The notes beneath the pieces were generated by a model. It was not told where the DNA came from. It saw nothing but the letters and a program-made list of their open reading frames with translations, and made no database searches. From Mycobacteroides salmoniphilum (GTDB taxonomy: Bacteria; Actinomycetota; Actinomycetes; Mycobacteriales; Mycobacteriaceae): a stretch of 64,000 nt of DNA. The position numbers and the translations under genes are program-made. Shown one piece after another: positions 1 to 64,000 of the stretch (the stretch's first letter is position 1; each line of letters opens with the position of its first letter). The stretch covers positions 4,154,001 through 4,218,000 of the forward strand of contig NZ_CP024633.1 of NCBI RefSeq assembly GCF_004924335.1, in the 5' to 3' direction.

Positions 1-454
1 CATCGGCGGACAGGGTCTGGTCGTAGAGCGGTCGATACCCCGCAGAGAGGTACAGCGCCTTGGCCTCGGGCTGGCGCGGGCCGGTGGTGAGGTAGATGCG
101 CCGGTATCCGCGACCGCGGATCTCCTGCTCCAGTGCGGCCAGGGTGCGCACCGCCAGGCCCTGACGGCGATGCGCGCTCGACGTCCAGATGCGTTTGAGC
201 TCCGCGGTATCGGCGTCATACCGCTGGAACGCGCCACCGGTCACAGCCACACCGCCCTGCACGCCGATCAGCAGCCCTCCGTCGGGAGCGCTGAAGTGGA
301 CGGCCGGATAGTTGACCAGGAACTCGTGATGCTCGTCGAGAGTCCCGCCGTATCGCGTGCTGTATTCCACCGCCAACTCGGCGAGCAGCGGAGCGGCCAG
401 CGGGTCCTGTTGCTGCACCGTCGTGAACTGCAGCAGATCCTCACACGCCGTCAT
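1..454 (-). CDS. GNAT-family N-acetyltransferase (3' end outside window)
   Basis: The reading frame opens at an ATG one base after the stop of the solute-binding protein gene and runs off the left edge, so only about 151 residues are visible. The central stretch RRQGLAVRTLAALE is the acetyl-CoA pyrophosphate-binding motif (R/Q-x-x-G-x-G/A) of the GNAT fold, and a later EAKALYLSAGY segment is the usual C-terminal strand-helix pattern. GNAT enzymes move an acetyl group from acetyl-CoA to an amine; the substrate cannot be read here. The gene is last in a four-gene unit with an amino-acid ABC importer, which suggests, without proving, a small amine or amino-acid substrate. Confidence 0.8.
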   Translation of the reverse strand, partial: MTACEDLLQFTTVQQQDPLAAPLLAELAVEYSTRYGGTLDEHHEFLVNYPAVHFSAPDGGLLIGVQGGVAVTGGAFQRYDADTAELKRIWTSSAHRRQGLAVRTLAALEQEIRGRGYRRIYLTTGPRQPEAKALYLSAGYRPLYDQTLSAD

Positions 455-455
455 G

Positions 456-1388
456 TCATCCCTGCCTCGGTAGTCCGCGGGGGTTCACTTCGGACCGACT
501 CACTGCTTCGTTCTCCAATCCCCAGCGCTGCAACACCTTACGATACGTGCCGTCGGCAATGGCATGGTTGACGGCATCGGCGATGGCGCGCACCAGTCCA
601 TTGCCCTTCTTGGTGAGCACCGCGATCTCCCCCTGCAGCGCCGCCCCCGCACCGGAAAAGGTACCGACCAACTTGGTTTGCCCGGTAGCCTGAGAATGAA
701 ACACCGCCGTCGGGTTGGGACCCACGTACGCATCGATGCGCCCCGACGCCAACGCCAGGTAATAGCCGGTGGTCTGCTGGAAGTACTTCAGGTCGGCGGC
801 GGGAAGACCCGCCGCGACATTCTGTTCGTTCCACTGCACCAGCAATGCTTCCTGGTTAGTACCTGACCCGACGCCGATGGTCTTACCGGCGATATCCCTG
901 GCACCCTTGACCTTCCAGTCCAGGGATCGCCGGGCCTCAAAGGAGACGTTGTCCAACCGGTATGTGGCGAAGTCGAACTTCTCCTTGCGCTCCTCGGTCA
1001 CCGTCACATTCGAAATGAACGCGTCGACCTCGCCCGAATCCACCTTGACGAAGTTCTGCGCCCAATCCGCCGAACGCAGGTCGACCCGCAGCCCCAGAAT
1101 GTCTGCCACCAGATAGGCGAAATCCGTCTCGATCCCGATCATCGTCTTGTCGTCATCGGCGTAGAAGCGCAGCGGCGGTGCGGAATTGGCATCGCCGGTG
1201 ACAATCAGGGTGCCACGCTTGCGGATGGCATCGGGCACCTCGGCGGCGATGGCGTCCGCCGTGGCGGCACGCACCCGATCCTGGTTCGGGCTCAGATTGA
1301 ACGACGAGGATGCGCCGGGCTCCGCGCCCCCGGCACAACCGGTGAGGACAACCATCATCGTGCAGAACAACGCGATACAACCCTTCAC
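456..1388 (-). CDS. Amino-acid ABC transporter substrate-binding lipoprotein (SBP family 3)
   Basis: A 310-residue protein with a lipoprotein signal: a short charged start, a hydrophobic stretch and the lipobox LTGC with Cys18 as the lipid anchor. The mature part follows the family 3 (glutamine/polar amino acid) pattern: RKRGTLIVTGD at the domain start, then PPLRFYADD, IGIETDFAYLVADILGL and, further on, SNVTVTEERKEKFDFATYR, the signature of this family. It should be tethered outside the membrane and capture an amino acid or opine-like ligand for the neighbouring permease. Its start overlaps the ATPase stop by 4 bp (ATGA), so translation is coupled. The ligand is not predictable. Confidence 0.9.
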   Translation of the reverse strand: MKGCIALFCTMMVVLTGCAGGAEPGASSSFNLSPNQDRVRAATADAIAAEVPDAIRKRGTLIVTGDANSAPPLRFYADDDKTMIGIETDFAYLVADILGLRVDLRSADWAQNFVKVDSGEVDAFISNVTVTEERKEKFDFATYRLDNVSFEARRSLDWKVKGARDIAGKTIGVGSGTNQEALLVQWNEQNVAAGLPAADLKYFQQTTGYYLALASGRIDAYVGPNPTAVFHSQATGQTKLVGTFSGAGAALQGEIAVLTKKGNGLVRAIADAVNHAIADGTYRKVLQRWGLENEAVSRSEVNPRGLPRQG

Positions 1389-2146
1389 GCCAGCACCTTT
1401 GACAGGAAGCCGACGGTCCGCGGATGCGATGGGTTGTCCAGCAGCTCTTCCGGCGGACCCTGCTCGACGATGGCGCCATGATCCATGAAGACCACGGTGT
1501 CGGCGATCTCCCGGGCAAGCCCGATCTCGTGCGTCACGATCACCAAGGTGGCACCGTCACGGGCCAGCTGGCGGATCACATCGAGCACCTCGGTGACCAA
1601 CTCGGGATCCAGAGCCGACGTGGGCTCGTCGAACAGAATGACCTTGGGCCGCAATGCCAAAGCGCGCGCGATGGCCACCCGTTGTTGCTGGCCCCCGGAT
1701 AGCCGGCGCGGATACTCTGCCACCTTGTCGGCAACCCCCACCCGTTCGAGCAGCCGGGTCGCCTCGGCCACCAGCTCAGCACGCGGCGCCCGCCGCGCTG
1801 CCAGGGGCGCCTCGATGACGTTCTCCAGCACCGTCATATGCGGAAACAGATTGAAGTTCTGGAACACGAAGCCGACCTGCGAACGCTGCCGCAGAATGGC
1901 CCTTTCCGAGAGCTCGTAGAGCACCGATCCACGCTGCCGGTAACCGATGAGCTCGCCGTCGATGCGGATGGTCCCGCCGTCCACCTTCTCCAAGTGATTC
2001 AGGGTGCGCAGCAGCGTCGACTTCCCCGAGCCCGACGGCCCGATGATGACCGTCACCTCTCCCTGCCGCACAGTCAGATTCACATCGCGCAGCGCAACCA
2101 CCTGGCCGTAGGACTTGCGCACCCCACGCACCTCGATGGTGCTCAT
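1385..2146 (-). CDS. Polar amino-acid ABC transporter ATP-binding protein
   Basis: A 253-residue ATPase with all ABC hallmarks: Walker A GPSGSGKST near residue 36, a Q-loop in VFQNFNLFPHMTVLENV, the signature LSGGQQQR, Walker B VILFDEPTSALDPE and the switch His in IVTHEIG. The FNLFPHMTVLENV stretch is typical of the GlnQ/HisP subfamily, which matches the family 3 binding protein next door. It energises uptake at the cytoplasmic face with the permease upstream. It overlaps both neighbours by 4 bp, so permease, ATPase, binding protein and acetyltransferase form one coupled operon. Confidence 0.93.
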   Translation of the reverse strand: MSTIEVRGVRKSYGQVVALRDVNLTVRQGEVTVIIGPSGSGKSTLLRTLNHLEKVDGGTIRIDGELIGYRQRGSVLYELSERAILRQRSQVGFVFQNFNLFPHMTVLENVIEAPLAARRAPRAELVAEATRLLERVGVADKVAEYPRRLSGGQQQRVAIARALALRPKVILFDEPTSALDPELVTEVLDVIRQLARDGATLVIVTHEIGLAREIADTVVFMDHGAIVEQGPPEELLDNPSHPRTVGFLSKVLA

Positions 2147-3024
2147 CGGTGTGCGCCCCGGGCGTAATGCCGTTCGATGTAGTACTGCACGATGGTCAGC
2201 ACCGACGTGATGACGATGTACCAGACTGTCGCCACCATGAGCAGCGGCACCACCCGTCCGTTACGCCCGAATATCACCTGCACCTGGTAGAAGAGATCGG
2301 CGATGGCCATGGTGGACACAATGGACGTGCCCTTCACCAGACTGATGACCTCGTTCGCAGCGTTGGGCATGACCGACCGCATGGCTTGCGGCAGCACGAT
2401 CCGAAAGAACTGACGGCGCCGGGGAATCCCCAGGGCCGCCGCGGCTTCCAATTGCCCCTCGTCGACGGACAGGATGCCGCCCCGAATGATCTCGGCGAAG
2501 TAGGCGCCCTGATGCAGAGTCAACCCGATCACGGCGGCGGTCAGGCCGCTCAACAGCTCGTTGGTGTCGACGGTGATCAGGCTCGGCCCGAACGGGATCC
2601 CGAAGCTGATGCTGTCGTACAGGTAGGCGATGTTGAACCAGAACAGCAGCTGCACGATCAGCGGTATGGACCGGAATATCCACACGTAGGTCCACGAGAT
2701 GACCTTCAGGACGGGATTGTTGGACAGGCGTGCGGCCGCCAGCGCCACCCCCAGGACGAACCCGAGCACCGTGCCGTAGATGGTGAGCCGGATGGTCAGC
2801 CATAGCGCCGCCAGCACCGACTTGGCGGTGAAGTACCGCGCGAACGTCGGCCAGTCCCACCCCGGGTTTCGCACCAGACCGTGCACGAACATGGCCACGA
2901 ACAGCAGCGCGACGGCAGAAAGAATCCAGTTGCCCGGACGTGCCCGGCGCCGTACCCGCAGCACCGCCTCGGCATCGTCGTCGGACGCCCGGGCGCGCGG
3001 CGGCGCAGCGGGTGCCGATGTCAT
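2143..3024 (-). CDS. Polar amino-acid ABC transporter permease (HisM/GlnP type)
   Basis: A 293-residue membrane protein. A basic cytoplasmic N-terminus of about 30 residues precedes a hydrophobic segment (WILSAVALLFVAMFVHGL), and further membrane spans follow. The ATPase-docking EAA loop is clear: EIIRGGILSVDEGQLEAA followed by ALGIPRRR. This is the signature of the HisM/GlnP permease family, where a single permease usually acts as a homodimer. It is the first gene of the operon, divergent from the PPOX gene across about 120 bp that should hold the promoter. The substrate is probably a polar amino acid, by family. Confidence 0.92.
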   Translation of the reverse strand: MTSAPAAPPRARASDDDAEAVLRVRRRARPGNWILSAVALLFVAMFVHGLVRNPGWDWPTFARYFTAKSVLAALWLTIRLTIYGTVLGFVLGVALAAARLSNNPVLKVISWTYVWIFRSIPLIVQLLFWFNIAYLYDSISFGIPFGPSLITVDTNELLSGLTAAVIGLTLHQGAYFAEIIRGGILSVDEGQLEAAAALGIPRRRQFFRIVLPQAMRSVMPNAANEVISLVKGTSIVSTMAIADLFYQVQVIFGRNGRVVPLLMVATVWYIVITSVLTIVQYYIERHYARGAHR

Positions 3025-3147
3025 GCGGTCGAACCTAGGAACACCGACCAGTGCACAACAGTCTTTGGCTCCCGGCGAATCGAACGGCGGCTATCCGTCA
3101 TGTTCGACCGGGGAAGCATCCGCGCCGCTCGAATGTTCAAATAGGAC

Positions 3148-3543
3148 ATGCCAGAAATCCCCGCGGGCTTTGACGATCTCCTGAAACAGCAGCTCTACGG
3201 CCACCTAGCCACGGTCGGTAGCGACGGTTCCGCGCAGTCCAGTCCGATGTGGTTCAGCTGGGACGGGGAGCGGGTGCGCTTCACCCATACCAACAAGCGG
3301 GCCAAGTTCCGCAACATCCGGTCCGAACCCCGGGTCGCCTTTTCCATCCTGGACCCCACCAATCCGTACCGGTACCTGGAGGTGCGCGGCACCATCGACC
3401 AGATCGACGACGATCCGACGGGGTCATTCATCCAAGAGCTTGCCCACCTGTACCAGGCACCGTGGGCCGGAACGAGCACCGGCGACGAGGCAGACCGCGT
3501 CATTCTGTACCTGCGGCCCACCAAGTTCGTGAGCCACGGCTAG
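3148..3543 (+). CDS. PPOX-class F420/FMN-dependent oxidoreductase
   Basis: A 131-residue protein of the pyridoxamine-phosphate-oxidase-like split-barrel family. Visible features are LLKQQLYGHLATVGSDGSAQSSPMW at the N-terminus, the FSWDGERVRFTHTNKRAKFRNI strand-helix region and RYLEVRGTI. The pattern closely follows the mycobacterial Rv1155-type proteins, which bind F420, so F420 is the likelier cofactor; FMN cannot be excluded. The physiological substrate is unknown. The 3' end overlaps the convergent TetR gene by 4 bp. The start follows a weak AGGA element. Confidence 0.85.
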   Translation: MPEIPAGFDDLLKQQLYGHLATVGSDGSAQSSPMWFSWDGERVRFTHTNKRAKFRNIRSEPRVAFSILDPTNPYRYLEVRGTIDQIDDDPTGSFIQELAHLYQAPWAGTSTGDEADRVILYLRPTKFVSHG

Positions 3544-4160
3544 GCCAGCGGCCCCAGCAGGCGCATACACATATCGGTGGCCTTGGCTCCCAGTTCGCCA
3601 GCACTGCACCTATTTTCATCGGCAAGCCAGTCCTCCATGAGGAGAGTCACACCCCCGACGCCGAAGACGGCGGCATCGAGCAGCGCCGGCTCTGGCTTGG
3701 ACACCTCAGGCGCGATGGTCAGGAGAATCGCCCGCGCGACGCGGTGCTGAAGACTTCGGCGCTTGGCGGCAAGTCCGGGATATCCGGCCAGGTCGGATGT
3801 CAGAATCCGCAGTACCGCCCGGTCCGCGACGGACTGCTCCAGGTACGCCGTGAGCCCCGCCGTCAGCTGGGCGTGCGGATTGTCGCCGGCCACCCGGCCG
3901 GCTTCTGCCATGGACGCGAACAGTTCGGCGAACACGTCGTCCACGATCTGCAGAACCAGATCACCGATCACCTCGAACTGCTCATAGAAGTACCGATCGG
4001 TCAGCCGGGTCCGGGCACACACACCCCGAACGGTGACCGCGGCCAGGCCCTTGTCACTCCACAGCTCGCGGCCCGCACGCAGCAGTGCCACGCGCCGCTC
4101 ATCACGGCGCTGCTCTCGCGTCTTGCCACCGTACGTGCGGTGAGTCTGACCGTTCGTCAC
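3540..4160 (-). CDS. TetR-family transcriptional regulator
   Basis: A 206-residue regulator. The N-terminal helix-turn-helix lies at about residues 20-65 (RRDERRVALLRAGRELWSD, then GLAAVTVRGVCARTRL and TDRYFYEQFE), typical of TetR; the rest is a divergent ligand-binding helical domain. It is divergent from the carotenoid oxygenase gene, with about 95 bp between the starts. From memory the same pairing exists in M. tuberculosis as Rv0653c-Rv0654. The likely role is repression of the oxygenase, relieved by an apocarotenoid or another lipophilic ligand; this is inferred from position. Confidence 0.88.
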   Translation of the reverse strand: MTNGQTHRTYGGKTREQRRDERRVALLRAGRELWSDKGLAAVTVRGVCARTRLTDRYFYEQFEVIGDLVLQIVDDVFAELFASMAEAGRVAGDNPHAQLTAGLTAYLEQSVADRAVLRILTSDLAGYPGLAAKRRSLQHRVARAILLTIAPEVSKPEPALLDAAVFGVGGVTLLMEDWLADENRCSAGELGAKATDMCMRLLGPLA

Positions 4161-4178
4161 GCGTAAACGCCCTTCGTC

Positions 4179-4206
4179 TTGACATAGGCAACCTACTCGC
4201 TAATGT
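4179..4206 (+). promoter_or_regulatory. Candidate sigma-A promoter of the carotenoid oxygenase gene
   Basis: A perfect -35 hexamer TTGACA (4179-4184) is followed after 16 bp by TAATGT (4201-4206), a fair -10. It lies about 50 bp upstream of the chosen oxygenase start and inside the divergent interval with the TetR gene, where a repressor site would be expected. Confidence 0.4.
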
Positions 4207-4256
4207 TGAGGACACACGTCATCAGAAACTACCGACAATGCGGTCTAGGAGATTTC

Positions 4257-5762
4257 ATGACACTTGCGCCCGAGCATTCAGCCTCCGATACGGACTTTGA
4301 GGAGCTCATCTCGCGTCCCTTCGAGTCCCAGCTGCGCGAATACGACTACGAGGTCACCGAGATCGACGGCACGCTGCCACCGGCGTTGACCGGCACGCTT
4401 TTCCGCATCGGTCCCGGCAAGTTCGAGGTGGGCACCACCGTGCTGCGCACGATGTTCGACGCCGACGGCATGGTGTCCCGATTCATCCTGGACGGATCCT
4501 CGGTCCGCTTCACCAACCGGTATGTACGCACCCAGCAGTTCCGGGATGGGTTGCAGCAGGGCCCGATGCGCAGACCCGGGATCACCACCCAGGTGCCCGG
4601 GAAACTATTCGCCAACCTCCAATTGCCGGCGAACACCGCGAACACCAATATCGTGTCACTGGCCGGGGAAATGCTGGCACTCTGGGAGGGCGGGCCACCA
4701 CACCGGCTGGACCCCGACACACTGGAAACGCTGGGCACCAACGACTTTAAGGGCAAGCTCGGGTATGTCGGCGCCTTCTCGGCACACCCCAAATGGGATC
4801 CCGTCACCGGCGAGATGTTCAACTTCGGTCTGGACATCTTTCCCACACCACGACTGCGCTGCTACCGGGTGAGTCCCAGCGGACAACTCTCGCAGATCAA
4901 TTCGGTAACCCTGTGGGATATGGGCTGGAACCACGATTTCGCGCTGACCGAAAAGTACCTGGTCTTCGTCCTCGATCCCATCCGCCCCAACATCGGCCAG
5001 CTGCTGCGCGGCAAGCGTTTCGACGAAAGCCTCGAGTACCAGCTGACCAATGGCAGCACCAAGTTCATCCTCGTGCCCCGCGATGGATCCAAACCACTCG
5101 TTATCGAACACGCCCCCCAGACCCATATCCATGTCACCAACGCCTTCCAGGATGGCGCCGATGCGGTGGTCGAGTTCGTCAGATATGAAAGCCTTGAGTT
5201 TCTGCGGCGGACACTGAACGCCGCCATGGGGCCCAAGGACCACCCAAATCCTCATCACCATCTGGTAGTCCGCGAATGGCCGGACAGCCACCTGGTGCGC
5301 TTCCGCATCTCACCCAGCGGCAAGATCACCGAGGAAGTGGTGTCACAGTCCGCGAAAATCGAATTTCCGCAATATGACTGGCGCCAATCCACCCGCAATC
5401 ATCAGATCACCTATACCGCCGGGACGCTGGAACCCAAGGGTCACTACAACGGCATCTTCAAGTTCGACCACCGCACCGGCGCCATGACACACTGCGACTT
5501 CGGCAAGGCCTCGGTGTGCGAGCCCATCTTTGTGCCACGCGACAAAGACTCCGCACAAGATGACGGCTGGCTACTCGCGGTCAATCACGATCTCGTGGAA
5601 AATCGTTCGCAGTTGGTCATTCTCGACGCGCGTGATGTCGAGCATGGCCCAGTCGCGGTGGCGCACCTGACGCATCACTTGCCGATAGGGTTCCACGGCA
5701 CATTCAACAGACGGATCGCCAATCCCGATGCGCCGCTGCCGCATCCGACGCTAGTGGCCTAG
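4257..5762 (+). CDS. Carotenoid cleavage oxygenase (Rv0654-like)
   Basis: The start ATG at 4257 is preferred over an upstream ATG at 4203 because TAGGAGA lies 5-6 bases before it; the product is then 501 residues, the length I recall for Rv0654. It belongs to the carotenoid oxygenase (RPE65/CCO) family: ALTGTLFRIGPGKFEVG near the N-terminus, FDADGMVSRF, HPKWDPVTGEMF, WNHDFALTEKY, HIHVTNAFQ and the C-terminal GFHGTFN supply the four conserved histidines that hold the non-haem iron. Such enzymes use O2 to cleave polyene double bonds of carotenoids, retinoids or stilbenes. It is cytosolic or peripheral, with no signal peptide. The 3' end overlaps the convergent Nudix remnant by 12 bp. Confidence 0.92.
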   Translation: MTLAPEHSASDTDFEELISRPFESQLREYDYEVTEIDGTLPPALTGTLFRIGPGKFEVGTTVLRTMFDADGMVSRFILDGSSVRFTNRYVRTQQFRDGLQQGPMRRPGITTQVPGKLFANLQLPANTANTNIVSLAGEMLALWEGGPPHRLDPDTLETLGTNDFKGKLGYVGAFSAHPKWDPVTGEMFNFGLDIFPTPRLRCYRVSPSGQLSQINSVTLWDMGWNHDFALTEKYLVFVLDPIRPNIGQLLRGKRFDESLEYQLTNGSTKFILVPRDGSKPLVIEHAPQTHIHVTNAFQDGADAVVEFVRYESLEFLRRTLNAAMGPKDHPNPHHHLVVREWPDSHLVRFRISPSGKITEEVVSQSAKIEFPQYDWRQSTRNHQITYTAGTLEPKGHYNGIFKFDHRTGAMTHCDFGKASVCEPIFVPRDKDSAQDDGWLLAVNHDLVENRSQLVILDARDVEHGPVAVAHLTHHLPIGFHGTFNRRIANPDAPLPHPTLVA

Positions 5763-6191
5763 CGGGCCGATCCCTGTTAACAACGCCATTAGTCCAACAA
5801 GGGACCCCGCTCCAAGGATCTCGCGCTCCCTGATGAGCGCGGGGATGTCGGCCATGGGAATCCACCGCACCACACTCGGGTCAACATGGTTAGGCGGCCG
5901 ATCAACCATCACGGCCCTGCGGGCAACATACACTTTATGAAGTGCGTCCATCCCGTGAGATGTCGACTGAAAAACAATCAGCTGCTTCAAACCAATTGGT
6001 TTCCAACCTGTTTCTTCGATGGTCCTGCGAGCTGCAGCCTCCGGGCCGGTTTCGCATGCCCGCGCGCCGCCGCACGGAGCCTCCCAGCCCCACACGTCTG
6101 CGAGTTGGCAACGCCATACCAAAAGCACGCAACTCCGTTGATCGACCATGATCGCTGTAGACATTGCCGGCGGGAACACGACGTTACCTAC
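5751..6191 (-). pseudogene. 5'-truncated Nudix hydrolase remnant
   Basis: From about 6190 leftwards the frame reads as a Nudix domain: VVFPPAMSTAIMVDQRS, CVLLVWRCQLADVWGWEAP, then the Nudix box GGARACETGPEAAARRTIEETGW (positions about 6020-6090). The box fits G-x5-E-x7-R-x-U-x-E-E-x-G-U except that the Glu of the REU triplet is Arg, and the usual LPGG is APCGG. The 40 or so residues that normally precede the domain are absent: upstream, the frame runs into the NTF2-like gene and no longer looks like Nudix. Likely starts are non-ATG (for example GTG at 6179) or internal ATGs. I read it as a decaying fragment left where the P450 cassette inserted; a short active protein is possible but the altered metal-binding box argues against it. 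Confidence 0.55.
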
Positions 6192-6198
6192 AGGGCTG

Positions 6199-6882
6199 TC
6201 AGAAGACGGGTGTGTGGATCGGCAGCAGTTGCACGAGGGCTTGCGCCATGTCCCAGTCAGTGTCAATTCGGGCGATTCTCCACTCACCGTCTTGATGGCG
6301 CATGACATAACGATCCATTCCTGTGATCAACCAGCATCGCCGAAGTGGTCCAACCTGAAGGAATCTCGGAATCCACCTGCTCCACGCGGCCTCGAACGGT
6401 ATGCCCCACGGCATCGCGATCCGGACGATGTTGTCATGAAAGTCAAACACCGGCAGGTCGTCGCGTGAATCGCTCATGGGCCCGAAGATCACCTCACGGC
6501 TAAGCGCATACAGCAGCCAAGAGGACACCGTCGCCAGTCGAGAGCTGCTCCAGCCCACTTTGTGGTTCTTCCATTGGAACTTGAATGTCGCGGACAGGGT
6601 AAACACCATGTCTTCGGTGACGCACGCCAACGCTCTTCGTAGATCAAATTTGGTGTAATCGTCTTGGTCCCAGGCATGCATGTAGTCGCGAAGGAAGGCG
6701 GCTAATCCTTGCGCGGGCAGCCCAGCGGCCGAAAATGCATCCTCTTGCTCTTGGACCCGCTCGAAGAATTGCGGAAGTATTGAATAATACTTCAGTGCGA
6801 CAGGCGATTTGTAGCGACTGACGAAGGTGAACAGTTCATGCTCATACCCGGTTTCTCTGAATTCCTTTGTACTTGAGGTCAT
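6199..6882 (-). CDS. NTF2/SnoaL-like protein of the P450 cassette
   Basis: A 227-residue soluble protein starting at an ATG preceded by AAAGGA about 8 bases upstream; a TTG at 6918 would add 12 residues. The C-terminal half resembles the cone-shaped NTF2/SnoaL fold (MVFTLSATFKFQWKN, FHDNIVRIAMPWGIPFEAAWSRWIPRFL, RYVMRHQDGEWRIARIDTDWD), with the typical ending of a ligand-pocket strand pair. No catalytic residue set was recognised. Such proteins act as isomerases, cyclases or hydroxylase partners on polycyclic substrates. It is the last gene of the P450-ferredoxin-membrane protein unit, and its GC content is visibly low (45-47 % in two hand-counted 60-base lines), supporting acquisition. Confidence 0.65.
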   Translation of the reverse strand: MTSSTKEFRETGYEHELFTFVSRYKSPVALKYYSILPQFFERVQEQEDAFSAAGLPAQGLAAFLRDYMHAWDQDDYTKFDLRRALACVTEDMVFTLSATFKFQWKNHKVGWSSSRLATVSSWLLYALSREVIFGPMSDSRDDLPVFDFHDNIVRIAMPWGIPFEAAWSRWIPRFLQVGPLRRCWLITGMDRYVMRHQDGEWRIARIDTDWDMAQALVQLLPIHTPVF

Positions 6883-6914
6883 TTCGCAGTTCCTTTCCAA
6901 CACTGTTTGAGAGA

Positions 6915-7832
6915 TCAACTTCGGGCATGCGTCGACTCGTCTGCGCTGGAGACCAGCGCGTAAGAAGGGTCATCCTTGGGTGGGACCATGAAAAGCATTG
7001 CCGAAGCTAGCTCCTCATTAGTCGGCTGGCGACGTTCGCGGATTCTAGTGACAATGGGGTTGTAGATGAGCAGCAGCGGCAGCGCAATGTTGAGCAATAC
7101 GCTTCCAGCCGTGGTAAACCAGAGCGCGGGACCGTACGTTTGTGTGTGGATGAGGAGATAGGACCCGCCCGTTGCGGCAATGGCGTAGATCATCAGCCCG
7201 AACGGCGCTACGAACGGGGTCAGGATCCAGCGCCATAGTCCGGCGCGCTTACCGCCAGGATGCAGGGCCAGCATTAGCCATCCGATGACGATCATGAAGC
7301 CGCCGTTTTGCACGATTGACGATGCCGGAACACCGAGGATCACGTTGTTTCCGTAGTAGTGCATAACATTGAGCTTGGTCGCGATCATCTCGGCGGCTAT
7401 CTCGGGAACTGCCAGCAGCGCCCACATGCCAATGAGTAGCTTCGCGGACGCGCCCGCACGCATCAAGGCGTACATCGAACAGGTGATGATGGGTATGCCA
7501 GCGACGTAGAACAGAAACACGAACAGAGGCATGGGTCGACCGAAAAATTGACCGACGATGTACATGTGGTTCCTGGGATACCATGTCGCGCCGATGATGT
7601 CGCCGAGTGGCTCCACGATCGTCGGGAACGTGATGGCCCCGAGAAGCACTAGAATAAACATGGGGCTGCGGGTTTGTTTGGTGACAAACACGCCAAGAAT
7701 CACAGTAATCGTCAGCAAGATCGCCGTTCCGATAACGGCAAGCGACGCCCATGTTGGCCCCACCTGCAGATCGGTTGGCGGCGGTAGGAATCCGCGCTCA
7801 CCCGCCGGGGTCAGGTTTGCGATGTAGTGCAT
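6915..7832 (-). CDS. Polytopic membrane protein, possibly AveC-like
   Basis: The chosen ATG has GGGAGG five bases upstream and gives 305 residues; an alternative ATG at 7859 overlaps the ferredoxin stop (ATGA) and adds nine. About seven or eight hydrophobic spans are visible (for example VIGTAILLTITVILGVFV, FVFLFYVAGIPII, LIGMWALLAVPEIAAEMI). Polar motifs between spans include WYPRNHMYIVGQFFGRPMP and VMHYYGNN. The gene order (P450, ferredoxin, this protein, NTF2-like protein) and topology resemble mycobacterial proteins annotated as the spirocyclase AveC family. I recall this family by pattern only, so the assignment is tentative. If right, it would act on a polyketide- or terpene-like substrate in the membrane. 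Confidence 0.5.
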   Translation of the reverse strand: MHYIANLTPAGERGFLPPPTDLQVGPTWASLAVIGTAILLTITVILGVFVTKQTRSPMFILVLLGAITFPTIVEPLGDIIGATWYPRNHMYIVGQFFGRPMPLFVFLFYVAGIPIITCSMYALMRAGASAKLLIGMWALLAVPEIAAEMIATKLNVMHYYGNNVILGVPASSIVQNGGFMIVIGWLMLALHPGGKRAGLWRWILTPFVAPFGLMIYAIAATGGSYLLIHTQTYGPALWFTTAGSVLLNIALPLLLIYNPIVTRIRERRQPTNEELASAMLFMVPPKDDPSYALVSSADESTHARS

Positions 7833-7855
7833 CAATACCTCCCGGTCAAAAGCAA

Positions 7856-8086
7856 TCATCGGTCGCTTACATTGATGGCCGCAGCGGGGCAGATCGCGGA
7901 TGCATCTTCAGCCGCCTTACGAAACTTGTCCGGAACAGCTGATAGGACTGGCTTTTTCGTGCCCCAATACAGCTCCGCTACACCTTCGGTGGTCATCCGA
8001 AACAACTCTGGGTGTTCTCGCACGCAGTACCCAGAACCCATACAGACGTCGTGGTCGATGCCGACCGTTACAGAATCCATGGGCAT
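7856..8086 (-). CDS. [3Fe-4S] ferredoxin, partner of the P450
   Basis: A 76-residue ferredoxin. The cluster ligands are CMGSGYC (Cys-x5-Cys) near residue 15 and a CP pair in AICPAAAI near the C-terminus. With only three Cys in the motif and no fourth in the first loop, it should bind a 3Fe-4S cluster, as P450-linked mycobacterial ferredoxins do. It begins one base after the P450 stop (TGA-G-ATG), so the pair is almost certainly co-translated and the ferredoxin should pass electrons to that P450. No ferredoxin reductase gene lies nearby. Confidence 0.93.
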   Translation of the reverse strand: MPMDSVTVGIDHDVCMGSGYCVREHPELFRMTTEGVAELYWGTKKPVLSAVPDKFRKAAEDASAICPAAAINVSDR

Positions 8087-8087
8087 C

Positions 8088-9638
8088 TCAGGCTCGACTC
8101 ACGTTGACAGGTAGCCCGCCATCAACCGTGACTGAGAAGGAGAATTTGTGCTGCGGAGACCAGCCGCGCTGTAGATGCAGGCGATAGCGCTGGAAGATAA
8201 CGGTGAGCAGGAATTGCGCGTTCATATATGCCAGTCCGGTACCGACACAGTGATGCGGGCCGGATCCGAATGGCATGAAGGCTAGCCGCGGGCGTGCTCG
8301 TGTGAGCGCCTCGTCGGTGAAGCGTGTCGGGTCGTAGGCATCGGGGTTGGGCCACCAGCGCGGATCACGGTGAATGGCATACATCGGGGCACCCACGACG
8401 GTGAACTTTGGGACGACGTAGCCACCAAGCTCGTTGTCTACCATCGAAAATCGAGGATTTATGGGGTGCCCCTGCAACCGTTGTCCCTCATCGAAACAGG
8501 CCTTGGCCCACGGAAGACGGGGAAGGTCCGCGGCGGTGGGCACTGCGCCACCGAGTGCGTCAATCTCGTCGTAGAGCTTGGCAAGGTGCTCGGGGTGGGC
8601 CAGCAGCAGCGCCAGCGTCCAGGACAATGACGCGACGACCGTTTCGTAGCCGCCGCCGATCAAAATGATCAGCTCCATCGCCAGATCTCGCTCCGAAATC
8701 GGCGATCCATCCTCGTAGCGTGCGTCAAGCAAGATATCCAGAAGATCTTTGGTGTCCACGGGGCTCTCACGCCGACGGCGAATTAGCTTCCTGGCCAGCA
8801 TGTATATCCTCGCCACGGACCGGGGCACACTTTGGCGGCCGGGCCACGGGAACAGCGGGGGTATCGGCATCATCATCGACGCGGCACCGGCAAGCGCCAT
8901 CCCCATACGTATGTCGATATCGGTGTTGCGTATCTCATCCTCGCTGATGGAAGAGGAGAACATCGCCCGCAGAAAGGCCGGCAGCGTCACTTTCGCGATC
9001 TCGTGCTGAAGGTCCACCACCTGCCCCGAGTCTGCCCAACCCGACCACAGATCGACCCGCTTGACGAACTCGTCCGCTATCACATCGCCGATTCGTGACA
9101 AATGTCTGCGAGAGAACATGGGCAGCAGCATCTTTCGGCGCTGTCGAAACTTCTCTCCTTCGAGCATCGGCACGGCAGCGCCCACGATCTGTGTGGCCCA
9201 CCGGCCCGGCCCCGCCATGCTGTAACGCCCAGTGGGCTCATCCATGAATGCGCTCACTAGATCCGGGTGAGTCACGGCGATCATGTCCATGAACGGCAAT
9301 GGAACACGGAACACGTCGCCGTACTCGGCGGCACTACGCCGCATGTACTCAAACGGGTTCCGGCGCAGCTCGAACAATGACCCAAACACCGGCAGACCCT
9401 TCGGCCCCGGGGGTAATGGTGTCGGCCTACCCACGCCGCGTATTGCCCCGAGAATGGTTGGTACCGCCAGTCTCGTTGGCCAGTAGGGATCTTGGTTCAA
9501 TGCGCTCAGAACACTCGAGCGACCAATCGCAGGTCTCGCCCGCCTCTCCGGGCTGGTCGCTGATGGTGCGACCGGTGCAGCATCGGCGAGGCAACCAACG
9601 TGAGAGTCCGCGGGTCGCGTCTTATGCGGTTGGTTCAT
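8088..9638 (-). CDS. Cytochrome P450
   Basis: A 516-residue P450. The haem-binding loop FGSGPHHCVG has its Cys at about residue 464; the K-helix ExxR is EGQR in ACFDEGQRLQGHP; the I-helix oxygen-activation motif is GGYET in LIILIGGGYETVVASLSW. A proline-rich PLPPGPKGLPVFGSL segment near residue 78 is the usual membrane-proximal hinge, preceded by a longer N-terminus than most bacterial P450s. The start has AAAGG about seven bases upstream. It heads an operon with its own ferredoxin and is divergent from a TetR gene. The substrate is unknown; the neighbours suggest a hydrophobic, possibly polycyclic molecule. Confidence 0.95.
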   Translation of the reverse strand: MNQPHKTRPADSHVGCLADAAPVAPSATSPERRARPAIGRSSVLSALNQDPYWPTRLAVPTILGAIRGVGRPTPLPPGPKGLPVFGSLFELRRNPFEYMRRSAAEYGDVFRVPLPFMDMIAVTHPDLVSAFMDEPTGRYSMAGPGRWATQIVGAAVPMLEGEKFRQRRKMLLPMFSRRHLSRIGDVIADEFVKRVDLWSGWADSGQVVDLQHEIAKVTLPAFLRAMFSSSISEDEIRNTDIDIRMGMALAGAASMMMPIPPLFPWPGRQSVPRSVARIYMLARKLIRRRRESPVDTKDLLDILLDARYEDGSPISERDLAMELIILIGGGYETVVASLSWTLALLLAHPEHLAKLYDEIDALGGAVPTAADLPRLPWAKACFDEGQRLQGHPINPRFSMVDNELGGYVVPKFTVVGAPMYAIHRDPRWWPNPDAYDPTRFTDEALTRARPRLAFMPFGSGPHHCVGTGLAYMNAQFLLTVIFQRYRLHLQRGWSPQHKFSFSVTVDGGLPVNVSRA

Positions 9639-9723
9639 ATCGGCCTTTCCCCTTCTGTACGCAATGGGTGAGCCGGATCATAAGCACACAAAGGCAGGCA
9701 ATGCAACACTGCAACATTTATGA

Positions 9724-9738
9724 CAGATGATGCATCTG
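9724..9738. promoter_or_regulatory. Candidate TetR operator between P450 and its regulator
   Basis: A perfect inverted repeat CAGATG-ATG-CATCTG lies 27 bp upstream of the TetR start and about 85 bp upstream of the P450 start, the only obvious dyad in this divergent interval. TetR proteins commonly bind such 15 bp dyads. Binding is inferred. Confidence 0.45.
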
Positions 9739-9765
9739 CTCTAGCGAACTGCTACAGTTCCGTAC

Positions 9766-10392
9766 ATGTCTGAGGCTCAAACTGGCACTGAATCACCACA
9801 ATTCGGCGCCCTGCTGAAGTTCGATCCCGAGACTTCGCGGCTGCTCGATGTGGCGCGATCGGAGTTCGTATCGCACGGAATCCGTCGCGCCTCTATCAGC
9901 GAGATCGCTCGGCGAGCCGGCGTATCCCGCCCCACTCTCTTCCGGCGCTGCGGCGACAAGGACGACATTGTCACGGCAGTTGCCGCCCGCGATCTTGTTG
10001 AGTTTTTCGCTCGAGCGCAAGTGGCTCTGAAAGCTTTAGAGTCGTTGGAAGACAAGGTTGTCGAAGCGTTCGTTCTCGGCGTACGCGAAGCGCGTGAGCA
10101 CCCCATGATTCAAGCTCTCAAGGAATTCGACGACCGGATGTTGCTGCAAAAACTGCTCGATACAAACTCGCCTAGTGCACGCACGATGCTGCACGCCATC
10201 GCTCAGCTCGTCCAGGATGAAGGCGTAACACCGAGCACCGCAATCGAGAATGCCCTTGAGATCTCGCTGCGCATCACGGCAACACTTCTCGCCAGTCCAT
10301 CGACAGCATTGCCTACCGATTCGGATGAGAGCGCCCGTGCGTTTGCACGGCAATACCTCACGGCAATAGTGCATGCAGCATTACAGACCTAA
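9766..10392 (+). CDS. TetR-family regulator of the P450 cassette
   Basis: A 208-residue TetR protein. The DNA-binding domain spans about residues 20-70: SRLLDVARSEFVSHGIRRAS, ISEIARRAGVSRPTLFRRCG, then DKDDIVTAVAARDL. The helical C-terminal part shows no recognised ligand-domain subtype. It is divergent from the P450 with 127 bp between the starts and a dyad in between, so it probably represses both directions. It ends 38 bp before the convergent MmpL gene and marks the right edge of the accessory cassette. Confidence 0.9.
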   Translation: MSEAQTGTESPQFGALLKFDPETSRLLDVARSEFVSHGIRRASISEIARRAGVSRPTLFRRCGDKDDIVTAVAARDLVEFFARAQVALKALESLEDKVVEAFVLGVREAREHPMIQALKEFDDRMLLQKLLDTNSPSARTMLHAIAQLVQDEGVTPSTAIENALEISLRITATLLASPSTALPTDSDESARAFARQYLTAIVHAALQT

Positions 10393-10430
10393 ACCAACGC
10401 TATGGCTCGCGATTCAAGCTTGCCGCCCTG

Positions 10431-13424
10431 TCACGCCTTGGAGGGCCACCAGCTCAGCTTGCCGAAGGCCTGAGCCAGCGTCGGCACCATCAGGGTTCTG
10501 ACGATGAAGGTGTCCAGCAGGATACCCACACCGATGATGAACCCCATCTGCACCATCTGATTGACCGAGCCGACCATCATGCCCAGCAGGCTGGCGGCGA
10601 ACACCAGTCCGGCCGAGGTGATCACCGACCCGGTCTGACGCACGGTCCGGATGATGCCGAGCCGCATGCCGCGGGCGCTCTCCTCCCGCAGGCGCGAGAT
10701 GAACAGCATGTTGTAGTCGGCCCCGACGGCCACAACCAGCACAAAGGTCATCGCGGGGACGGCCCAATCCAGCTGTTGCCCAAGGAGAACCTGGAACACC
10801 AGCACGCCGATGCCCAGTGACGCGATATAGGTGAGCAGCACCGTGCCCAGTAGGTACAGCGGCGCGATCACCGCCCGCAGCAGCAGACACATCACCAGGA
10901 AGATGATGAGCAGCGTGACGACGATGATCTCGCGCAGATCACTGTCGTAGGCCTTCTTCAGATCGGCATTGATAGCGGGGAATCCGCCCACCGACACCGT
11001 GGCACCGGCCAGCGCGGTGTTGGGCGTGGCCTCGTTTCCGACGCGCTCCATATCGCGGCTCAGCTGCATCGCCTCGGGCCCATAGGGGTTGAGCGGCGAC
11101 TGCACCAGATACATGGCGGTACGCCCACCATCCTGCAGGAATGCCGAACTCAGCTCCTTGAATCCGGGATTCTGCAGCATCGCCCCCGGCACGGAGAAGC
11201 CGGATGCCGCAGGAGAATTGGAGTCCTTGCCGATGGTCTGCAGGGTTACCGCGGCCTCACCCATGGACCGCACGGTGTCCTCGAGTTGGGTGTTCAAGTC
11301 CCGGATCCGCACGCCCATCGTCTTGACGGAGTTCATATCCACGCCCAGCCCTCGCAGCTGCTGGAAATAGCCCGATATGCGTTCGAATTTGCGTTCCATC
11401 TCGGGCAATTTCGCGAGCAGACCGCGAATCTGCTTGAACTGATTGTTCATATCGCCCAGCAGCTGTGTGATCGTCTTGCCGCCGGTGACCGCCCGCACCG
11501 ACTCCCGCAGGCCTTCCACCGAGGAGAGCGGACCCGTGTCGCGCAGCTCGACCAGCTGGTCGCGTAGCTTCACACAATCGGGCTGCACGGGGCAAAACGG
11601 CGATTCGGCAAGCGTCTTGATCAACGACACCCCGGCATCGAGCGCCGAGAAGGTCGCCTCGACCGAGGGACCCATCTTGGCCAGCTGATCCACCATCCCC
11701 GCCACGGTGCCCATTTGGGATATCAGCGACTGATACCGATCGAGTTGCCCCTCAAGCTCTTTGGCCATTGACAACATCTGCGGCATCATCTGCTGCATCC
11801 GGGCCAGGTCCCCGTCACCCAGCTCGTTGGTCATGGCCGACATGACGTCGGCGAGCTTCGACATCCGTTCGAGCTGTGGCCGCAGGTCGGCGTTGACCTG
11901 CCCGCTTGTCTTGTCGATCTGCGTTCCCATGTACCCGATCTGCCACGCCAACGTGGCCTGGGTGAGCTTGTTCCCGTCGGGCCGGGTGATGCCGACGACC
12001 TTCCCGACTCCCCCGAGCTGGGAGATCCGCTCGGCCATCTGGTCAAGATCGCCCAGCGCACGCGGATTGCGCAGATCCGACGGCGACTGGATCAGAAGAT
12101 ACTGCGGCATCACCGAATTGGTGGGAAAATGGGCGTTGAGGATGTGCATACCCTGGTTCGACTGCGCCGAATCGGGCAGCACCCGCGACATGTCGAAACT
12201 GGGTCGCATGAAAGGGACGAAGGACGCGGCCGCCAACAGGATCACGATCGCCACACCGAAGACGGGCCACGGGTGCCGCACGATGGTCACACCCATGCGG
12301 TGCCAATAGACCCCCGCCCGATCCGGCCCCGGCAGTCCCAACCCGCGCTTGGCCGCCAGGCTCAACGTCGCCGGCAGCAGCGTGGTAACCACAAAGAACG
12401 CGACGATCACCCCAATCGACACCGCCGGACCGGCCGCCGCGAGGAAGGCCAGCTTGGCGGTCAACTGCGCGATGTTGGCAATCGCCACGGTCGCCGCCGT
12501 CGCCAGGATGACCCTGGTCATCGAGCCACAGGCATGCGCGAGTGCTTCAGGTGGGGCCTCCCCCGCGCGTATTCGCTCGTGGTACCGACTGACCAGGAAC
12601 ACCGTGTAGTTGACGCTGGCCCCCATCAGGACGGCCATCATCAGCCCGGCAGATACCGATGACACCGGAATCAGGCCCCGATCGGCGAGCCCGGCTATGA
12701 CGCCGCGCGCGATCAGCAGGCTCATTCCCATCACCAGCAGCGGCAGCATCGCGGTGAACCACGATCGGAACACCAGCAACAGGATGAGACCGATGACCAC
12801 CACGGTCACCGCGCCGATCTTGGGCAGGTCGCCCAGCGCGGCATTGCCCATATCGGTGATGGTCCCCGCTGCGCCGGTGATGTTGGCCGTGGTGGACGAA
12901 CCGGCGAAGGTCTGTTTCACCAAGTCATCAACCGATCGATATGCCCGCTGCGCCAACGGAGTACCGAGATCCCCCGCCAATCCCGCCATCGCGTACCAGG
13001 TGGTGCCGTCCTCGCTGAGCACTTGCTTACGTGCCACCGGGTTGTTGCGCATCCGGGGATCGCCCAGCTGATCCTGGACGAAGGTGACGTACTCCTTGTT
13101 CCCGCCCAGCCGATCGATCAGCGCGGAGTACCGGGCCTGTGCGTCGGCGTCAAATCCCTTGTCGCTGTGCATCACGATGATGACGGCGTTATCGATACCG
13201 GGGCGGCCGAACGCCTTTCCCATCTCCTTCATCGACGCCAGTGCCGGGCTCACCTCACCCGTCGGCAGCGGACTGACCGAGCGCTCGTTAGCCACCCGCT
13301 CCAGTTGCGGCCAGGCGGTGTTGACCAGAACCCCGACCGCAATCCAGGCCAGTATCACCAACTTTGCGTGCTTGGCCACCAGGCGTCCTGCCCGCTCGAA
13401 CGCCGGACTGTATTGGTGCGACAT
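10431..13424 (-). CDS. MmpL-family RND transporter
   Basis: A 997-residue MmpL protein with the double RND layout: one N-terminal span, a porter domain, five spans, a second domain with a long coiled-coil insert rich in Met and Gln (about residues 480-740), then the last spans. The C-terminal relay pair is present in VAVGADYNMLFISRLREE. The matching N-terminal pair reads GASVNYTVFLVSRYHE, with Asn (codon AAC on the minus strand) where proton-relay Asp is expected. MmpL proteins export lipids or siderophores across the inner membrane. It follows a lipoprotein gene after 10 bp, not a classical mmpS. The cargo is unknown. Confidence 0.93.
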   Translation of the reverse strand: MSHQYSPAFERAGRLVAKHAKLVILAWIAVGVLVNTAWPQLERVANERSVSPLPTGEVSPALASMKEMGKAFGRPGIDNAVIIVMHSDKGFDADAQARYSALIDRLGGNKEYVTFVQDQLGDPRMRNNPVARKQVLSEDGTTWYAMAGLAGDLGTPLAQRAYRSVDDLVKQTFAGSSTTANITGAAGTITDMGNAALGDLPKIGAVTVVVIGLILLLVFRSWFTAMLPLLVMGMSLLIARGVIAGLADRGLIPVSSVSAGLMMAVLMGASVNYTVFLVSRYHERIRAGEAPPEALAHACGSMTRVILATAATVAIANIAQLTAKLAFLAAAGPAVSIGVIVAFFVVTTLLPATLSLAAKRGLGLPGPDRAGVYWHRMGVTIVRHPWPVFGVAIVILLAAASFVPFMRPSFDMSRVLPDSAQSNQGMHILNAHFPTNSVMPQYLLIQSPSDLRNPRALGDLDQMAERISQLGGVGKVVGITRPDGNKLTQATLAWQIGYMGTQIDKTSGQVNADLRPQLERMSKLADVMSAMTNELGDGDLARMQQMMPQMLSMAKELEGQLDRYQSLISQMGTVAGMVDQLAKMGPSVEATFSALDAGVSLIKTLAESPFCPVQPDCVKLRDQLVELRDTGPLSSVEGLRESVRAVTGGKTITQLLGDMNNQFKQIRGLLAKLPEMERKFERISGYFQQLRGLGVDMNSVKTMGVRIRDLNTQLEDTVRSMGEAAVTLQTIGKDSNSPAASGFSVPGAMLQNPGFKELSSAFLQDGGRTAMYLVQSPLNPYGPEAMQLSRDMERVGNEATPNTALAGATVSVGGFPAINADLKKAYDSDLREIIVVTLLIIFLVMCLLLRAVIAPLYLLGTVLLTYIASLGIGVLVFQVLLGQQLDWAVPAMTFVLVVAVGADYNMLFISRLREESARGMRLGIIRTVRQTGSVITSAGLVFAASLLGMMVGSVNQMVQMGFIIGVGILLDTFIVRTLMVPTLAQAFGKLSWWPSKA

Positions 13425-13434
13425 GGTCGGCTCC

Positions 13435-13908
13435 TCAGATCAACGGCGGGAAGGTGACACTGGGCATGCCCGGCACACCGGTCATCGGCATCACGGTGTA
13501 GCGCAGCGTGAAGGCTCCACCGAGGTCGTCGCCGACCACCAGCACGGTGTACTTGTTGTTGAGATAGGCGTCCTGGCCCATCACGGTTTGATGTTCGAAT
13601 CCGGCGTCGGTCAGCAGCTTGCCCGCTGCGGCCGTGGCCGATGCGTCCACACCGCTGACCGCCAGGGTCCGAGAATCACCCCCCGCGTCTTGGCGATACG
13701 TTCCCTTGACGACCGGGATGTCGCGCGGAAAATCCACAGGCAGAACGCTGGCACCCGGCGGGGGCGGCGGAATGGGTGTGATCGGCGGATATGTGGTGCG
13801 CTCCACGGCGCCGCCCACGAAATCCGACATCGAGCAAGCGCTCAGGGCCTGCGACATCATCACGGCGGCAAACACCACTACCGCGACATGAACGCTTCGT
13901 TGCGTCAT
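13435..13908 (-). CDS. Putative lipoprotein paired with MmpL
   Basis: A 157-residue exported protein: a hydrophobic signal at residues 6-24 ending in the lipobox LSAC (Cys25), then a Pro-rich stretch (PPITPIPPPPPGA) and a small alpha/beta-looking domain with DIPVVKGTYRQD and GFEHQTVMGQDAYLNNKYTVLVVGDD. I do not recognise the family. Its position directly upstream of mmpL, where mmpS usually sits, suggests a periplasmic accessory role for the transporter. The two genes are 10 bp apart and probably co-transcribed, with two tandem dyads upstream of this start. Confidence 0.7.
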   Translation of the reverse strand: MTQRSVHVAVVVFAAVMMSQALSACSMSDFVGGAVERTTYPPITPIPPPPPGASVLPVDFPRDIPVVKGTYRQDAGGDSRTLAVSGVDASATAAAGKLLTDAGFEHQTVMGQDAYLNNKYTVLVVGDDLGGAFTLRYTVMPMTGVPGMPSVTFPPLI

Positions 13909-13939
13909 GACGGGATACTACAAAGGAACTTCCCGGAGT

Positions 13940-13975
13940 GCTAGCCCCTGCTAACTGAAGCTAGCCCGAGTTAGC
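13940..13975. promoter_or_regulatory. Two tandem dyads upstream of the lipoprotein-mmpL operon
   Basis: GCTAGC-CCCT-GCTAAC (13940-13955) and GCTAGC-CCGA-GTTAGC (13960-13975) are imperfect 6-bp-arm dyads spaced exactly 20 bp apart, about two helical turns. They sit 32 bp upstream of the lipoprotein start, and the second covers the metZ stop codon. The layout suits cooperative binding of a dimeric repressor. No regulator gene was tied to them. Confidence 0.4.
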
Positions 13976-15203
13976 TCAGCGCCCGATCCAGGTCCGCGAT
14001 GACGTCCTCGGCGGACTCCAGCCCGACCGACAAACGCACCACACCGTCGGAGAGCCCGATCGCCGCACGGCCGTCCGGGCCCATGGCGCGGTGGGTCGTG
14101 GTGGCGGGGTGCGTGATGAGCGACTTGGAGTCGCCCAGATTGTTCGAGATGTCGATGAGCGAGGTCCCGTCGAGCACCTGGAAGGCGCGCTGCTTGCCCG
14201 CATCGCCGTCGGCGTCGAGTTCGAAGGTGACGACGGTGCCGCCGCCGCTCATCTGCCGCTTGGCCAGCTCGTACTGAGGATGGCTCGGCAGGAACGGGTA
14301 ACGCACCCAGCGCACCGCAGGATGCTGTTCCAGGTACTGCGCGATCTTGGAGGCGGACTCGTTGGCATGCCGCACCCGAAGATCTAGCGTTTCAAGCCCT
14401 TTCACGAGCGTCCAGGCATTGAACGGGCTGAGCGCCGGCCCGGTGTGCCGCATCAGCGTCTTGACGGGGCCCTCGATGTAGTCGGTGTCGCCCAGGATGG
14501 CGCCACCGAGCACCCGGCCCTGCCCGTCGATGTGCTTGGTGCCGGAGTAGACCACCACGTCGGCACCCAACGGAATGCCCTGTTGCAGCAGCGGGGTAGC
14601 AAAGACGTTGTCCAGCACCACTTTTGCACCTGCGGCATGCGCCAGGTTGCATACCGCCTCGATGTCGACCAGCGATTGCATGGGGTTGGAAGGGGTTTCG
14701 AAGAACACGGCCTGCGTGGGAACGGATAGCGCCTCCTCCCATTGGGAGAGATCCTCGCCGTCGACGAACACGGTCTCCACGCCCCAGCGAGGCAGGATCT
14801 CGTTACACACCACGAAACAGGAACCGAACAGACTCCGCGCGGCGACAAGTCTGTCACCAGCACCGAGTAACGCACCCAGTGCGGTGAACACCGCCGACAT
14901 CCCTGTTGCCGTCGCAAACGCCGCCTCGGCGCCCTCGATGAGCCGCAGCCGCTCCTCGAACATGGAGATCGTCGGGTTGCCGTATCGCGAGTACACATAC
15001 CGGTCGACCTCGCCGGTGAAGGCGCGTTCCGCGGCGGCCGCGCTCTCGTAGACGTACCCGGAGGTCAGGTACATCGCCTCGGCAGTCTCCTCGAACTCCG
15101 AGCGCAGCAGTCCGCCGCGCACGCCGATGGTCGCCTGGCTCACGCCCTCGGGCAGCGCCCTGGGAATGCGCACCGAGGGAACGCCCTCGGGAGTCTGGTT
15201 CAT
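13971..15203 (-). CDS. metZ: O-succinylhomoserine sulfhydrylase
   Basis: The ATG at 15203 overlaps the rhodanese stop (ATGA) and gives 410 residues; a GTG at 15215 is the only alternative nearby. It is a Cys/Met-metabolism PLP enzyme: the PLP lysine lies in VVYSGTKHIDGQGRVLGGA, with RYGNPTISMFEERLRLIEGAE early and DISNNLGDSKSLITHPATTTH late, all typical of MetZ/MetB. It makes homocysteine from O-succinyl- (or O-acetyl-) homoserine and sulfide. The order purT-rhodanese-metZ matches M. tuberculosis Rv0389-Rv0391 from memory; the rhodanese may supply or handle reduced sulfur. Confidence 0.93.
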   Translation of the reverse strand: MNQTPEGVPSVRIPRALPEGVSQATIGVRGGLLRSEFEETAEAMYLTSGYVYESAAAAERAFTGEVDRYVYSRYGNPTISMFEERLRLIEGAEAAFATATGMSAVFTALGALLGAGDRLVAARSLFGSCFVVCNEILPRWGVETVFVDGEDLSQWEEALSVPTQAVFFETPSNPMQSLVDIEAVCNLAHAAGAKVVLDNVFATPLLQQGIPLGADVVVYSGTKHIDGQGRVLGGAILGDTDYIEGPVKTLMRHTGPALSPFNAWTLVKGLETLDLRVRHANESASKIAQYLEQHPAVRWVRYPFLPSHPQYELAKRQMSGGGTVVTFELDADGDAGKQRAFQVLDGTSLIDISNNLGDSKSLITHPATTTHRAMGPDGRAAIGLSDGVVRLSVGLESAEDVIADLDRALS

Positions 15204-15625
15204 GACTGCCGCCACGGCAGACCGATGGCCCGCCAGCCGACGCCGCCACGGTGCCGGTTCTCGTCGAGGTTGCCCTCGAATCCGTCAAGCACGTTGTAGG
15301 ACGGGGTGATCCCCGCCTCGGTGGCCAGTTCCGCCGAGCCGATCGACCGGTTGCCGGATCGACACAGGAACACCACCGGACGGCTGTCTCCTTGGGAGGG
15401 CCCGGTGACACCCGCGGCGGCCAGCTCGTCCAGGAACTGCTCATTGCGTTCGCCGTTGGAGCGCACCCACTCGATGTACACGACATCGCGGCCGAGCTCG
15501 GTGAGGTCGGGAACCCCGACCCACTTCCACTCCGCCGACGTGCGCACATCAACCAGCACGGCTTCCGGGTTTTCCTTCAGCAGCGCCCACGCCGCCTCGG
15601 GGGTGATATCTCCTGCGTAGCCCAC
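15200..15625 (-). CDS. Single-domain rhodanese-like sulfurtransferase (Rv0390-like)
   Basis: The GTG at 15625 gives 141 residues starting MGYAGDITPEAAW, which matches the start of the Rv0390 protein as I remember it; longer starts run through the upstream gene in another frame. The active-site loop is FLCRSGNRSIGSA with the catalytic Cys, preceded by VLVDVRTSAEWKWVGVPDL and followed by YNVLDGFEGNLD. Rhodaneses pass sulfane sulfur through a Cys persulfide. It overlaps metZ by 4 bp, so sulfur delivery to homocysteine synthesis or sulfide handling is a reasonable inference. Confidence 0.9.
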   Translation of the reverse strand: MGYAGDITPEAAWALLKENPEAVLVDVRTSAEWKWVGVPDLTELGRDVVYIEWVRSNGERNEQFLDELAAAGVTGPSQGDSRPVVFLCRSGNRSIGSAELATEAGITPSYNVLDGFEGNLDENRHRGGVGWRAIGLPWRQS

Positions 15626-15636
15626 GAAGAGCCAGT

Positions 15637-16089
15637 CTATTGGTACTGACTGCAGACCCTCCACGAGCCGTCTTCCTTGGCGAAGGAGACGTCCGCGGTG
15701 AGCTTGTTGTCCTCGGATTTCATGTAGTGATACGTCACCGTCGCGGTGGCGGTGTCCCCGCTGATCTTGACGTCCTTGACGTCGTCCACGTACCGGTTTC
15801 CGTGCGAGGCCTCGGATTTGTCCTGTGCGGCAATCACATTCTTTTCCGGCGTGACAATGGCCCGACAGCTGTTCGCCACATAGTCGGCGTACGCGCGCCG
15901 CTGCAGCGCGTCGTTCTGCGCGACGACGGACTGCCCCACCCTGCCCTCTTCGGTAAGGCCGTCGCCCGTCCGGAAGAACGTCGATACCGCGATACCGATC
16001 ACCACGATTCCAAAGATCGCGGCCCCGACGATGAACGGTGCCGGACTCCCGGCGTCCTCGCGATCTGCCGCCTGCTCGTCGGGTGTCAC
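15637..16089 (-). CDS. Membrane-anchored NTF2-like protein
   Basis: A 150-residue protein with a short acidic cytoplasmic tail, one transmembrane helix at about residues 18-37 (PFIVGAAIFGIVVIGIAVSTFF) and an external domain of about 110 residues. The end pattern ATATVTYHYMKSEDNKLTADVSFAKEDGSWRVCSQYQ is that of mycobacterial Mce-associated/NTF2-like small domains. No function is known. It overlaps the purT stop by 4 bp and precedes the rhodanese by 11 bp, so it belongs to the purT-metZ operon although it has no clear metabolic link. Confidence 0.7.
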   Translation of the reverse strand: MTPDEQAADREDAGSPAPFIVGAAIFGIVVIGIAVSTFFRTGDGLTEEGRVGQSVVAQNDALQRRAYADYVANSCRAIVTPEKNVIAAQDKSEASHGNRYVDDVKDVKISGDTATATVTYHYMKSEDNKLTADVSFAKEDGSWRVCSQYQ

Positions 16090-17465
16090 CGCAGATGCCG
16101 GGCGACCTGTTGCGCACGGCTCAGCGCCAGCGCGGTGTTGGGCGCCGTCGCCAGTGCCACGCCCACACGGCGACGCCGGTGGATCTCCGCATGCCCGAAC
16201 ATCCGAACATCGCTCTCCGGTATCTGCAGCGCCTCGTCAAGCTGCCGTGACGACGGACCAGGACCGTCGCCGTAGACCACCTCAGCAGCCGCCGGCGACA
16301 CCAGAATGGTGTCGATCGGCACACCCAGCACCGCGCGCGCGTGCATATCGAACTCGGACAGTCGCTGTGATCGCACGGTCACCAGCCCGGAGTCATAGGG
16401 CCGCGCACTCACGTCGCAGAAGTACACCTCGTCGCCCCGGACAAACAGTTCGACGCCGTAAACACCATGCCCACCAAGGGCATTGACCGCCCTGGCGGCA
16501 ATGGACCGGGCCAGCTCCAGGGCCGCCTGACTCAACGGCTGCGGCTGCCACATCTGCAGCGCATCGGTTCCGCTTTGCCGGTGTGCGATGGGCTCGCAGA
16601 AATACAGTCTGGTCGCACCGCCGACCCCGGCTGTCCGCACCGTGAGCAGCGTGATCTCGTAGTCGATCTCCACCGCCGTTTCCACCAGAACCCGCTGATT
16701 GCCGCCGATGTTCGATGCGACGGCCTGATCCCATGCCGGTTCGGCGTCGCTGTCCCGCAGCACCACCGATTGGCCTTGGCCGTAGGCGGCCGACACCGGA
16801 CGCACCACCGCCGGAAAACCCGCGGTCTCGAGGACCTTGTGCAGCTCCTCGACCGAGTTCGCGAACCAGTACGCGGGCGTGGGAAGGCCGAGTTCCTCGG
16901 CGGCCATCCGCCGCATCGCCTCACGATCACCGGCCAGGCGTACGGCCTTAGCGGTCGGAATCACCTGGGTGACCTTGCCCTCGGCCAATTTGTCGAGCGC
17001 CTCGCCCGACGCCGTTTCGACCAGCGGCACCACGAATCGGGGCCGTTCCTTCTCGACAAGCGCGACCAGGCTCTCCGACTCACCGATCGGTGCGACCACC
17101 GAACGATCTGCCGCACTATGGGCCGGCCCGCCCTCGTCGGCGTCCACCACGACCACGTCAGCACCCAGACGCTGGAAGGAGATGGCCAGTTCCCTGGCCA
17201 GTTCACCCGAACCCAGCAGCATCACGGTGGTGCCATTCGCGGCCACGCGTTCCGGCGCGTCCGGTGCCGGGGCTTGAGTCCCGGCCAGTTCGGAGACGGG
17301 TTTCACGCTGTTGGCGACCTTCGAGGCCTTGGCGGACTTGGCGCCATTGGTGGCACGCACGGCGTCCTCGGTCACCGGCGCCGCCTCGGCGGGCCCGGGC
17401 TCAACGGTGTCGGTGGAACCCGTCGAGCCGTGCTCGCTGGGGGGCGAACCCTCCTGCGTCACCAC
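16086..17465 (-). CDS. purT: PurT-like ATP-grasp protein (formate-dependent GAR transformylase family), divergent
   Basis: A 459-residue ATP-grasp protein. Residues from about 80 align with PurT: TVMLLGSGELARELAISFQRLG, REAMRRMAAEELGLP, EIDYEITLLTVRT, AHRQSGTDALQMWQPQPLS, HGVYGVELFVRGDEVYFCDVS and RVGVALATA. Several normally fixed sites differ: the ATP loop is SAAYGQGQS where PurT has SSSGKGQS, VKP is VRP, and SEVSPRPHDTG is CDVSARPYDSG. A disordered tail of about 75 residues (Ser, Ala, Pro, Glu) precedes the domain if the GTG at 17465 is used; a later start is possible. PurT makes formyl-GAR from formate, ATP and GAR. Position fits Rv0389, but activity is uncertain. Confidence 0.8.
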   Translation of the reverse strand: MVTQEGSPPSEHGSTGSTDTVEPGPAEAAPVTEDAVRATNGAKSAKASKVANSVKPVSELAGTQAPAPDAPERVAANGTTVMLLGSGELARELAISFQRLGADVVVVDADEGGPAHSAADRSVVAPIGESESLVALVEKERPRFVVPLVETASGEALDKLAEGKVTQVIPTAKAVRLAGDREAMRRMAAEELGLPTPAYWFANSVEELHKVLETAGFPAVVRPVSAAYGQGQSVVLRDSDAEPAWDQAVASNIGGNQRVLVETAVEIDYEITLLTVRTAGVGGATRLYFCEPIAHRQSGTDALQMWQPQPLSQAALELARSIAARAVNALGGHGVYGVELFVRGDEVYFCDVSARPYDSGLVTVRSQRLSEFDMHARAVLGVPIDTILVSPAAAEVVYGDGPGPSSRQLDEALQIPESDVRMFGHAEIHRRRRVGVALATAPNTALALSRAQQVARHLR

Positions 17466-17539
17466 GATGCCTTTTACGCCTTCCGGTCGATCTGTCGCCC
17501 TATTGGACCGTGCCTAGCGTGCCAGATTGCCACACATCC

Positions 17540-17857
17540 TCAACCGAGAGTGCTGTGGACATAACACCAGCGCCAATCCTCACCGGGCTCGTGTGAACGC
17601 ATCACCGGATGCCCCGAGGCGTGAAAATGTGCGGTGGCGTGCTGGTGGGGGCTGGAATCACAGCAGCTCACCCGGCCGCATTCCAAACACAACCGCAAAT
17701 GGGCCCACACCTGCTCACCCAGTGCCGCGCAGTCCTCGCACTGCCCCGGGGTCCGGGGTTGTGGGTCTTGCCCGGTGGCGGCGGCCAGCTCAGGACAGGG
17801 ACCTTCGCCCTGTGTCGACTCGGGAGCGGCGGATCCACGCCGGAACAGCCGCTTCAT
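17540..17857 (-). CDS. UBP-type zinc-finger protein
   Basis: A 105-residue protein. After a 35-residue variable N-terminus comes a compact zinc finger of the ubiquitin-hydrolase (ZnF-UBP) type: CEDCAALGEQVWAHLRLCLECGRVSCCDSSPHQHATAHFHASGHPVMRS, spanning about residues 40-90, with WRWCYVH at the end. Bacterial UBP fingers are found fused to, or beside, CPA1 Na+/H+ antiporters; here it is divergent from such an antiporter with 60 bp between starts. RBS AGAGAGGG precedes the ATG by about five bases. It may regulate or bind the antiporter tail; that is inference from context. Confidence 0.82.
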   Translation of the reverse strand: MKRLFRRGSAAPESTQGEGPCPELAAATGQDPQPRTPGQCEDCAALGEQVWAHLRLCLECGRVSCCDSSPHQHATAHFHASGHPVMRSHEPGEDWRWCYVHSTLG

Positions 17858-17917
17858 ATATGCCCTCTCTACATGCCCGCTTAGGCGCCAGAACCGCTCT
17901 CCGCACAGAATACGAAG

Positions 17918-19498
17918 GTGAACGTTTCCCTGCTGGCGGTACTGACGGTTGCCCTGGTCCTGGCCGCGATTTCCCGGCGATTTGGGCTTCCAACCCCGTT
18001 GGTGCTGGTCGTAGCCGGATTGGCGGCCACCGCCATCCCCGGCCTGCCGTCCATCGAGATGGATCCGGACCTCGTCCTGTTCGTGATCTTGCCGCCGCTG
18101 CTGTACACGACGGCGCTCGAAAGCTCCTACGTCAACCTGCGCAAGAACATGCGGGCGGTCAGCAGCCTCGCCGTGCTGCTTCCGCTGCTCACCACCGTCG
18201 CGGTCGGGTTCGTGGCCTTCTACACCGTCCCCGAGCTGCCGTTGGCCGGCGCACTGGTGCTGGGTGCCATCGTGGCACCGCCCGACGCGGTATCGGCCAC
18301 CGCGATCGGCCGGCGCCTGGGACTACCGCGCAACATCATGACGCTGCTGGGCGGCGAGAGTCTGCTCAATGACGCGACCGCGCTCACCGCGTATCGGGTG
18401 GCGATAGCCGCGGCGATAGGGCTCGGCGCCACCGTGGCCGACGGGCTCAAGATTTTCGCGCTCGCGGCCATCGGTGGGGTGCTGGTCGGGTTCGTCATCG
18501 GCAAATTGGTCAACATCATCCGGTGCAAGCTCGACGATCCGCTGTCCGAAAGCGCTATCGGCCTGGTGGTGCCGTTCTTCGCGTACCTGCTCGCCGAGGA
18601 GATTCATGGCTCCGGCGTGATCGCCGTCGTGGTCGCCGGGCTCATGCTGGGACACCGCTCGGTGCACGCCGGATACGCGACCCGGCTCCAGGACGACGCG
18701 GTGTGGAAGGCCGTGCAGCTGCTACTGGAATCCTTCGCGTTCCTGCTCATCGGGTTGCAGCTGCCCAAGGTCGTCGAAGGACTGCGAGGCCTGTCCTTCG
18801 CCACCATCGTGCTGTCCTCGATCGCGGTGCTGTCCACGGTGATCGTGGTGCGCATCCTGTTCGTCTTCGCATTCGCCTATATGCGCCCACCCGGCCAACG
18901 CCCCTCGGCGCGAGGGGTTTTCGTGGTGGCATGGGCCGGAATGCGGGGCGTGGTGTCGCTGGCGATGGCCTTCGCGGTGCCGCTGACCACCATCGCCGGC
19001 GAGCCCCTACCCGGGCACCCGCACATCGTGTTCCTGACCTTCGTCGTGGTGGTGGGAACCCTTCTGTTGCATGGGCTTACCCTGCCGTGGGTGATCCGGG
19101 TACTCGGTGTGCAAAGCGATGACGAACGCAAGGACGCGCTCGCCGAGGCCGCCGCTCAGGACAAGGCCGCCCGCGCGGCCGCGGACCGTCTTGAGGAGCT
19201 GCTCGATGACAACGACGGCATCGAGGACACCAACGTGCGCAGCCGCGCCGCCGAAATCCTGCGGCACTGGAACACCCGTCGCCGCAACGCGGCATGGGAG
19301 CGCCTCGGACGCAGCGACGAGGACGCCGGCGAGAGCCCCATGGCGGCATTCCGGAATCTGCGGCTGGAGATGCTCGAGAAGGAGCGCGAGGTGTTCATCG
19401 CCGAACGCGATGCGGGCAACATCGATGACGAGGTGCTGCGCACCGTGCTCCGTGGACTCGACCTCGAAGAGGCCACCATGAATCAGGCCGACCGGTAG
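17918..19498 (+). CDS. CPA1-family Na+/H+ antiporter
   Basis: A 526-residue protein starting at GTG. About twelve hydrophobic spans cover residues 1-400; the ion-binding signatures of CPA1 are clear: GAIVAPPDAVSATAIGRRLG and LLGGESLLNDATALTAYRVA (the ND motif), then GMRGVVSLAMAFAVPL. A cytoplasmic C-terminal tail of about 125 residues is helical and charged (EAAAQDKAARAAADRLEELL). It exchanges protons for sodium (or potassium) at the membrane for pH and salt homeostasis. A UBP zinc-finger gene is divergent from it. The RBS is weak, so the start is likely but not certain. Confidence 0.9.
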   Translation: MNVSLLAVLTVALVLAAISRRFGLPTPLVLVVAGLAATAIPGLPSIEMDPDLVLFVILPPLLYTTALESSYVNLRKNMRAVSSLAVLLPLLTTVAVGFVAFYTVPELPLAGALVLGAIVAPPDAVSATAIGRRLGLPRNIMTLLGGESLLNDATALTAYRVAIAAAIGLGATVADGLKIFALAAIGGVLVGFVIGKLVNIIRCKLDDPLSESAIGLVVPFFAYLLAEEIHGSGVIAVVVAGLMLGHRSVHAGYATRLQDDAVWKAVQLLLESFAFLLIGLQLPKVVEGLRGLSFATIVLSSIAVLSTVIVVRILFVFAFAYMRPPGQRPSARGVFVVAWAGMRGVVSLAMAFAVPLTTIAGEPLPGHPHIVFLTFVVVVGTLLLHGLTLPWVIRVLGVQSDDERKDALAEAAAQDKAARAAADRLEELLDDNDGIEDTNVRSRAAEILRHWNTRRRNAAWERLGRSDEDAGESPMAAFRNLRLEMLEKEREVFIAERDAGNIDDEVLRTVLRGLDLEEATMNQADR

Positions 19499-19502
19499 CC
19501 GC

Positions 19503-22298
<2,796 letters not shown>

Positions 22299-22301
22299 CT
22301 T

Positions 22302-23072
22302 TTGCCCGTGAACGTCAAGCAGTCGGTCCGGCCCAGCCCTGTCTTTCTCGCGCTCGTCGCACTCACCCTCGCCGGGGCGGTGCTCGCATGGCTAGGCGGC
22401 AATTCGACCGAGCCGCTGGCCCGCGGTGGGGTATTTGTCTTCGTCTTCGCCGGCTGGGTGGTGTCACTGTGCCTGCACGAGTTCGGGCATGCCTATACCG
22501 CCTGGCGTTTCGGCGATACCGGTGCGCGCGGATATCTGACGTTGAACCCGCTGCAGTACACCGATCCGGTGCTCTCCATCGTGCTGCCCCTCGTGTTCAT
22601 CGCACTCGGCGGCATCGGGCTTCCTGGTGGCGCCGTGTACGTGCACACCGCGGGCATGAGCAATCGGCAGCGCACCCTGGTGAGCGTGGCCGGGCCGAGC
22701 GCGAATGCCCTACTCGCAGTGCTGATTCTGGGAACGACTGCGCTTTTCGCCGACCGCGAGCACATCGTGTTTTGGGCGGCGATGGCCTATCTCGGATTCC
22801 TTCAGGTGACGGCGGTGGTGCTCAACCTGCTGCCGGTACCGGGCCTGGACGGCTACGGCGCGCTCGAACCCCATCTGAGCCCGAATACACAGCGCACGCT
22901 TGCCAATGCCAAGACCTTCGGATTCTTAATCCTGTTCGTGCTGCTGATGTCGCCGCCGATCAACAGGGCATTTTTCGACGCTGTCTACTGGATCGTCGCG
23001 TCATTGGGCGTCGACCCCGATCTCTCCCGCGTGGGTGGCTGGCTGTTCCGCTTCTGGGGCAAGCTGCTCTAG
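22302..23072 (+). CDS. Site-2 protease-like M50 metalloprotease (Rv0359-like)
   Basis: A 256-residue membrane protein from TTG (a GTG two codons later is also possible). The zinc motif HEFGH lies at about residues 59-63 within SLCLHEFGHAYTAWRF, and the third ligand Asp is in NLLPVPGLDGYGALEPH; together they define M50 peptidases, which cleave substrates inside the membrane. About six hydrophobic spans are visible (for example VLSIVLPLVFIALGGIGLPGGA). The substrate is unknown. It sits 3 bp downstream of the Rv0358-like gene and ends just before a long hairpin shared with a convergent gene. Confidence 0.9.
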   Translation: MPVNVKQSVRPSPVFLALVALTLAGAVLAWLGGNSTEPLARGGVFVFVFAGWVVSLCLHEFGHAYTAWRFGDTGARGYLTLNPLQYTDPVLSIVLPLVFIALGGIGLPGGAVYVHTAGMSNRQRTLVSVAGPSANALLAVLILGTTALFADREHIVFWAAMAYLGFLQVTAVVLNLLPVPGLDGYGALEPHLSPNTQRTLANAKTFGFLILFVLLMSPPINRAFFDAVYWIVASLGVDPDLSRVGGWLFRFWGKLL

Positions 23073-23088
23073 CTGCGACGTACCTCCG

Positions 23089-23153
23089 CGTCGACACGCC
23101 ACGTTATGGCGGGTCCGTATCGCACATTGCCGCCATAACGCGGCGTGTCGACG
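23089..23153. terminator. Long bidirectional hairpin between convergent genes
   Basis: The arms 23089-23112 and 23130-23153 are 24 bp each and match in 23 of 24 positions (one A-C mismatch), with a 17-base loop. It fills the gap between the M50 protease stop (23072) and the stop of the convergent DUF3151 gene (23163). There is no U-tract on either side, which is usual for mycobacterial intrinsic terminators. Confidence 0.7.
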
Positions 23154-23162
23154 GAAGTGACG

Positions 23163-23600
23163 TTAGGACCGAAGCAGCGCGGGCCGGGCCGCCGGATCGC
23201 AGTCGTCGAGCAGATCGCAGCAGCGCGCGAACTCATGGTTCTCACCGATCAACTGGGCGGCACGCGCCAGGGCCGCCACGGCGCGCAGGAAGCCGCGATT
23301 GGGCTCATGGGCGTACGGCACCGGGCCGAAGCCCTTCCACCCGTTGCGTCGCAACTGGTCCAGACCGCGGTGATACCCGGTACGCGCGAAGGCGTAGGCG
23401 GTCACGGTGCTGCCCACGGAGCCATCACCGTCCAACGCGTTCTCGGCCAGTTCGGCCCAGGCGATCGAGGCGGACGGATACGCCGCCGCCACCGCAGCCG
23501 GATCCTGGCCGTTGAGCAGGGCCGATTCGGCGTCCTCGTCTCCGGGTAGCAGCACCGGCTCGGGACCCAGCAGATCATGCATTGGACTCATGGATCCCAT
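23163..23600 (-). CDS. DUF3151 protein (Rv0360c-like)
   Basis: A 145-residue cytosolic protein; the likely start is one of three close ATGs (23600, 23591, 23582), and 23600 gives the length I recall for Rv0360c. Recognisable stretches are MHDLLGPEPVLLPGD, YPSASIAWAELAENALD, TAYAFARTGYHRGLDQLRRNGWKGFGPVPY and RGFLRAVAALARAAQLIGE, the actinobacterial DUF3151 pattern, which looks like a small helical repeat (TPR-like) fold. The function is unknown. It is divergent from the anchored NTF2-like gene and convergent with the M50 protease across a long hairpin. Confidence 0.85.
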   Translation of the reverse strand: MGSMSPMHDLLGPEPVLLPGDEDAESALLNGQDPAAVAAAYPSASIAWAELAENALDGDGSVGSTVTAYAFARTGYHRGLDQLRRNGWKGFGPVPYAHEPNRGFLRAVAALARAAQLIGENHEFARCCDLLDDCDPAARPALLRS

Positions 23601-23695
23601 TCTGACGCCAACCGCCTCCCGCGATCGCGATAGGGTGGGCGCGGTCGATCGCGCCTGCGCACAAGAGCGCTCAGCACGGATAAGGAACGAGACGC

Positions 23696-24475
23696 ATGGC
23701 GAACCCCACCGGTGGAAATTCCGAGGCCAAGCCCGACGCACAGGGCGGCAAGTCCGCGGACCCCGCCGAGCAGTCGGATAGCGCCGCGAACACCCCGGAG
23801 ATATCCGATACCGCCGACACCGGCCCGGTTCCCCCGCTCGATGATGCCCAGACCGTCGTGATGGCTCCGGCTAAGCCCGACGTTCCGCGCTACACGGCAC
23901 CGGGATTCGACGCCAACAAGACCGAGATGATCGCGCCCGTCGGCGAGGATCCGAAGACCGAGCTCATGGCGCCGCTGGCGACCCAGGCGCGCCCCAAGGT
24001 TGCGACCCCGGAGACGATCGCACCTCGCAAGGAAGAGAAGCGCAGCTGGGGCTGGGTGATCGCGCTGGCACTCGTCGTCGCCGCGCTGGCTGCGGTGATC
24101 GTCCTCGCCGCGGTCGTCATCTCGCGCACCAGCGCACCGAAGGCGTCACAAGAAGAGCTGGTGCGCACCAGCATTCAGAACTACGACAACGCCATCCAGA
24201 CCGGCAACCTGGCCGCGCTGCGGACCATCACATGCGGCGAAACCCGCGACGGTTATGTCCGCTACCCCGACGCCGAGTGGTCCCAGACGTACCAGAAGGT
24301 GGCGGCTGCCAAGCAGTACCCGGTGGTGGCCAGCATCGACGAGGTTGTGGTCAATGGCGAGCACGCCGAGGCCAACGTCACCTCGTTCATGGCGTTCGCG
24401 CCGCAGACCCGGTCATCGCGCAGCTTCGATCTGCAGTTCCGCGACAAGGAATGGAAGATCTGCCAGTCCGACTAG
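23696..24475 (+). CDS. Membrane-anchored NTF2-like protein (Rv0361-like)
   Basis: A 259-residue protein in three parts. Residues 1-115 are a disordered, acidic and Pro-rich cytoplasmic region with two similar stretches (AQTVVMAPAKPDVPRYTAP, PKTELMAPLATQARPKVATP). One transmembrane helix follows at about 119-143 (WGWVIALALVVAALAAVIVLAAVVI). The external domain has the NTF2-like pattern QEELVRTSIQNYDNAIQTGNLAALRTITCGE and ends SRSFDLQFRDKEWKICQSD. The function is unknown. Its stop codon overlaps that of the giant repeat gene on the other strand (4 bp). Confidence 0.8.
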   Translation: MANPTGGNSEAKPDAQGGKSADPAEQSDSAANTPEISDTADTGPVPPLDDAQTVVMAPAKPDVPRYTAPGFDANKTEMIAPVGEDPKTELMAPLATQARPKVATPETIAPRKEEKRSWGWVIALALVVAALAAVIVLAAVVISRTSAPKASQEELVRTSIQNYDNAIQTGNLAALRTITCGETRDGYVRYPDAEWSQTYQKVAAAKQYPVVASIDEVVVNGEHAEANVTSFMAFAPQTRSSRSFDLQFRDKEWKICQSD

Positions 24476-27400
24476 CTCCCGGACCCCGACGACGAGCCGC
24501 CGCCACCGGATGACGTGCTGGCCGACTTCGAACTGCTCGACGTGCCGGCACCCGACTCACCGGCGCTACCGGGTGTGCCCTTCGTACCGCCTCGACCACC
24601 GGGGCCGCCCGCGCCCGCAGTGTGTGAACCCTTGACGGACGACGAGTTGCCGCCATTTCCGCCGGTGCCGCCCCGATGGATCGGACCACCGGCACCGCCG
24701 GTGCCTCCCGCACCACCCTTGCTGTCCCCGTCTGTCGACTGGGAGTGACCACCACGGCCTCCGCCGCCGCCGTCGCCCAGGCCCCGGGAATCGCCTCCGA
24801 CACCACCCTTGCCACCGGTATTGGTCTTGCCGGTATCCCCGTTACCGGAGGCATCGCCCCCGGCACCACCCTTACCGCCGTTACCGATCGCACCCGAGGT
24901 TCCGCCGGTGCCACCGTTTCCACCGGTCGCGGGTCCGGTCTTCACAACGCCGTTGGTGGTCTCGGCCTTGCCTCCGGCACCTCCGCTACCGCCATTGCCG
25001 ACGACGGCGTGCGAACTCGCGCCATTACCGCCACTGCCGCCCACCGCCGTACCTCCCAGGCTCGACGAGGCACCGCCCGCACCACCGGAACCTCCGTCGC
25101 CGGCAAGACCCCCCGAGGCGCCGCCGGTACCACCGGTACCACCCTTGGTTTCCCCGTAGGTCGTCTTGGCCTCACCACCGGCGCCACCGGTGCCGCCGGT
25201 GCCCGCAATCAGGCCGCCGCTACCACCAACACCGCCATTTCCACCGGTGCCCGGCTCGGATGTCCGGGTATCAAACGAATTGGATGTGCCACCTTGGCCA
25301 CCCACTCCACCGTTCCCCAGCATGCCCGCACTGCCGCCGTCACCACCGGCACCGCCGGTCGAGGTCCCGGTGAAGAAGTTACTGCCCTCTCCGCCCTTGC
25401 CGCCGGCACCGCCGTCACCCGCCAGCGCACCACCCTTGCCGCCGTTACCACCCGCGCCGCCGACACCCGTCTTGCCATCGGCCGTCGCGGATGCGTCGCC
25501 GCCCTTCCCGCCCGCGCCGCCGGTACCGACCAAGCCGGCATTGCCACCGTCGCCGCCCTTCTGACCGGGCAGACCGTCACCACCGGCACCGCCGTTACCG
25601 AACAGCAGGCCAGCGTTACCACCCTTTTGACCGGGTAATCCCTTGCCGCCGTTACCGATCAGCAGACCACCGTCCTGGCCCAGTCCGCCGTCACCGATGA
25701 TCAGGCCGCCCGGGCCGAACAGCGGACGCTGGGTGTACACGCCCGCGGCGTTGGGTGAACCATCGCCGATGATCAACCCACCCGGTCCGAACAGCGGACG
25801 CCCACCGAACAGATTCCAGGCCGATCCCCCATTGCCGACATTGGTGGCTCCACACTTGCCCGCAGCGCCCGAAACACAGTCGGCATAGGCCTGTTCCGCG
25901 ATCGCCTTATCCGCAGCCGATTTCGCCGAAGCGAGCCGATCCTTCGCAGCGGCGGCGGCGTAATCCGCGGCGACCTTGTCGGCGGCCGCCTTGGCGGCGG
26001 CATAGCCGTCGGCCTTCTGTTGCGCGGCGGCGAGCTCATCGGCGGCCTTCTGCGCATCCGACCTCGCCGCTGCCGCCTGATCGGCGGCGGCCTGGGCGGC
26101 TACCTCCGCGGCCGCCCGGTCACCCGCGGCCGTCTGTGCGGCAGCTGTCGCCTGTGCGGCCAACGCCTCCGCGGCTTGGGCGGCACGCTCGGCCTCATCG
26201 GCCTGCTCGGCGGCGATCCGGGCCGCGTTCTGTGCCTCGGCAACCTCGGGCCCGGGAACCCCCGCGTTCACCGCGGTATCGAGCGCAATCTGCCCCGCCG
26301 CAGCCTGTTTCGCGGTCTCGACGGCCTTGGCGCGGGCGGCCGATGCGTCGGACACGGCCGTTCCGGCAGCGATACCCGTGCTCTCGGCGACACCCGTCTT
26401 GTCGGTGACCGCGCGCTGGGCGGATGACTGCTGGGTGTCACGTGCCTGTGCCAACTGAGCGGCAGCGCCGACCTGGATCTCGGTGGACTGGACCTTCTGA
26501 TCTGCCTGTGCTTGCGGGTCGGTCTGAGCTGCCGCCGCCGCTTCGGCGAAGATCGGACGGCAGTCGGCGGCAATGACATTGAGACGCTGCTTGGCTTCCT
26601 CCGCGGCCTTGTCCATCGCTACCCGGTCCGCAGCGGCCTTCTCGGCCGCCAGCTTCTGGAACGCCGCCTGCCCCTCAGCCGCCTGGACGGCCGCCGCGCT
26701 GGAGGCACTTGCCGCCTCAATTTGCGCAGCCGCCGCACGATCCTCGGCGGCCTTGGCGGAATCGACTGCCGCCGCCTGGGCCGAAGCATCCTTATCCTTC
26801 AGCGCCTGCTCGGCCGCGGCCCGGTCACGGTCGGCTGCGGCCTGCGCCTCGGCGAATATCTTGGCGGCGTTGGCAGCACGCGCAGAGGACGCGGCAGCAG
26901 CCTCCGCGGAACGCAGGGCATCGGCCGCGGCCTTGTCGACGGCGGCCTTGTCGACTCCCGCCTGCACCGCCGCATCGATGACGGCCTTCTGATCACCGAC
27001 TGCCTGCTCTGCGGCGGCCTTCGCCGCGGCCGCCGCATCGGTCGCCGCCTGCACCGCATCAGCGGTCTGGGTGGCTTTAACCGCAGCCGCATCCTTGGCG
27101 GCCTGCGCATCCTGGGCGGCCTTCGCCGCGTCGGCCAGTGCCTTGTCGGCAACGGCTTTGGCAGCCTGCGCATCGGCGGCGGCCTTGGCATCCTGAGCAG
27201 ACTTGTCGCCAGCAGCCGTAGAGGCATCCACTGCGGCCTTTGCCGCAGTGGCGGCATCAGCCAACGCCTTATCAGCTGCGGCCTTTGCCGCGGCCGCCGC
27301 GTCAGCCGACGTAGACGCGCCGGAAAGCTTCTGGTCCGCAGCATCTTTCGCAGTGGCAGCATCTTTGGCGGCCTGGTCCGCGCCGGCCAGCGCGCCATCG

Positions 27401-30400
27401 GTGACGGCCTTGGCCGCCGCGGCGGCATCGGCAGCCGTCTTGGCATCGGCCGCGCTGCGGTCCGCGGCGTCCTTGATACCGGCGGCATCGGCAGCAGCCT
27501 TCGCCGCATCGGCTGCCTTCTGATCGGCGGCGGTCTTGGCCGCCGCGGCATCGGCGGCGGCCTGACTCGCGTTCGCCGATGCCTGATTTGCCGCATCGGA
27601 TGTCGAGAGAGCGTCCTTGGCCGCTTGATCGGCCGCAACCAATGCCTGGTCGGCGGCCGCCTTCGCGGCTTGTGCAGCGGCGGCGGCCTGCGCCGCCTGC
27701 CCGGCCTGTACGCCCGCCGCATCCGACGCGGACACTGCACCCTGAACGGCACTGTCCGCACCCGCCAACGCCTGGTCGGCACTGGCCTTCACCGCCGCGG
27801 CAGCGTCGGCCGCCGCCTTGGCCTCAGCAGCCTTCTGATCCGCAGCAGCCGTAGCCGCCACCGCATCCGAGGCCACCTTCGCCGCATCGGCCGCCTTCTG
27901 ATCAGCGGTCTCCTTGGCGGACGTCGCATCGACCGCGGTCTGGATGGCGAGTGCCGCTTTATCCGCGGCATCCTTCGCCGCGGTGGCCGCGTCGGTCGCG
28001 CCCGTATTTGCCTCTGTCAGCGCCTGGTCCGCGCTGGCCTTTACCGCCGCGGCAGCGTCGGCCGCCGCCTTGGCCTCGGTAGCCTTCTGATCCGCAACAG
28101 CCTTGGCCGCCACCGCATCCGACGCAGCCTTGCCCGCATCAGCGAACGCCTTGTCCGCCACAGACTTGGCCGCCCCCGCCGCATCATCGGCAGCCTGCGC
28201 GGCCACGGACTTGTCGGCAGCATCCTGTGCCGCTGCGGCGGCATCCGCGGCAGCCTTCGACGTATCCGCAAATACCTTGTCAGCGGCCACCTTTGCCGCC
28301 GCCGCCACGTCCGCGGCGGTACCCGCTTCGGTGGCCCTCAGATCCGCAGCGGAGGTAGCGACAGCGGCATCAGCAGCGGATTTGCCCGCATCGGCCAATG
28401 CCGCATCCGCAGCGGCCTTCACCGCTGCTGCCGCATCGGCAGCAGTCTTGGCAGCAGTTGCTGTGCCGGAGGCCTCATTGGCGCTCGCCGTCGCATCGGT
28501 AGCGGTCTTACCCGCATCGGCAAACGCCTTGTCCGCCACAGACTTGATCGATGCGGCCGCATCATCGGCAGCCTGCGCGGCCGCGGACTTGTCGGCGGCA
28601 TCCTGTGCCGCTGCGGCGGCATCAGCGGCAGCCTTATCGGCGTCTGCCAATGCCGTGTCGGCTGCCGTCTTCGCGGCCGTCGCGGCATCCGACGCCGTCC
28701 GGGCATCCACGGCCTTCTGATCGGCCGCGAGCTTGGCAGCAGCCGCATCCACAGCCGCCCTGTCCGCATCTGCCAACACCCCGTCGGCCGCCGCCTTGTC
28801 CGTGGTGGCAGCATCCGCCGCGGCCCTGGCATCGGCCGCCTTCTGATCGGCGGCGGTCTTGGCAGCAGCCGCATCCACAGCCGCCTTATCGGCATCCGTG
28901 AGCGCCGTGTCCGCAGCGACCTTCACCGCCGCAGCCGCATCGGCGGCCGCCTTCGCCGCAGCGGCCTTGCCAGCGGTATCGTCGGCAGCCGCCGCCGCAT
29001 CACTGGCCGTCTTGGCTGCGTCGGTCAAAGCCTTGTCCGCATTGGCCTTTACCGTCGCCGCGTCCGAGGCCGCGGCACTCGCTTCGGCGGCCTTCTGATC
29101 GGCGACGGTCTTGGCCGCGGCCGCATCGCTCGCGGCCGTGTTCGCATCCGAAAGCGCCTTGTCCGCAGTGACCTTCACCGCCGCAGCAGCATCGGCCACC
29201 GTCTTCGCATCCACGGCTTGTTGGTCTGCGACGGTCTTGGCGGCAGCCGCATCCGAGGCCGCGTTACCCGCGTCAGCCAACGCCTGATCCGCGGCCACCT
29301 TCACCGCCGCAGCCGCATCGGCAGCCGACTTAGCCACCGCAGCATGCTGATCCGCGACCATCTTCGCCGCCTGCGCATCCGAGGCGGCCGTGTTCGCATC
29401 CGCCAGTGCAGCATCGGCAGTGGTCTTCGCCGCATCCTTGGCCGACTTGTCAGCGTCGGCGGCCGCCTGCGCCGCCGTGGCATCGGTCAGCGCGGAGGCG
29501 GCAGCAGCAGCCTTGGTCTGTGCGTCACCCAGCGCAGCGTCCGCCGCCAACTTAGCCGTGGCGGCGGCCTGCGCGGCAGCCTTGGCGCCGGTGGCGTTTT
29601 GTGCGGCCGCAGCGGCGGCATCCGCCGCGGTCGTGGCCGCTGCGGAGGCATGCGCCGAGGCTTGATCGGCGGCGGCCTTGGCCACATCGGCATTGGTGGC
29701 GGCCGTGGCCGCGTCGGCAGCCGCTTGGTCGGCAACGGTCTTGGCGGCGGCAGCATTACCGGCAGCTGTGTTCGCATCGGCCAACGCCTGATCTGCCGTC
29801 ACCTTCACCGCCGCAGCCGCATCAGCAGCCGTCTTCGCCGCCGCCGCATTCTGATCCGCGACCGTCTTCGCCGCGGCCGCATCACTAGCGGCCGTGTTCG
29901 CATCCGAAAGCGCCTTGTCCGCAGTGACCTTCACCGCCGCAGCCGCATCAGCAGCCGACTTCGCATCCACGGCTTGTTGGTCTGCGACGGTCTTGGCCGT
30001 CGCAGCGGCCGCAGCGGCATTCGTCGCGTCGGTCAAGGCCTGGTCCGTCACCACCTTCGCCGCCGTGGTGGTGGTGACGGCCTGCTGTGCCTCGACGACC
30101 TTCTGATCGGCGAGGCTCTTGGCGGCGGCGGCATTACCGGCAGCTGTGTTCGCATCGGCCAACGCCTGATCTGCCGTCACCTTCACCGCCGCAGCCGCAT
30201 CGGCGGCCGTCTTCGCCGCCGCCGCATTCTGATCCGCGACCGTCTTGGCCGTCGCCGCGGCCGCAGCGGCATTCGTCGCGTCGGTCAAGGCCTGGTCCGT
30301 CACCACCTTCGCCGCCGTGGTGGTCGTGACAGCCTGCTGCGCGGTACTGACCTGCTGCGCGGCAGCCGTGACGTTGTTGTTGGCGGTGTTCGCGGTGGTC

Positions 30401-33400
30401 TGTGCCGCATTGCGCGCCGCGATCGCCGCGGGCTCCTGGCTGGTGGCCGTCGCCGCCGCGGCATCGGCAGCCGTCTTGGCAGCAGCGGCGTTGTCGGCGG
30501 TGGTCTTGGCGGTGGCCTCGGTGGCCTGCGCCTGAGTCACCGCGATATTGCCCGCCGTAAGCCGCTGCTGGGCTCCTGCCAGGAGCGTGCCCAGCGATAC
30601 CAGGTTCGCGGCGATGCCGACGAGGTTGGTTGAGTAGTAGGTGACGTCTGCCTGGGCCTGATCGCGCTGCTGCTGTGCTGTGACCGTAGCGGCGTGGGCA
30701 TTTTGATAAGCGGTCTGTGTGCTCTGAGCCGTCGCGGCGGCGGCCACTGCGTCATCCTTGGCCTTCTGAATGGCATCGACGACCTTCTGTGCATCGTTTA
30801 ATGCCTTGTCCGCATTGACCTTCGCTGTATCAGCGTTCTGCTTGGCGGTGTTGGCCGCGGTCAGTGCGGCCTGCGCGTTGGACACCGCCTGGTTACTTGC
30901 GGTGGCGTTGGTTTGCGCGGTCGTCAGCGCGGCATCAGCGGCGTTCTTCGCCGCCAACGCATTGGCAGCAGCCTGATCGGCGGCGGCCTTGGCCGCATCC
31001 TTAGTGGCCTTATCCGCATTCGCCGCATCCGCAGCAGTCTTGGCCTGCGCCGCTGCTTGATCGGCGGCTATCTTGGCGGCGTCTTTGGTCGTCTTGTCGG
31101 CGTCGGCAGCGGTCTTAGCAGCAGTGGCATCGGCCAACGCCTGATTACTCGCAGCAGCGTTCGTCTGCGCGCCAGTGAGCGCGGTATCAGCAGCAGTCTT
31201 CGCCGCAGCAGCATTGGCAGCAGCCTGATCCGCAGCGGCCTTGGCAGCATCCTTAGCAGCCTTATCGGCATTCGCCGCATCCGAGGCGGTCTTAGCCTGC
31301 GCCGCCGCCTGATCCGCAGCCGTCTTGGCCGCCACCGCATCCGCAGCCACCTGATCGGCAGCCACCCGCGCCGCATCCTTAGCAGCCTTATCCGCATTCG
31401 CCGCATCCGACACCGACTTCGCCTGCGCCGCCGCCTGATCCGCAGCCGTCTTGGCAGCAGCAGCATTCGCGGCAGTCTGATCGGCAGCCGATGTGGCCGC
31501 ATCCTTCGCGGCCTTGTCCGCATTCGCCGCATCCGAGACAGTCTTGGCCTGCGCCGCCACCTGATCGGCAACCGTCTTGGCCGCCACCGCATCCGCTGAG
31601 GCCTGCGCCGCATCGGCGTCCTTCTGATCTGCAATGGCTTTGGCCGCGGCGGCATCTGCGGACGCCCTGCCGGCGTCGGCCAGTACGCCATCGGCAGCAG
31701 TCTTGGCCGCGGCGGCGTCGCTCGCCGCCTTGCCCGCATCTATTGCCCGTTGGCCTGCTGCCACCGCGGCGTCCGCGGCCGCTCTGGCAGTCGTATCTGC
31801 CTGTGCTGCCGCCTGATCGGCGGCTATCTTGGCGGCGTCTTTGGTCGCCTTGTCGGCGTCGGCGGCCGCCTTGGCGGCAGCGGCGTCGGCCAACGCCTGA
31901 TTGCTTGTGGCAGCGTTCGTCTGCGCGCCAGTGAGCGCGGTATCAGCAGCAGTCTTCGCCGCAGCAGCATTGGCAGCAGCCTGATCCGCAGCGGCCTTGG
32001 CAGCATCCTTAGTGGCCTTATCGGCGTTCACTGCATCCGAGGCGGTCTTGGCTTGCGCGGCTACCTGGTCCGCAGAAGTCTTGGCGGCCAACGCATCCGC
32101 AGCCACCTGATCAGCAGCCACCCGCGCCGCATCCTTAGTCGCCTTATCGGCGTTCGCCGCATCCGAAGCAGTCTTGGCCTGCGCCGCCGCCCCATCCGCA
32201 GAAGTCTTGGCGGCCAAAGCATCCGCAGCCACCTGATCAGCAGCCACCCGCGCCGCATCCTTCGCAGCCTTATCGGCATTCGCCGCATCCGACACCGACT
32301 TCGCCTGCCCCGCAGCCCCATCCGCAGCAGTCTTAGCAGCCAACGCATCCGCAGCCACCTGATCAGCAGCCGACTTCACAGCGGCGGCCTCGGCCAGGGC
32401 CGCATCACTCGCGGCCGCCCTGGTCTGGGCATCCGTCAACGCGGTGTCGGCGGCGGCCTTGGCAGCGTCCTTGGCCGCTTTATCCGCCGTAGCCGCATCC
32501 AGTGCGGCCTTAGCATCCTGATACGCCTTGTCCCCCACCGCCGCATGACTCTGCGCAGTAGCAAAAGCCTGCTCCGCCGCCGTCTTCGCTGCCGCCGCAT
32601 CCGCAGCAGCCTTGGCAGCATCCGCCGCCCGCGACGCCGCAGCATCCTTGGCCGCCGCCGCATCCGTTGCCGCCTTTGACGCATCGGTCAATGCCGCTTC
32701 CGCGGCAGCCTTCGTGGCATCTTTGACGGCCTTATCGGCATCGGCAGCGGCCTGCGCGGCATCCTTCGTGGCCTTGTCCGCGGCGGCCGCATCCGCGGCC
32801 GACTTCGCTTGTGTAGCCGCCTGATCGGCCGTGGTCTTGGCCGCCAACGCATCCACGGCAGCCTTGTCCGCGGCCGATTTGGCGGCAGCGGCATCGACCG
32901 AGGCCGTGGCGGCGACTGCAGCCTTGGCCTGCGCGTTCGTAGACGCGGTGTCCGCCGCGGTCTTGGCCGCCAGCGCATCCACGGATGCCTTGGCCGCATC
33001 GGCCGCCTTCGACGCCGCAGCATCCTTCGCCGCCGCGGCATCGGAAGCAGCCCTTGAGGCATCCGCCAACGCAGCATCCGCGGCCGTCTTCGCCGCATCC
33101 TTGACGGCCTTATCGGCATCGGCAGCGGCCTTGGCCGCACTGGCATCCGCCAGTGCCTTATCGCCGGCCGCAGCCTTGGCCTGCGCATCAGTCACTACCG
33201 CATCGGCAGCTGTCTTGGTGGCCAAAGCATCCGCGGAGGCCTTGGTGGCATCCGCCGCCCGCGACGCCGCAGCATCCTTCGCCGCCGCGGCATCGGAAGC
33301 AGCCCTTGAGGCATCCGCCAACGCGGCATCCGCGGCCGTCTTCTGTGCTGCCGCGTCAGTGGCCGCCTGCTGCGCCGCGGCTGCCTTGCCCGCAGCATCG

Positions 33401-34542
33401 TTGGCTGCCACGGCCGCTGCTTGGGCGACCCTGTCGGCGTCGGCGCGCGCCGCGTCGGCGGCGGCCTTGGCGGCGTCCTTGGCCGCTTTATCCGCCGTAG
33501 CCGCATCCAGTGCGGCCTTAGCATCCTGATACGCCTTGTCCCCCACCGCCGCATGACTCTGCGCAGTAGCAAAAGCCTGCTCCGCCGCCGTCTTCGCTGC
33601 CGCCGCATCCGCAGCATCCTTGGCAGCATCCGCCGCCCGCGACGCCGCAGCATCCTTGGCCGCCGCCGCATCCTGGGCGATTTTGTCCGCGTTGACACGC
33701 GCGGTATCGGCGTTGGTCTTGGCCGCCAAAGCATCCACGGCGGCACTGGCAGCTGCCGCTTGGGCGGCCGTGGCATCGGACAAGACCTTGTCGTTGGCCG
33801 CGGCCTTGCTCTGCGCGTCGGCCAGTGCAGCATCGGCGGCGGCCCTGGCCGCGTCGGCGGCCTGCTGCTGCGCGGCGGCCGCGTCAAGTGCTGCCTTGGC
33901 GTCCTGATACGCCTTGTCACCCACCGCCGCATGGCTTTGCGCGTCGGCAAAAGCCTTCTCGGCGGCGGCCTTCGCCGCATCGGCCGCCTGCTGCTGCGCG
34001 GCGGCGGCATCGGCGGCAGCCTTCGCATCCTGGTAGGCCTTCTCATTGGCAGCCGCGGCCGCCTGCGCGCTGGTTTGGCTGGCGGCCGCGGCCTCCAGAA
34101 TCGCCTGCGCATCCAGCGCTGCCCGAGCCGCATCATCGGCGTCATGACGCGCCTGTTCGGCCGCTGCCGCGGCCGCGGCAGCCTGCGCTTGTTTCTCGGC
34201 AACCGCCGGATTGGCGGCGGCATCGGCTGCCGCCCTGTCCGCTTCCGCCTTGCGCAGTGCCGCACGAGCAGCAGCATCGGCAGCGGCCTTGGCCATCAGG
34301 TCGGCAAGTGCGGCGGCACCGGCTGCGGTGTCCGCATAACCCTGCGCCTCGGAGGTCGGCGTCGAGCCCGGCGTCACGGCAACTGCGGGCAAGGATCCCG
34401 CGTAGGCCGTCAGACTGGTGTCACCGCTGAAAAGTAGGCGCTGCTTCTCGATGAGCGACTTGGAGACGGAGCTACTACCACCTGCCAGAAGGACAGCTGT
34501 CGCAAATATTGCGATGGCAGTTTTGGATCGCGATGACTGCAT
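24472..34542 (-). CDS. Giant exported Ala-rich helical-repeat protein with PGRS-like Gly-rich C-terminus
   Basis: From the ATG at 34542 (GAGG upstream) the product has about 3,356 residues; a more distal ATG at 34617 adds 25 residues that spoil the signal peptide. In order: a Sec-type signal (MQSSRSKTAIAIFATAVLLA); a short linker; about 2,800 residues made almost only of Ala, Asp, Lys, Gln, Thr and Val in heptads, built from a 42-residue unit such as AKTASDAANADKATKDAARV plus ADQVAADALAAKTSADQVAAQ; a break around residue 2657 with a Cys (NVIAADCRPIFAE); and from about residue 2894 a 460-residue Gly-rich domain (GGLIIGDGG, GNGGAGGDG, GGAGGKGGD) ending in a Ser/Gly tail. The Gly-Gly-X run resembles PE_PGRS proteins but no PE domain is present. 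It is presumably a secreted or surface fibre. No wall anchor was seen. It is flanked by Rv0361- and fba-like genes. Confidence 0.85.
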   Translation of the reverse strand: MQSSRSKTAIAIFATAVLLAGGSSSVSKSLIEKQRLLFSGDTSLTAYAGSLPAVAVTPGSTPTSEAQGYADTAAGAAALADLMAKAAADAAARAALRKAEADRAAADAAANPAVAEKQAQAAAAAAAAEQARHDADDAARAALDAQAILEAAAASQTSAQAAAAANEKAYQDAKAAADAAAAQQQAADAAKAAAEKAFADAQSHAAVGDKAYQDAKAALDAAAAQQQAADAARAAADAALADAQSKAAANDKVLSDATAAQAAAASAAVDALAAKTNADTARVNADKIAQDAAAAKDAAASRAADAAKDAADAAAAKTAAEQAFATAQSHAAVGDKAYQDAKAALDAATADKAAKDAAKAAADAARADADRVAQAAAVAANDAAGKAAAAQQAATDAAAQKTAADAALADASRAASDAAAAKDAAASRAADATKASADALATKTAADAVVTDAQAKAAAGDKALADASAAKAAADADKAVKDAAKTAADAALADASRAASDAAAAKDAAASKAADAAKASVDALAAKTAADTASTNAQAKAAVAATASVDAAAAKSAADKAAVDALAAKTTADQAATQAKSAADAAAADKATKDAAQAAADADKAVKDATKAAAEAALTDASKAATDAAAAKDAAASRAADAAKAAADAAAAKTAAEQAFATAQSHAAVGDKAYQDAKAALDAATADKAAKDAAKAAADTALTDAQTRAAASDAALAEAAAVKSAADQVAADALAAKTAADGAAGQAKSVSDAANADKAAKDAARVAADQVAADALAAKTSADGAAAQAKTASDAANADKATKDAARVAADQVAADALAAKTSADQVAAQAKTASDAVNADKATKDAAKAAADQAAANAAAAKTAADTALTGAQTNAATSNQALADAAAAKAAADADKATKDAAKIAADQAAAQADTTARAAADAAVAAGQRAIDAGKAASDAAAAKTAADGVLADAGRASADAAAAKAIADQKDADAAQASADAVAAKTVADQVAAQAKTVSDAANADKAAKDAATSAADQTAANAAAAKTAADQAAAQAKSVSDAANADKAAKDAARVAADQVAADAVAAKTAADQAAAQAKTASDAANADKAAKDAAKAAADQAAANAAAAKTAADTALTGAQTNAAASNQALADATAAKTAADADKTTKDAAKIAADQAAAQAKTAADAANADKATKDAAKAAADQAAANALAAKNAADAALTTAQTNATASNQAVSNAQAALTAANTAKQNADTAKVNADKALNDAQKVVDAIQKAKDDAVAAAATAQSTQTAYQNAHAATVTAQQQRDQAQADVTYYSTNLVGIAANLVSLGTLLAGAQQRLTAGNIAVTQAQATEATAKTTADNAAAAKTAADAAAATATSQEPAAIAARNAAQTTANTANNNVTAAAQQVSTAQQAVTTTTAAKVVTDQALTDATNAAAAAATAKTVADQNAAAAKTAADAAAAVKVTADQALADANTAAGNAAAAKSLADQKVVEAQQAVTTTTAAKVVTDQALTDATNAAAAAATAKTVADQQAVDAKSAADAAAAVKVTADKALSDANTAASDAAAAKTVADQNAAAAKTAADAAAAVKVTADQALADANTAAGNAAAAKTVADQAAADAATAATNADVAKAAADQASAHASAAATTAADAAAAAAQNATGAKAAAQAAATAKLAADAALGDAQTKAAAAASALTDATAAQAAADADKSAKDAAKTTADAALADANTAASDAQAAKMVADQHAAVAKSAADAAAAVKVAADQALADAGNAASDAAAAKTVADQQAVDAKTVADAAAAVKVTADKALSDANTAASDAAAAKTVADQKAAEASAAASDAATVKANADKALTDAAKTASDAAAAADDTAGKAAAAKAAADAAAAVKVAADTALTDADKAAVDAAAAKTAADQKAADARAAADAATTDKAAADGVLADADRAAVDAAAAKLAADQKAVDARTASDAATAAKTAADTALADADKAAADAAAAAQDAADKSAAAQAADDAAASIKSVADKAFADAGKTATDATASANEASGTATAAKTAADAAAAVKAAADAALADAGKSAADAAVATSAADLRATEAGTAADVAAAAKVAADKVFADTSKAAADAAAAAQDAADKSVAAQAADDAAGAAKSVADKAFADAGKAASDAVAAKAVADQKATEAKAAADAAAAVKASADQALTEANTGATDAATAAKDAADKAALAIQTAVDATSAKETADQKAADAAKVASDAVAATAAADQKAAEAKAAADAAAAVKASADQALAGADSAVQGAVSASDAAGVQAGQAAQAAAAAQAAKAAADQALVAADQAAKDALSTSDAANQASANASQAAADAAAAKTAADQKAADAAKAAADAAGIKDAADRSAADAKTAADAAAAAKAVTDGALAGADQAAKDAATAKDAADQKLSGASTSADAAAAAKAAADKALADAATAAKAAVDASTAAGDKSAQDAKAAADAQAAKAVADKALADAAKAAQDAQAAKDAAAVKATQTADAVQAATDAAAAAKAAAEQAVGDQKAVIDAAVQAGVDKAAVDKAAADALRSAEAAAASSARAANAAKIFAEAQAAADRDRAAAEQALKDKDASAQAAAVDSAKAAEDRAAAAQIEAASASSAAAVQAAEGQAAFQKLAAEKAAADRVAMDKAAEEAKQRLNVIAADCRPIFAEAAAAAQTDPQAQADQKVQSTEIQVGAAAQLAQARDTQQSSAQRAVTDKTGVAESTGIAAGTAVSDASAARAKAVETAKQAAAGQIALDTAVNAGVPGPEVAEAQNAARIAAEQADEAERAAQAAEALAAQATAAAQTAAGDRAAAEVAAQAAADQAAAARSDAQKAADELAAAQQKADGYAAAKAAADKVAADYAAAAAKDRLASAKSAADKAIAEQAYADCVSGAAGKCGATNVGNGGSAWNLFGGRPLFGPGGLIIGDGSPNAAGVYTQRPLFGPGGLIIGDGGLGQDGGLLIGNGGKGLPGQKGGNAGLLFGNGGAGGDGLPGQKGGDGGNAGLVGTGGAGGKGGDASATADGKTGVGGAGGNGGKGGALAGDGGAGGKGGEGSNFFTGTSTGGAGGDGGSAGMLGNGGVGGQGGTSNSFDTRTSEPGTGGNGGVGGSGGLIAGTGGTGGAGGEAKTTYGETKGGTGGTGGASGGLAGDGGSGGAGGASSSLGGTAVGGSGGNGASSHAVVGNGGSGGAGGKAETTNGVVKTGPATGGNGGTGGTSGAIGNGGKGGAGGDASGNGDTGKTNTGGKGGVGGDSRGLGDGGGGGRGGHSQSTDGDSKGGAGGTGGAGGPIHRGGTGGNGGNSSSVKGSHTAGAGGPGGRGGTKGTPGSAGESGAGTSSSSKSASTSSGGGGSSSGSGS
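32446..32665 (-). repeat. Near-identical 220-bp direct repeat, copy A
   Basis: This segment matches 33454-33673 with about two differences noticed by eye (at 32464 and near 32630). The offset is 1,008 bp, eight repeat units, so unequal crossing-over would keep the frame. Confidence 0.8.
33454..33673 (-). repeat. Near-identical 220-bp direct repeat, copy B
   Basis: Partner of 32446-32665. Its high identity against otherwise diverged units points to a recent in-frame duplication or gene conversion within the giant gene. Confidence 0.8.
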
Positions 34543-34897
34543 GGCTGCCTCACTTGCCTGGCAATCCGGCACACGCCAATGTGGGCCGGTAGACGGAGAG
34601 TAGACGCAATGAGGCATATATGCGCTGGGTATCGAAGAAATTACCTGAGAAAATCATAAACATGCATTTAAGAACGTATAAATACTAGATTTAGTGAAAT
34701 TTAAAGGATTTGCTATCTATCTGACTCCAGGGTCAGCTAATGGACAATTGACAACCGTGTCTACTAAGGATGTAGTGCCGTCGCCAGAGGGGACCCGCCT
34801 GGGATCCGAAGTCCCACGAATTCCGAAAACGCGGGCACTCACAGCGAAATATGAACGGAGCGAACATGCATGATCACTGCACACGTGTCAGATAGGA
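34543..34897. other. AT-rich intergenic region upstream of the giant gene
   Basis: About 355 bp hold no convincing gene. The part 34631-34720 is about 26 % GC by hand count, against well over 60 % for the surroundings. It should contain the giant gene's promoter on the minus strand (candidate AT-rich -10s are too many to choose from) and is a likely target for the xenogeneic silencer Lsr2. A 32-codon frame from GTG at 34773 on the plus strand was not accepted as a gene. Confidence 0.6.
34748..34776 (+). promoter_or_regulatory. Possible plus-strand promoter facing an empty interval
   Basis: TTGACA (34748-34753), 17 bp, TGTAGT (34771-34776) would fire rightwards, yet no plus-strand gene follows. 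It could make a non-coding or antisense transcript against the following minus-strand gene, or be chance. Confidence 0.25.
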
Positions 34898-35392
34898 CTA
34901 CTTGCAGAGGTCGACGATGTGCTTGCTCAGCTCGTCAGCCTTACTGAGGCGCTGCGCCTGCTTCGGATCGGTATTCGGTGTCTCAGCGATGGCCGCGGCA
35001 CCGACGTCCATCAGCGCGTTGCCGAAGTCACGAATGCTCGCCGCAAGATCAGGCGGCGTCGCCGGGGTCAGCCGCGCCAGCAGATACTGGCCGCCGTTGA
35101 ACAGCGCGATTCTCGCGTTGGCGGCGGTGGCCACCGTCCCCACCGTGCCGGCGTTCTCGGGAAGCGCCCGGTTGGTGTTCAGCATGACGGCGTTGCGCAC
35201 CAGACCTGCGTTGGCGCACGCCTGCGCTTTCGCGTCGGCGCGCTGCGCCGCGGTGTAACTCTCGTCGGCCGGCGCATGCCCCCGCCACAGGGTGAGCACC
35301 AATGCTGTCACCGCGACCGCCAACGCGAGCAGGGCCAGAACTCCGGCCGCCCGCTCGACTGCCGCCACAAGATTTCGCCAAAGCGCCGCCAC
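34898..35392 (-). CDS. Small membrane-anchored protein of unknown function
   Basis: A 164-residue protein with one N-terminal transmembrane helix (residues about 14-36, AGVLALLALAVAVTALVLTLW) and an external, Ala-rich helical domain: SYTAAQRADAKAQACANAGLVRNAVMLNTN, then GGQYLLARLTPATPPDLAASIRDFGNALMDVGAAAIAETPN and a Cys near the end (IVDLCK). The pair of Cys (CANAG and DLCK) may form a disulfide. The family resembles mycobacterial anchored proteins of unknown role. It lies between the giant gene's promoter region and the fba terminator. Confidence 0.7.
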   Translation of the reverse strand: MAALWRNLVAAVERAAGVLALLALAVAVTALVLTLWRGHAPADESYTAAQRADAKAQACANAGLVRNAVMLNTNRALPENAGTVGTVATAANARIALFNGGQYLLARLTPATPPDLAASIRDFGNALMDVGAAAIAETPNTDPKQAQRLSKADELSKHIVDLCK

Positions 35393-35401
35393 GGCGAGAA
35401 G

Positions 35402-35433
35402 TCTCCCACCAGTGGTTGGCCACTGGTGGGAGA
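35402..35433 (-). terminator. Perfect hairpin downstream of fba
   Basis: TCTCCCACCAGTGG (35402-35415), loop TTGG, CCACTGGTGGGAGA (35420-35433): a perfect 14-bp stem 10 bp past the fba stop, with no T-tract on the transcribed side. It should separate fba from the small membrane-protein gene. Confidence 0.75.
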
Positions 35434-35443
35434 ACGCGGGCGA

Positions 35444-36487
35444 CTACGCCATTCCGGCGGAGACCGACCGGCCCGCCGACTTCAGGTCGTTGCAGGCCTC
35501 GATGACCCGCTCGGTCATGCTGGCCTCGGCCTTTTTCAGGTAGCTGCGCGGGTCGTAGGTCTTCTTGTTGCCCACCTCGCCGTCGATCTTCAGCACACCG
35601 TCGTAGTTGGCGAACATGTGCCCGGCGATCGGCCGGGTGAAGGCGTACTGGGTGTCGGTGTCGACATTCATCTTCACCACGCCGTAGCGCAGCGAGTCCT
35701 CGATCTCCGATTTCAGCGAGCCCGAACCGCCGTGGAACACGAAGTCGAACGGCTTGGAGCCCTCAGCCAGACCAAGCTTGGCCGAGGCAACGCGCTGCCC
35801 CTCTTCCAGCACCTCCGGCTTGAGCTTGACGTTGCCCGGCTTGTAGACACCGTGCACGTTGCCGAAGGTGGCCGCCAGTAGGTACCGGCCGTTCTCGCCG
35901 ACACCAAGCGCATCGACGGTCTTCTCGAAGTCCTCGGACGAGGTGTAGAGCTTCTCGTTGATCTCGGCTTCGACACCGTCCTCTTCACCTCCGACGACAC
36001 CGATCTCCACCTCGAGGATGATGTGTGCCTTTGCCGTCGCCGCCAGCAGTTCCTGCGCGATCTGGAGGTTCTCACCGATCGGCACCGCCGAGCCGTCCCA
36101 CATGTGCGACTGGAACAGCGGGTTCTGGCCCGCGGCCACACGCTCCTGCGAGATGGCGATCAGCGGACGCACAAAGCTGTCCAGCTTGTCCTTGGGGCAG
36201 TGGTCGGTGTGCAGCGCGACGGTGATGCCGTACTTGGCGGCGACGACGTGCGCGAACTCGGCGAGCGCGACCGCGCCGATCACCATGTCCTTGATGCCCA
36301 GACCCGAACCGAATTCCGCACCACCGGTGGAGAATTGGATAATGCCGTCGCTACCCGCGTCAGCGAAACCCTTGATCGCGGCGTTAATCGATTCCGACGA
36401 GGTGCAGTTGATGGCCGGGAAGGCAAAGGAATGCTCCTTGGCCCGGTCCAGCATTTCGGCGTAGACCTCGGGCGTGGCGATGGGCAC
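35444..36487 (-). CDS. fba: Class II fructose-bisphosphate aldolase
   Basis: The start is taken as GTG at 36487 because GGAGG lies eight bases upstream and the product then begins MPIATPEVYAEML like the mycobacterial enzyme; an ATG five codons upstream overlaps that RBS. The product has 347 residues. Zinc ligands and active-site signatures are present: VALHTDHCPKDKLDS, LFQSHMWDGSAVPI, ILEVEIGVVGGEEDGV, ATFGNVHGVYKPGNV, FDFVFHGGSGS and VVKMNVDTDTQYA. It interconverts fructose 1,6-bisphosphate with the two triose phosphates in glycolysis and gluconeogenesis. A strong hairpin ends the transcript. Confidence 0.97.
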   Translation of the reverse strand: MPIATPEVYAEMLDRAKEHSFAFPAINCTSSESINAAIKGFADAGSDGIIQFSTGGAEFGSGLGIKDMVIGAVALAEFAHVVAAKYGITVALHTDHCPKDKLDSFVRPLIAISQERVAAGQNPLFQSHMWDGSAVPIGENLQIAQELLAATAKAHIILEVEIGVVGGEEDGVEAEINEKLYTSSEDFEKTVDALGVGENGRYLLAATFGNVHGVYKPGNVKLKPEVLEEGQRVASAKLGLAEGSKPFDFVFHGGSGSLKSEIEDSLRYGVVKMNVDTDTQYAFTRPIAGHMFANYDGVLKIDGEVGNKKTYDPRSYLKKAEASMTERVIEACNDLKSAGRSVSAGMA

Positions 36488-36576
36488 TTCGATGACCTCC
36501 ATGTCAGCTCTGCGGATTCGCCCCTCACCATAAGGCAGCCAGGTTGCCGACAGATATCGACGGTACTGTTGGCGCC

Positions 36577-37281
36577 GTGAACTTGCTGGCAGCACCGGAA
36601 TCCGTCACCACTTTGGCACTCATGCCGGATTTCCTGGATCCGATCAAACTGCTCGGTCACTTCGGAACCTTGGCGCTGCTGGGGTTGCTGGTGGTGATCT
36701 TCGTGGAATCGGGCGTGCTGTTCCCGGTGCTGCCCGGCGATTCGTTGTTGTTCGTGGCCGGGATGCTGGCCGCCGGCACCGCTGCCGCAGCCGCCGACGG
36801 CGCTTCGCAGGCCAGTTTTCAGCTGTGGCAGCTGCTGGTCTTCATCCCCATCGCGGCCATCCTGGGCGGCCAGGTCGGCTATTGGATCGGTCGGGGCATC
36901 GGCACGTCGATGTTCAAGCCGGAGGCCCGCTTCCTGAAGCAGAGATACCTCGACGAGGCGCATGCCTTCTTCGAGAGGCGCGGACCGTTCGCCATCGTGA
37001 TCGCCCGGTTCGTGCCGATCGTGCGGACCCTGGCTCCGATCACCGCGGGTGCGGCGAAGATGAGCTACCCGATCTTCGCGCTGTACAACATCCTGGGCGC
37101 CGTGGTGTGGGGTGTCGGTCTCACGTTGCTCGGCTACTGGCTGGGCCAGTTCGAGATCATTCAGAAGCTGCTCGAACCGATTTTCATCCTGATTGTGCTG
37201 GCCTCGGTGGCCCCGATGTTCTTCGAATGGATGCGGCGCCGCAAGGCGGCGAAGAGCCCGGAGGCAGCACCCGAGGCCTAG
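36577..37281 (+). CDS. DedA-family membrane protein (Rv0364-like)
   Basis: A 234-residue protein from GTG at 36577. It carries the DedA pattern: LVVIFVESGVLFPVLPGDSLLFVAGMLA, then GGQVGYWIGRGIG, the amphipathic RAHAFFERRGPFAIVIARFVPIVRTL-type segment (here EAHAFFERRGPF, VIARFVPIVRTLAPITAGAAKM) and two last spans. The FVPIVRT-APITAG arginine motif is diagnostic. DedA proteins are thought to move or flip lipid carriers such as undecaprenyl phosphate or phospholipids. It is divergent from fba with 89 bp between starts, as Rv0363c-Rv0364 in M. tuberculosis. Confidence 0.92.
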   Translation: MNLLAAPESVTTLALMPDFLDPIKLLGHFGTLALLGLLVVIFVESGVLFPVLPGDSLLFVAGMLAAGTAAAAADGASQASFQLWQLLVFIPIAAILGGQVGYWIGRGIGTSMFKPEARFLKQRYLDEAHAFFERRGPFAIVIARFVPIVRTLAPITAGAAKMSYPIFALYNILGAVVWGVGLTLLGYWLGQFEIIQKLLEPIFILIVLASVAPMFFEWMRRRKAAKSPEAAPEA

Positions 37282-37383
37282 TAAGCAGTCGAAATCACTC
37301 GCCGGCAAGACCCACGGCTATCCGCCAACTACGGGGAAAGACGGCCAAGTGCGCGCCATAGCAAACTACGCTAATGTCGCGCC

Positions 37384-37848
37384 GTGGGGAAGATCAGCAG
37401 TTGTCTGACAGCGTTGACGGCGATCGCGCTAACGGGTTGGAGCTTTACGGCGTCCGCCGGCGCGGAGCCCGCACCGGCGGATCTCGCAGGTGCGTCAGAG
37501 GCCGTACAGACATACATAAGCGCAACGAACAACGTCGACGTGCCCCTGATGCGTGCCACGGTGTGCGGTCGCCTCGCCGCCACCACCTCCGTCGGCACCG
37601 ACGAACAGATCCGTCAGGTCATGCAGTCTCAACGCGACCTCATCGGGCTAGCACACATAGAGGTCTTGCATCCAGTGGAGCTGGGATCACCGCCCGGCCA
37701 GGTCGATCTGCTGGCCCAGTTGACTTCCGAGCACCACCCGCAGGATCCGGGCGGCAACGGGATCAACCTCGTGTATCACACCGAGAAGGTCAATGGCGCG
37801 TGGAAGGTATGCCATGCCCGCAACGAGGGACACCTCGACGAACCCTGA
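37384..37848 (+). CDS. Small exported protein, NTF2-like
   Basis: A 154-residue protein starting at GTG with a signal peptide (residues 1-28, SCLTALTAIALTGWSFTASAGA, cleavage likely after ASA-GA). The mature part has EAVQTYISATNNVDVPLMRATVCGRLAATTS, the pattern of small mycobacterial NTF2-like secreted proteins, and ends KVNGAWKVCHARNEG; the two Cys could pair. The function is unknown. It stands alone between dedA and a convergent thioesterase gene. Confidence 0.7.
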   Translation: MGKISSCLTALTAIALTGWSFTASAGAEPAPADLAGASEAVQTYISATNNVDVPLMRATVCGRLAATTSVGTDEQIRQVMQSQRDLIGLAHIEVLHPVELGSPPGQVDLLAQLTSEHHPQDPGGNGINLVYHTEKVNGAWKVCHARNEGHLDEP

Positions 37849-37895
37849 TAAAGCCCGGCCCACATCGAAGCGGCGGCGACCCTCAATGTTCTCAG

Positions 37896-38327
37896 CTAGG
37901 CACGCTCCACGGGCGTCGTCTCGAATTCGGCCACCTTGTCCCGGAAGGCATCCGGAAAGGGGGCGGAGTTGCCGTCGATCGCATGCACGTACACCGTCTC
38001 ACCGGTGATGAGATGGTCTACGCCGCGGTGAATTTCAAAGTGACAGGCCATGCTCGCCGTGCCCATCCGGGCGATGCGGACCCCGATATCGACGACATCA
38101 TCGAAACGGGCCGGCCCGTGATAGTCGATGACCGACCTCACCACGTACATGTGCTCAAAGATCCCATCGCCGGTGGCGTTGCGCGCACCGGTCAGCGCCG
38201 CCCAGTACTCGGTGAGCGCGGCATCGAAATACGCCAGATAGTGGGCATTGAAGACCACGCCCTGCATATCGACCTCGGCCCACCGGACCCGCAACGGATG
38301 GAAGAAGCTGAAGTCCTCGCGCGCCAT
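37896..38327 (-). CDS. 4-hydroxybenzoyl-CoA-thioesterase-like acyl-CoA thioesterase
   Basis: The ATG at 38327 gives 143 residues; longer versions run through the neighbour in another frame. It is a hotdog-fold thioesterase: RVRWAEVDMQGVVFNAHYLAYFDAALTEYW carries the Asp-x-x-G-x-V-x-N-x-x-Y-x-x-x-x-x-x signature of the YbgC/4HBT class, followed by SVIDYHGPARFDDVVDIGVRI and LITGETVYVHA. It should hydrolyse a short or medium acyl-CoA. It starts 1 bp after the stop of the GH76-like gene upstream, so the two are co-transcribed. Confidence 0.88.
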   Translation of the reverse strand: MAREDFSFFHPLRVRWAEVDMQGVVFNAHYLAYFDAALTEYWAALTGARNATGDGIFEHMYVVRSVIDYHGPARFDDVVDIGVRIARMGTASMACHFEIHRGVDHLITGETVYVHAIDGNSAPFPDAFRDKVAEFETTPVERA

Positions 38328-38328
38328 C

Positions 38329-39426
38329 TCAGGCGACCACGTGCGCCGCTTCGAACAGCATCCAGCCGGACAGCTGTACCGACAGGTCACGTTCGGGCAC
38401 CTTCGAAGGATTGACCGCACCGGCGATGAACTGCGACGCCGGCGCGTGCGCGGTCGGCAGATCCGCCGTCCGCGTCCAATCCGCACCGAATAACGGAAGG
38501 TCCTCCACGCTCAGTCGATTGGCCCAGGCCGCCTCCGCAGAGGTCAGCAGGATGTCGCGGGCGGTAGCGCGTGCATCGGTGTCCTGCGGGGAGTTCTCCG
38601 GCAACATCGTGGCCACCAGCGCCAGGTAGCGGGCGAGAATGCCGTTGAACAATCCCCCGTCTCCACCACCGCTGCCCCGGATGACGCCCTCCTCGGTCAT
38701 CCGATCCCTCACCGCGTGGACGAGACGATGTACACGCTCGGCGTGCCGGGATTCGCCGGTCCGCACCGCGAGCTCGGTCTCCAGCCCCAGGACCACGCCC
38801 TGGCAGTAGGTGTACGTAGCCCGTTCCAGGGTGCCGTCCTCCTGTATGCCGTCGATCACCAGATGCGATTCGGGGTCGACGAGAGTCTGGTCGATCCAGT
38901 CCGACATCACCTCGGCACGCCACACTCTTCCCGTGCGCGCCAACACGATTGCCGCCGGGCCGTTGGCAGGGGTGTTGAAGAACCTGTCCTGCTTACGCCA
39001 CGGTATGCCGCCTCCGTACTGCGGCATCCATGCGTCGAGGAACTGCTGACGCAGTCGATTCAGCGCGCGGGGACGCTCCACGCCCAACAGCTCGGAGGCT
39101 CGTTGCATTGCCAGCGCCAACCAGGCCATATCGTCGTAGTACTGGTTGGTCCACATAAAGACGTTGCGGAAGCGGTGTGCGCGTTGCATATCCGCGATGT
39201 ACTTGAGCCGGTCGGGGCGCGGGTCGCGCAGCTGCGCATCGATCAGGCAGTCCTGCAGATGCGCCTGCCACCAGTAGTGCCAGTTCTTGAACCAGGTGGC
39301 ACCCGGCGCGGGCGGCCAGGTGACGATGCCCAGGCGCATGCGCGGCAGATGCCACAGCGGCGAGAAGTGTCTGGCGGTGATTGCGGCTTCGGCGCTACTG
39401 GCGCGGTTGGCCCACAGCACATCCAT
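38329..39426 (-). CDS. Glycoside hydrolase family 76-like protein (Rv0365c-like)
   Basis: The ATG at 39426 (MDVLWANRASSAEAAI) gives 365 residues. The fold is an (alpha/alpha) barrel type: a WHYWWQAHLQDCLIDAQLR segment, the catalytic-looking Asp pair in FMWTNQYYDDMAWLALAMQRA, then GGGIPWRKQDRFFNTPANGPAAIVLAR and ATYTYCQGVVLGLETELAVRTG. These are the landmarks of GH76 alpha-1,6-mannanases. There is no signal peptide, so action inside the cell, or export by another route, has to be assumed. Mannan or lipomannan processing is plausible but unproven. The gene is co-transcribed with the thioesterase. Confidence 0.8.
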   Translation of the reverse strand: MDVLWANRASSAEAAITARHFSPLWHLPRMRLGIVTWPPAPGATWFKNWHYWWQAHLQDCLIDAQLRDPRPDRLKYIADMQRAHRFRNVFMWTNQYYDDMAWLALAMQRASELLGVERPRALNRLRQQFLDAWMPQYGGGIPWRKQDRFFNTPANGPAAIVLARTGRVWRAEVMSDWIDQTLVDPESHLVIDGIQEDGTLERATYTYCQGVVLGLETELAVRTGESRHAERVHRLVHAVRDRMTEEGVIRGSGGGDGGLFNGILARYLALVATMLPENSPQDTDARATARDILLTSAEAAWANRLSVEDLPLFGADWTRTADLPTAHAPASQFIAGAVNPSKVPERDLSVQLSGWMLFEAAHVVA

Positions 39427-39458
39427 GCACTCGATACTAGGGGTGCCCCATCTAGGGA

Positions 39459-40142
39459 TCACCACGCCTTGGTCAAGTCGGCGTGCTGGCGGACCCACGC
39501 GTGCATCGCGATACCCGCGGCAACTCCGGCGTTGATGCTGCGAGTGGATCCGAACTGGGCAATCGAAACCGTCATCACCGCACCGCCTTTCGACACATCG
39601 GTGACGCCCGGCCCCTCCTGACCGAACACCATCAAGCAGTCCGCGGGCAATACCGCGGTCTCCAGAGGTACCGATCCGGGGACGTTGTCCACGGCCACCA
39701 CCGTCAGGCCGGTCAGCTTCGCGTACTCCAGAAGCTCCTCGGTGCTGTCATGGTGCATCAGATGCTGGTAGCGATCGGTGACCATGGCACCACGCCGATT
39801 CCAACGGCGCCGGCCCACGATATGCACGGTGCGCACCGCGAAGGCGTTGGCCGTGCGCACCACCGTTCCGATATTGGCGTCGTTGTCAAAGTTCTCGATG
39901 GCTATATGCAGCCGGTGCCGCCGCGTATCGATATCCGCGACGATCGCCTCACGTCGCCAATACCGGTAGGCGTCAACCACGTTGCGGGCGTCGCCATCAC
40001 GCAGCAGCTCCGGGTCATAGCGCGCGTCCGTCGGCAGCGGCTGCCCCCGTTCGGCCGCCCACGGCCCCACTCCGTTGCCGGTGGCGCCCCATAGGGATGG
40101 TTCAGCGGGGGCGTCCTTCTGATCCTTCGAGTCCTCACTCAC
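39459..40142 (-). CDS. SpoU/TrmH-family RNA 2'-O-methyltransferase (Rv0380c-like)
   Basis: A 227-residue protein from GTG, overlapping the upstream lipoprotein gene by 8 bp. SpoU-family motifs are present: HIAIENFDNDANIGTVVRTANAF (motif 1, with N and R for catalysis), ADCLMVFGQEGPGV (motif 2) and VSIAQFGSTRSINAGVAAGIAMH (motif 3), forming the trefoil-knot S-adenosylmethionine site. It methylates a ribose 2'-OH in tRNA or rRNA; the exact target is not evident. Motif 3 has the usual Ser-x-N-x-x-x-A order. Confidence 0.92.
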   Translation of the reverse strand: MSEDSKDQKDAPAEPSLWGATGNGVGPWAAERGQPLPTDARYDPELLRDGDARNVVDAYRYWRREAIVADIDTRRHRLHIAIENFDNDANIGTVVRTANAFAVRTVHIVGRRRWNRRGAMVTDRYQHLMHHDSTEELLEYAKLTGLTVVAVDNVPGSVPLETAVLPADCLMVFGQEGPGVTDVSKGGAVMTVSIAQFGSTRSINAGVAAGIAMHAWVRQHADLTKAW

Positions 40143-41037
40143 GGGTCATCCAGACCGCGGCGTGGGTGCCGATCACCGAGAGCGTCCCGGCGAGCACCGC
40201 GGCGTTGATCTCCCCCTGGAGGCACAACGACGGCTGCAACTGCACGGCGTCGAGGGCAGCGTCCGGAAGCACCAACACCGACGCCCCGTAGATCGCACAG
40301 CTGCGCGTCAGCCCCTCCCCGGGCAGCGTCGGCGCCACCGTCACCATGAGTGGACCACCGCGCTCGGCCGACTCGTCGCGGTAGCGTGGCGCCACCCCCG
40401 AGATGTTCAGGCCCAGCAATGCGAATCCGTTGCCGGTGAAGGCATTCGGATCCCCCAGATCTACCTGGCTGATCTGCTGCCCGCTTGCCCGCCAGGCCTC
40501 CATGCTCTTGGTGACGATCACCAGACCGGAGTCGTTCTGTGGGGTGGGCAGCAGCCCCATCGGGTAGGCCACCGGATAGGCCACCGTGGTTCCCGCGATG
40601 CGATCCTTCGCCGAATACGCGTACACGCCGCGTACCGCGCTCTGGTTCTGCATCGGCCCCAGGCACACCGTGCCGGTCAGCCGATCGGGAGTCGGGGCCG
40701 TCAGCGGATGCACGGACAAGTCGGCCATGTCACGACAGCCGTTCAACGCCGGCACTTCCTGTGGATGCGCCAGCGACCCGTACAACCCGAAACGTAGATC
40801 CTGGGCGGCGGCAGGCTTCTCCCCCGGTGTGGCGGCGGCCCCCGTGATGTCGACCAGCACATACCCGTTCTGGAATCGCAGGTTGGCGACGCTGAGATTC
40901 CAACCCAACAGACTCTGTGTTTCACCGACTTTGGCGGTCTGGGCGCCGTACACCAGCTGTTTGTCAGGGTCTTTCGAGCAGCCCGTCAAGATCAGGGCCC
41001 CGGCGACCAACGCGACGAGGGCCCGACGGAGGGTCAC
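40135..41037 (-). CDS. Lipoprotein of unknown function (Rv0381c-like position)
   Basis: A 300-residue exported protein with a signal ending in lipobox LTGC (Cys20). The mature part has two related-looking halves rich in beta strands: LLGWNLSVANLRFQNGYVLVDITGAA early and DPNAFTGNGFALLGLNISGVAPRYRDE late, each followed by a Cys-containing segment (LNGCRDMADLSVHPL and LTRSCAIYGASVLVLP). I do not recognise the family. It overlaps pyrE by 4 bp and the methyltransferase by 8 bp, so the run SDR-pyrE-lipoprotein-methyltransferase is one operon. Confidence 0.72.
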   Translation of the reverse strand: MTLRRALVALVAGALILTGCSKDPDKQLVYGAQTAKVGETQSLLGWNLSVANLRFQNGYVLVDITGAAATPGEKPAAAQDLRFGLYGSLAHPQEVPALNGCRDMADLSVHPLTAPTPDRLTGTVCLGPMQNQSAVRGVYAYSAKDRIAGTTVAYPVAYPMGLLPTPQNDSGLVIVTKSMEAWRASGQQISQVDLGDPNAFTGNGFALLGLNISGVAPRYRDESAERGGPLMVTVAPTLPGEGLTRSCAIYGASVLVLPDAALDAVQLQPSLCLQGEINAAVLAGTLSVIGTHAAVWMTRE

Positions 41038-41606
41038 GATCCGGCCAGGCCGAGATCCGCCAGTCCCAACACATACCGATAGGGAACACCTTCTGCGCGG
41101 ATGGCCTCGGCGGCACCGGTGTCACGGTCGACAACGGTGGCCACCCCGATCACCTCGCCACCGGCTTCACGGACCGCATGCACGGCCGTGAGCGCGGACC
41201 CGCCGGTGGTGCTGGTGTCTTCGACCACCAGGACCTGTTGCCCCGAGACCTCGAAACCTTCGATAAGCCGGTGCATGCCATGGGCTTTCACCGACTTGCG
41301 CACCACGAACGCGTCGATGGGCCGTCCGGGAGCGTGCATGACCGCCGTCGCGACGGGATCTGCGCCGAGAGTCAGTCCACCCACACCGGCATAGCCCCAG
41401 TCGCTGGTCAGCTCGCGTACCAGTCGCCCGATCAACGCACCGGCACGGTGATGCAGTGTGGCCCGTCGCAGGTCGACGTAGTAATCAGCTTCCTTGCCCG
41501 ACGACAACGTGACCTTGCCATGCACCACCGCGATATCGCGGACCAAGGCCGCCAACTCGTCGCGCTCGGCCGGGTTCAGATCCGGTCCTAAATCAAGTTC
41601 TGCCAC
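41034..41606 (-). CDS. pyrE: Orotate phosphoribosyltransferase
   Basis: A 190-residue enzyme from GTG at 41606. The PRPP-binding motif is VLVVEDTSTTGGSAL, and the N-terminal FLSSGK-type signature appears as VTLSSGKEADYYVDLRRATL. GLTLGADPVATAVMH and FVVRKSVKAHGMHRLIEG are the flexible-loop regions of PyrE. It joins orotate to PRPP, making OMP in pyrimidine synthesis. It overlaps the SDR gene by 14 bp. From memory it corresponds to Rv0382c (umpA). Confidence 0.95.
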   Translation of the reverse strand: MAELDLGPDLNPAERDELAALVRDIAVVHGKVTLSSGKEADYYVDLRRATLHHRAGALIGRLVRELTSDWGYAGVGGLTLGADPVATAVMHAPGRPIDAFVVRKSVKAHGMHRLIEGFEVSGQQVLVVEDTSTTGGSALTAVHAVREAGGEVIGVATVVDRDTGAAEAIRAEGVPYRYVLGLADLGLAGS

Positions 41607-42441
41607 GACCCCGTCCTACCACGCTGTTGAATTTCCGCACCAAACCTCTTGGTATTACCCGCGTTACCGAGGTGATCGCCTTGTATTGCACCCCGGGAAC
41701 GCTGAGCACCTTACCCGCGGCGATGTCCTGCAGGCACGCGTTGACCACATCGTCGACCTGGAGCCACATGAATTCCGGGATGGTGCCCATCTCGATTCCG
41801 GCCCGTTCGTGAAACTCGGTATGGATGAATCCGGGGCACAGCACGTGCATACCAATGCCGGTGCCCAATAACCCATTTGCCAATCCTTCGGTGAAGGAGA
41901 CCACCCAGGCCTTGGATGCCGAGTACGTCGAGCCGCGTCCGGACACCAGGCCCGCCACGCTCGCCACGTTGATGACCGTGCCAGAGCCGGCCTCGACCAT
42001 CGAGGGCAGGGCCGCGCGGGTGAGCTCCATGACCGCGGTGACATTGACGTCGAGCTGCGCGTGCAACAGCTCGGGCGCTGCCGTCCAGAACTCGCCGGCG
42101 GTGGCGAAACCGGCATTGTTGACCAACACGGATACCCCGGCCGCGACGTGCTCGGCGACCTTCGCGCGGTCGGCGGCATCGGCCAAATCGGCAGGCAGCG
42201 CCTCGGCGTGGACGCCATACCGGCAGGTGAGCTCGTCGGCGAGTGCGCTCAGGCGCTGTTCGTCACGGGCGACCAGCACCACGTCGTATCCGAGGGAGGC
42301 GTACTTGCGGGCGAAACCGCCCCCCAGGCCCGAGGTGGGGCCGGTGACCAGCGCCACGGGGCGTACGGAATTCGCGGCAGGGTCGCTTGCGTAAAGACCG
42401 TCAGGCGCGGATGAACCGCTTGCGTGAAGACCATCGGTCAT
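41593..42441 (-). CDS. Short-chain dehydrogenase/reductase
   Basis: A 282-residue SDR. The cofactor motif is TGPTSGLGGGFA (T-G-x-x-x-G-x-G), the catalytic set is Ser in INVASVAG, Tyr and Lys in YSASK (S-Y-K triad), with VNNAG before it. Asp and Arg after the second strand (VLVARDEQR) favour NADPH. The start ATG at 42441 adds a 24-residue tail that contains a short tandem repeat (DGLHASGSSAP then DGLYASDPA), unusual for the family. It is the first gene of the pyrE operon and is divergent from mmpS-mmpL. The substrate is unknown. Confidence 0.9.
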   Translation of the reverse strand: MTDGLHASGSSAPDGLYASDPAANSVRPVALVTGPTSGLGGGFARKYASLGYDVVLVARDEQRLSALADELTCRYGVHAEALPADLADAADRAKVAEHVAAGVSVLVNNAGFATAGEFWTAAPELLHAQLDVNVTAVMELTRAALPSMVEAGSGTVINVASVAGLVSGRGSTYSASKAWVVSFTEGLANGLLGTGIGMHVLCPGFIHTEFHERAGIEMGTIPEFMWLQVDDVVNACLQDIAAGKVLSVPGVQYKAITSVTRVIPRGLVRKFNSVVGRGRGRT

Positions 42442-42492
42442 GGTTGGTCAGCGTACCGGCTGGCCGCATACCTCTCACCGACCGTATAACCG

Positions 42493-42548
42493 GTACTAAA
42501 AGTTACTAGTACAAATTGTCCGGAATCTGCCGCTTGCGCGAACAAGCG
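42493..42548. promoter_or_regulatory. Two dyads in the SDR/mmpS divergent interval
   Basis: GTACTA-N8-TAGTAC (42493-42512) and CGCTTG-N6-CAAGCG (42531-42548) are perfect 6-bp-arm dyads. The second ends 16 bp before the mmpS ATG. The first lies in an AT-richer stretch and could be a TetR- or MarR-type operator. No regulator gene is adjacent. Confidence 0.35.
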
Positions 42549-42564
42549 TTGCTAGCATCGCAAA

Positions 42565-43032
42565 ATGTTTGACCGGCTAGTGGTGCGGCTCATCGCGCGT
42601 CAGCGCTGGATTTACCCGGTACTCATCGCATTGTGGATCGCCGCGGGCACCTACATAACCACCGCCCCGAAGGTTGCACTGCCTACCCCAGAGGTCACCC
42701 CGACCGCGCAGGCCATCAGCGCCATGTCGCTCAGCCAGCCGAAGACGGTGAGCTACGAGGTGTCCAGTAATGGCCAACCCGTCACGGTGTCCTACCTCGA
42801 CGAGAAGGGCCAGTCCAAGCTCTTCAACGGCCCCGCACCCTGGCGCACCAGCTTGACCACCAGCGACCTGGGATTCGCGGCGGGCGTGACCGCGATATCG
42901 ACCGACACCGTCACCTGTCGCATCACCGTCGACGGCACGGTGGCCGACGAGAAGACCGACGCCGGCCGCACCCCCTCGGTGAGCTGCAATCTCGTCGCAT
43001 TTCAGAAACTCGAACCACAAGGCGGCCACTGA
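42565..43032 (+). CDS. MmpS-family accessory protein
   Basis: A 155-residue protein with one N-terminal transmembrane helix (residues about 14-30, WIYPVLIALWIAAGTYI) and an external beta-sandwich domain: TVSYEVSSNGQPVTVSYLDEKGQ, APWRTSLTTSD and TCRITVDGTVADEKTD. This is the MmpS layout; MmpS proteins act as periplasmic partners for MmpL lipid or siderophore exporters. The TGATG junction with mmpL (stop and start share the A) shows translational coupling. Confidence 0.92.
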   Translation: MFDRLVVRLIARQRWIYPVLIALWIAAGTYITTAPKVALPTPEVTPTAQAISAMSLSQPKTVSYEVSSNGQPVTVSYLDEKGQSKLFNGPAPWRTSLTTSDLGFAAGVTAISTDTVTCRITVDGTVADEKTDAGRTPSVSCNLVAFQKLEPQGGH

Positions 43033-45830
43033 TGCACGACAGCCCCATATTCGGACGCTTCGCCGGTGTCATCAGCAGACATGCCGCGGTGATCGTCGGG
43101 CTCCTGATGATGGTGGCCGGCGGTCTGATGGCATCGGCACCCAACCTCGAAGAACTCGCCCTGACCCACGGCAGCCCCATGATGCCGACCAACACCCAAT
43201 CCGCCGCGGCCCTCAAACACATGGCCAAGGCGTTCGGGGAGTCCGAGTCGAACAACACCGCCGCGGTCGTCGTCGTCAAGGACCAGCCATTCACCGAGGA
43301 GGATCGCCAGTTTCGTGCCCAACTGATGAAGGAGCTGCGAGCCGATACCGCGCACGTCGAACCGGGTATGGACATGTGGTCCGATCCGCAATTCGCCACC
43401 GCATCCGAAAGCCCGGATAAGAAGGTGGCGCTCGCCCAGCTGCAGCTGGCCGGGGAGATCGGCGGACCCAAGGCCATGGAATCCGCAAAGGCCGTGCAAC
43501 ACATCATCGATAACATCGCGAAGCCACCAGGCACCACCATCTATGCCACCGGAACGAGCCAGGCCGCCGCAGACCAGATCAACACGATGATGCGAGATGT
43601 CGTGATCATCGGAGGGCTGTCGCTCGTGCTGGTGGGCGGTCTGTTGCTTTTGGTCTACCGCTCGCTGGTGGTCGCGTTCCTGCCACTGATCACCGTGGGC
43701 GTTGCCGTCGGTATCGCGACCCCGGTGACCAGCTTCCTCACCTTGGCAGGGCTGATTCCGACATCCATGATGACCAACGCGTTGATGGGCGCGCTGGCGC
43801 TGGGCGCCGGCACCGACTACTCCATCTTCTTCATCGGCCGCTATCAAGAGGGCAGGCGTGCCGGCCTCAGCGTCGACGATGCGTTCCGCGCCAGTTACCG
43901 GGGGGTGGCACCGGTCGTGATCGCGTCCGGGCTGACTGTCGCAGGTGCGTTGTCCTGCATGTCATTCGCGCAACTGGACATGATGAAATCCATGGGTCTA
44001 CCGGGGGCCATCACGATGATCTTCACCGTGCTGTCCGCGGTGACAGTGACGCCCGGTGCACTGCTCATCGGGGCTCGCAGATTCGGCTGGTTCGAGCCCA
44101 GATCGACCATCCGGTCGACTCGACTGTGGCGCCGGGTCGGCATCCGGGTGGCGCGTTGGCCCAAACCGATATTCATCACGACCTTCACCGCCTTGATCCT
44201 GCTCATGATGGTGATCCCCAGCGCCTCGTTCAACTACGACGAACTGCAGTTCATCCCGAAGGACATGCCCAGCGCGGCCGGTATGAACGCGATTCAGGAA
44301 CACTTTCCCGCGGGACAGATGAACCCCGACATGATCTTGATCCGGGCTCCGGAAGACCTGCGCACCTCGGCCAATATCGGACTCCTGGAGAAGGCCGCAC
44401 AACAGATCACCAAGCTGGACAGTGTGGCATCGGTGCAGTGGATCACCCGGCCCACCGGCATGCCGATGGATCAAACCTCACTCATGTACAGCGTGAGGAT
44501 GGCCGGAACGATGATGTCGCAGAACAAGATTGTCATGGAACAACGGCAGCAGCGGATGCACACCATGACCAACGACATGAACTCGATGATGAGTACGCTC
44601 CAAGGCCTGCAGGGCACCTTGCGGACCGCGCAGCAGGGTGCCAAGCAATTCAGTGCCGCCGCCCAACCCATCCAATCCAGCCTGAATCAGCTTAAGTCAC
44701 AGATTAATTCGGCAATGGGACCCGTTCGTGAAGCAGTGCGTGCCCAACCCAACTGTGCCGCCGATCCGATGTGCGTAGGTGCGCAATCGACCTTGTCCAA
44801 CTTCGAGAACATGTCGAGCGTCACCGACCAGATGCGCAGCCTCGTCAGCACTTCGGGTTCCATGACCGGGGGCTTGACCCAGGCCGCGCGCACGATGCCG
44901 CGCATGGTCGAGTCCATGTCCTCGATGCAGGATTTGATGACCGAGACCAACGAGCAGATGACCCAGATGATGTCGCAGATCGACACCATGACCTCGCTCA
45001 TGCAGGACCTCGGCCGAAGCAGCGCCGGTACCGGAGACTACTTTTACTTCCCCGCACAGATGCTCTCGGACCCGCGATTCAAGCCATACCTGAAGATGAT
45101 GTTCTCCGAGGACGGCACCACCACCCGCATGATCGTCATCGGCAGCGGGAGCAGCTACGGCGACGAGGGCATCCAGCGCGTCCGAGACCTGGCGCACGAG
45201 ATGAAGTACGCGCTCAAGGGCACTCGTCTGGAGGGCAGCGTGATCGAAATCGCCGGGCCGGCAGCCCTGATCGGCGATATGCGGGTGATGCTCGACCGCG
45301 ACGAGAAGCTGATCATGATCGGCTGCCTGACAGTGATCTTCACCGTGGTGCTGCTTCTGCTGCGCGGGCTGGTGGCTTCGTTGATCGTTATCGGCTCGGT
45401 CTTGGTGTCCTTCGCATCCACCCTCGGGCTGGCCCTGGTGATCTGGCAGCATGTGCTCGGCATTCAGCTGCACTGGTCGGTACCGGTCGCGGTGTTCGCG
45501 ATCCTCATATCGGTAGGCGCCGACTACAACCTGCTAGTCGCATCGCGCTTCAAAGAAGAGATGAGCGCCGGCATCCGCACGGGGGTCGTCCGGGCCATCG
45601 CCGGCACCGGCGGCGTGGTGACCACGGCGGGACTGGTGTTCGCGATGACACAGTTCGCCATGATGGGGTCGAGTCTGGTCAACATCGCACAAATGGGTTC
45701 GACGATCGGGATGGGCTTGATCATCGACACGTTCGTGGTGCGCACCTTCACGGTGCCGACACTGGCGGTAATCCTCGACAAGAAGTTCTGGTGGCCGCTG
45801 CCGATGAACCAGCTCTGGCGGCGTTCCTAA
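43032..45830 (+). CDS. MmpL-family RND transporter
   Basis: A 932-residue MmpL. Both proton-relay pairs are intact: GAGTDYSIFFIGRYQEGRR in the first half and SVGADYNLLVASRFKEEMS in the second. An unusually Met-rich external coiled-coil insert occupies about residues 480-660 (DMNSMMSTLQGLQ, MVESMSSMQDLM, QMTQMMSQIDTMTSLM). It ends KKFWWPLPMNQLWRR, as in many MmpL proteins. It exports a lipid or siderophore together with the coupled MmpS. The cargo is unknown. Its 3' end overlaps the convergent membrane-protein gene by 4 bp. Confidence 0.95.
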   Translation: MHDSPIFGRFAGVISRHAAVIVGLLMMVAGGLMASAPNLEELALTHGSPMMPTNTQSAAALKHMAKAFGESESNNTAAVVVVKDQPFTEEDRQFRAQLMKELRADTAHVEPGMDMWSDPQFATASESPDKKVALAQLQLAGEIGGPKAMESAKAVQHIIDNIAKPPGTTIYATGTSQAAADQINTMMRDVVIIGGLSLVLVGGLLLLVYRSLVVAFLPLITVGVAVGIATPVTSFLTLAGLIPTSMMTNALMGALALGAGTDYSIFFIGRYQEGRRAGLSVDDAFRASYRGVAPVVIASGLTVAGALSCMSFAQLDMMKSMGLPGAITMIFTVLSAVTVTPGALLIGARRFGWFEPRSTIRSTRLWRRVGIRVARWPKPIFITTFTALILLMMVIPSASFNYDELQFIPKDMPSAAGMNAIQEHFPAGQMNPDMILIRAPEDLRTSANIGLLEKAAQQITKLDSVASVQWITRPTGMPMDQTSLMYSVRMAGTMMSQNKIVMEQRQQRMHTMTNDMNSMMSTLQGLQGTLRTAQQGAKQFSAAAQPIQSSLNQLKSQINSAMGPVREAVRAQPNCAADPMCVGAQSTLSNFENMSSVTDQMRSLVSTSGSMTGGLTQAARTMPRMVESMSSMQDLMTETNEQMTQMMSQIDTMTSLMQDLGRSSAGTGDYFYFPAQMLSDPRFKPYLKMMFSEDGTTTRMIVIGSGSSYGDEGIQRVRDLAHEMKYALKGTRLEGSVIEIAGPAALIGDMRVMLDRDEKLIMIGCLTVIFTVVLLLLRGLVASLIVIGSVLVSFASTLGLALVIWQHVLGIQLHWSVPVAVFAILISVGADYNLLVASRFKEEMSAGIRTGVVRAIAGTGGVVTTAGLVFAMTQFAMMGSSLVNIAQMGSTIGMGLIIDTFVVRTFTVPTLAVILDKKFWWPLPMNQLWRRS

Positions 45831-46561
45831 CGGACGTGCGGCTGACTGCCCTGACCCACGGGGGCGGGCTGCCGGTCTCCGGCGGGCGCGGAACTGCTGC
45901 CGACGGGCCGGCTGGGTCGCTCCGCGGCCTGGATGGGCGAAGGCGCCGACTCCCCGGACGGGGGCAGCACCCGCAGCAGGTCGTTGAACTGGCGGACGGC
46001 CTTGAGGCCCTCGTCCCACTGCTCACGGTTGCTGTTGATCGGCAGCGCGGCCAGCGTCCAGTGTTGTTCGTTCCACAACACCTCCGCCGTCTCGGTCGCC
46101 GTGTGGGCGAAGGTGACCATGCGCCGGTCGCAAGCCCTACGGGCGGCATCCAGGTTGGTGGAGTAGACCATGCGCGGGCCGATGGCGCCCAGCAGCCAGA
46201 TATCGGATTCGCGGGGTTCCTGCATCACCTTGAGCCGCAGGTCCACCATGACATTGGTGCCCACCTTGCGGTGCAGCGCAATGATGGTCGCGACATCCTC
46301 CAGGTCGAAGACGTAGACGGCCTCGCCGCGGATCTGCCCGAGCACCACGTTGGCGGCCGCGGCCGCTCCCGCGCTCGACATCACGCCGCGGTTCCAGCGC
46401 TTGACGATCTCTTTGTCCTGCGACATGTAGTCGAAGCCGTGAGATCGCGCCCAGGCCTTCCGGCGGTGTCCGCGGCCGCGGCGGCGGCCGATATCGACGT
46501 ACAGCAGCACGCCCGCACAGACGAAGCAAAGTGCGGACAGCGTGAACCAAAGTAGAGCCAT
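45827..46561 (-). CDS. Membrane-anchored conserved protein (Rv0383c-like)
   Basis: A 244-residue protein with one N-terminal transmembrane helix (residues about 3-22, LLWFTLSALCFVCAGVLLYV), a basic stretch (GRRRGRGHRRK) that should be cytoplasmic, then a globular domain: HGFDYMSQDKEIVKRWNRGVM, IRGEAVYVFDLEDVATIIALHRK and DIWLLGAIGPRMVYSTNLD. A Pro/Ser-rich tail of about 45 residues ends it. No function is known. In M. tuberculosis, from memory, the same kind of gene lies between pyrE and clpB. Confidence 0.75.
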   Translation of the reverse strand: MALLWFTLSALCFVCAGVLLYVDIGRRRGRGHRRKAWARSHGFDYMSQDKEIVKRWNRGVMSSAGAAAAANVVLGQIRGEAVYVFDLEDVATIIALHRKVGTNVMVDLRLKVMQEPRESDIWLLGAIGPRMVYSTNLDAARRACDRRMVTFAHTATETAEVLWNEQHWTLAALPINSNREQWDEGLKAVRQFNDLLRVLPPSGESAPSPIQAAERPSRPVGSSSAPAGDRQPAPVGQGSQPHVR

Positions 46562-46652
46562 CCGCGACAGCCTAACCGGTACCGGCCCAACTACCGCGCG
46601 GAGCGCTCGGATCGTGACCGAGAGTTACCGGTCCGTGATGGGCCGAACAGCG

Positions 46653-46714
46653 CCGCGAGTGTGCGCTCACGGGGAGATATCCGTCGAAATCTCGCAGTGA
46701 GCGCACACTCGCGG
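46653..46714 (-). terminator. Long perfect hairpin after clpB
   Basis: CCGCGAGTGTGCGCTCAC (46653-46670) and its exact reverse complement (46697-46714) make an 18-bp stem; the 26-base loop holds a further GAGAT/ATCTC pairing. It starts 15 bp past the clpB stop. There is no U-tract. It probably terminates clpB. Confidence 0.72.
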
Positions 46715-46728
46715 TTCCTGTTGAGGCG

Positions 46729-49275
46729 TCAGCCCAGGATGAGCGAGTCGCCGTCGGCGCTCACGTTCACCGGAACGACGTCGCCGTCGTGCACCTCACC
46801 GGCCAGCAGCTGCTTGGCCAGCTTGTCGCCGATCGCCTGTTGCACCAGGCGCCGCAACGGACGCGCCCCGTAGATCGGGTCGAATCCGCGCTGGGCCAGC
46901 CAATTCTTGGCGGGTCCGGACACCTCGAGTGTCAGCCGCCGCTGGGCCAGCCGCTTCTGCAGCTGTTCCAGCTGGATGTCGACGATCCGCACCAGCTCTT
47001 CGGGGTTGAGCGGCTCGAAGATGAGCACGTCGTCGAGCCGGTTGATGAACTCCGGCTTGAACTTGGCACGCACCGCGGCCATCACCTGCTCTTCGGAGCC
47101 ACCGGCCCCCAGGTTTGACGTGAGGATCAAGATGGTGTTCCGGAAGTCCACCGTGCGTCCCTGACCGTCGGTGAGACGTCCCTCGTCGAGCACCTGCAGC
47201 AGCACGTCGAATACGTCCGGGTGCGCCTTCTCCACTTCGTCGAACAGCACCACTGTGTACGGGCGTCGCCGCACCGCCTCGGTCAGCTGACCGCCGGCGT
47301 CGTATCCGACGTATCCGGGCGGGGCACCGACAAGCCTTGCCACCGAGTGCTTTTCGCCGTACTCGGACATGTCGATGCGCACCATGGCGTGCTCGTCATC
47401 GAACAGGAAGTCCGCGAGGGCCTTGGCCAGCTCGGTCTTACCCACGCCGGTGGGCCCCAGGAACAGGAACGAACCGGTGGGCCGGTTGGGGTCGGCGACA
47501 CCGGCCCGGGCACGGCGCACCGCATCCGAAACCGCCTCGACGGCCTTTGCCTGTCCGACGACCCGCGCCCCCAGCACGTCTTCCATGCGCAGCAGCTTGG
47601 CGGTCTCGCCCTCCAGGAGCCGCCCGGCCGGGATACCGGTCCAGGCCGACACCACGTCGGCGACATCGTCCGGTCCCACCTCTTCCTTGAGCATGACGCT
47701 TTCGCGCGCCTGGACTCCGGGAAGCGCGGCCTCTAGTTGCTTCTCCAGGTCGGGGATGCGCCCGTAGCGCAGCTCCGCGGCCTTACCCAGATCGCCGTCG
47801 CGCTCGGCGCGATCGGATTCACCCTTGAGGGTTTCCAACTGCTCCTTGAGATCGCGGACCACGTCGATGGCGTTCTTCTCGTTCTGCCAGCGAGCGGTGA
47901 GCTCCGCGAGACGCTCCTTTTTGTCAGCCAGCTCTTCACGCAGCTTCACCAGGCGTTGCTTGGAGGCCTCGTCGTCTTCCTTGGACAGCGCCATCTCTTC
48001 GATCTCGAGACGGCGCACGACGCGCTCGACCTGATCGATTTCGACAGGGCGCGAATCGATTTCCATCCGCAGACGGGACGCGGCCTCGTCGACCAGGTCG
48101 ATGGCCTTGTCCGGCAGGAAGCGCGAGGTGATGTACCGGTCGGACAGGGTGGCGGCCGCCACCAGCGCGGAGTCGGTGATCCGCACGCCATGGTGGATCT
48201 CGTAGCGCTCCTTGATGCCGCGCAGAATGCCGACGGTGTCCTCCACCGAGGGCTCGCCCACCAGGACCTGCTGGAACCTGCGCTCCAGGGCAGCGTCCTT
48301 CTCGATGTACTTGCGGTACTCATCGAGAGTGGTGGCGCCGACCAACCGCAGCTCACCGCGGGCGAGCATGGGCTTGATCATGTTGCCGGCGTCCATCGCC
48401 GACTCGCCGGTCGCGCCCGCACCCACGATCGTGTGCAGCTCGTCGATGAACGTAACCAATTGTCCCGCAGAGTTCTTGATCTCATCCAGGACCGCCTTGA
48501 GGCGTTCCTCGAACTCGCCCCGGTACTTGGCGCCGGCGACCATCGAGCCTAGGTCCAGCGATACCACGGTCTTGCCGCGCAGGCTTTCGGGCACGTCGCC
48601 GGCGATGATGCGCTGCGCCAGTCCCTCGACGATGGCGGTCTTACCGACACCCGGCTCGCCGATCAACACCGGATTGTTCTTGGTCCGTCGACTGAGAACC
48701 TGCACGACGCGGCGGATCTCGGTATCACGACCGATGACCGGGTCGAGTTTGCCCTCGCGGGCCAGAGCAGTCAGGTCGGTGGAGTACTTCTCCAAGGCCT
48801 GGAATGTCGCTTCGGGCTCGGCGCTGGTCACCCGCCCGCTCCCGCGCACCTGCACAAAGGCATCGCGCAGCGCGTTCGGCGTGGCGCCGTTGTTGGCGAG
48901 CAACTTGGCGATATCGGAGTCACCGCTAGCCAGGCCCACGAGCAGGTGCTCGGTGGATACGTAGTCGTCGTTGAGCTCGGTGGCGAGCTGCTGTGCCGTG
49001 GTGATCGCAGCGATGGAGTCACGCGAGAGCTGCGGGTTGGCGCTGGCGTTGCTGACCTGGGGTAGCCGGTCGGCAATGGCCTGCGCCTCGTTGCGCACGG
49101 TCGCTGAGTCGACGCCCACAGCCTGCAGCAGTGGCGCGGCGATGCCATCGGTCTGGCTCAGCAGCGCCACCAGCAGGTGTGCGGGACGGATTTCAGGATT
49201 GCCCGCTGTGGTCGCTGCCTGGAGGGCAGCTGTCAGCGCGGCCTGGGTTTTGGTGGTCGGATTGAACGAGTCCAC
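46729..49275 (-). CDS. clpB: Chaperone ClpB (AAA+ disaggregase)
   Basis: An 848-residue protein from GTG with GGAGG five bases upstream. Domains in order: an N-terminal Clp repeat (1-150), AAA+ 1 with Walker A GEPGVGKT and Walker [10 protein letters not shown], the coiled-coil middle domain (about 400-520, [23 protein letters not shown] onward), and AAA+ 2 with [13 protein letters not shown] and [11 protein letters not shown]. It pulls polypeptides out of aggregates with ATP, together with DnaK, DnaJ and GrpE encoded nearby. A HAIR dyad overlapping a SigH-like promoter lies upstream, so heat and oxidative stress should induce it. Confidence 0.97.
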
Positions 49276-49317
49276 AACACCTCCGTTGGGTTGAGAGAAA
49301 TGCTTGTCAGTAGTTCC

Positions 49318-49350
49318 AACGTCGTCAGCCTTGAGTCTGTTCCGCTCAAC
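49318..49350 (-). promoter_or_regulatory. HAIR (HspR) operator overlapping a SigH/SigE-type promoter of clpB
   Basis: CTTGAGT-N7-GCTCAAC (49330-49350) is a close match to the HspR-binding HAIR consensus CTTGAGT-N7-ACTCAAG. On the minus strand GGAACA (49343-49338), 16 bp, CGTT (49321-49318) fits the SigH/SigE consensus. The -35 lies inside the HAIR spacer, so HspR binding should block this promoter. Confidence 0.7.
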
Positions 49351-49417
49351 TTTGAGAATTTTCGCGGTGCTGTGTCTAGCTCATCACACCTACGGGCACT
49401 CTGAACTAAATCCGGAA

Positions 49418-50335
49418 TCACACGCGGTGGCCGCGACCCTCCAGCAGCTCGCCGACTCGCGACAACACCGGAAGGACCCCGCCGCGCAGAACCGATCGGA
49501 GCTGGCGATTAAGGGGGGACTGGGGATCGAATCCACTCAAGGTGAACCACAGCTGGGTGCCACCAATCCGGGGAATCAGTCGCCACGTCATGCGCAGAGC
49601 GGTGATTCCGCCCAGGATCGGGATCGTGAAGGTGGACACGATGAGCTCGGGCTCACGCACCTGCAGAAATTCCATATCCACCCTTCCGGCGAATCCCAGA
49701 AGCGGAATCGGATAGGTGGTTATGGACAGCCGGCCACCGGTTTCCACCGACACCACATCGTGGTCGTTCACCAGGTCGCCGACAAACTCCTTCGAGGTAA
49801 TGACCTGCCACACAGTGCGCGATGAGTGGCGATAGAACTCGCCCAGGCTGAATGCCGTCGCGTCATCGGGCGGGGGATCCTCACCCGGCTCCGGAACAAT
49901 CAACAGCTCTTCGATGCGCGACATGACCAATGCCCAGATATCCCGAACCAGAACGCGAAGGCGCCCGTGAGCTGGATTGGCGAGGTCAAATCCACTGTGC
50001 ACAACCAGTAATCGCGTCCCTCCCGGCTCGGGATGGAGCGTCCACGTGACGCGCAAATCCCAGGAGTCCTCCGGCGTGGAGAATCGATAGACCATGCGTT
50101 CACCAGGCACGACGTCGGTGAACTCGCACTCACCGCGCCCGCCGAAATTCACCTCCGGCATCGGGAAGGTGGTGAACGTGAAGGACTTACCGGCCGCCAC
50201 CGAGTCCTCGCCGATGTCGGTGGTCCAATCAGAGATCGAGGCGGCCGACGTGATGACGCGCCACACCTGCTCGGCCGGATACGGGAAGAACTGCCCAACC
50301 GTCACCGATGTCAGGTCGTCCCGCGACGCGGTCAT
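49418..50335 (-). CDS. Tandem two-domain SRPBCC (START-like) protein
   Basis: A 305-residue protein made of two SRPBCC domains. Domain 1 (about 10-145) has QFFPYPAEQVWRVITSAASISDW and FTTFPMPEVNFGGRGECEF; domain 2 (about 160-300) has EFYRHSSRTVWQVITSKEFVGDL and ITTYPIPLLGFAGRVDMEF. The same residues recur in register, showing an internal duplication. SRPBCC domains hold hydrophobic ligands in a deep pocket; no enzyme is implied. Two single-domain relatives follow upstream, and the set lies between clpB and the flavohaemoglobin-like gene. Confidence 0.85.
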   Translation of the reverse strand: MTASRDDLTSVTVGQFFPYPAEQVWRVITSAASISDWTTDIGEDSVAAGKSFTFTTFPMPEVNFGGRGECEFTDVVPGERMVYRFSTPEDSWDLRVTWTLHPEPGGTRLLVVHSGFDLANPAHGRLRVLVRDIWALVMSRIEELLIVPEPGEDPPPDDATAFSLGEFYRHSSRTVWQVITSKEFVGDLVNDHDVVSVETGGRLSITTYPIPLLGFAGRVDMEFLQVREPELIVSTFTIPILGGITALRMTWRLIPRIGGTQLWFTLSGFDPQSPLNRQLRSVLRGGVLPVLSRVGELLEGRGHRV

Positions 50336-50374
50336 ACCCCTGAGATACCGCAGATACGTGATCTGCGTGGGCGA

Positions 50375-50911
50375 TCAGGCGGATACATCAGTGACCAGAC
50401 AGTGCGGAGGCCAATCCCGGCGGGACGGCGCACTGTCGATACATCGCCCGAGCTTGCCCATCGTTCCGGGCCAGCCACGCTCGGAAATCATCCGATAGAT
50501 GCGCGAGGCGGAATCGCTCATATCGAACCCGTCGTGACGCAACGTGACCATGGTGCCGCCGGGAACCTCGTGCAGTGTCCACGTCACCGTCCACTCCGTC
50601 TGCTTCGACGACTTCATATCCCACCAGCGGATCGACAGCACCCTACTTGGGGTAGCCGCGAGCACCTCACAGGACAGCGCGCCCGAGAAGTCGGCCATGG
50701 GCAAGGGAAACGCATTGAAACGGAACCTGGTGCCCACCTGCGGCCGAAATCCAATCGGATCCATCAACCATTCCTCCATGGCATCGGGACACGCCATCAC
50801 GGCCCACACTCGCGCGGGCGGATGCGGATAGAACTGATCCAGGATGATGGTGGCGATGTCGTTCACGTCGTCGGGCACAGCACTCTCCAGATTGATTGGG
50901 TTATCTTTCAT
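50375..50911 (-). CDS. SRPBCC-domain protein
   Basis: A 178-residue protein with one SRPBCC/AHSA1-like domain: DQFYPHPPARVWAVMACPDAMEEWLMDP, then FNAFPLPMADFSGALSCEVLAATPSRVLSIRWWD and WTVTWTLHEVPGGTMVTLRHDGFD. It lacks a signal peptide. It is most similar to the next upstream gene (matching WWD, FYPHP and CEVL-ATP segments), so the two arose by duplication. The ligand is unknown. Confidence 0.85.
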   Translation of the reverse strand: MKDNPINLESAVPDDVNDIATIILDQFYPHPPARVWAVMACPDAMEEWLMDPIGFRPQVGTRFRFNAFPLPMADFSGALSCEVLAATPSRVLSIRWWDMKSSKQTEWTVTWTLHEVPGGTMVTLRHDGFDMSDSASRIYRMISERGWPGTMGKLGRCIDSAPSRRDWPPHCLVTDVSA

Positions 50912-50948
50912 ACCCCATCAATCTGGGTCACCGCCGTGTTCTCATCTG

Positions 50949-51500
50949 TTAGCCAGGCAAACTCGGGCCGGAGGAGGGTTCGATGGCGCCGCCATCGGTG
51001 GGGATAGCCGCTGCACGATCGATGAGACGCCCGAACTTGGTCATCGCAGTCGGCCAGAATCGATCAGAGAGGGCCGCCATCCGCCGCACAGCAAGGTCAT
51101 CACTACTGAATGCCGGCCGGCTCAAAACCACCCTGGTTCCGTTCGGCACCGCGCTCAGTGTCCATGAGGTTCGCCAGGCCACGGGGGCGGGAACTTTCGT
51201 GTCCCACCACAAAATCGCCAGCATTTCGTTCGGCGTAGCCACCAAGACCTCACAGGCGATGTTCCCGGAATAGTTGGCAATCGGCACCGGAAGATCCATG
51301 AGCCGGTACCGCGTACCCGCCACCGGACGGAACCCGACCTGTTCGACGAACCAATCCCCCATGACATCGGGGTCGACCAAGACACTCCACACCCGTTCGG
51401 GCGAGTGTGGGTAGAAGAAATCGGCGACAACGTCCGTCGGATCGGGTAAATCGCCCACAGCGCTCGCTCCAATGTCGGTGGTGACACCTTTGTACTCCAC
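50949..51500 (-). CDS. SRPBCC-domain protein
   Basis: A 183-residue relative of the preceding protein: DFFYPHSPERVWSVLVDPDVMGDWFVEQVGFRPVAGTRYR, then LPVPIANYSGNIACEVLVATPNEMLAILWWDTK. The WWD and CEVLVATP stretches mirror those in its neighbour. It is probably the first intact gene of a three-gene run; just upstream lies a fragment of a TetR regulator in the same direction, as if a regulated operon lost its regulator. Confidence 0.85.
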   Translation of the reverse strand: MEYKGVTTDIGASAVGDLPDPTDVVADFFYPHSPERVWSVLVDPDVMGDWFVEQVGFRPVAGTRYRLMDLPVPIANYSGNIACEVLVATPNEMLAILWWDTKVPAPVAWRTSWTLSAVPNGTRVVLSRPAFSSDDLAVRRMAALSDRFWPTAMTKFGRLIDRAAAIPTDGGAIEPSSGPSLPG

Positions 51501-51528
51501 GGAGCTGGCGAGCGCCCAATTGAATCGA

Positions 51529-51754
51529 TTAGCTAAGCAAACCTAATTCGGAAGCATCGGCCGTAAGGTGCCGGTCGACGGTCGGAGCCAAGATGGCGAC
51601 CAGCTGCTCCCTGGTGAGCGCAACCAGCGGACCGATCTTGAGGGCGTATCGCAGGAGCGCCAGCACGTAGTTCTGCATGAACTCGCAAAACGCGCGATGC
51701 GCGTCGTCGTTGGTCGTTGCGGACTGCTTGCATCCGAACGGGAACCCGGAGCTG
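51529..51754 (-). pseudogene. C-terminal remnant of a TetR-family regulator
   Basis: One minus-strand frame reads about 70 codons as SGFPFGCKQSATTNDDAHRA, FCEFMQNYVLALLRYALKIG, PLVALTREQLVAILAPTVDR and ends with TAA at 51529. The pattern is that of a TetR ligand-domain C-terminus. An in-frame TAG lies just upstream near 51757 and no helix-turn-helix is present further on, so the gene is truncated. It directly precedes the SRPBCC genes. Confidence 0.5.
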
Positions 51755-52024
51755 ATCTAGCTCCACCCGAGGTGCCGACACGAATTTCGTGATTCCCCGT
51801 ACACCTGCACCAACCGATACCGGCAAACACCACAACCGCGCACTCCACCGGTCCTGTAGTCGCAAAAGCGTGCAGAGTCGGCGATTCCCAGCACATGATT
51901 GCTGCGGTGCGGAACTGCTCTCTTTTCGATCTGACCTCACGCAGTCCCAGACGGGCCGGGAACTTCCCTCCTAGACTGGCGTCTCGGTAGGCAGGACCCC
52001 GGAAAGGTGAGGCAACGGAAGCTC

Positions 52025-53179
52025 GTGGGCCTTGAGGACGTCGAAGCGCTGCACGACTTGGTCGGTGGGGTCGAGCTATCGGGAGACAAACTTGTCAGAA
52101 GTTTCTATAGCCGCTGGTTCGCCACCGACCCCACCGTCGGCGATCTCTTTCCCGCCGACATGTCATCGCAACGCGCGCATTTCCGTCAGGCACTGCAGTT
52201 CGTACTCTGGGAGATGGCGGCGTACCGCACCGAAGGCCTGGTCAACTTCCTGGCCCAGTTAGGTCGCGACCATCGGAAGTTCGGGGCCACCGACAGCCAA
52301 TACGGCACCATGCGCCAGGCCCTGCTCGACACCACACGCGAGGTGTTGCAACCAATTTGGGACCAGCGGATGGAGGCCACCGCCACCGAGGTCTACACGG
52401 TGATGATCGAGGTGATGCGCAGCGCCGCGGCCTCGGATAGCGGCCAGCCTTGGTGGGACGGGAAGGTCATCGAATACCACCGAACCTCAAGAGATCTCGC
52501 CTTGATCAGGCTAAAACTCAACGCGCCGATGAACTACCACTGCGGGCAGTACGTCCATGTACAGGTGCCGCAGAGTCCGCGGAACTGGCGCTATCTCAGC
52601 TTGGCTATTCCACCAGACCCCGAGGGATACATCGAATTTCACGTCAAGGCCGTACCCGGCGGACTTGTCAGCGGCGATATGGTCAACAAGACGAAGGTGG
52701 GCGACACCTGGCGGATTTCGCCGCCGCTCGGCGCACTGTCGGTGAACCGTGACGGTGGAGACGTGCTGATGGTGGCGGGCAGCACCGGTATCGCACCGCT
52801 GCGGTGCCTCATCATGGAGCTGTCCCAGTGGGCCGAGAATCCACGGGTTCACCTGTTTTATGGGGCACGCTATCCGCAGGAACTCTATGACCTGTGGACG
52901 CTGTGGCACATCGCCTCGACGAATCCGTGGCTGTCGGTCACACCAGTCACCGAGTACTCACGAAACCCGGACTGGGCCAACGAATACCACGATCCGACAC
53001 CGCCCCGCGGTCTCCATGTCCGCCAGACGGGGCTGCTCTCCGAGGTAGTGACCGCCTATGGAGGTTGGGGTGATCGCCAGATTCTGCTCGGCGGCTCGGC
53101 ATCGATGATCCAGGCCACCAAGGAGGCACTGGTCTCAAAGGGGGCCGATGCCTCCAGAATTCAGCACGACCCGGTCTAG
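52025..53179 (+). CDS. Type II flavohaemoglobin-like oxidoreductase (Rv0385-like)
   Basis: The GTG at 52025 (MGLEDVEALHD) is preferred by similarity to Rv0385; a GTG six codons upstream is the alternative. The product has 384 residues. The N-terminal globin domain (about 1-135) has SFYSRWFATDPTVGDLFPADM and LAQLGRDHRKFG with the likely proximal His. The reductase half has WRYLSLAIPPDPEG for FAD and VLMVAGSTGIAPLRCLIMELS for NAD(P)H. Rv0385 is described as a type II flavohaemoglobin linked to lactate oxidation; whether this protein does the same is inferred. It is convergent with hspR (4 bp overlap). Confidence 0.85.
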   Translation: MGLEDVEALHDLVGGVELSGDKLVRSFYSRWFATDPTVGDLFPADMSSQRAHFRQALQFVLWEMAAYRTEGLVNFLAQLGRDHRKFGATDSQYGTMRQALLDTTREVLQPIWDQRMEATATEVYTVMIEVMRSAAASDSGQPWWDGKVIEYHRTSRDLALIRLKLNAPMNYHCGQYVHVQVPQSPRNWRYLSLAIPPDPEGYIEFHVKAVPGGLVSGDMVNKTKVGDTWRISPPLGALSVNRDGGDVLMVAGSTGIAPLRCLIMELSQWAENPRVHLFYGARYPQELYDLWTLWHIASTNPWLSVTPVTEYSRNPDWANEYHDPTPPRGLHVRQTGLLSEVVTAYGGWGDRQILLGGSASMIQATKEALVSKGADASRIQHDPV

Positions 53180-53568
53180 CGTTGCCGACGCGGCTGCCAG
53201 ACGACCACAGCCGTGCTCTTCGGAATGATCGCGACCTCGCGACCTGATGTCGCCGCGCGCAGCTGGGCTACCTCGGCCGCCAATTCGGACACCTTGGCCT
53301 GCAGGGCCTCTACCTGGTTGGCCAGTTCGATAACCCGCTTGATACCAGCGAGATTGACGCCCTCGTCCTGTGACAGGCGCTGCACTTCGCGCAGCAGATC
53401 CACATCACGCTGCGAGTAGCGCCGACCGCCACCACTCGTGCGCTCGGGGCTGACCAGCCCAAGCCGGTCGTAGGTGCGCAGCGTCTGCGCGTGCATTCCG
53501 GCAAGCTCGGCGGCCACGGAGATCAGGAAGGTGCGAGCACCCCGCTCGGGCTGGCGGCGGGACGTCAT
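53176..53568 (-). CDS. hspR: Heat-shock repressor HspR (MerR family)
   Basis: A 130-residue MerR-type regulator: the N-terminal winged helix includes FLISVAAELAGMHAQTLRTYDRLGLVSPERTSGGGRRYSQRDVDLL, followed by a coiled coil (IELANQVEALQAKVSELAAEVAQLRAA). HspR binds HAIR sites with DnaK as co-repressor and switches off dnaK and clpB under normal conditions. It is the last gene of the dnaK-grpE-dnaJ-hspR operon, overlapping dnaJ by 4 bp, so it regulates its own transcription. Confidence 0.96.
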   Translation of the reverse strand: MTSRRQPERGARTFLISVAAELAGMHAQTLRTYDRLGLVSPERTSGGGRRYSQRDVDLLREVQRLSQDEGVNLAGIKRVIELANQVEALQAKVSELAAEVAQLRAATSGREVAIIPKSTAVVVWQPRRQR

Positions 53569-54752
53569 CGCGCACCCGCCCAGCCGGCCCGCGGATCGAA
53601 TCCGCTCGCTTTCTCGGCCACCTGGTAACGCTGCAATGCCTCCAGGGCACTGTCTTCCAGCTTCGAGGGCACCGCGACCTTGACAGTGACCAGCAGATCG
53701 CCGTTACCGCCCGCACGCTTGGGGATACCGCGACCACGCACCCGCAGGATGCGCCCGTCGGAGGTGCCCGCAGGCACCTTCACCCCGACACGGCCTTCCA
53801 ATGTGGGGACGGAAACCGTGGCACCCAAAGCCAATTCGGTGAAACTCACCGGAACGGTGAGGGTCAGATCATCCCCATCGCGGGTGAAAACCTTGTCGGG
53901 CCGCACATGCACGGTGACGTACAGGTCGCCGGAAGGAGCGCCGCGCAGACCGGCCTCACCCTGTCCGGCCAGCCGAATACGTTGTCCGTCGTCGACTCCC
54001 GGCGGAATCCGCACGGTGATGGTGCGGGTTCGGGTGGTCACCCCGGTGCCCTGGCAGTCCGTGCAGGGGTTCTCGATGATCGAGCCCGTGCCGCGGCAAT
54101 CGGCGCATGGTTCGGAGAACCCGAAGGCACCCTGGTTGCGATTGATGACTCCGCTGCCGTTGCACGCGCCGCAGACCTTCGGGCTGGTGCCGGGGCGAGC
54201 ACCGCTGCCGTGGCAGGTGGTGCATGGCGCCGGACTGGTGAGCCGCAGCGGAACCGACACGCCCTTGCACGCCTCGACGAAGTCGAGCTGGGTTTCGGTC
54301 TCCAGATCGTTTCCGCGGCGCGGACGACTGGCACGCGGCTGCGCACGCTGGCCGAACAGGCCACCGAACAAGTCTCCGATTCCGCCTCCACCGGAGGTGT
54401 CGGCATTGCCGAAGAGGTCATTCAGGTTGAACTCGGCGCTGTTGTTGCTGCCACCGCCAAATCCACCGCCACTGCCAAATCCGTTGTCGCCAAATCGCCG
54501 TCCGTACCCGCCACCGGCGAAGAGCCGACGGGTCTCGTCGTACTCCTTGCGCTTGGCCGTGTCCGACAGCACATCCTTGGCCTCGCTGACGGCCTTGTAC
54601 CGATCTTCGGCGGCCTGGTTACCCGGGTTGCGGTCCGGGTGATTCTCGGCCAGCAGCTTGCGCGCGGCCTTCTTGATCTCGTCTTGGGTCGCGGTGGAGG
54701 AGATGCCGAGCTCCTTGTAGAAGTCTTTCTCGACCCATTCACGTTGCGTCAC
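53565..54752 (-). CDS. dnaJ: Chaperone DnaJ (full-length, DnaJ1)
   Basis: A 395-residue type I DnaJ. The J domain (about 10-75) has the HPD motif in ENHPDRNPG. A Gly/Phe-rich segment (YGRRFGDNGFGSGGGFGGGS) follows, then the zinc-binding centre with four CxxCxGxG repeats: CTTCHGSG, CGACNGSG, CADCRGTG and CTDCQGTG. The C-terminal substrate domains end the protein. It delivers unfolded clients to DnaK and stimulates its ATPase. It lies between grpE (45 bp gap) and hspR (4 bp overlap). Confidence 0.97.
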   Translation of the reverse strand: MTQREWVEKDFYKELGISSTATQDEIKKAARKLLAENHPDRNPGNQAAEDRYKAVSEAKDVLSDTAKRKEYDETRRLFAGGGYGRRFGDNGFGSGGGFGGGSNNSAEFNLNDLFGNADTSGGGGIGDLFGGLFGQRAQPRASRPRRGNDLETETQLDFVEACKGVSVPLRLTSPAPCTTCHGSGARPGTSPKVCGACNGSGVINRNQGAFGFSEPCADCRGTGSIIENPCTDCQGTGVTTRTRTITVRIPPGVDDGQRIRLAGQGEAGLRGAPSGDLYVTVHVRPDKVFTRDGDDLTLTVPVSFTELALGATVSVPTLEGRVGVKVPAGTSDGRILRVRGRGIPKRAGGNGDLLVTVKVAVPSKLEDSALEALQRYQVAEKASGFDPRAGWAGAR

Positions 54753-54797
54753 CCGACATCACCTCCTTCGCGTCCATCGGGTCGTGCTGTGCAGTTC

Positions 54798-55516
54798 TTA
54801 CTCTGATTCTGTCTTGGATTGCGTTTCGGCACCCGCTGTTTCGGGCTGATCCTGCGCCGTGTCGCCGCTTTCCGGCGTGGCCGGATCTTTCGGGCTGCCG
54901 TCGGTCACCACGACCATCGCGGTCCGGAGTACCCGATCGCCCATCTGATAGCCCTTGCGCAGCACCGCGGCCAGTACGGGGTGGCCATCCTGGCCATCGT
55001 GCTGAACCGCCTCGTGTAACGAGGGATCGAAGTCGTCCCCCTCGGCACCGAATGTCACCAACCCCAGCCCTTCAAAAGCTGCGGTCAGCTTGTCCGAAAC
55101 ACTGCGCAGCGGACCTGATTCCAGGTCGCCATGCTCCCGAGCGCGGTCGAGGTCATCGAGCACGCCCAGCAGCTGAGTGACCACGGATGCCTTGGCCGAA
55201 TCGATGACGGCCTGCCGGTCCCGTTCCACCCGCTTGCGGTAGTTGGCGAAGTCGGCGTGCGCACGCTGCAGGTCGGCCGTCAGTTCGGCCACCTTGGCAT
55301 CCACATCCGATTCGCCCTCGGAGGCCGCGGCCCCGGGTGCCGAAGCACCCGGTTCCGCTGTGGCAGCCTGCTTTTCGGGGTTGGATGTCGCCGACCCCGC
55401 GGCTCCGGCCACCTTTGCCTCCTCGCGAACCGCGCCGGTGTTGGGATCGATCCGGCGCTTATCGGTAACGGTCACCGGTTCGCGTTCGTCATCCCGATCT
55501 TGCCCACCTGACGGGG

Positions 55517-55520
<4 letters not shown>
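54798..55520 (-). CDS. grpE: Nucleotide exchange factor GrpE
   Basis: A 240-residue protein. A long acidic, disordered N-terminus (1-75) precedes the coiled coil ([28 protein letters not shown]) and the beta domain, whose signature is [11 protein letters not shown] and [21 protein letters not shown] disordered C-terminal tail of about 40 residues follows. GrpE opens the DnaK nucleotide site to release ADP. It overlaps the dnaK stop by 4 bp. Confidence 0.96.
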
Positions 55521-57385
<1,865 letters not shown>

Positions 57386-57416
57386 AGTTCATTCCTCCTG
57401 TTTGTTACCTCATTGC

Positions 57417-57491
57417 CTTCAGTGAGATCCACTCAAGTTTGCCTTGCCCAGATCTTTTCGTCAAGCCATAGTTGAGCCTACATGACTCAAG
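57417..57491 (-). promoter_or_regulatory. Two HAIR-like HspR sites and promoter of dnaK
   Basis: On the minus strand CTTGAGT-N7-GCTCAAC (57491-57471) and CTTGAGT-N7-ACTGAAG (57437-57417) match the HAIR consensus CTTGAGT-N7-ACTCAAG at 12 of 14 and 13 of 14 arm positions. Between them TTGACG (57464-57459), 17 bp, CAAACT (57441-57436) is a candidate promoter, so HspR would flank it on both sides. Confidence 0.72.
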
Positions 57492-57630
57492 TTCGACATA
57501 CAGCTCAACGGGTCACTGCGCGTATTTGTTCCCACGGCTCCGAGCTGGGGTTTTGGTCACCCCGCCGCAGCCGATTCTCTGGCCCCGCGGCATGCGCGGG
57601 CGCAGACTAAAGCCATGGACACCGCCGTCG

Positions 57631-58332
57631 ATGAGATCGCAGAGGGGCGTCTTCCGGTTCTCGACCTGGATCCCGGATATCACCGAGCACGGCTTCACCT
57701 TCAACCAGTTTCTGCTCACCGGCGACCAACCGTTCCTCTTTCACACCGGCCAGAAATTCCTCTATCCGAACGTCTCCCAGGCCGTGTCACGCGTCATTGC
57801 GCTGGAGTCACTGCGCTGGATCTCGTTCGGTCATGTCGAGGCAGACGAATGCGGCTCGACGAACCAGTTCCTCGCCGCGGCCCCGCACGCCGAGGTCATC
57901 CATAGTCCGTTGGCATGCATGCTCTCGCTCAACGACATGTGCGACCGGCCACCCGTCGCCGTGAGTGAGGAGGCGCATGACATCGGCGGGCACCGTCTGA
58001 GGTTCCTTGCCACTCCGCATATCCCCCACAACTGGGAGGCCGGGCTCTGGTTCGACGACATCACCGCGACGCTGTTCTGCGGAGACCTGTTCACCCACAC
58101 CGGGCAGGGCCCGGCGCTCACCGCATCCGACTGCGTGGCGCCGGCCCTGGCGGCCGAGGGGGTCTTCCACGCGACCGGCCTGACCACCACGCTGACGCCG
58201 ACGCTTGATCAGCTCGCCGACCTCGGGCCGACCACGCTCGCCATCATGCACGGATCGTCGTACGCGGGCGACGGGGCCGCGCAGCTGCGCTCACTGCGGG
58301 ACGGATACGCAGAACTCGCGGAGCGCGGGTAG
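57631..58332 (+). CDS. Flavodiiron-type metallo-beta-lactamase-fold protein; 5' end frameshifted
   Basis: The main frame reads GVFRFSTWIPDITEHGFTFNQFLL onward: a metallo-beta-lactamase fold of the oxygen-binding diiron (ODP) kind, with ligands in FGHVEADECGSTNQF (H-x-E-x-D), ATPHIPHNWEAG, FCGDLFTHTG and AIMHGSSY. No flavodoxin domain follows. The expected start is ATG 57615 (MDTAVDEIAEG), but a run of four G at 57644-57647 shifts the frame; with three G the two parts would join exactly. Translation may instead begin at ATG 57631 (MRSQRGVFRF), giving 233 residues. Either it is a frameshift, a sequencing error in the G run, or a shortened gene. It is divergent from dnaK. Confidence 0.75.
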   Translation: MRSQRGVFRFSTWIPDITEHGFTFNQFLLTGDQPFLFHTGQKFLYPNVSQAVSRVIALESLRWISFGHVEADECGSTNQFLAAAPHAEVIHSPLACMLSLNDMCDRPPVAVSEEAHDIGGHRLRFLATPHIPHNWEAGLWFDDITATLFCGDLFTHTGQGPALTASDCVAPALAAEGVFHATGLTTTLTPTLDQLADLGPTTLAIMHGSSYAGDGAAQLRSLRDGYAELAERG

Positions 58333-58333
58333 C

Positions 58334-59185
58334 TCAGCGTCCTCTTCTGACGGCATACGAACTCAGCGCCGCGACAACCACAATCAGCGCGATGCCACCC
58401 ACCAGCGGCCATATCCCGATGTCGTCGACCACACTCACCAGCCAGGTCTGCACCTCGCTCGCCGCACTGATCACCGGATCGTCGGCGCTCCCGTCGCCGA
58501 AGTTGAGCCGGATCTCGTAGTAGCCGTAATAGGTGACGTACAGGCCGGTCAGCAGCACGATCACCCCGGCGATGCGTCCCACATAGGGCAAGACCGTCCG
58601 CATCGTGGTCTGTACCGAATTTCCCAGCAACGCAACGGCTAATGCCGCGACACCGACGGTCACCGCCATACCCGCACCGTAGGCGATGAAGGCCAGCACC
58701 CCTGAGACGATGGACCCCTGTTTGAAGGTGGTGCTGATGACTGCCAGGAACGGCCCCACGGTGCAGGACAGCGATGCCACCGCGTAGGTGAGCCCATAGC
58801 CGTACATCGAGAGCAGTGAGGCTGTCGGCGTCCCGCCGGAGACCCCGGGCAGCACAACGGTGAGCTCACGCCCGGATAACAACCAGATCGACAGCGCCAC
58901 AAGCGCAATACCGATTACCACAGTCGCGAAGGGCATGTACCGACCGGCCGACGCGATCACCGGCGAGATGACAAGCCCAAAAATCCCGAACACCGTCAGG
59001 AACCCAGCGGCCATCGCCACGGTCGCGGCCGCCGCCCGGGCGACCGCCGTCAGCCTCGACGTCGTGCCATCGCTACCGGCGATCACCAGTCCGAGATAAC
59101 CCGGGAGAAACGCGAAGCCGCACGGATTGAGCGCGGCCACCAGCCCGGCTCCCAATGCGAAAGTGAGTGCTGCAGTATCAATCAC
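58334..59185 (-). CDS. ccdA: CcdA-like cytochrome c biogenesis / thiol electron-transfer membrane protein
   Basis: A 283-residue protein with six to seven spans. Key elements are GLVAALNPCGFAFLPGYLGLVIAG (Cys in the first helix) and YAVASLSCTVGPFLAVISTTFK (second Cys), the redox pair of CcdA/DsbD-beta proteins, separated by a spacer loop. It carries electrons from cytoplasmic thioredoxin to periplasmic thiol proteins. It is 15 bp downstream of a thioredoxin-like lipoprotein gene, its natural partner. It ends 1 bp from the convergent metallo-beta-lactamase-fold gene. Confidence 0.92.
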   Translation of the reverse strand: MIDTAALTFALGAGLVAALNPCGFAFLPGYLGLVIAGSDGTTSRLTAVARAAAATVAMAAGFLTVFGIFGLVISPVIASAGRYMPFATVVIGIALVALSIWLLSGRELTVVLPGVSGGTPTASLLSMYGYGLTYAVASLSCTVGPFLAVISTTFKQGSIVSGVLAFIAYGAGMAVTVGVAALAVALLGNSVQTTMRTVLPYVGRIAGVIVLLTGLYVTYYGYYEIRLNFGDGSADDPVISAASEVQTWLVSVVDDIGIWPLVGGIALIVVVAALSSYAVRRGR

Positions 59186-59200
59186 GTCAGTACCGCAGCG

Positions 59201-59734
59201 TCAGCGCAGCTGCCCGATTCTCTTGTCGAGATCTGGCCCCGATAGCGGGCTCTTGACCACCTCGGCCGTGCCTTCAGATCCCAGGAACGCGAAGGCCGGC
59301 TGGTGGGTGACGTCGTACAGTGCCCACACCTTGGCGTCGGTGTCTGCCAGCTGAACAAAGGTGAGGCCGTACTTGGTCACGAAATCGCGCATCGCGGACA
59401 CCTGGTCTTGGGCGGCCACTCCCACAAAGGTGACATCCGGATGCGCGATGGCTGCCTTCTGTAGATCGGGGGCTTCCTTCTGACACGTCGGGCACCATGG
59501 CGCCCAGAACCACAGCACCGCCTTCTTTCCGGTAAGGCTGCTGCCGGCGAAGTCGGCCCCGTCGATGGTCTTGGCATTGAAGTTCAGCAATCGCGAGGAT
59601 GGGGCCTGCGAGCTACCGGAGGACGTCTCATTTTTCTCGGCTCCGGAACAGCCGGCCAGCCCCACACCTAGAGCCAGAGCCAATACGGCCATGGCCGAAA
59701 ACGCAACGCGTGATATCACTTTCCCTCTTCTCAC
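59201..59734 (-). CDS. Thioredoxin-like lipoprotein (TlpA/DsbF class)
   Basis: A 177-residue protein from GTG at 59734; a GTG five codons later has AGAAGAGG just upstream and may be the true start. The signal ends in lipobox LAGC. The thioredoxin fold carries the redox motif in WFWAPWCPTCQKEAPDL (C-P-T-C), with the cis-Pro region in THQPAFAFLGSEG. It should sit on the outer face of the membrane, taking electrons from the CcdA protein encoded next, and reduce or form disulfides in secreted proteins. Confidence 0.92.
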   Translation of the reverse strand: MRRGKVISRVAFSAMAVLALALGVGLAGCSGAEKNETSSGSSQAPSSRLLNFNAKTIDGADFAGSSLTGKKAVLWFWAPWCPTCQKEAPDLQKAAIAHPDVTFVGVAAQDQVSAMRDFVTKYGLTFVQLADTDAKVWALYDVTHQPAFAFLGSEGTAEVVKSPLSGPDLDKRIGQLR

Positions 59735-59831
59735 CGCATACTCGTCAACTCACGCAGATCCTGTCCACCACCGTAACGATCCGTGCAAGTCGCCGGCGCC
59801 CGGGGATGGGACCTTACGTACGCTGGCGGTC

Positions 59832-60767
59832 ATGGACTTCCGGGTATTCGTTGAACCGCAGCAGGGCGCCACCTACTCCGATCAGCTGCGCGTGGCACAA
59901 GCCGCCGAACAGCTGGGGTTCACCGCGTTCTTCCGGTCCGATCACTACCTGGCGATGGGCGGTGCCGACGGGCTGCCCGGCCCCACCGACGCCTGGGTGA
60001 CACTCGGGGCCATCGCCCGGGAGACGACCGCCGTCCGGCTGGGCACCCTGGTCACGTCGGCCACCTTCCGGCATCCCGGACCACTAGCCATCACGGTCGC
60101 GCAGGTCGACGAGATGAGTAGCGGCAGAGTCGATTTAGGTCTTGGTGCGGGGTGGTTCAGCGAGGAGCACGAGGCGTACGCGATTCCCTTCCCGCCGTTG
60201 GGTGAACGGTTTGACCGCCTCGAAGAACAGCTCGACATTCTCACCGGACTGTGGACCACCCCCACCGGCGACACCTACTCCTATACCGGCAAGCACTACA
60301 CGGTGACCGACTCCCCCGCGCTGCCCAAGCCCGTGCAGGAGCCGCATCCACCCATCGTCATCGGCGGTCTCGGCGTCAAACGCACTCCGGCTCTCGCCGC
60401 TCGATTCGCCGCCGAGTTCAACCTGCCATTTCAACCCGTCGACGTCATCACCGATCGGTACGCACGCGTGGCACAGGCGGTGGAAGCCGCTGGACGGCCA
60501 GCGGATTCGATGATCTACTCGGCGGCCTTCGCGGTCTGCATCGGCGATACAGATGCCGATGTCGCCCGCCGCGCGGCGAACGCGCGCCGCGAGGTGGACG
60601 AGATCACCGAGAACAGTCCCCTCGCGGGCACGCCCGACGCAGTGGTGGACAAGCTGGGCGCCTACGTGGACGCCGGTGTCCAGCGGGTCTATGTCCAGCT
60701 GCTGGATATGCAGGATCTTGATCAACTGGAGTTCTTCGCCTCCACGGTGATCACGCAATTCGGCTGA
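59832..60767 (+). CDS. LLM-class F420-dependent oxidoreductase
   Basis: The ATG at 59832 (MDFRVFVEPQQG) gives 311 residues; the longer frame upstream runs through the divergent thioredoxin gene. It has the luciferase-like TIM barrel: LRVAQAAEQLGFTAFFRSDHYL, TLGAIARETTAVRLGTLVTSATFRHPGPLAITVAQVDEMSSGRVDLGLGAGWFSEEH, and PPIVIGGLGVKRT. This arrangement is typical of mycobacterial F420 enzymes that pass hydride between F420 and an organic substrate. The substrate is unknown. Two Thr-rich membrane proteins follow on the same strand. Confidence 0.92.
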   Translation: MDFRVFVEPQQGATYSDQLRVAQAAEQLGFTAFFRSDHYLAMGGADGLPGPTDAWVTLGAIARETTAVRLGTLVTSATFRHPGPLAITVAQVDEMSSGRVDLGLGAGWFSEEHEAYAIPFPPLGERFDRLEEQLDILTGLWTTPTGDTYSYTGKHYTVTDSPALPKPVQEPHPPIVIGGLGVKRTPALAARFAAEFNLPFQPVDVITDRYARVAQAVEAAGRPADSMIYSAAFAVCIGDTDADVARRAANARREVDEITENSPLAGTPDAVVDKLGAYVDAGVQRVYVQLLDMQDLDQLEFFASTVITQFG

Positions 60768-60792
60768 CTTTCTGGGTTAGGCTCCGCACCTG

Positions 60793-61272
60793 ATGAGTGA
60801 GCACCAGACACCGAACGCTCCCGATGACGACGAGAGCTACTTCTCGGGGTTGATCGAGGAGAGCGAGAAGCCGACACCCTGGTACCGGACCGGACCGGCA
60901 ATCGTGGGCACCATTGCCGCGATCATTGCCATCGTCGCGGTGCTCATGACGATCGTGTTGTCCACGGATAAGCGTGTGGTCAACGACAACACGCCGTTGA
61001 CGTCGACACCGAGCACCACCACCACCACAGAGCCTTCACCTGAATCGTCGTCGACCACCACCGCGACCACGACCACGACCACGACCATCGAATCGACGCA
61101 AGAGCCGGTGCCGCCCGCGCCGACCTCCGAGCCGACGTACTACGACACTCCGACCTCGACGACGTACCAGTGGCAGGCACCCGCGATCCCCTCACCGCCA
61201 GCTATTCCGCCGATTCCGCAGATCCCACAAATCCCGCCTATTCCACAGATCCCGCAAATCCCGGGCCTCTAA
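60793..61272 (+). CDS. Single-span protein with Thr-rich and Ile-Pro-repeat external region
   Basis: A 159-residue protein. Residues 1-33 are an acidic cytoplasmic tail ending KPTPWYRTGP, and 34-56 form a membrane span (AIVGTIAAIIAIVAVLMTIVL). Then come a Thr/Ser-rich region (TSTPSTTTTTEPSPESSSTT), a Tyr/Thr segment and a C-terminal run of Ile-Pro units (AIPPIPQIPQIPPIPQIPQI). The layout suits a rod spanning the cell wall, possibly O-glycosylated on Thr as in mycobacterial secreted proteins. I do not recognise a family. The next gene has the same design. Confidence 0.75.
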   Translation: MSEHQTPNAPDDDESYFSGLIEESEKPTPWYRTGPAIVGTIAAIIAIVAVLMTIVLSTDKRVVNDNTPLTSTPSTTTTTEPSPESSSTTTATTTTTTTIESTQEPVPPAPTSEPTYYDTPTSTTYQWQAPAIPSPPAIPPIPQIPQIPPIPQIPQIPGL

Positions 61273-61296
61273 GGGAGTTGGGTTACGCTCCGGATC

Positions 61297-61806
61297 ATGT
61301 CCTACCCGGAGCCGCCAGAAGACCCGACGATGTACAACGAGCAGTACCACGATCAGGGACCTGATGGGCCCAACCCCTGGTACAAGCAGCCGGCCGTGCT
61401 CATTGCCCTGGCAGGAGCGGCGGTGGCGGTCATTGCGGTGATCATCGCCTTCGTGATTACCCGAAGCGACAAGCCTGCCCCCGCCGGGAGCACCACCTCG
61501 GTGACATCCTCGACGCCCAGCAGTTCGGCACCGGCCAACTCCGGCGGCCACGAGGGACATGGCGGCTCCGGTAGCACCACCGGCGGCAACTCCACGGTGA
61601 CCGAGACCGTCTCCGAATCGCCGAGTCAGAGCGCCGAAACGACGACCACTGCGCCGACGACCACGACCACGGATACGACAACCACCACGACCACTCAGCC
61701 GACGACTACCACGACGACGGCCCCGCCGACCACCACGACCGGACGCTCAGTGGTGATCCCGATTCCCGGCGGCGGCAACGTCCAGGTGCCTGTTGGCGGT
61801 CAGTGA
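61297..61806 (+). CDS. Single-span protein with Thr-rich external region
   Basis: A 169-residue protein built like its upstream neighbour: an acidic and Pro-rich start, the same pre-span motif (NPWYKQPAVL), a membrane span at about residues 33-55 (VLIALAGAAVAVIAVIIAFVI), a Gly/Ser/His stretch (GGHEGHGGSGSTTGG) and a long Thr run (TTTTTDTTTTTTTQPTTTTT), ending VIPIPGGGNVQVPVGG. It starts 25 bp after the first gene's stop, so they are co-transcribed duplicates. The function is unknown. Its 3' end overlaps the convergent gene by 7 bp. Confidence 0.75.
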   Translation: MSYPEPPEDPTMYNEQYHDQGPDGPNPWYKQPAVLIALAGAAVAVIAVIIAFVITRSDKPAPAGSTTSVTSSTPSSSAPANSGGHEGHGGSGSTTGGNSTVTETVSESPSQSAETTTTAPTTTTTDTTTTTTTQPTTTTTTAPPTTTTGRSVVIPIPGGGNVQVPVGGQ

Positions 61807-62183
61807 GCCATCCGGATTCCCGGCGGACCTGTGACGCCCTGACGGGTCCTGCCGGGTTTTTCGGGGGAAGCCTCGTTCCATAGGTGACCTGCCGCGCATA
61901 GCGCAATCACGAACGACAGCACACCGATCGGAATAGCCCAGATGCGCCGCGTATCGAGCTTGGCCGCGCACTGGTCGTGGTAATTCGTCGACTGGTTCGC
62001 GGCGGAACTGATCTTGTCCAGCTCCGCCGAGCGGGTAAGTCGGGGGCCAACTGGCATACCGCAGGTCACCGACTGCGATCCGCCGCCCGTATCGACCTGA
62101 ATCGACACCGGTGTCAACAACACAGCCATCGCAATGATCGTCGCGATACCGCATACGCCTGAAAGGACTCCGCGTCCGTGCAT
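61800..62183 (-). CDS. Two-span membrane protein of unknown function
   Basis: A 127-residue protein with hydrophobic segments at about residues 8-26 (SGVCGIATIIAMAVLLTPV) and 84-103 (RIWAIPIGVLSFVIALCAAG), separated by an external loop of about 55 residues holding two Cys (TCGMPVG and HDQCAAK) that could pair. A basic, Pro-rich tail follows. I do not recognise the family. It stands alone, convergent with the Thr-rich pair. Confidence 0.65.
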   Translation of the reverse strand: MHGRGVLSGVCGIATIIAMAVLLTPVSIQVDTGGGSQSVTCGMPVGPRLTRSAELDKISSAANQSTNYHDQCAAKLDTRRIWAIPIGVLSFVIALCAAGHLWNEASPEKPGRTRQGVTGPPGIRMAH

Positions 62184-62260
62184 ACCCCGGACGCTACGCC
62201 GTCAAGGGCACGCGTTGATGGTGATTCGGTATCCGAAGCGACAAAAATTGAACGCAAATT

Positions 62261-62914
62261 TCAGCAGGCGGTGCTCTTGGCGGTCCGGCAGATCGGTGCT
62301 GCCACATTTCGCAGAACCTGCTGGTCGTCGGCGTCTACCCAGGGCGAACCGACGGCACCGGTGATGGCGTTTGTCACGGTCAGTTCGGCCACCGTCCCGG
62401 TGCCCGGCGGCTCCACGACGTATAGCCGGTACTGAGGTTGCTTGCCGCCCTGCGCCGGCAGGCTCACGGTGGCCGCATGCCCGTTGGGTAGGTCGGCCAC
62501 CGTGACCTGAGCACCGATGGCGTTGAAGCAATGATCCAGCCTGGCGCGTAGGGACCGATAGACGGTCGAGGCGTACTGATCGGTCACCGAGGTGTCGCCG
62601 GGCCAGTGCGCGATCACCTGCACCGCCGTCCACCCGGACTCGTCCGAGCTCACCGACGACGACGCCGATTCGGGCGATTGCGGCAGACTCTCTCCCAGCG
62701 AGAAGCAGATATTCGCCGACCAGAAGGCCGGGCGGTCGACCGAGGTTGCGTTGCGCGCCAAGGGAGCCCAGTGTGAGACGTGGTCCATGGGAATGTCCCG
62801 CGGGTTGGTCCACACGGTGTCGGGCAAGGGCTTTGGATCCGCCGCCGCCGGAACCGCATTCCCCACGCAGGCAATCACGGCCATCGCCGAAACTGCCCGC
62901 AGCCACCCGCGCAT
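62261..62914 (-). CDS. Exported protein, tandem paralogue A
   Basis: A 217-residue secreted protein from ATG at 62914 (GTG at 62920 is also possible). A signal peptide covers residues 1-26 (WLRAVSAMAVIACVGNAVPAAA). The mature part starts DTVWTNPRDIPMDHVSHW and contains GWTAVQVIAHWPGDTSVTDQYASTVYRSL, then VAELTVTNAITGAVGSPWVD, ending in two Cys (PICRTAKSTAC). It is a clear paralogue of the next upstream gene. The pattern resembles extracellular sensor-like domains of mycobacteria (PknH-type), but I cannot confirm this. Confidence 0.7.
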   Translation of the reverse strand: MRGWLRAVSAMAVIACVGNAVPAAADPKPLPDTVWTNPRDIPMDHVSHWAPLARNATSVDRPAFWSANICFSLGESLPQSPESASSSVSSDESGWTAVQVIAHWPGDTSVTDQYASTVYRSLRARLDHCFNAIGAQVTVADLPNGHAATVSLPAQGGKQPQYRLYVVEPPGTGTVAELTVTNAITGAVGSPWVDADDQQVLRNVAAPICRTAKSTAC

Positions 62915-62933
62915 CGTCACACGAAATCCCGCC

Positions 62934-63590
62934 TTAGCAGGAGCCCTTGCACAACGGCTGGGCGAGCGCACGCAAGACCGTCGCATCATCGACGGGCTTC
63001 CACGGCGAGGGCTCGCGGCCCGTGCGGGGCACCGTGACCGCAAGCTCCGAAACGGTGCCCGACTCCGGCGGAACCACGTTGTAGATGTGCACCTCGCTGG
63101 TGGGGTTGTCGCGCTCCTTGCCTACCAGCAGAGTCGCCGCAAAGCCGTACCACGAAGGCGCAGGGCGCAAGTCGACGCTGATGACGTCACCGACTCCCGG
63201 GCAGTAGTTGAGCTGAGACCGAATAGCGCTCTGGAAGGCCGAGGCTCCATCGGTGTTTCCTTCGGGCCACTGCCCCGCCGCCTGCACCACGGACGCCGCG
63301 GTGCCGGACGCGGCCTGCGTGGCAATGGCTGAGGCCGGCGGCAGCACGTCCGCCGACGTGGTGCCACAGAGCCGCATGCTGAGGAAGGAAGCCCGGCCCG
63401 TTGCGGTCGGGTTGGCCGCTGACCAGTGGTATTCGCCGTTCATGGGAATCTCGCCGGGGCTGATCCACACACTGGCGGGCACGGGCCTGGATGCGGGCCC
63501 GGCCGGATTAGGGGTGGGATCGGCCGCTGCCGTCGCCGTGCTGAATCCGGCCGCGAGGACCCCGGTCGCGGCCAACAGACGCATCATCAT
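62934..63590 (-). CDS. Exported protein, tandem paralogue B
   Basis: A 218-residue secreted protein; three ATGs in a row (63590, 63587, 63584) leave the start slightly open. The signal peptide is MRLLAATGVLAAGFSTATA-like (residues 3-22). The mature part parallels paralogue A: ASVWISPGEIPMNGEYHW, SVVQAAGQWPEGNTDGASAFQSAI, VSELAVTVPRTGREPSPWKPVDD and the final PLCKGSC. Conserved Trp, Pro and paired Cys positions show a duplication. It is 4 bp downstream of iniC, so export with an envelope-stress role is possible by association only. Confidence 0.7.
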   Translation of the reverse strand: MMMRLLAATGVLAAGFSTATAAADPTPNPAGPASRPVPASVWISPGEIPMNGEYHWSAANPTATGRASFLSMRLCGTTSADVLPPASAIATQAASGTAASVVQAAGQWPEGNTDGASAFQSAIRSQLNYCPGVGDVISVDLRPAPSWYGFAATLLVGKERDNPTSEVHIYNVVPPESGTVSELAVTVPRTGREPSPWKPVDDATVLRALAQPLCKGSC

Positions 63591-63594
63591 GTGC

Positions 63595-64000
63595 TCAGTA
63601 TGCCGGGCGCTCGTGCGTAGACAACTGGGTGAGTATGCCTTCGGCACTGCGGACCGCGGCCAAACACAGCCGGCTGGTGAACGGATCATTGAGCGGATAC
63701 GCGGCCCGCGCCCGCCAGCGTCCCACCGCATCGAGGGCCGCACGCCGCGGATCCGGGCGCGTCTCGTCCAGACCCAATCGGGCAGCGGCATCCGTGCCGG
63801 ACGCCCCCAGCAGCCTGCGAATGAGCACCGTCTCGTGTTCGGTGAGCGTGGTGGTCCGCGAGGAGAGCTCCGCCAGCAGCCGCAGCTCGTCGAAGGCGTG
63901 CGTGTCGGCGAGCAGCGGATCGATGTCCTCGATGACCTGGCGCCCGCCCTGGACCGGATGAGCGGTCAGTACCTGTCGAGCCGACAGCAGTGCGGTATGC
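63595..64000 (-). CDS. iniC: IniC, dynamin-like protein (C-terminal part; 5' end outside window)
   Basis: About 135 codons of the 3' end are visible. The stretch IEDIDPLLADTHAFDELRLL, then LIRRLLGASGTDAAARLGLD and RWRARAAYPLNDPFTSRLCL, AAVRSAEGILT closely follows the C-terminus of M. tuberculosis IniC (Rv0343) as I recall it. IniC is a dynamin-like GTPase family member of the isoniazid-inducible iniBAC operon that helps maintain the plasma membrane; the GTPase domain would lie beyond the window. In M. tuberculosis iniC also lies close to dnaK. Confidence 0.85.
   Translation of the reverse strand, partial: HTALLSARQVLTAHPVQGGRQVIEDIDPLLADTHAFDELRLLAELSSRTTTLTEHETVLIRRLLGASGTDAAARLGLDETRPDPRRAALDAVGRWRARAAYPLNDPFTSRLCLAAVRSAEGILTQLSTHERPAY

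Follow-up and report, generated by a model that had tools for sequence, protein, structure and literature searches.

A conserved giant Ala-rich heptad protein of Mycobacteroides salmoniphilum, probably exported, with a predicted hairpin tip and a PGRS-like base

We analysed a 64,000-nucleotide stretch of the Mycobacteroides salmoniphilum genome (the window), in which an unbroken frame of 3,356 codons encodes a giant repetitive protein (Table 1). A sequence-only reading had singled out this frame without saying that it lies on the minus strand, and had placed it between an Rv0361-like gene and fba; both the frame and its neighbourhood proved correct, the Rv0361 number of the neighbour being one that we presumptively adopt from that reading. 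The stop codon overlaps that of the convergent Rv0361-like gene. An alternative upstream start, at 34617, would give a longer frame. ATG 34542 is nevertheless the likely start on sequence grounds, because it is directly preceded by the ribosome site AAGTGAGGCAG in all six aligned sequences, the window included, and because its equivalent in one orthologue (G074) is the earliest start in the frame. A search of the leader for a riboswitch gave no Rfam match. The 164-aa protein encoded upstream is intact in all six stalk-carrying genomes of the clade and in none of the five stalk-less ones; we rejected it as a dedicated partner, as its family is widespread (22 of 29 genomes searched).

Table 1 Features of the stalk locus (window coordinates)
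Feature	Residues	Coordinates	Strand	Details or basis
Giant stalk protein, coding frame	1-3,356	24472..34542	-	3,356 aa; ATG 34542; stop 24472-24474
PGRS-like Gly-rich tail, Ser/Gly end		24475..25686	-	Pfam scans
Two copies of (G)RPLFGPGGLIIGDG	2914-2952	25687..25803	-	Alignment; resemble GRPLI motif before PGRS domains
Cysteine pair at junction	C2889 + C2897	25852..25878	-	Kept in 6/6 aligned sequences
Helical base region	2514-2888	25879..27003	-	Alignment; AlphaFold2, low confidence
C-arm of rod	1314-2513	27004..30603	-	Heptads; one core position ~94% Ala; ends before AVGDQK
Conserved non-repetitive mid-rod element	1251-1371	30430-30792	-	Alignment
Predicted hairpin turn at tip	1306-1313	30604..30627	-	Alignment; AlphaFold2; Foldseek; VIA-align
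N-arm of rod	112-1298	30649..34209	-	Heptads; one core position ~84% Ala
N-terminal export/anchor segment	1-28	34459..34542	-	Hydropathy; by eye
Leader/promoter region		34543..34897	-	Conserved blocks amid otherwise diverged sequence
164-aa protein, N-terminal hydrophobic segment		34898..35392	-	Hydropathy; clade comparison

Comparison with related genomes indicates that this is a real, conserved gene, since it has four complete orthologues (3,183-3,380 aa; one further orthologue is split by a contig end) and dN/dS values range from 0.08 to 0.27, with purifying selection in all 24 comparisons. The frame is unbroken in all five complete genes compared, that of the window among them. The gene occurs in 6 of 11 clade genomes, in line with the patchy presence foreseen from the sequence, and the tree suggests that it was lost repeatedly. 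Searching 396 genomes of the genus with the N-terminus returned seven strong and ten weak matches; the latter (E 0.0016-0.0087, in frames of 52-548 aa) were discarded, and a crude screen of seven of them revealed no long Ala-rich frame. Across the order, a search with the central tip element was positive in 7 of 348 genomes, namely the window genome, the most distant relative (G606) and five members of one genus, which we set aside as probable sensor kinases (one of the five inspected, by eye). Scans of viral sequences (194 stretches with the pattern) and of plasmids yielded no relative and no match, respectively. The fusion had been called unfamiliar: no curated Pfam or NCBIfam family matched at E <= 0.01 besides a borderline PGRS hit, and the titles and abstract openings of the open-licence literature searched describe no protein of this kind.

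The N-terminus has a basic start followed by the hydrophobic core TAIAIFATAVLLAGG. Of the signal peptide proposed earlier, the hydrophobic segment thus exists, but no clear signal-peptidase site could be seen by eye. Inspection by eye also found no lipobox cysteine after the segment in the window protein (LLAGGSS), and the sequence ITASAC at this place in a relative from another genus. The notion of a fibre-like protein that is probably exported is supported. Residues 111-2513 form a heptad rod, with a spectral power of 113 at a period of 3.50 (expected 1; maximum 7.6 in 2,000 shuffles) and of 1.1, 0.4, and 0.6 at periods of 3.6, 3.667, and 3.75. The Ala-rich helical heptads and 42-mer unit noted at first sight are therefore confirmed, as an exact 3.50-residue period and a 42-residue periodicity that appears in the DNA as 126-bp repeats. 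Long antisense frames are also present and attributable to composition. In the most distant relative, the heptad phase varies along the rod and the strongest period is 5.25, an observation that counts against the hairpin stalk proposed below.

The rod is interrupted near its middle by a conserved, non-repetitive element. AlphaFold2 models this tip piece of 121 residues as a helical hairpin, two long helices joined by one turn, with a pLDDT of 92. Eight proteins representing four lineages were measured, and every one has its tip at 46-54% of the rod length despite a 2.3-fold range in arm length; in one distant relative each arm is shorter by exactly 672 residues. The single continuous helix of 0.4 micrometres envisaged by the sequence-only reading is thus unsupported and probably wrong, because prediction turns the central break into a tight hairpin and relatives of unequal arm length keep the tip close to the centre; we propose a reach of about 0.18 micrometres, half the first guess. 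Foldseek and VIA-align matches to the tip include the hairpin of the M. tuberculosis cell-wall hydrolase RipA; helical hairpins readily match each other. No Foldseek match had an E-value of 0.001 or lower, and superposition was poor both for the top-ranked match (9hmx, TM 0.43) and for one colicin structure (2b5u, TM 0.42). Compared by sequence with solved structures, the tip profile had no match. Charge fitting between the arms gave no unique register, and size fitting gave a modest, post hoc preference for registers close to the one that the tip defines. Two orthologues count against a hairpin, since strict pairing predicts matched losses: G116 lacks 196 residues from the C-arm alone and G334 lacks 42 from the N-arm alone, although assembly error is possible in both. 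Hairpins of this type can open, as is reported for one in a bacteriocin (PMC12927319).

Beyond the rod lies the base, for which AlphaFold2 gave no confident model (mean pLDDT 59, pTM 0.35); its helical region may form another, shorter hairpin with the turn at GVPGPE. The junction cysteines could form a disulphide. One orthologue (G334) has a single copy of (G)RPLFGPGGLIIGDG, and the final 110-130 residues of the tail exist in two versions among six sequences. The Gly-rich end reported earlier is present, but its assignment to PGRS (PF21526) is borderline, at 19.1 bits for the whole protein and 28.4 bits for the genome stretch against a cut-off of 27. Its period-3 Gly power (2.6) falls inside the shuffle range, and AlphaFold2 gives no confident fold (pLDDT ~22-37). 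The fusion of a heptad rod to a PGRS-like tail is upheld with this reservation. A comparison by sequence of the 511-aa base piece with solved structures returned no match. The base is exchangeable: it consists of GRPLF motifs and PGRS in the window protein, a relative in another genus has a lipoprotein-like start, and a third relative carries a globular domain also found as a separate exported protein. The partner protein is retained without a stalk in 5 of 11 clade genomes, which we count against the model below.

We consider it probable that the gene encodes an exported, single-chain antiparallel hairpin stalk with a PGRS-like base. In this model, two Ala-rich heptad arms of ~1,190 and ~1,215 residues would pair antiparallel along their full length, the chain reversing at the small conserved tip, to give a stiff rod of ~0.18 micrometres (at a helix rise of 0.1485 nm per residue) with both ends at the base. 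In the clade, this base (the short helical region, the GRPLF motif, and the PGRS-like domain) would hold the stalk on the mycobacterial outer membrane with the tip facing outward. The most likely use of the stalk, we infer, is that of a long arm for contact or spacing, be it an adhesin, a cell-to-cell spacer, or a receptor probe with a putative ligand. More tentatively, and with somewhat less belief than doubt, we suggest that such proteins constitute a new class of mycobacterial surface arms: antiparallel Ala-heptad hairpins of about 75-180 nm whose two arms mostly lengthen and shorten together, by units of 42 residues or other heptad multiples, with a receptor-like conserved tip and a swappable base (a PGRS sail, a lipid anchor, or a globular domain common to a dedicated exported partner). 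Length changes in multiples of 7 are also expected from the gain or loss of whole repeats without pairing.

Two other arrangements of the rod appear unlikely, to a similar degree. Parallel chains might associate into a straight homo-oligomeric coiled coil of ~0.4 micrometres, or one chain might form a single helix of that length, the central element being a kink in either case; the heptad register indeed continues unbroken across the tip, and the single-arm length changes of the two orthologues fit this reading, yet the confident prediction for the tip is a hairpin rather than a kinked helix, hairpins superpose on it, and its near-central position is kept over the 2.3-fold change in arm length. 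Alternatively, a hairpin could reside inside the envelope as a tether or spacer, in the periplasm or embedded in the wall, that at no point extends outward. With no clear cleavage site, the N-terminal segment could be its anchor, and RipA is among the solved hairpins matched; however, 0.18 micrometres is far above the envelope thickness, and PGRS domains with a GRPLI motif are reported to be located on the outer surface.

Readings that dispense with a stalk are far less credible. An amphipathic helix so rich in Ala recalls stress-protection or ice-binding proteins, but LEA-like and type I antifreeze-like families have 11-residue periods, whereas here the power is 0.37 at 11/3 against 113 at 3.5, and such a role leaves the export segment and the conserved tip unexplained. 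Equally remote is expanding low-complexity DNA of little function, held open by codon bias. The 126-bp repeats, the composition-driven antisense frames, and the absence of the gene from 5 of 11 clade genomes are in keeping with it, but strong purifying selection, the intact frames, and the conserved upstream blocks argue against it.

Several known systems come closest to the proposed stalk. The coiled-coil hairpins of the actinobacterial wall hydrolases RipA, Cg1735, and RipC are short and accompany a hydrolase domain, and 9hmx superposes poorly. Colicin E receptor-binding domains are hairpins of ~120 residues, compared with 2,400 in the stalk, at 12-17% identity; as helical hairpins match easily, this likeness is one of shape, not kinship. 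In streptococcal antigen I/II adhesins (SpaP, BspA), the chain pairs its Ala-rich repeats with a segment further along its own length, and the resulting stalk raises a middle domain off the cell (PMC7732690). The window protein would share with them the plan of an exported giant surface protein with an intrachain-paired Ala-rich stalk, but it has two Ala-rich helices and a bare-turn tip, whereas they have a proline-rich partner strand, a globular V-domain in the middle, and sortase anchoring. No LPXTG motif was seen by eye in the window translation, and no Pfam or NCBIfam match to the antigen I/II family was obtained at E <= 0.01.

If the model is correct, mycobacteria would possess a ruler-like surface arm on the nanometre scale, made of one chain with a length set by repeat number and, to our knowledge, the longest intramolecular helical hairpin known when compared with SMC and Rad50. 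Sister genomes that naturally lack the gene make its function testable by comparison. A likeness to PE_PGRS proteins may lie in a GRPL-type motif, present as GGRPLFGPGG and again as RPLFGPGG, with Gly-rich PGRS-like repeats after it; some PE_PGRS proteins are likewise reported to have the motif twice. Here a giant rod precedes the motif and tail, and the whole-protein Pfam scan shows PGRS alone at E <= 0.01, with no PE domain. The stalk tail is the sole PGRS match found in the genome, and all five PE matches fall in frames of 112-139 aa. With no PE_PGRS found in this genome, a membrane-anchor role of PGRS becomes testable free of the PE domain. Among 15 PGRS loci from other mycobacteria, nine have GRPLI or GRPIL before the repeats, five have no such motif, and one has QRPLI in an unrelated-looking frame.

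The stalk frame, which encodes a probably exported fibre-like protein, is a real gene. The sequence-only reading had claimed one giant frame, and this was borne out at its exact coordinates: the frame runs on the minus strand from an ATG at window position 34542 to a stop codon at 24472-24474, encodes 3,356 residues, and has a stop that overlaps the stop of the convergent Rv0361-like gene. We searched for its N-terminus in 396 genomes of the genus (E <= 0.01) and found matches in 17, seven strong (E <= 4.3e-8, including the window genome) and ten weak (E 0.0016-0.0087). Complete orthologous frames comprise 3,183, 3,380, 3,370, and 3,304 residues, counted from the first possible start, and the orthologue in the genome taken as Mycobacterium sp. 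D16R12 (G193; G-numbers denote compared genomes) is split by a contig end. All 24 comparisons (six regions in four species) yielded dN/dS values of 0.077-0.265, and all six aligned sequences share the ribosome site and several conserved blocks upstream of the gene. An open frame of 1,373 aa lies antisense inside the rod; the longest antisense frames vary in length among orthologues, and we take these long frames, this one included, as composition artefacts. The leader upstream of the gene contains strongly conserved blocks, e.g., CCTTAGTAGACACGGTTGTCAATTG-like, and an Rfam scan of it gave no match.

The encoded protein is organized in heptads around a conserved central element. Its power at period 3.50 is 113, compared with a maximum of 7.6 among 2,000 shuffles, and only 1.1 at period 3.6 and 0.4 at 11/3. 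The repeat unit of the DNA is 126 bp, hence 42 residues. Between residues ~127 and ~2600 the heptad phase stays near-constant, to within ~0.7 residue; power is low in some windows.

Features of the stalk protein and associated loci (window coordinates unless stated; arms are the rod on either side of its central tip; L-numbers denote DNA stretches)
Feature	Position or length	Remark
N-terminal segment	residues 1-28	basic, then hydrophobic
Heptad rod	~residue 112 to 2513	nearly half alanine
Helical base	375 residues	directly after rod
Cys pair, two RPLFGPGG motifs, Gly-rich tail		in this order after helical base; Ser/Gly end
N/C arms, window genome, G112, G074	1187/1215 residues	
N/C arms, G116	1187/1019 residues	
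N/C arms, G334	1145/1215 residues	
N/C arms, G255	725/837 residues	
N/C arms, G263	515/543 residues	
N/C arms, G606	963/999 residues	ends set by eye
Leader	34543-34897	
Antisense frame	26512-30633	
Two-version tail end	24475-24900	
Inverted-repeat-like sequence	23083-23160	
Neighbour remnant, G322	L062 924-1113	
Two genes at stalk-free site, G171	L063 784-3398	
Adjacent exported-looking proteins	C1, ~853.8-859.5 kb (L118 5800-11511)	window genome

The central element is predicted to form a hairpin turn, the tip. In the simplest model, a single chain would fold back once into a stiff arm of ~176-180 nm (1187-1215 residues at a helix rise of 0.1485 nm per residue), placing both chain ends at the base and the tip outward. 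Computation shows the gene itself, its heptads, the central element, and the exchange of the base; we infer full-length pairing of the arms, and likewise the display and use of the stalk. In each of the eight proteins measured, the tip is positioned 46-54% of the way along the rod. Measured between homologous markers of the PAVAE, DVTYY, and AVGDQK types, every arm-length difference from the window protein is a multiple of 7, and G263 is shorter by exactly 672 in each of its two arms; multiples of 7 would be equally expected from gain or loss of whole repeats. The one-arm-only changes in G116 and G334 count against the hairpin model. A charge and size fit of the arms gave no clear register, with a weak preference for those near the tip-defined one, and in G606 the heptad phase is not constant, the strongest period being 5.25 (= 42/8). 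With dN/dS of 0.08-0.15, the tip is not evolving fast; this speaks for a constant role, structural or ligand, rather than antigenic variation. The proposed arm resembles antigen I/II stalks in pairing two parts of one chain, although the protein is not a member of that family. In antigen I/II, as described in PMC7732690, the paired parts raise a middle domain >50 nm.

The Rv0361-like protein sets 11 genomes apart as one clade (identity >= 86%, compared with <= 63% outside it among the matches listed), which we call Mycobacteroides after the genome taken as Mycobacteroides sp. LB1 (G334). The presence/absence check across Mycobacteroides proposed by the sequence-only reading revealed a patchy stalk, present in six of these genomes and absent from five. 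In three stalk-free genomes (G214, G244, G267), the Rv0361-like gene and fba are separated by at most ~60 bases. The empty site of G322 retains a degraded remnant of the gene for the 164-aa protein encoded upstream of the stalk (window 34898..35392, minus strand), probably a scar of loss, and G171 carries two other genes there, one of which resembles a glycosyltransferase by eye. Since stalk-bearing and stalk-free genomes interleave on a two-gene tree (e.g., G074/G322 and window genome/G193/G214; support for the node placing G171 is only 0.13), repeated loss offers the simplest explanation.

The base swaps among relatives. The Mycobacteroides rod terminates in base helices, followed by GRPLF and a PGRS-like tail; the G255 tail is low-complexity and retains RPVFGP; and the G606 start resembles a lipoprotein. 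In G263, the rod starts with another N-terminus and its C-terminal domain looks globular; these two parts are both related to an exported protein that is encoded separately beside the stalk (653 aa in G255, 641 aa in G263). A search of 30 genomes found this family in 14, namely the 11 of the clade plus G255, G263, and G606, and in none of the other 16. Because its clade carriers include five genomes without the stalk as well as six with it, the family goes with the lineages that bear a stalk, though not strictly with the stalk. Pfam and NCBIfam scans of the separate protein gave no match at E <= 0.1, and by sequence it had no relative among solved structures.

PF21526 passes its cut-off of 27 bits on the genome stretch (28.4 bits) but not on the whole stalk protein (19.1 bits); the tail of this protein is the sole PGRS match found in the window genome, where all five PE domain matches lie in frames of 112-139 aa. 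Among 15 PGRS loci of other mycobacteria, 9 have GRPLI/GRPIL ahead of the repeats. PGRS domains are reported on the outer leaflet, and a helical linker running up to GRPLI is described (PMC9436101, PMC7550000). The final 110-130 residues of the stalk protein and its orthologues exist in two versions, one in the window genome, G074, and G334, the other in D16R12, G112, and G116; as this grouping cuts across the species tree, it suggests exchange of tail alleles.

Elsewhere in the window genome, two adjacent exported-looking proteins (779 and 999 aa) have unlike main parts and a common C-terminal stretch of ~187 residues, 59% identical with Ser/Gly at the end, which may be a surface-retention tail. 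The short inverted-repeat-like sequence between the M50 peptidase and DUF3151 genes has a related copy elsewhere in this genome.
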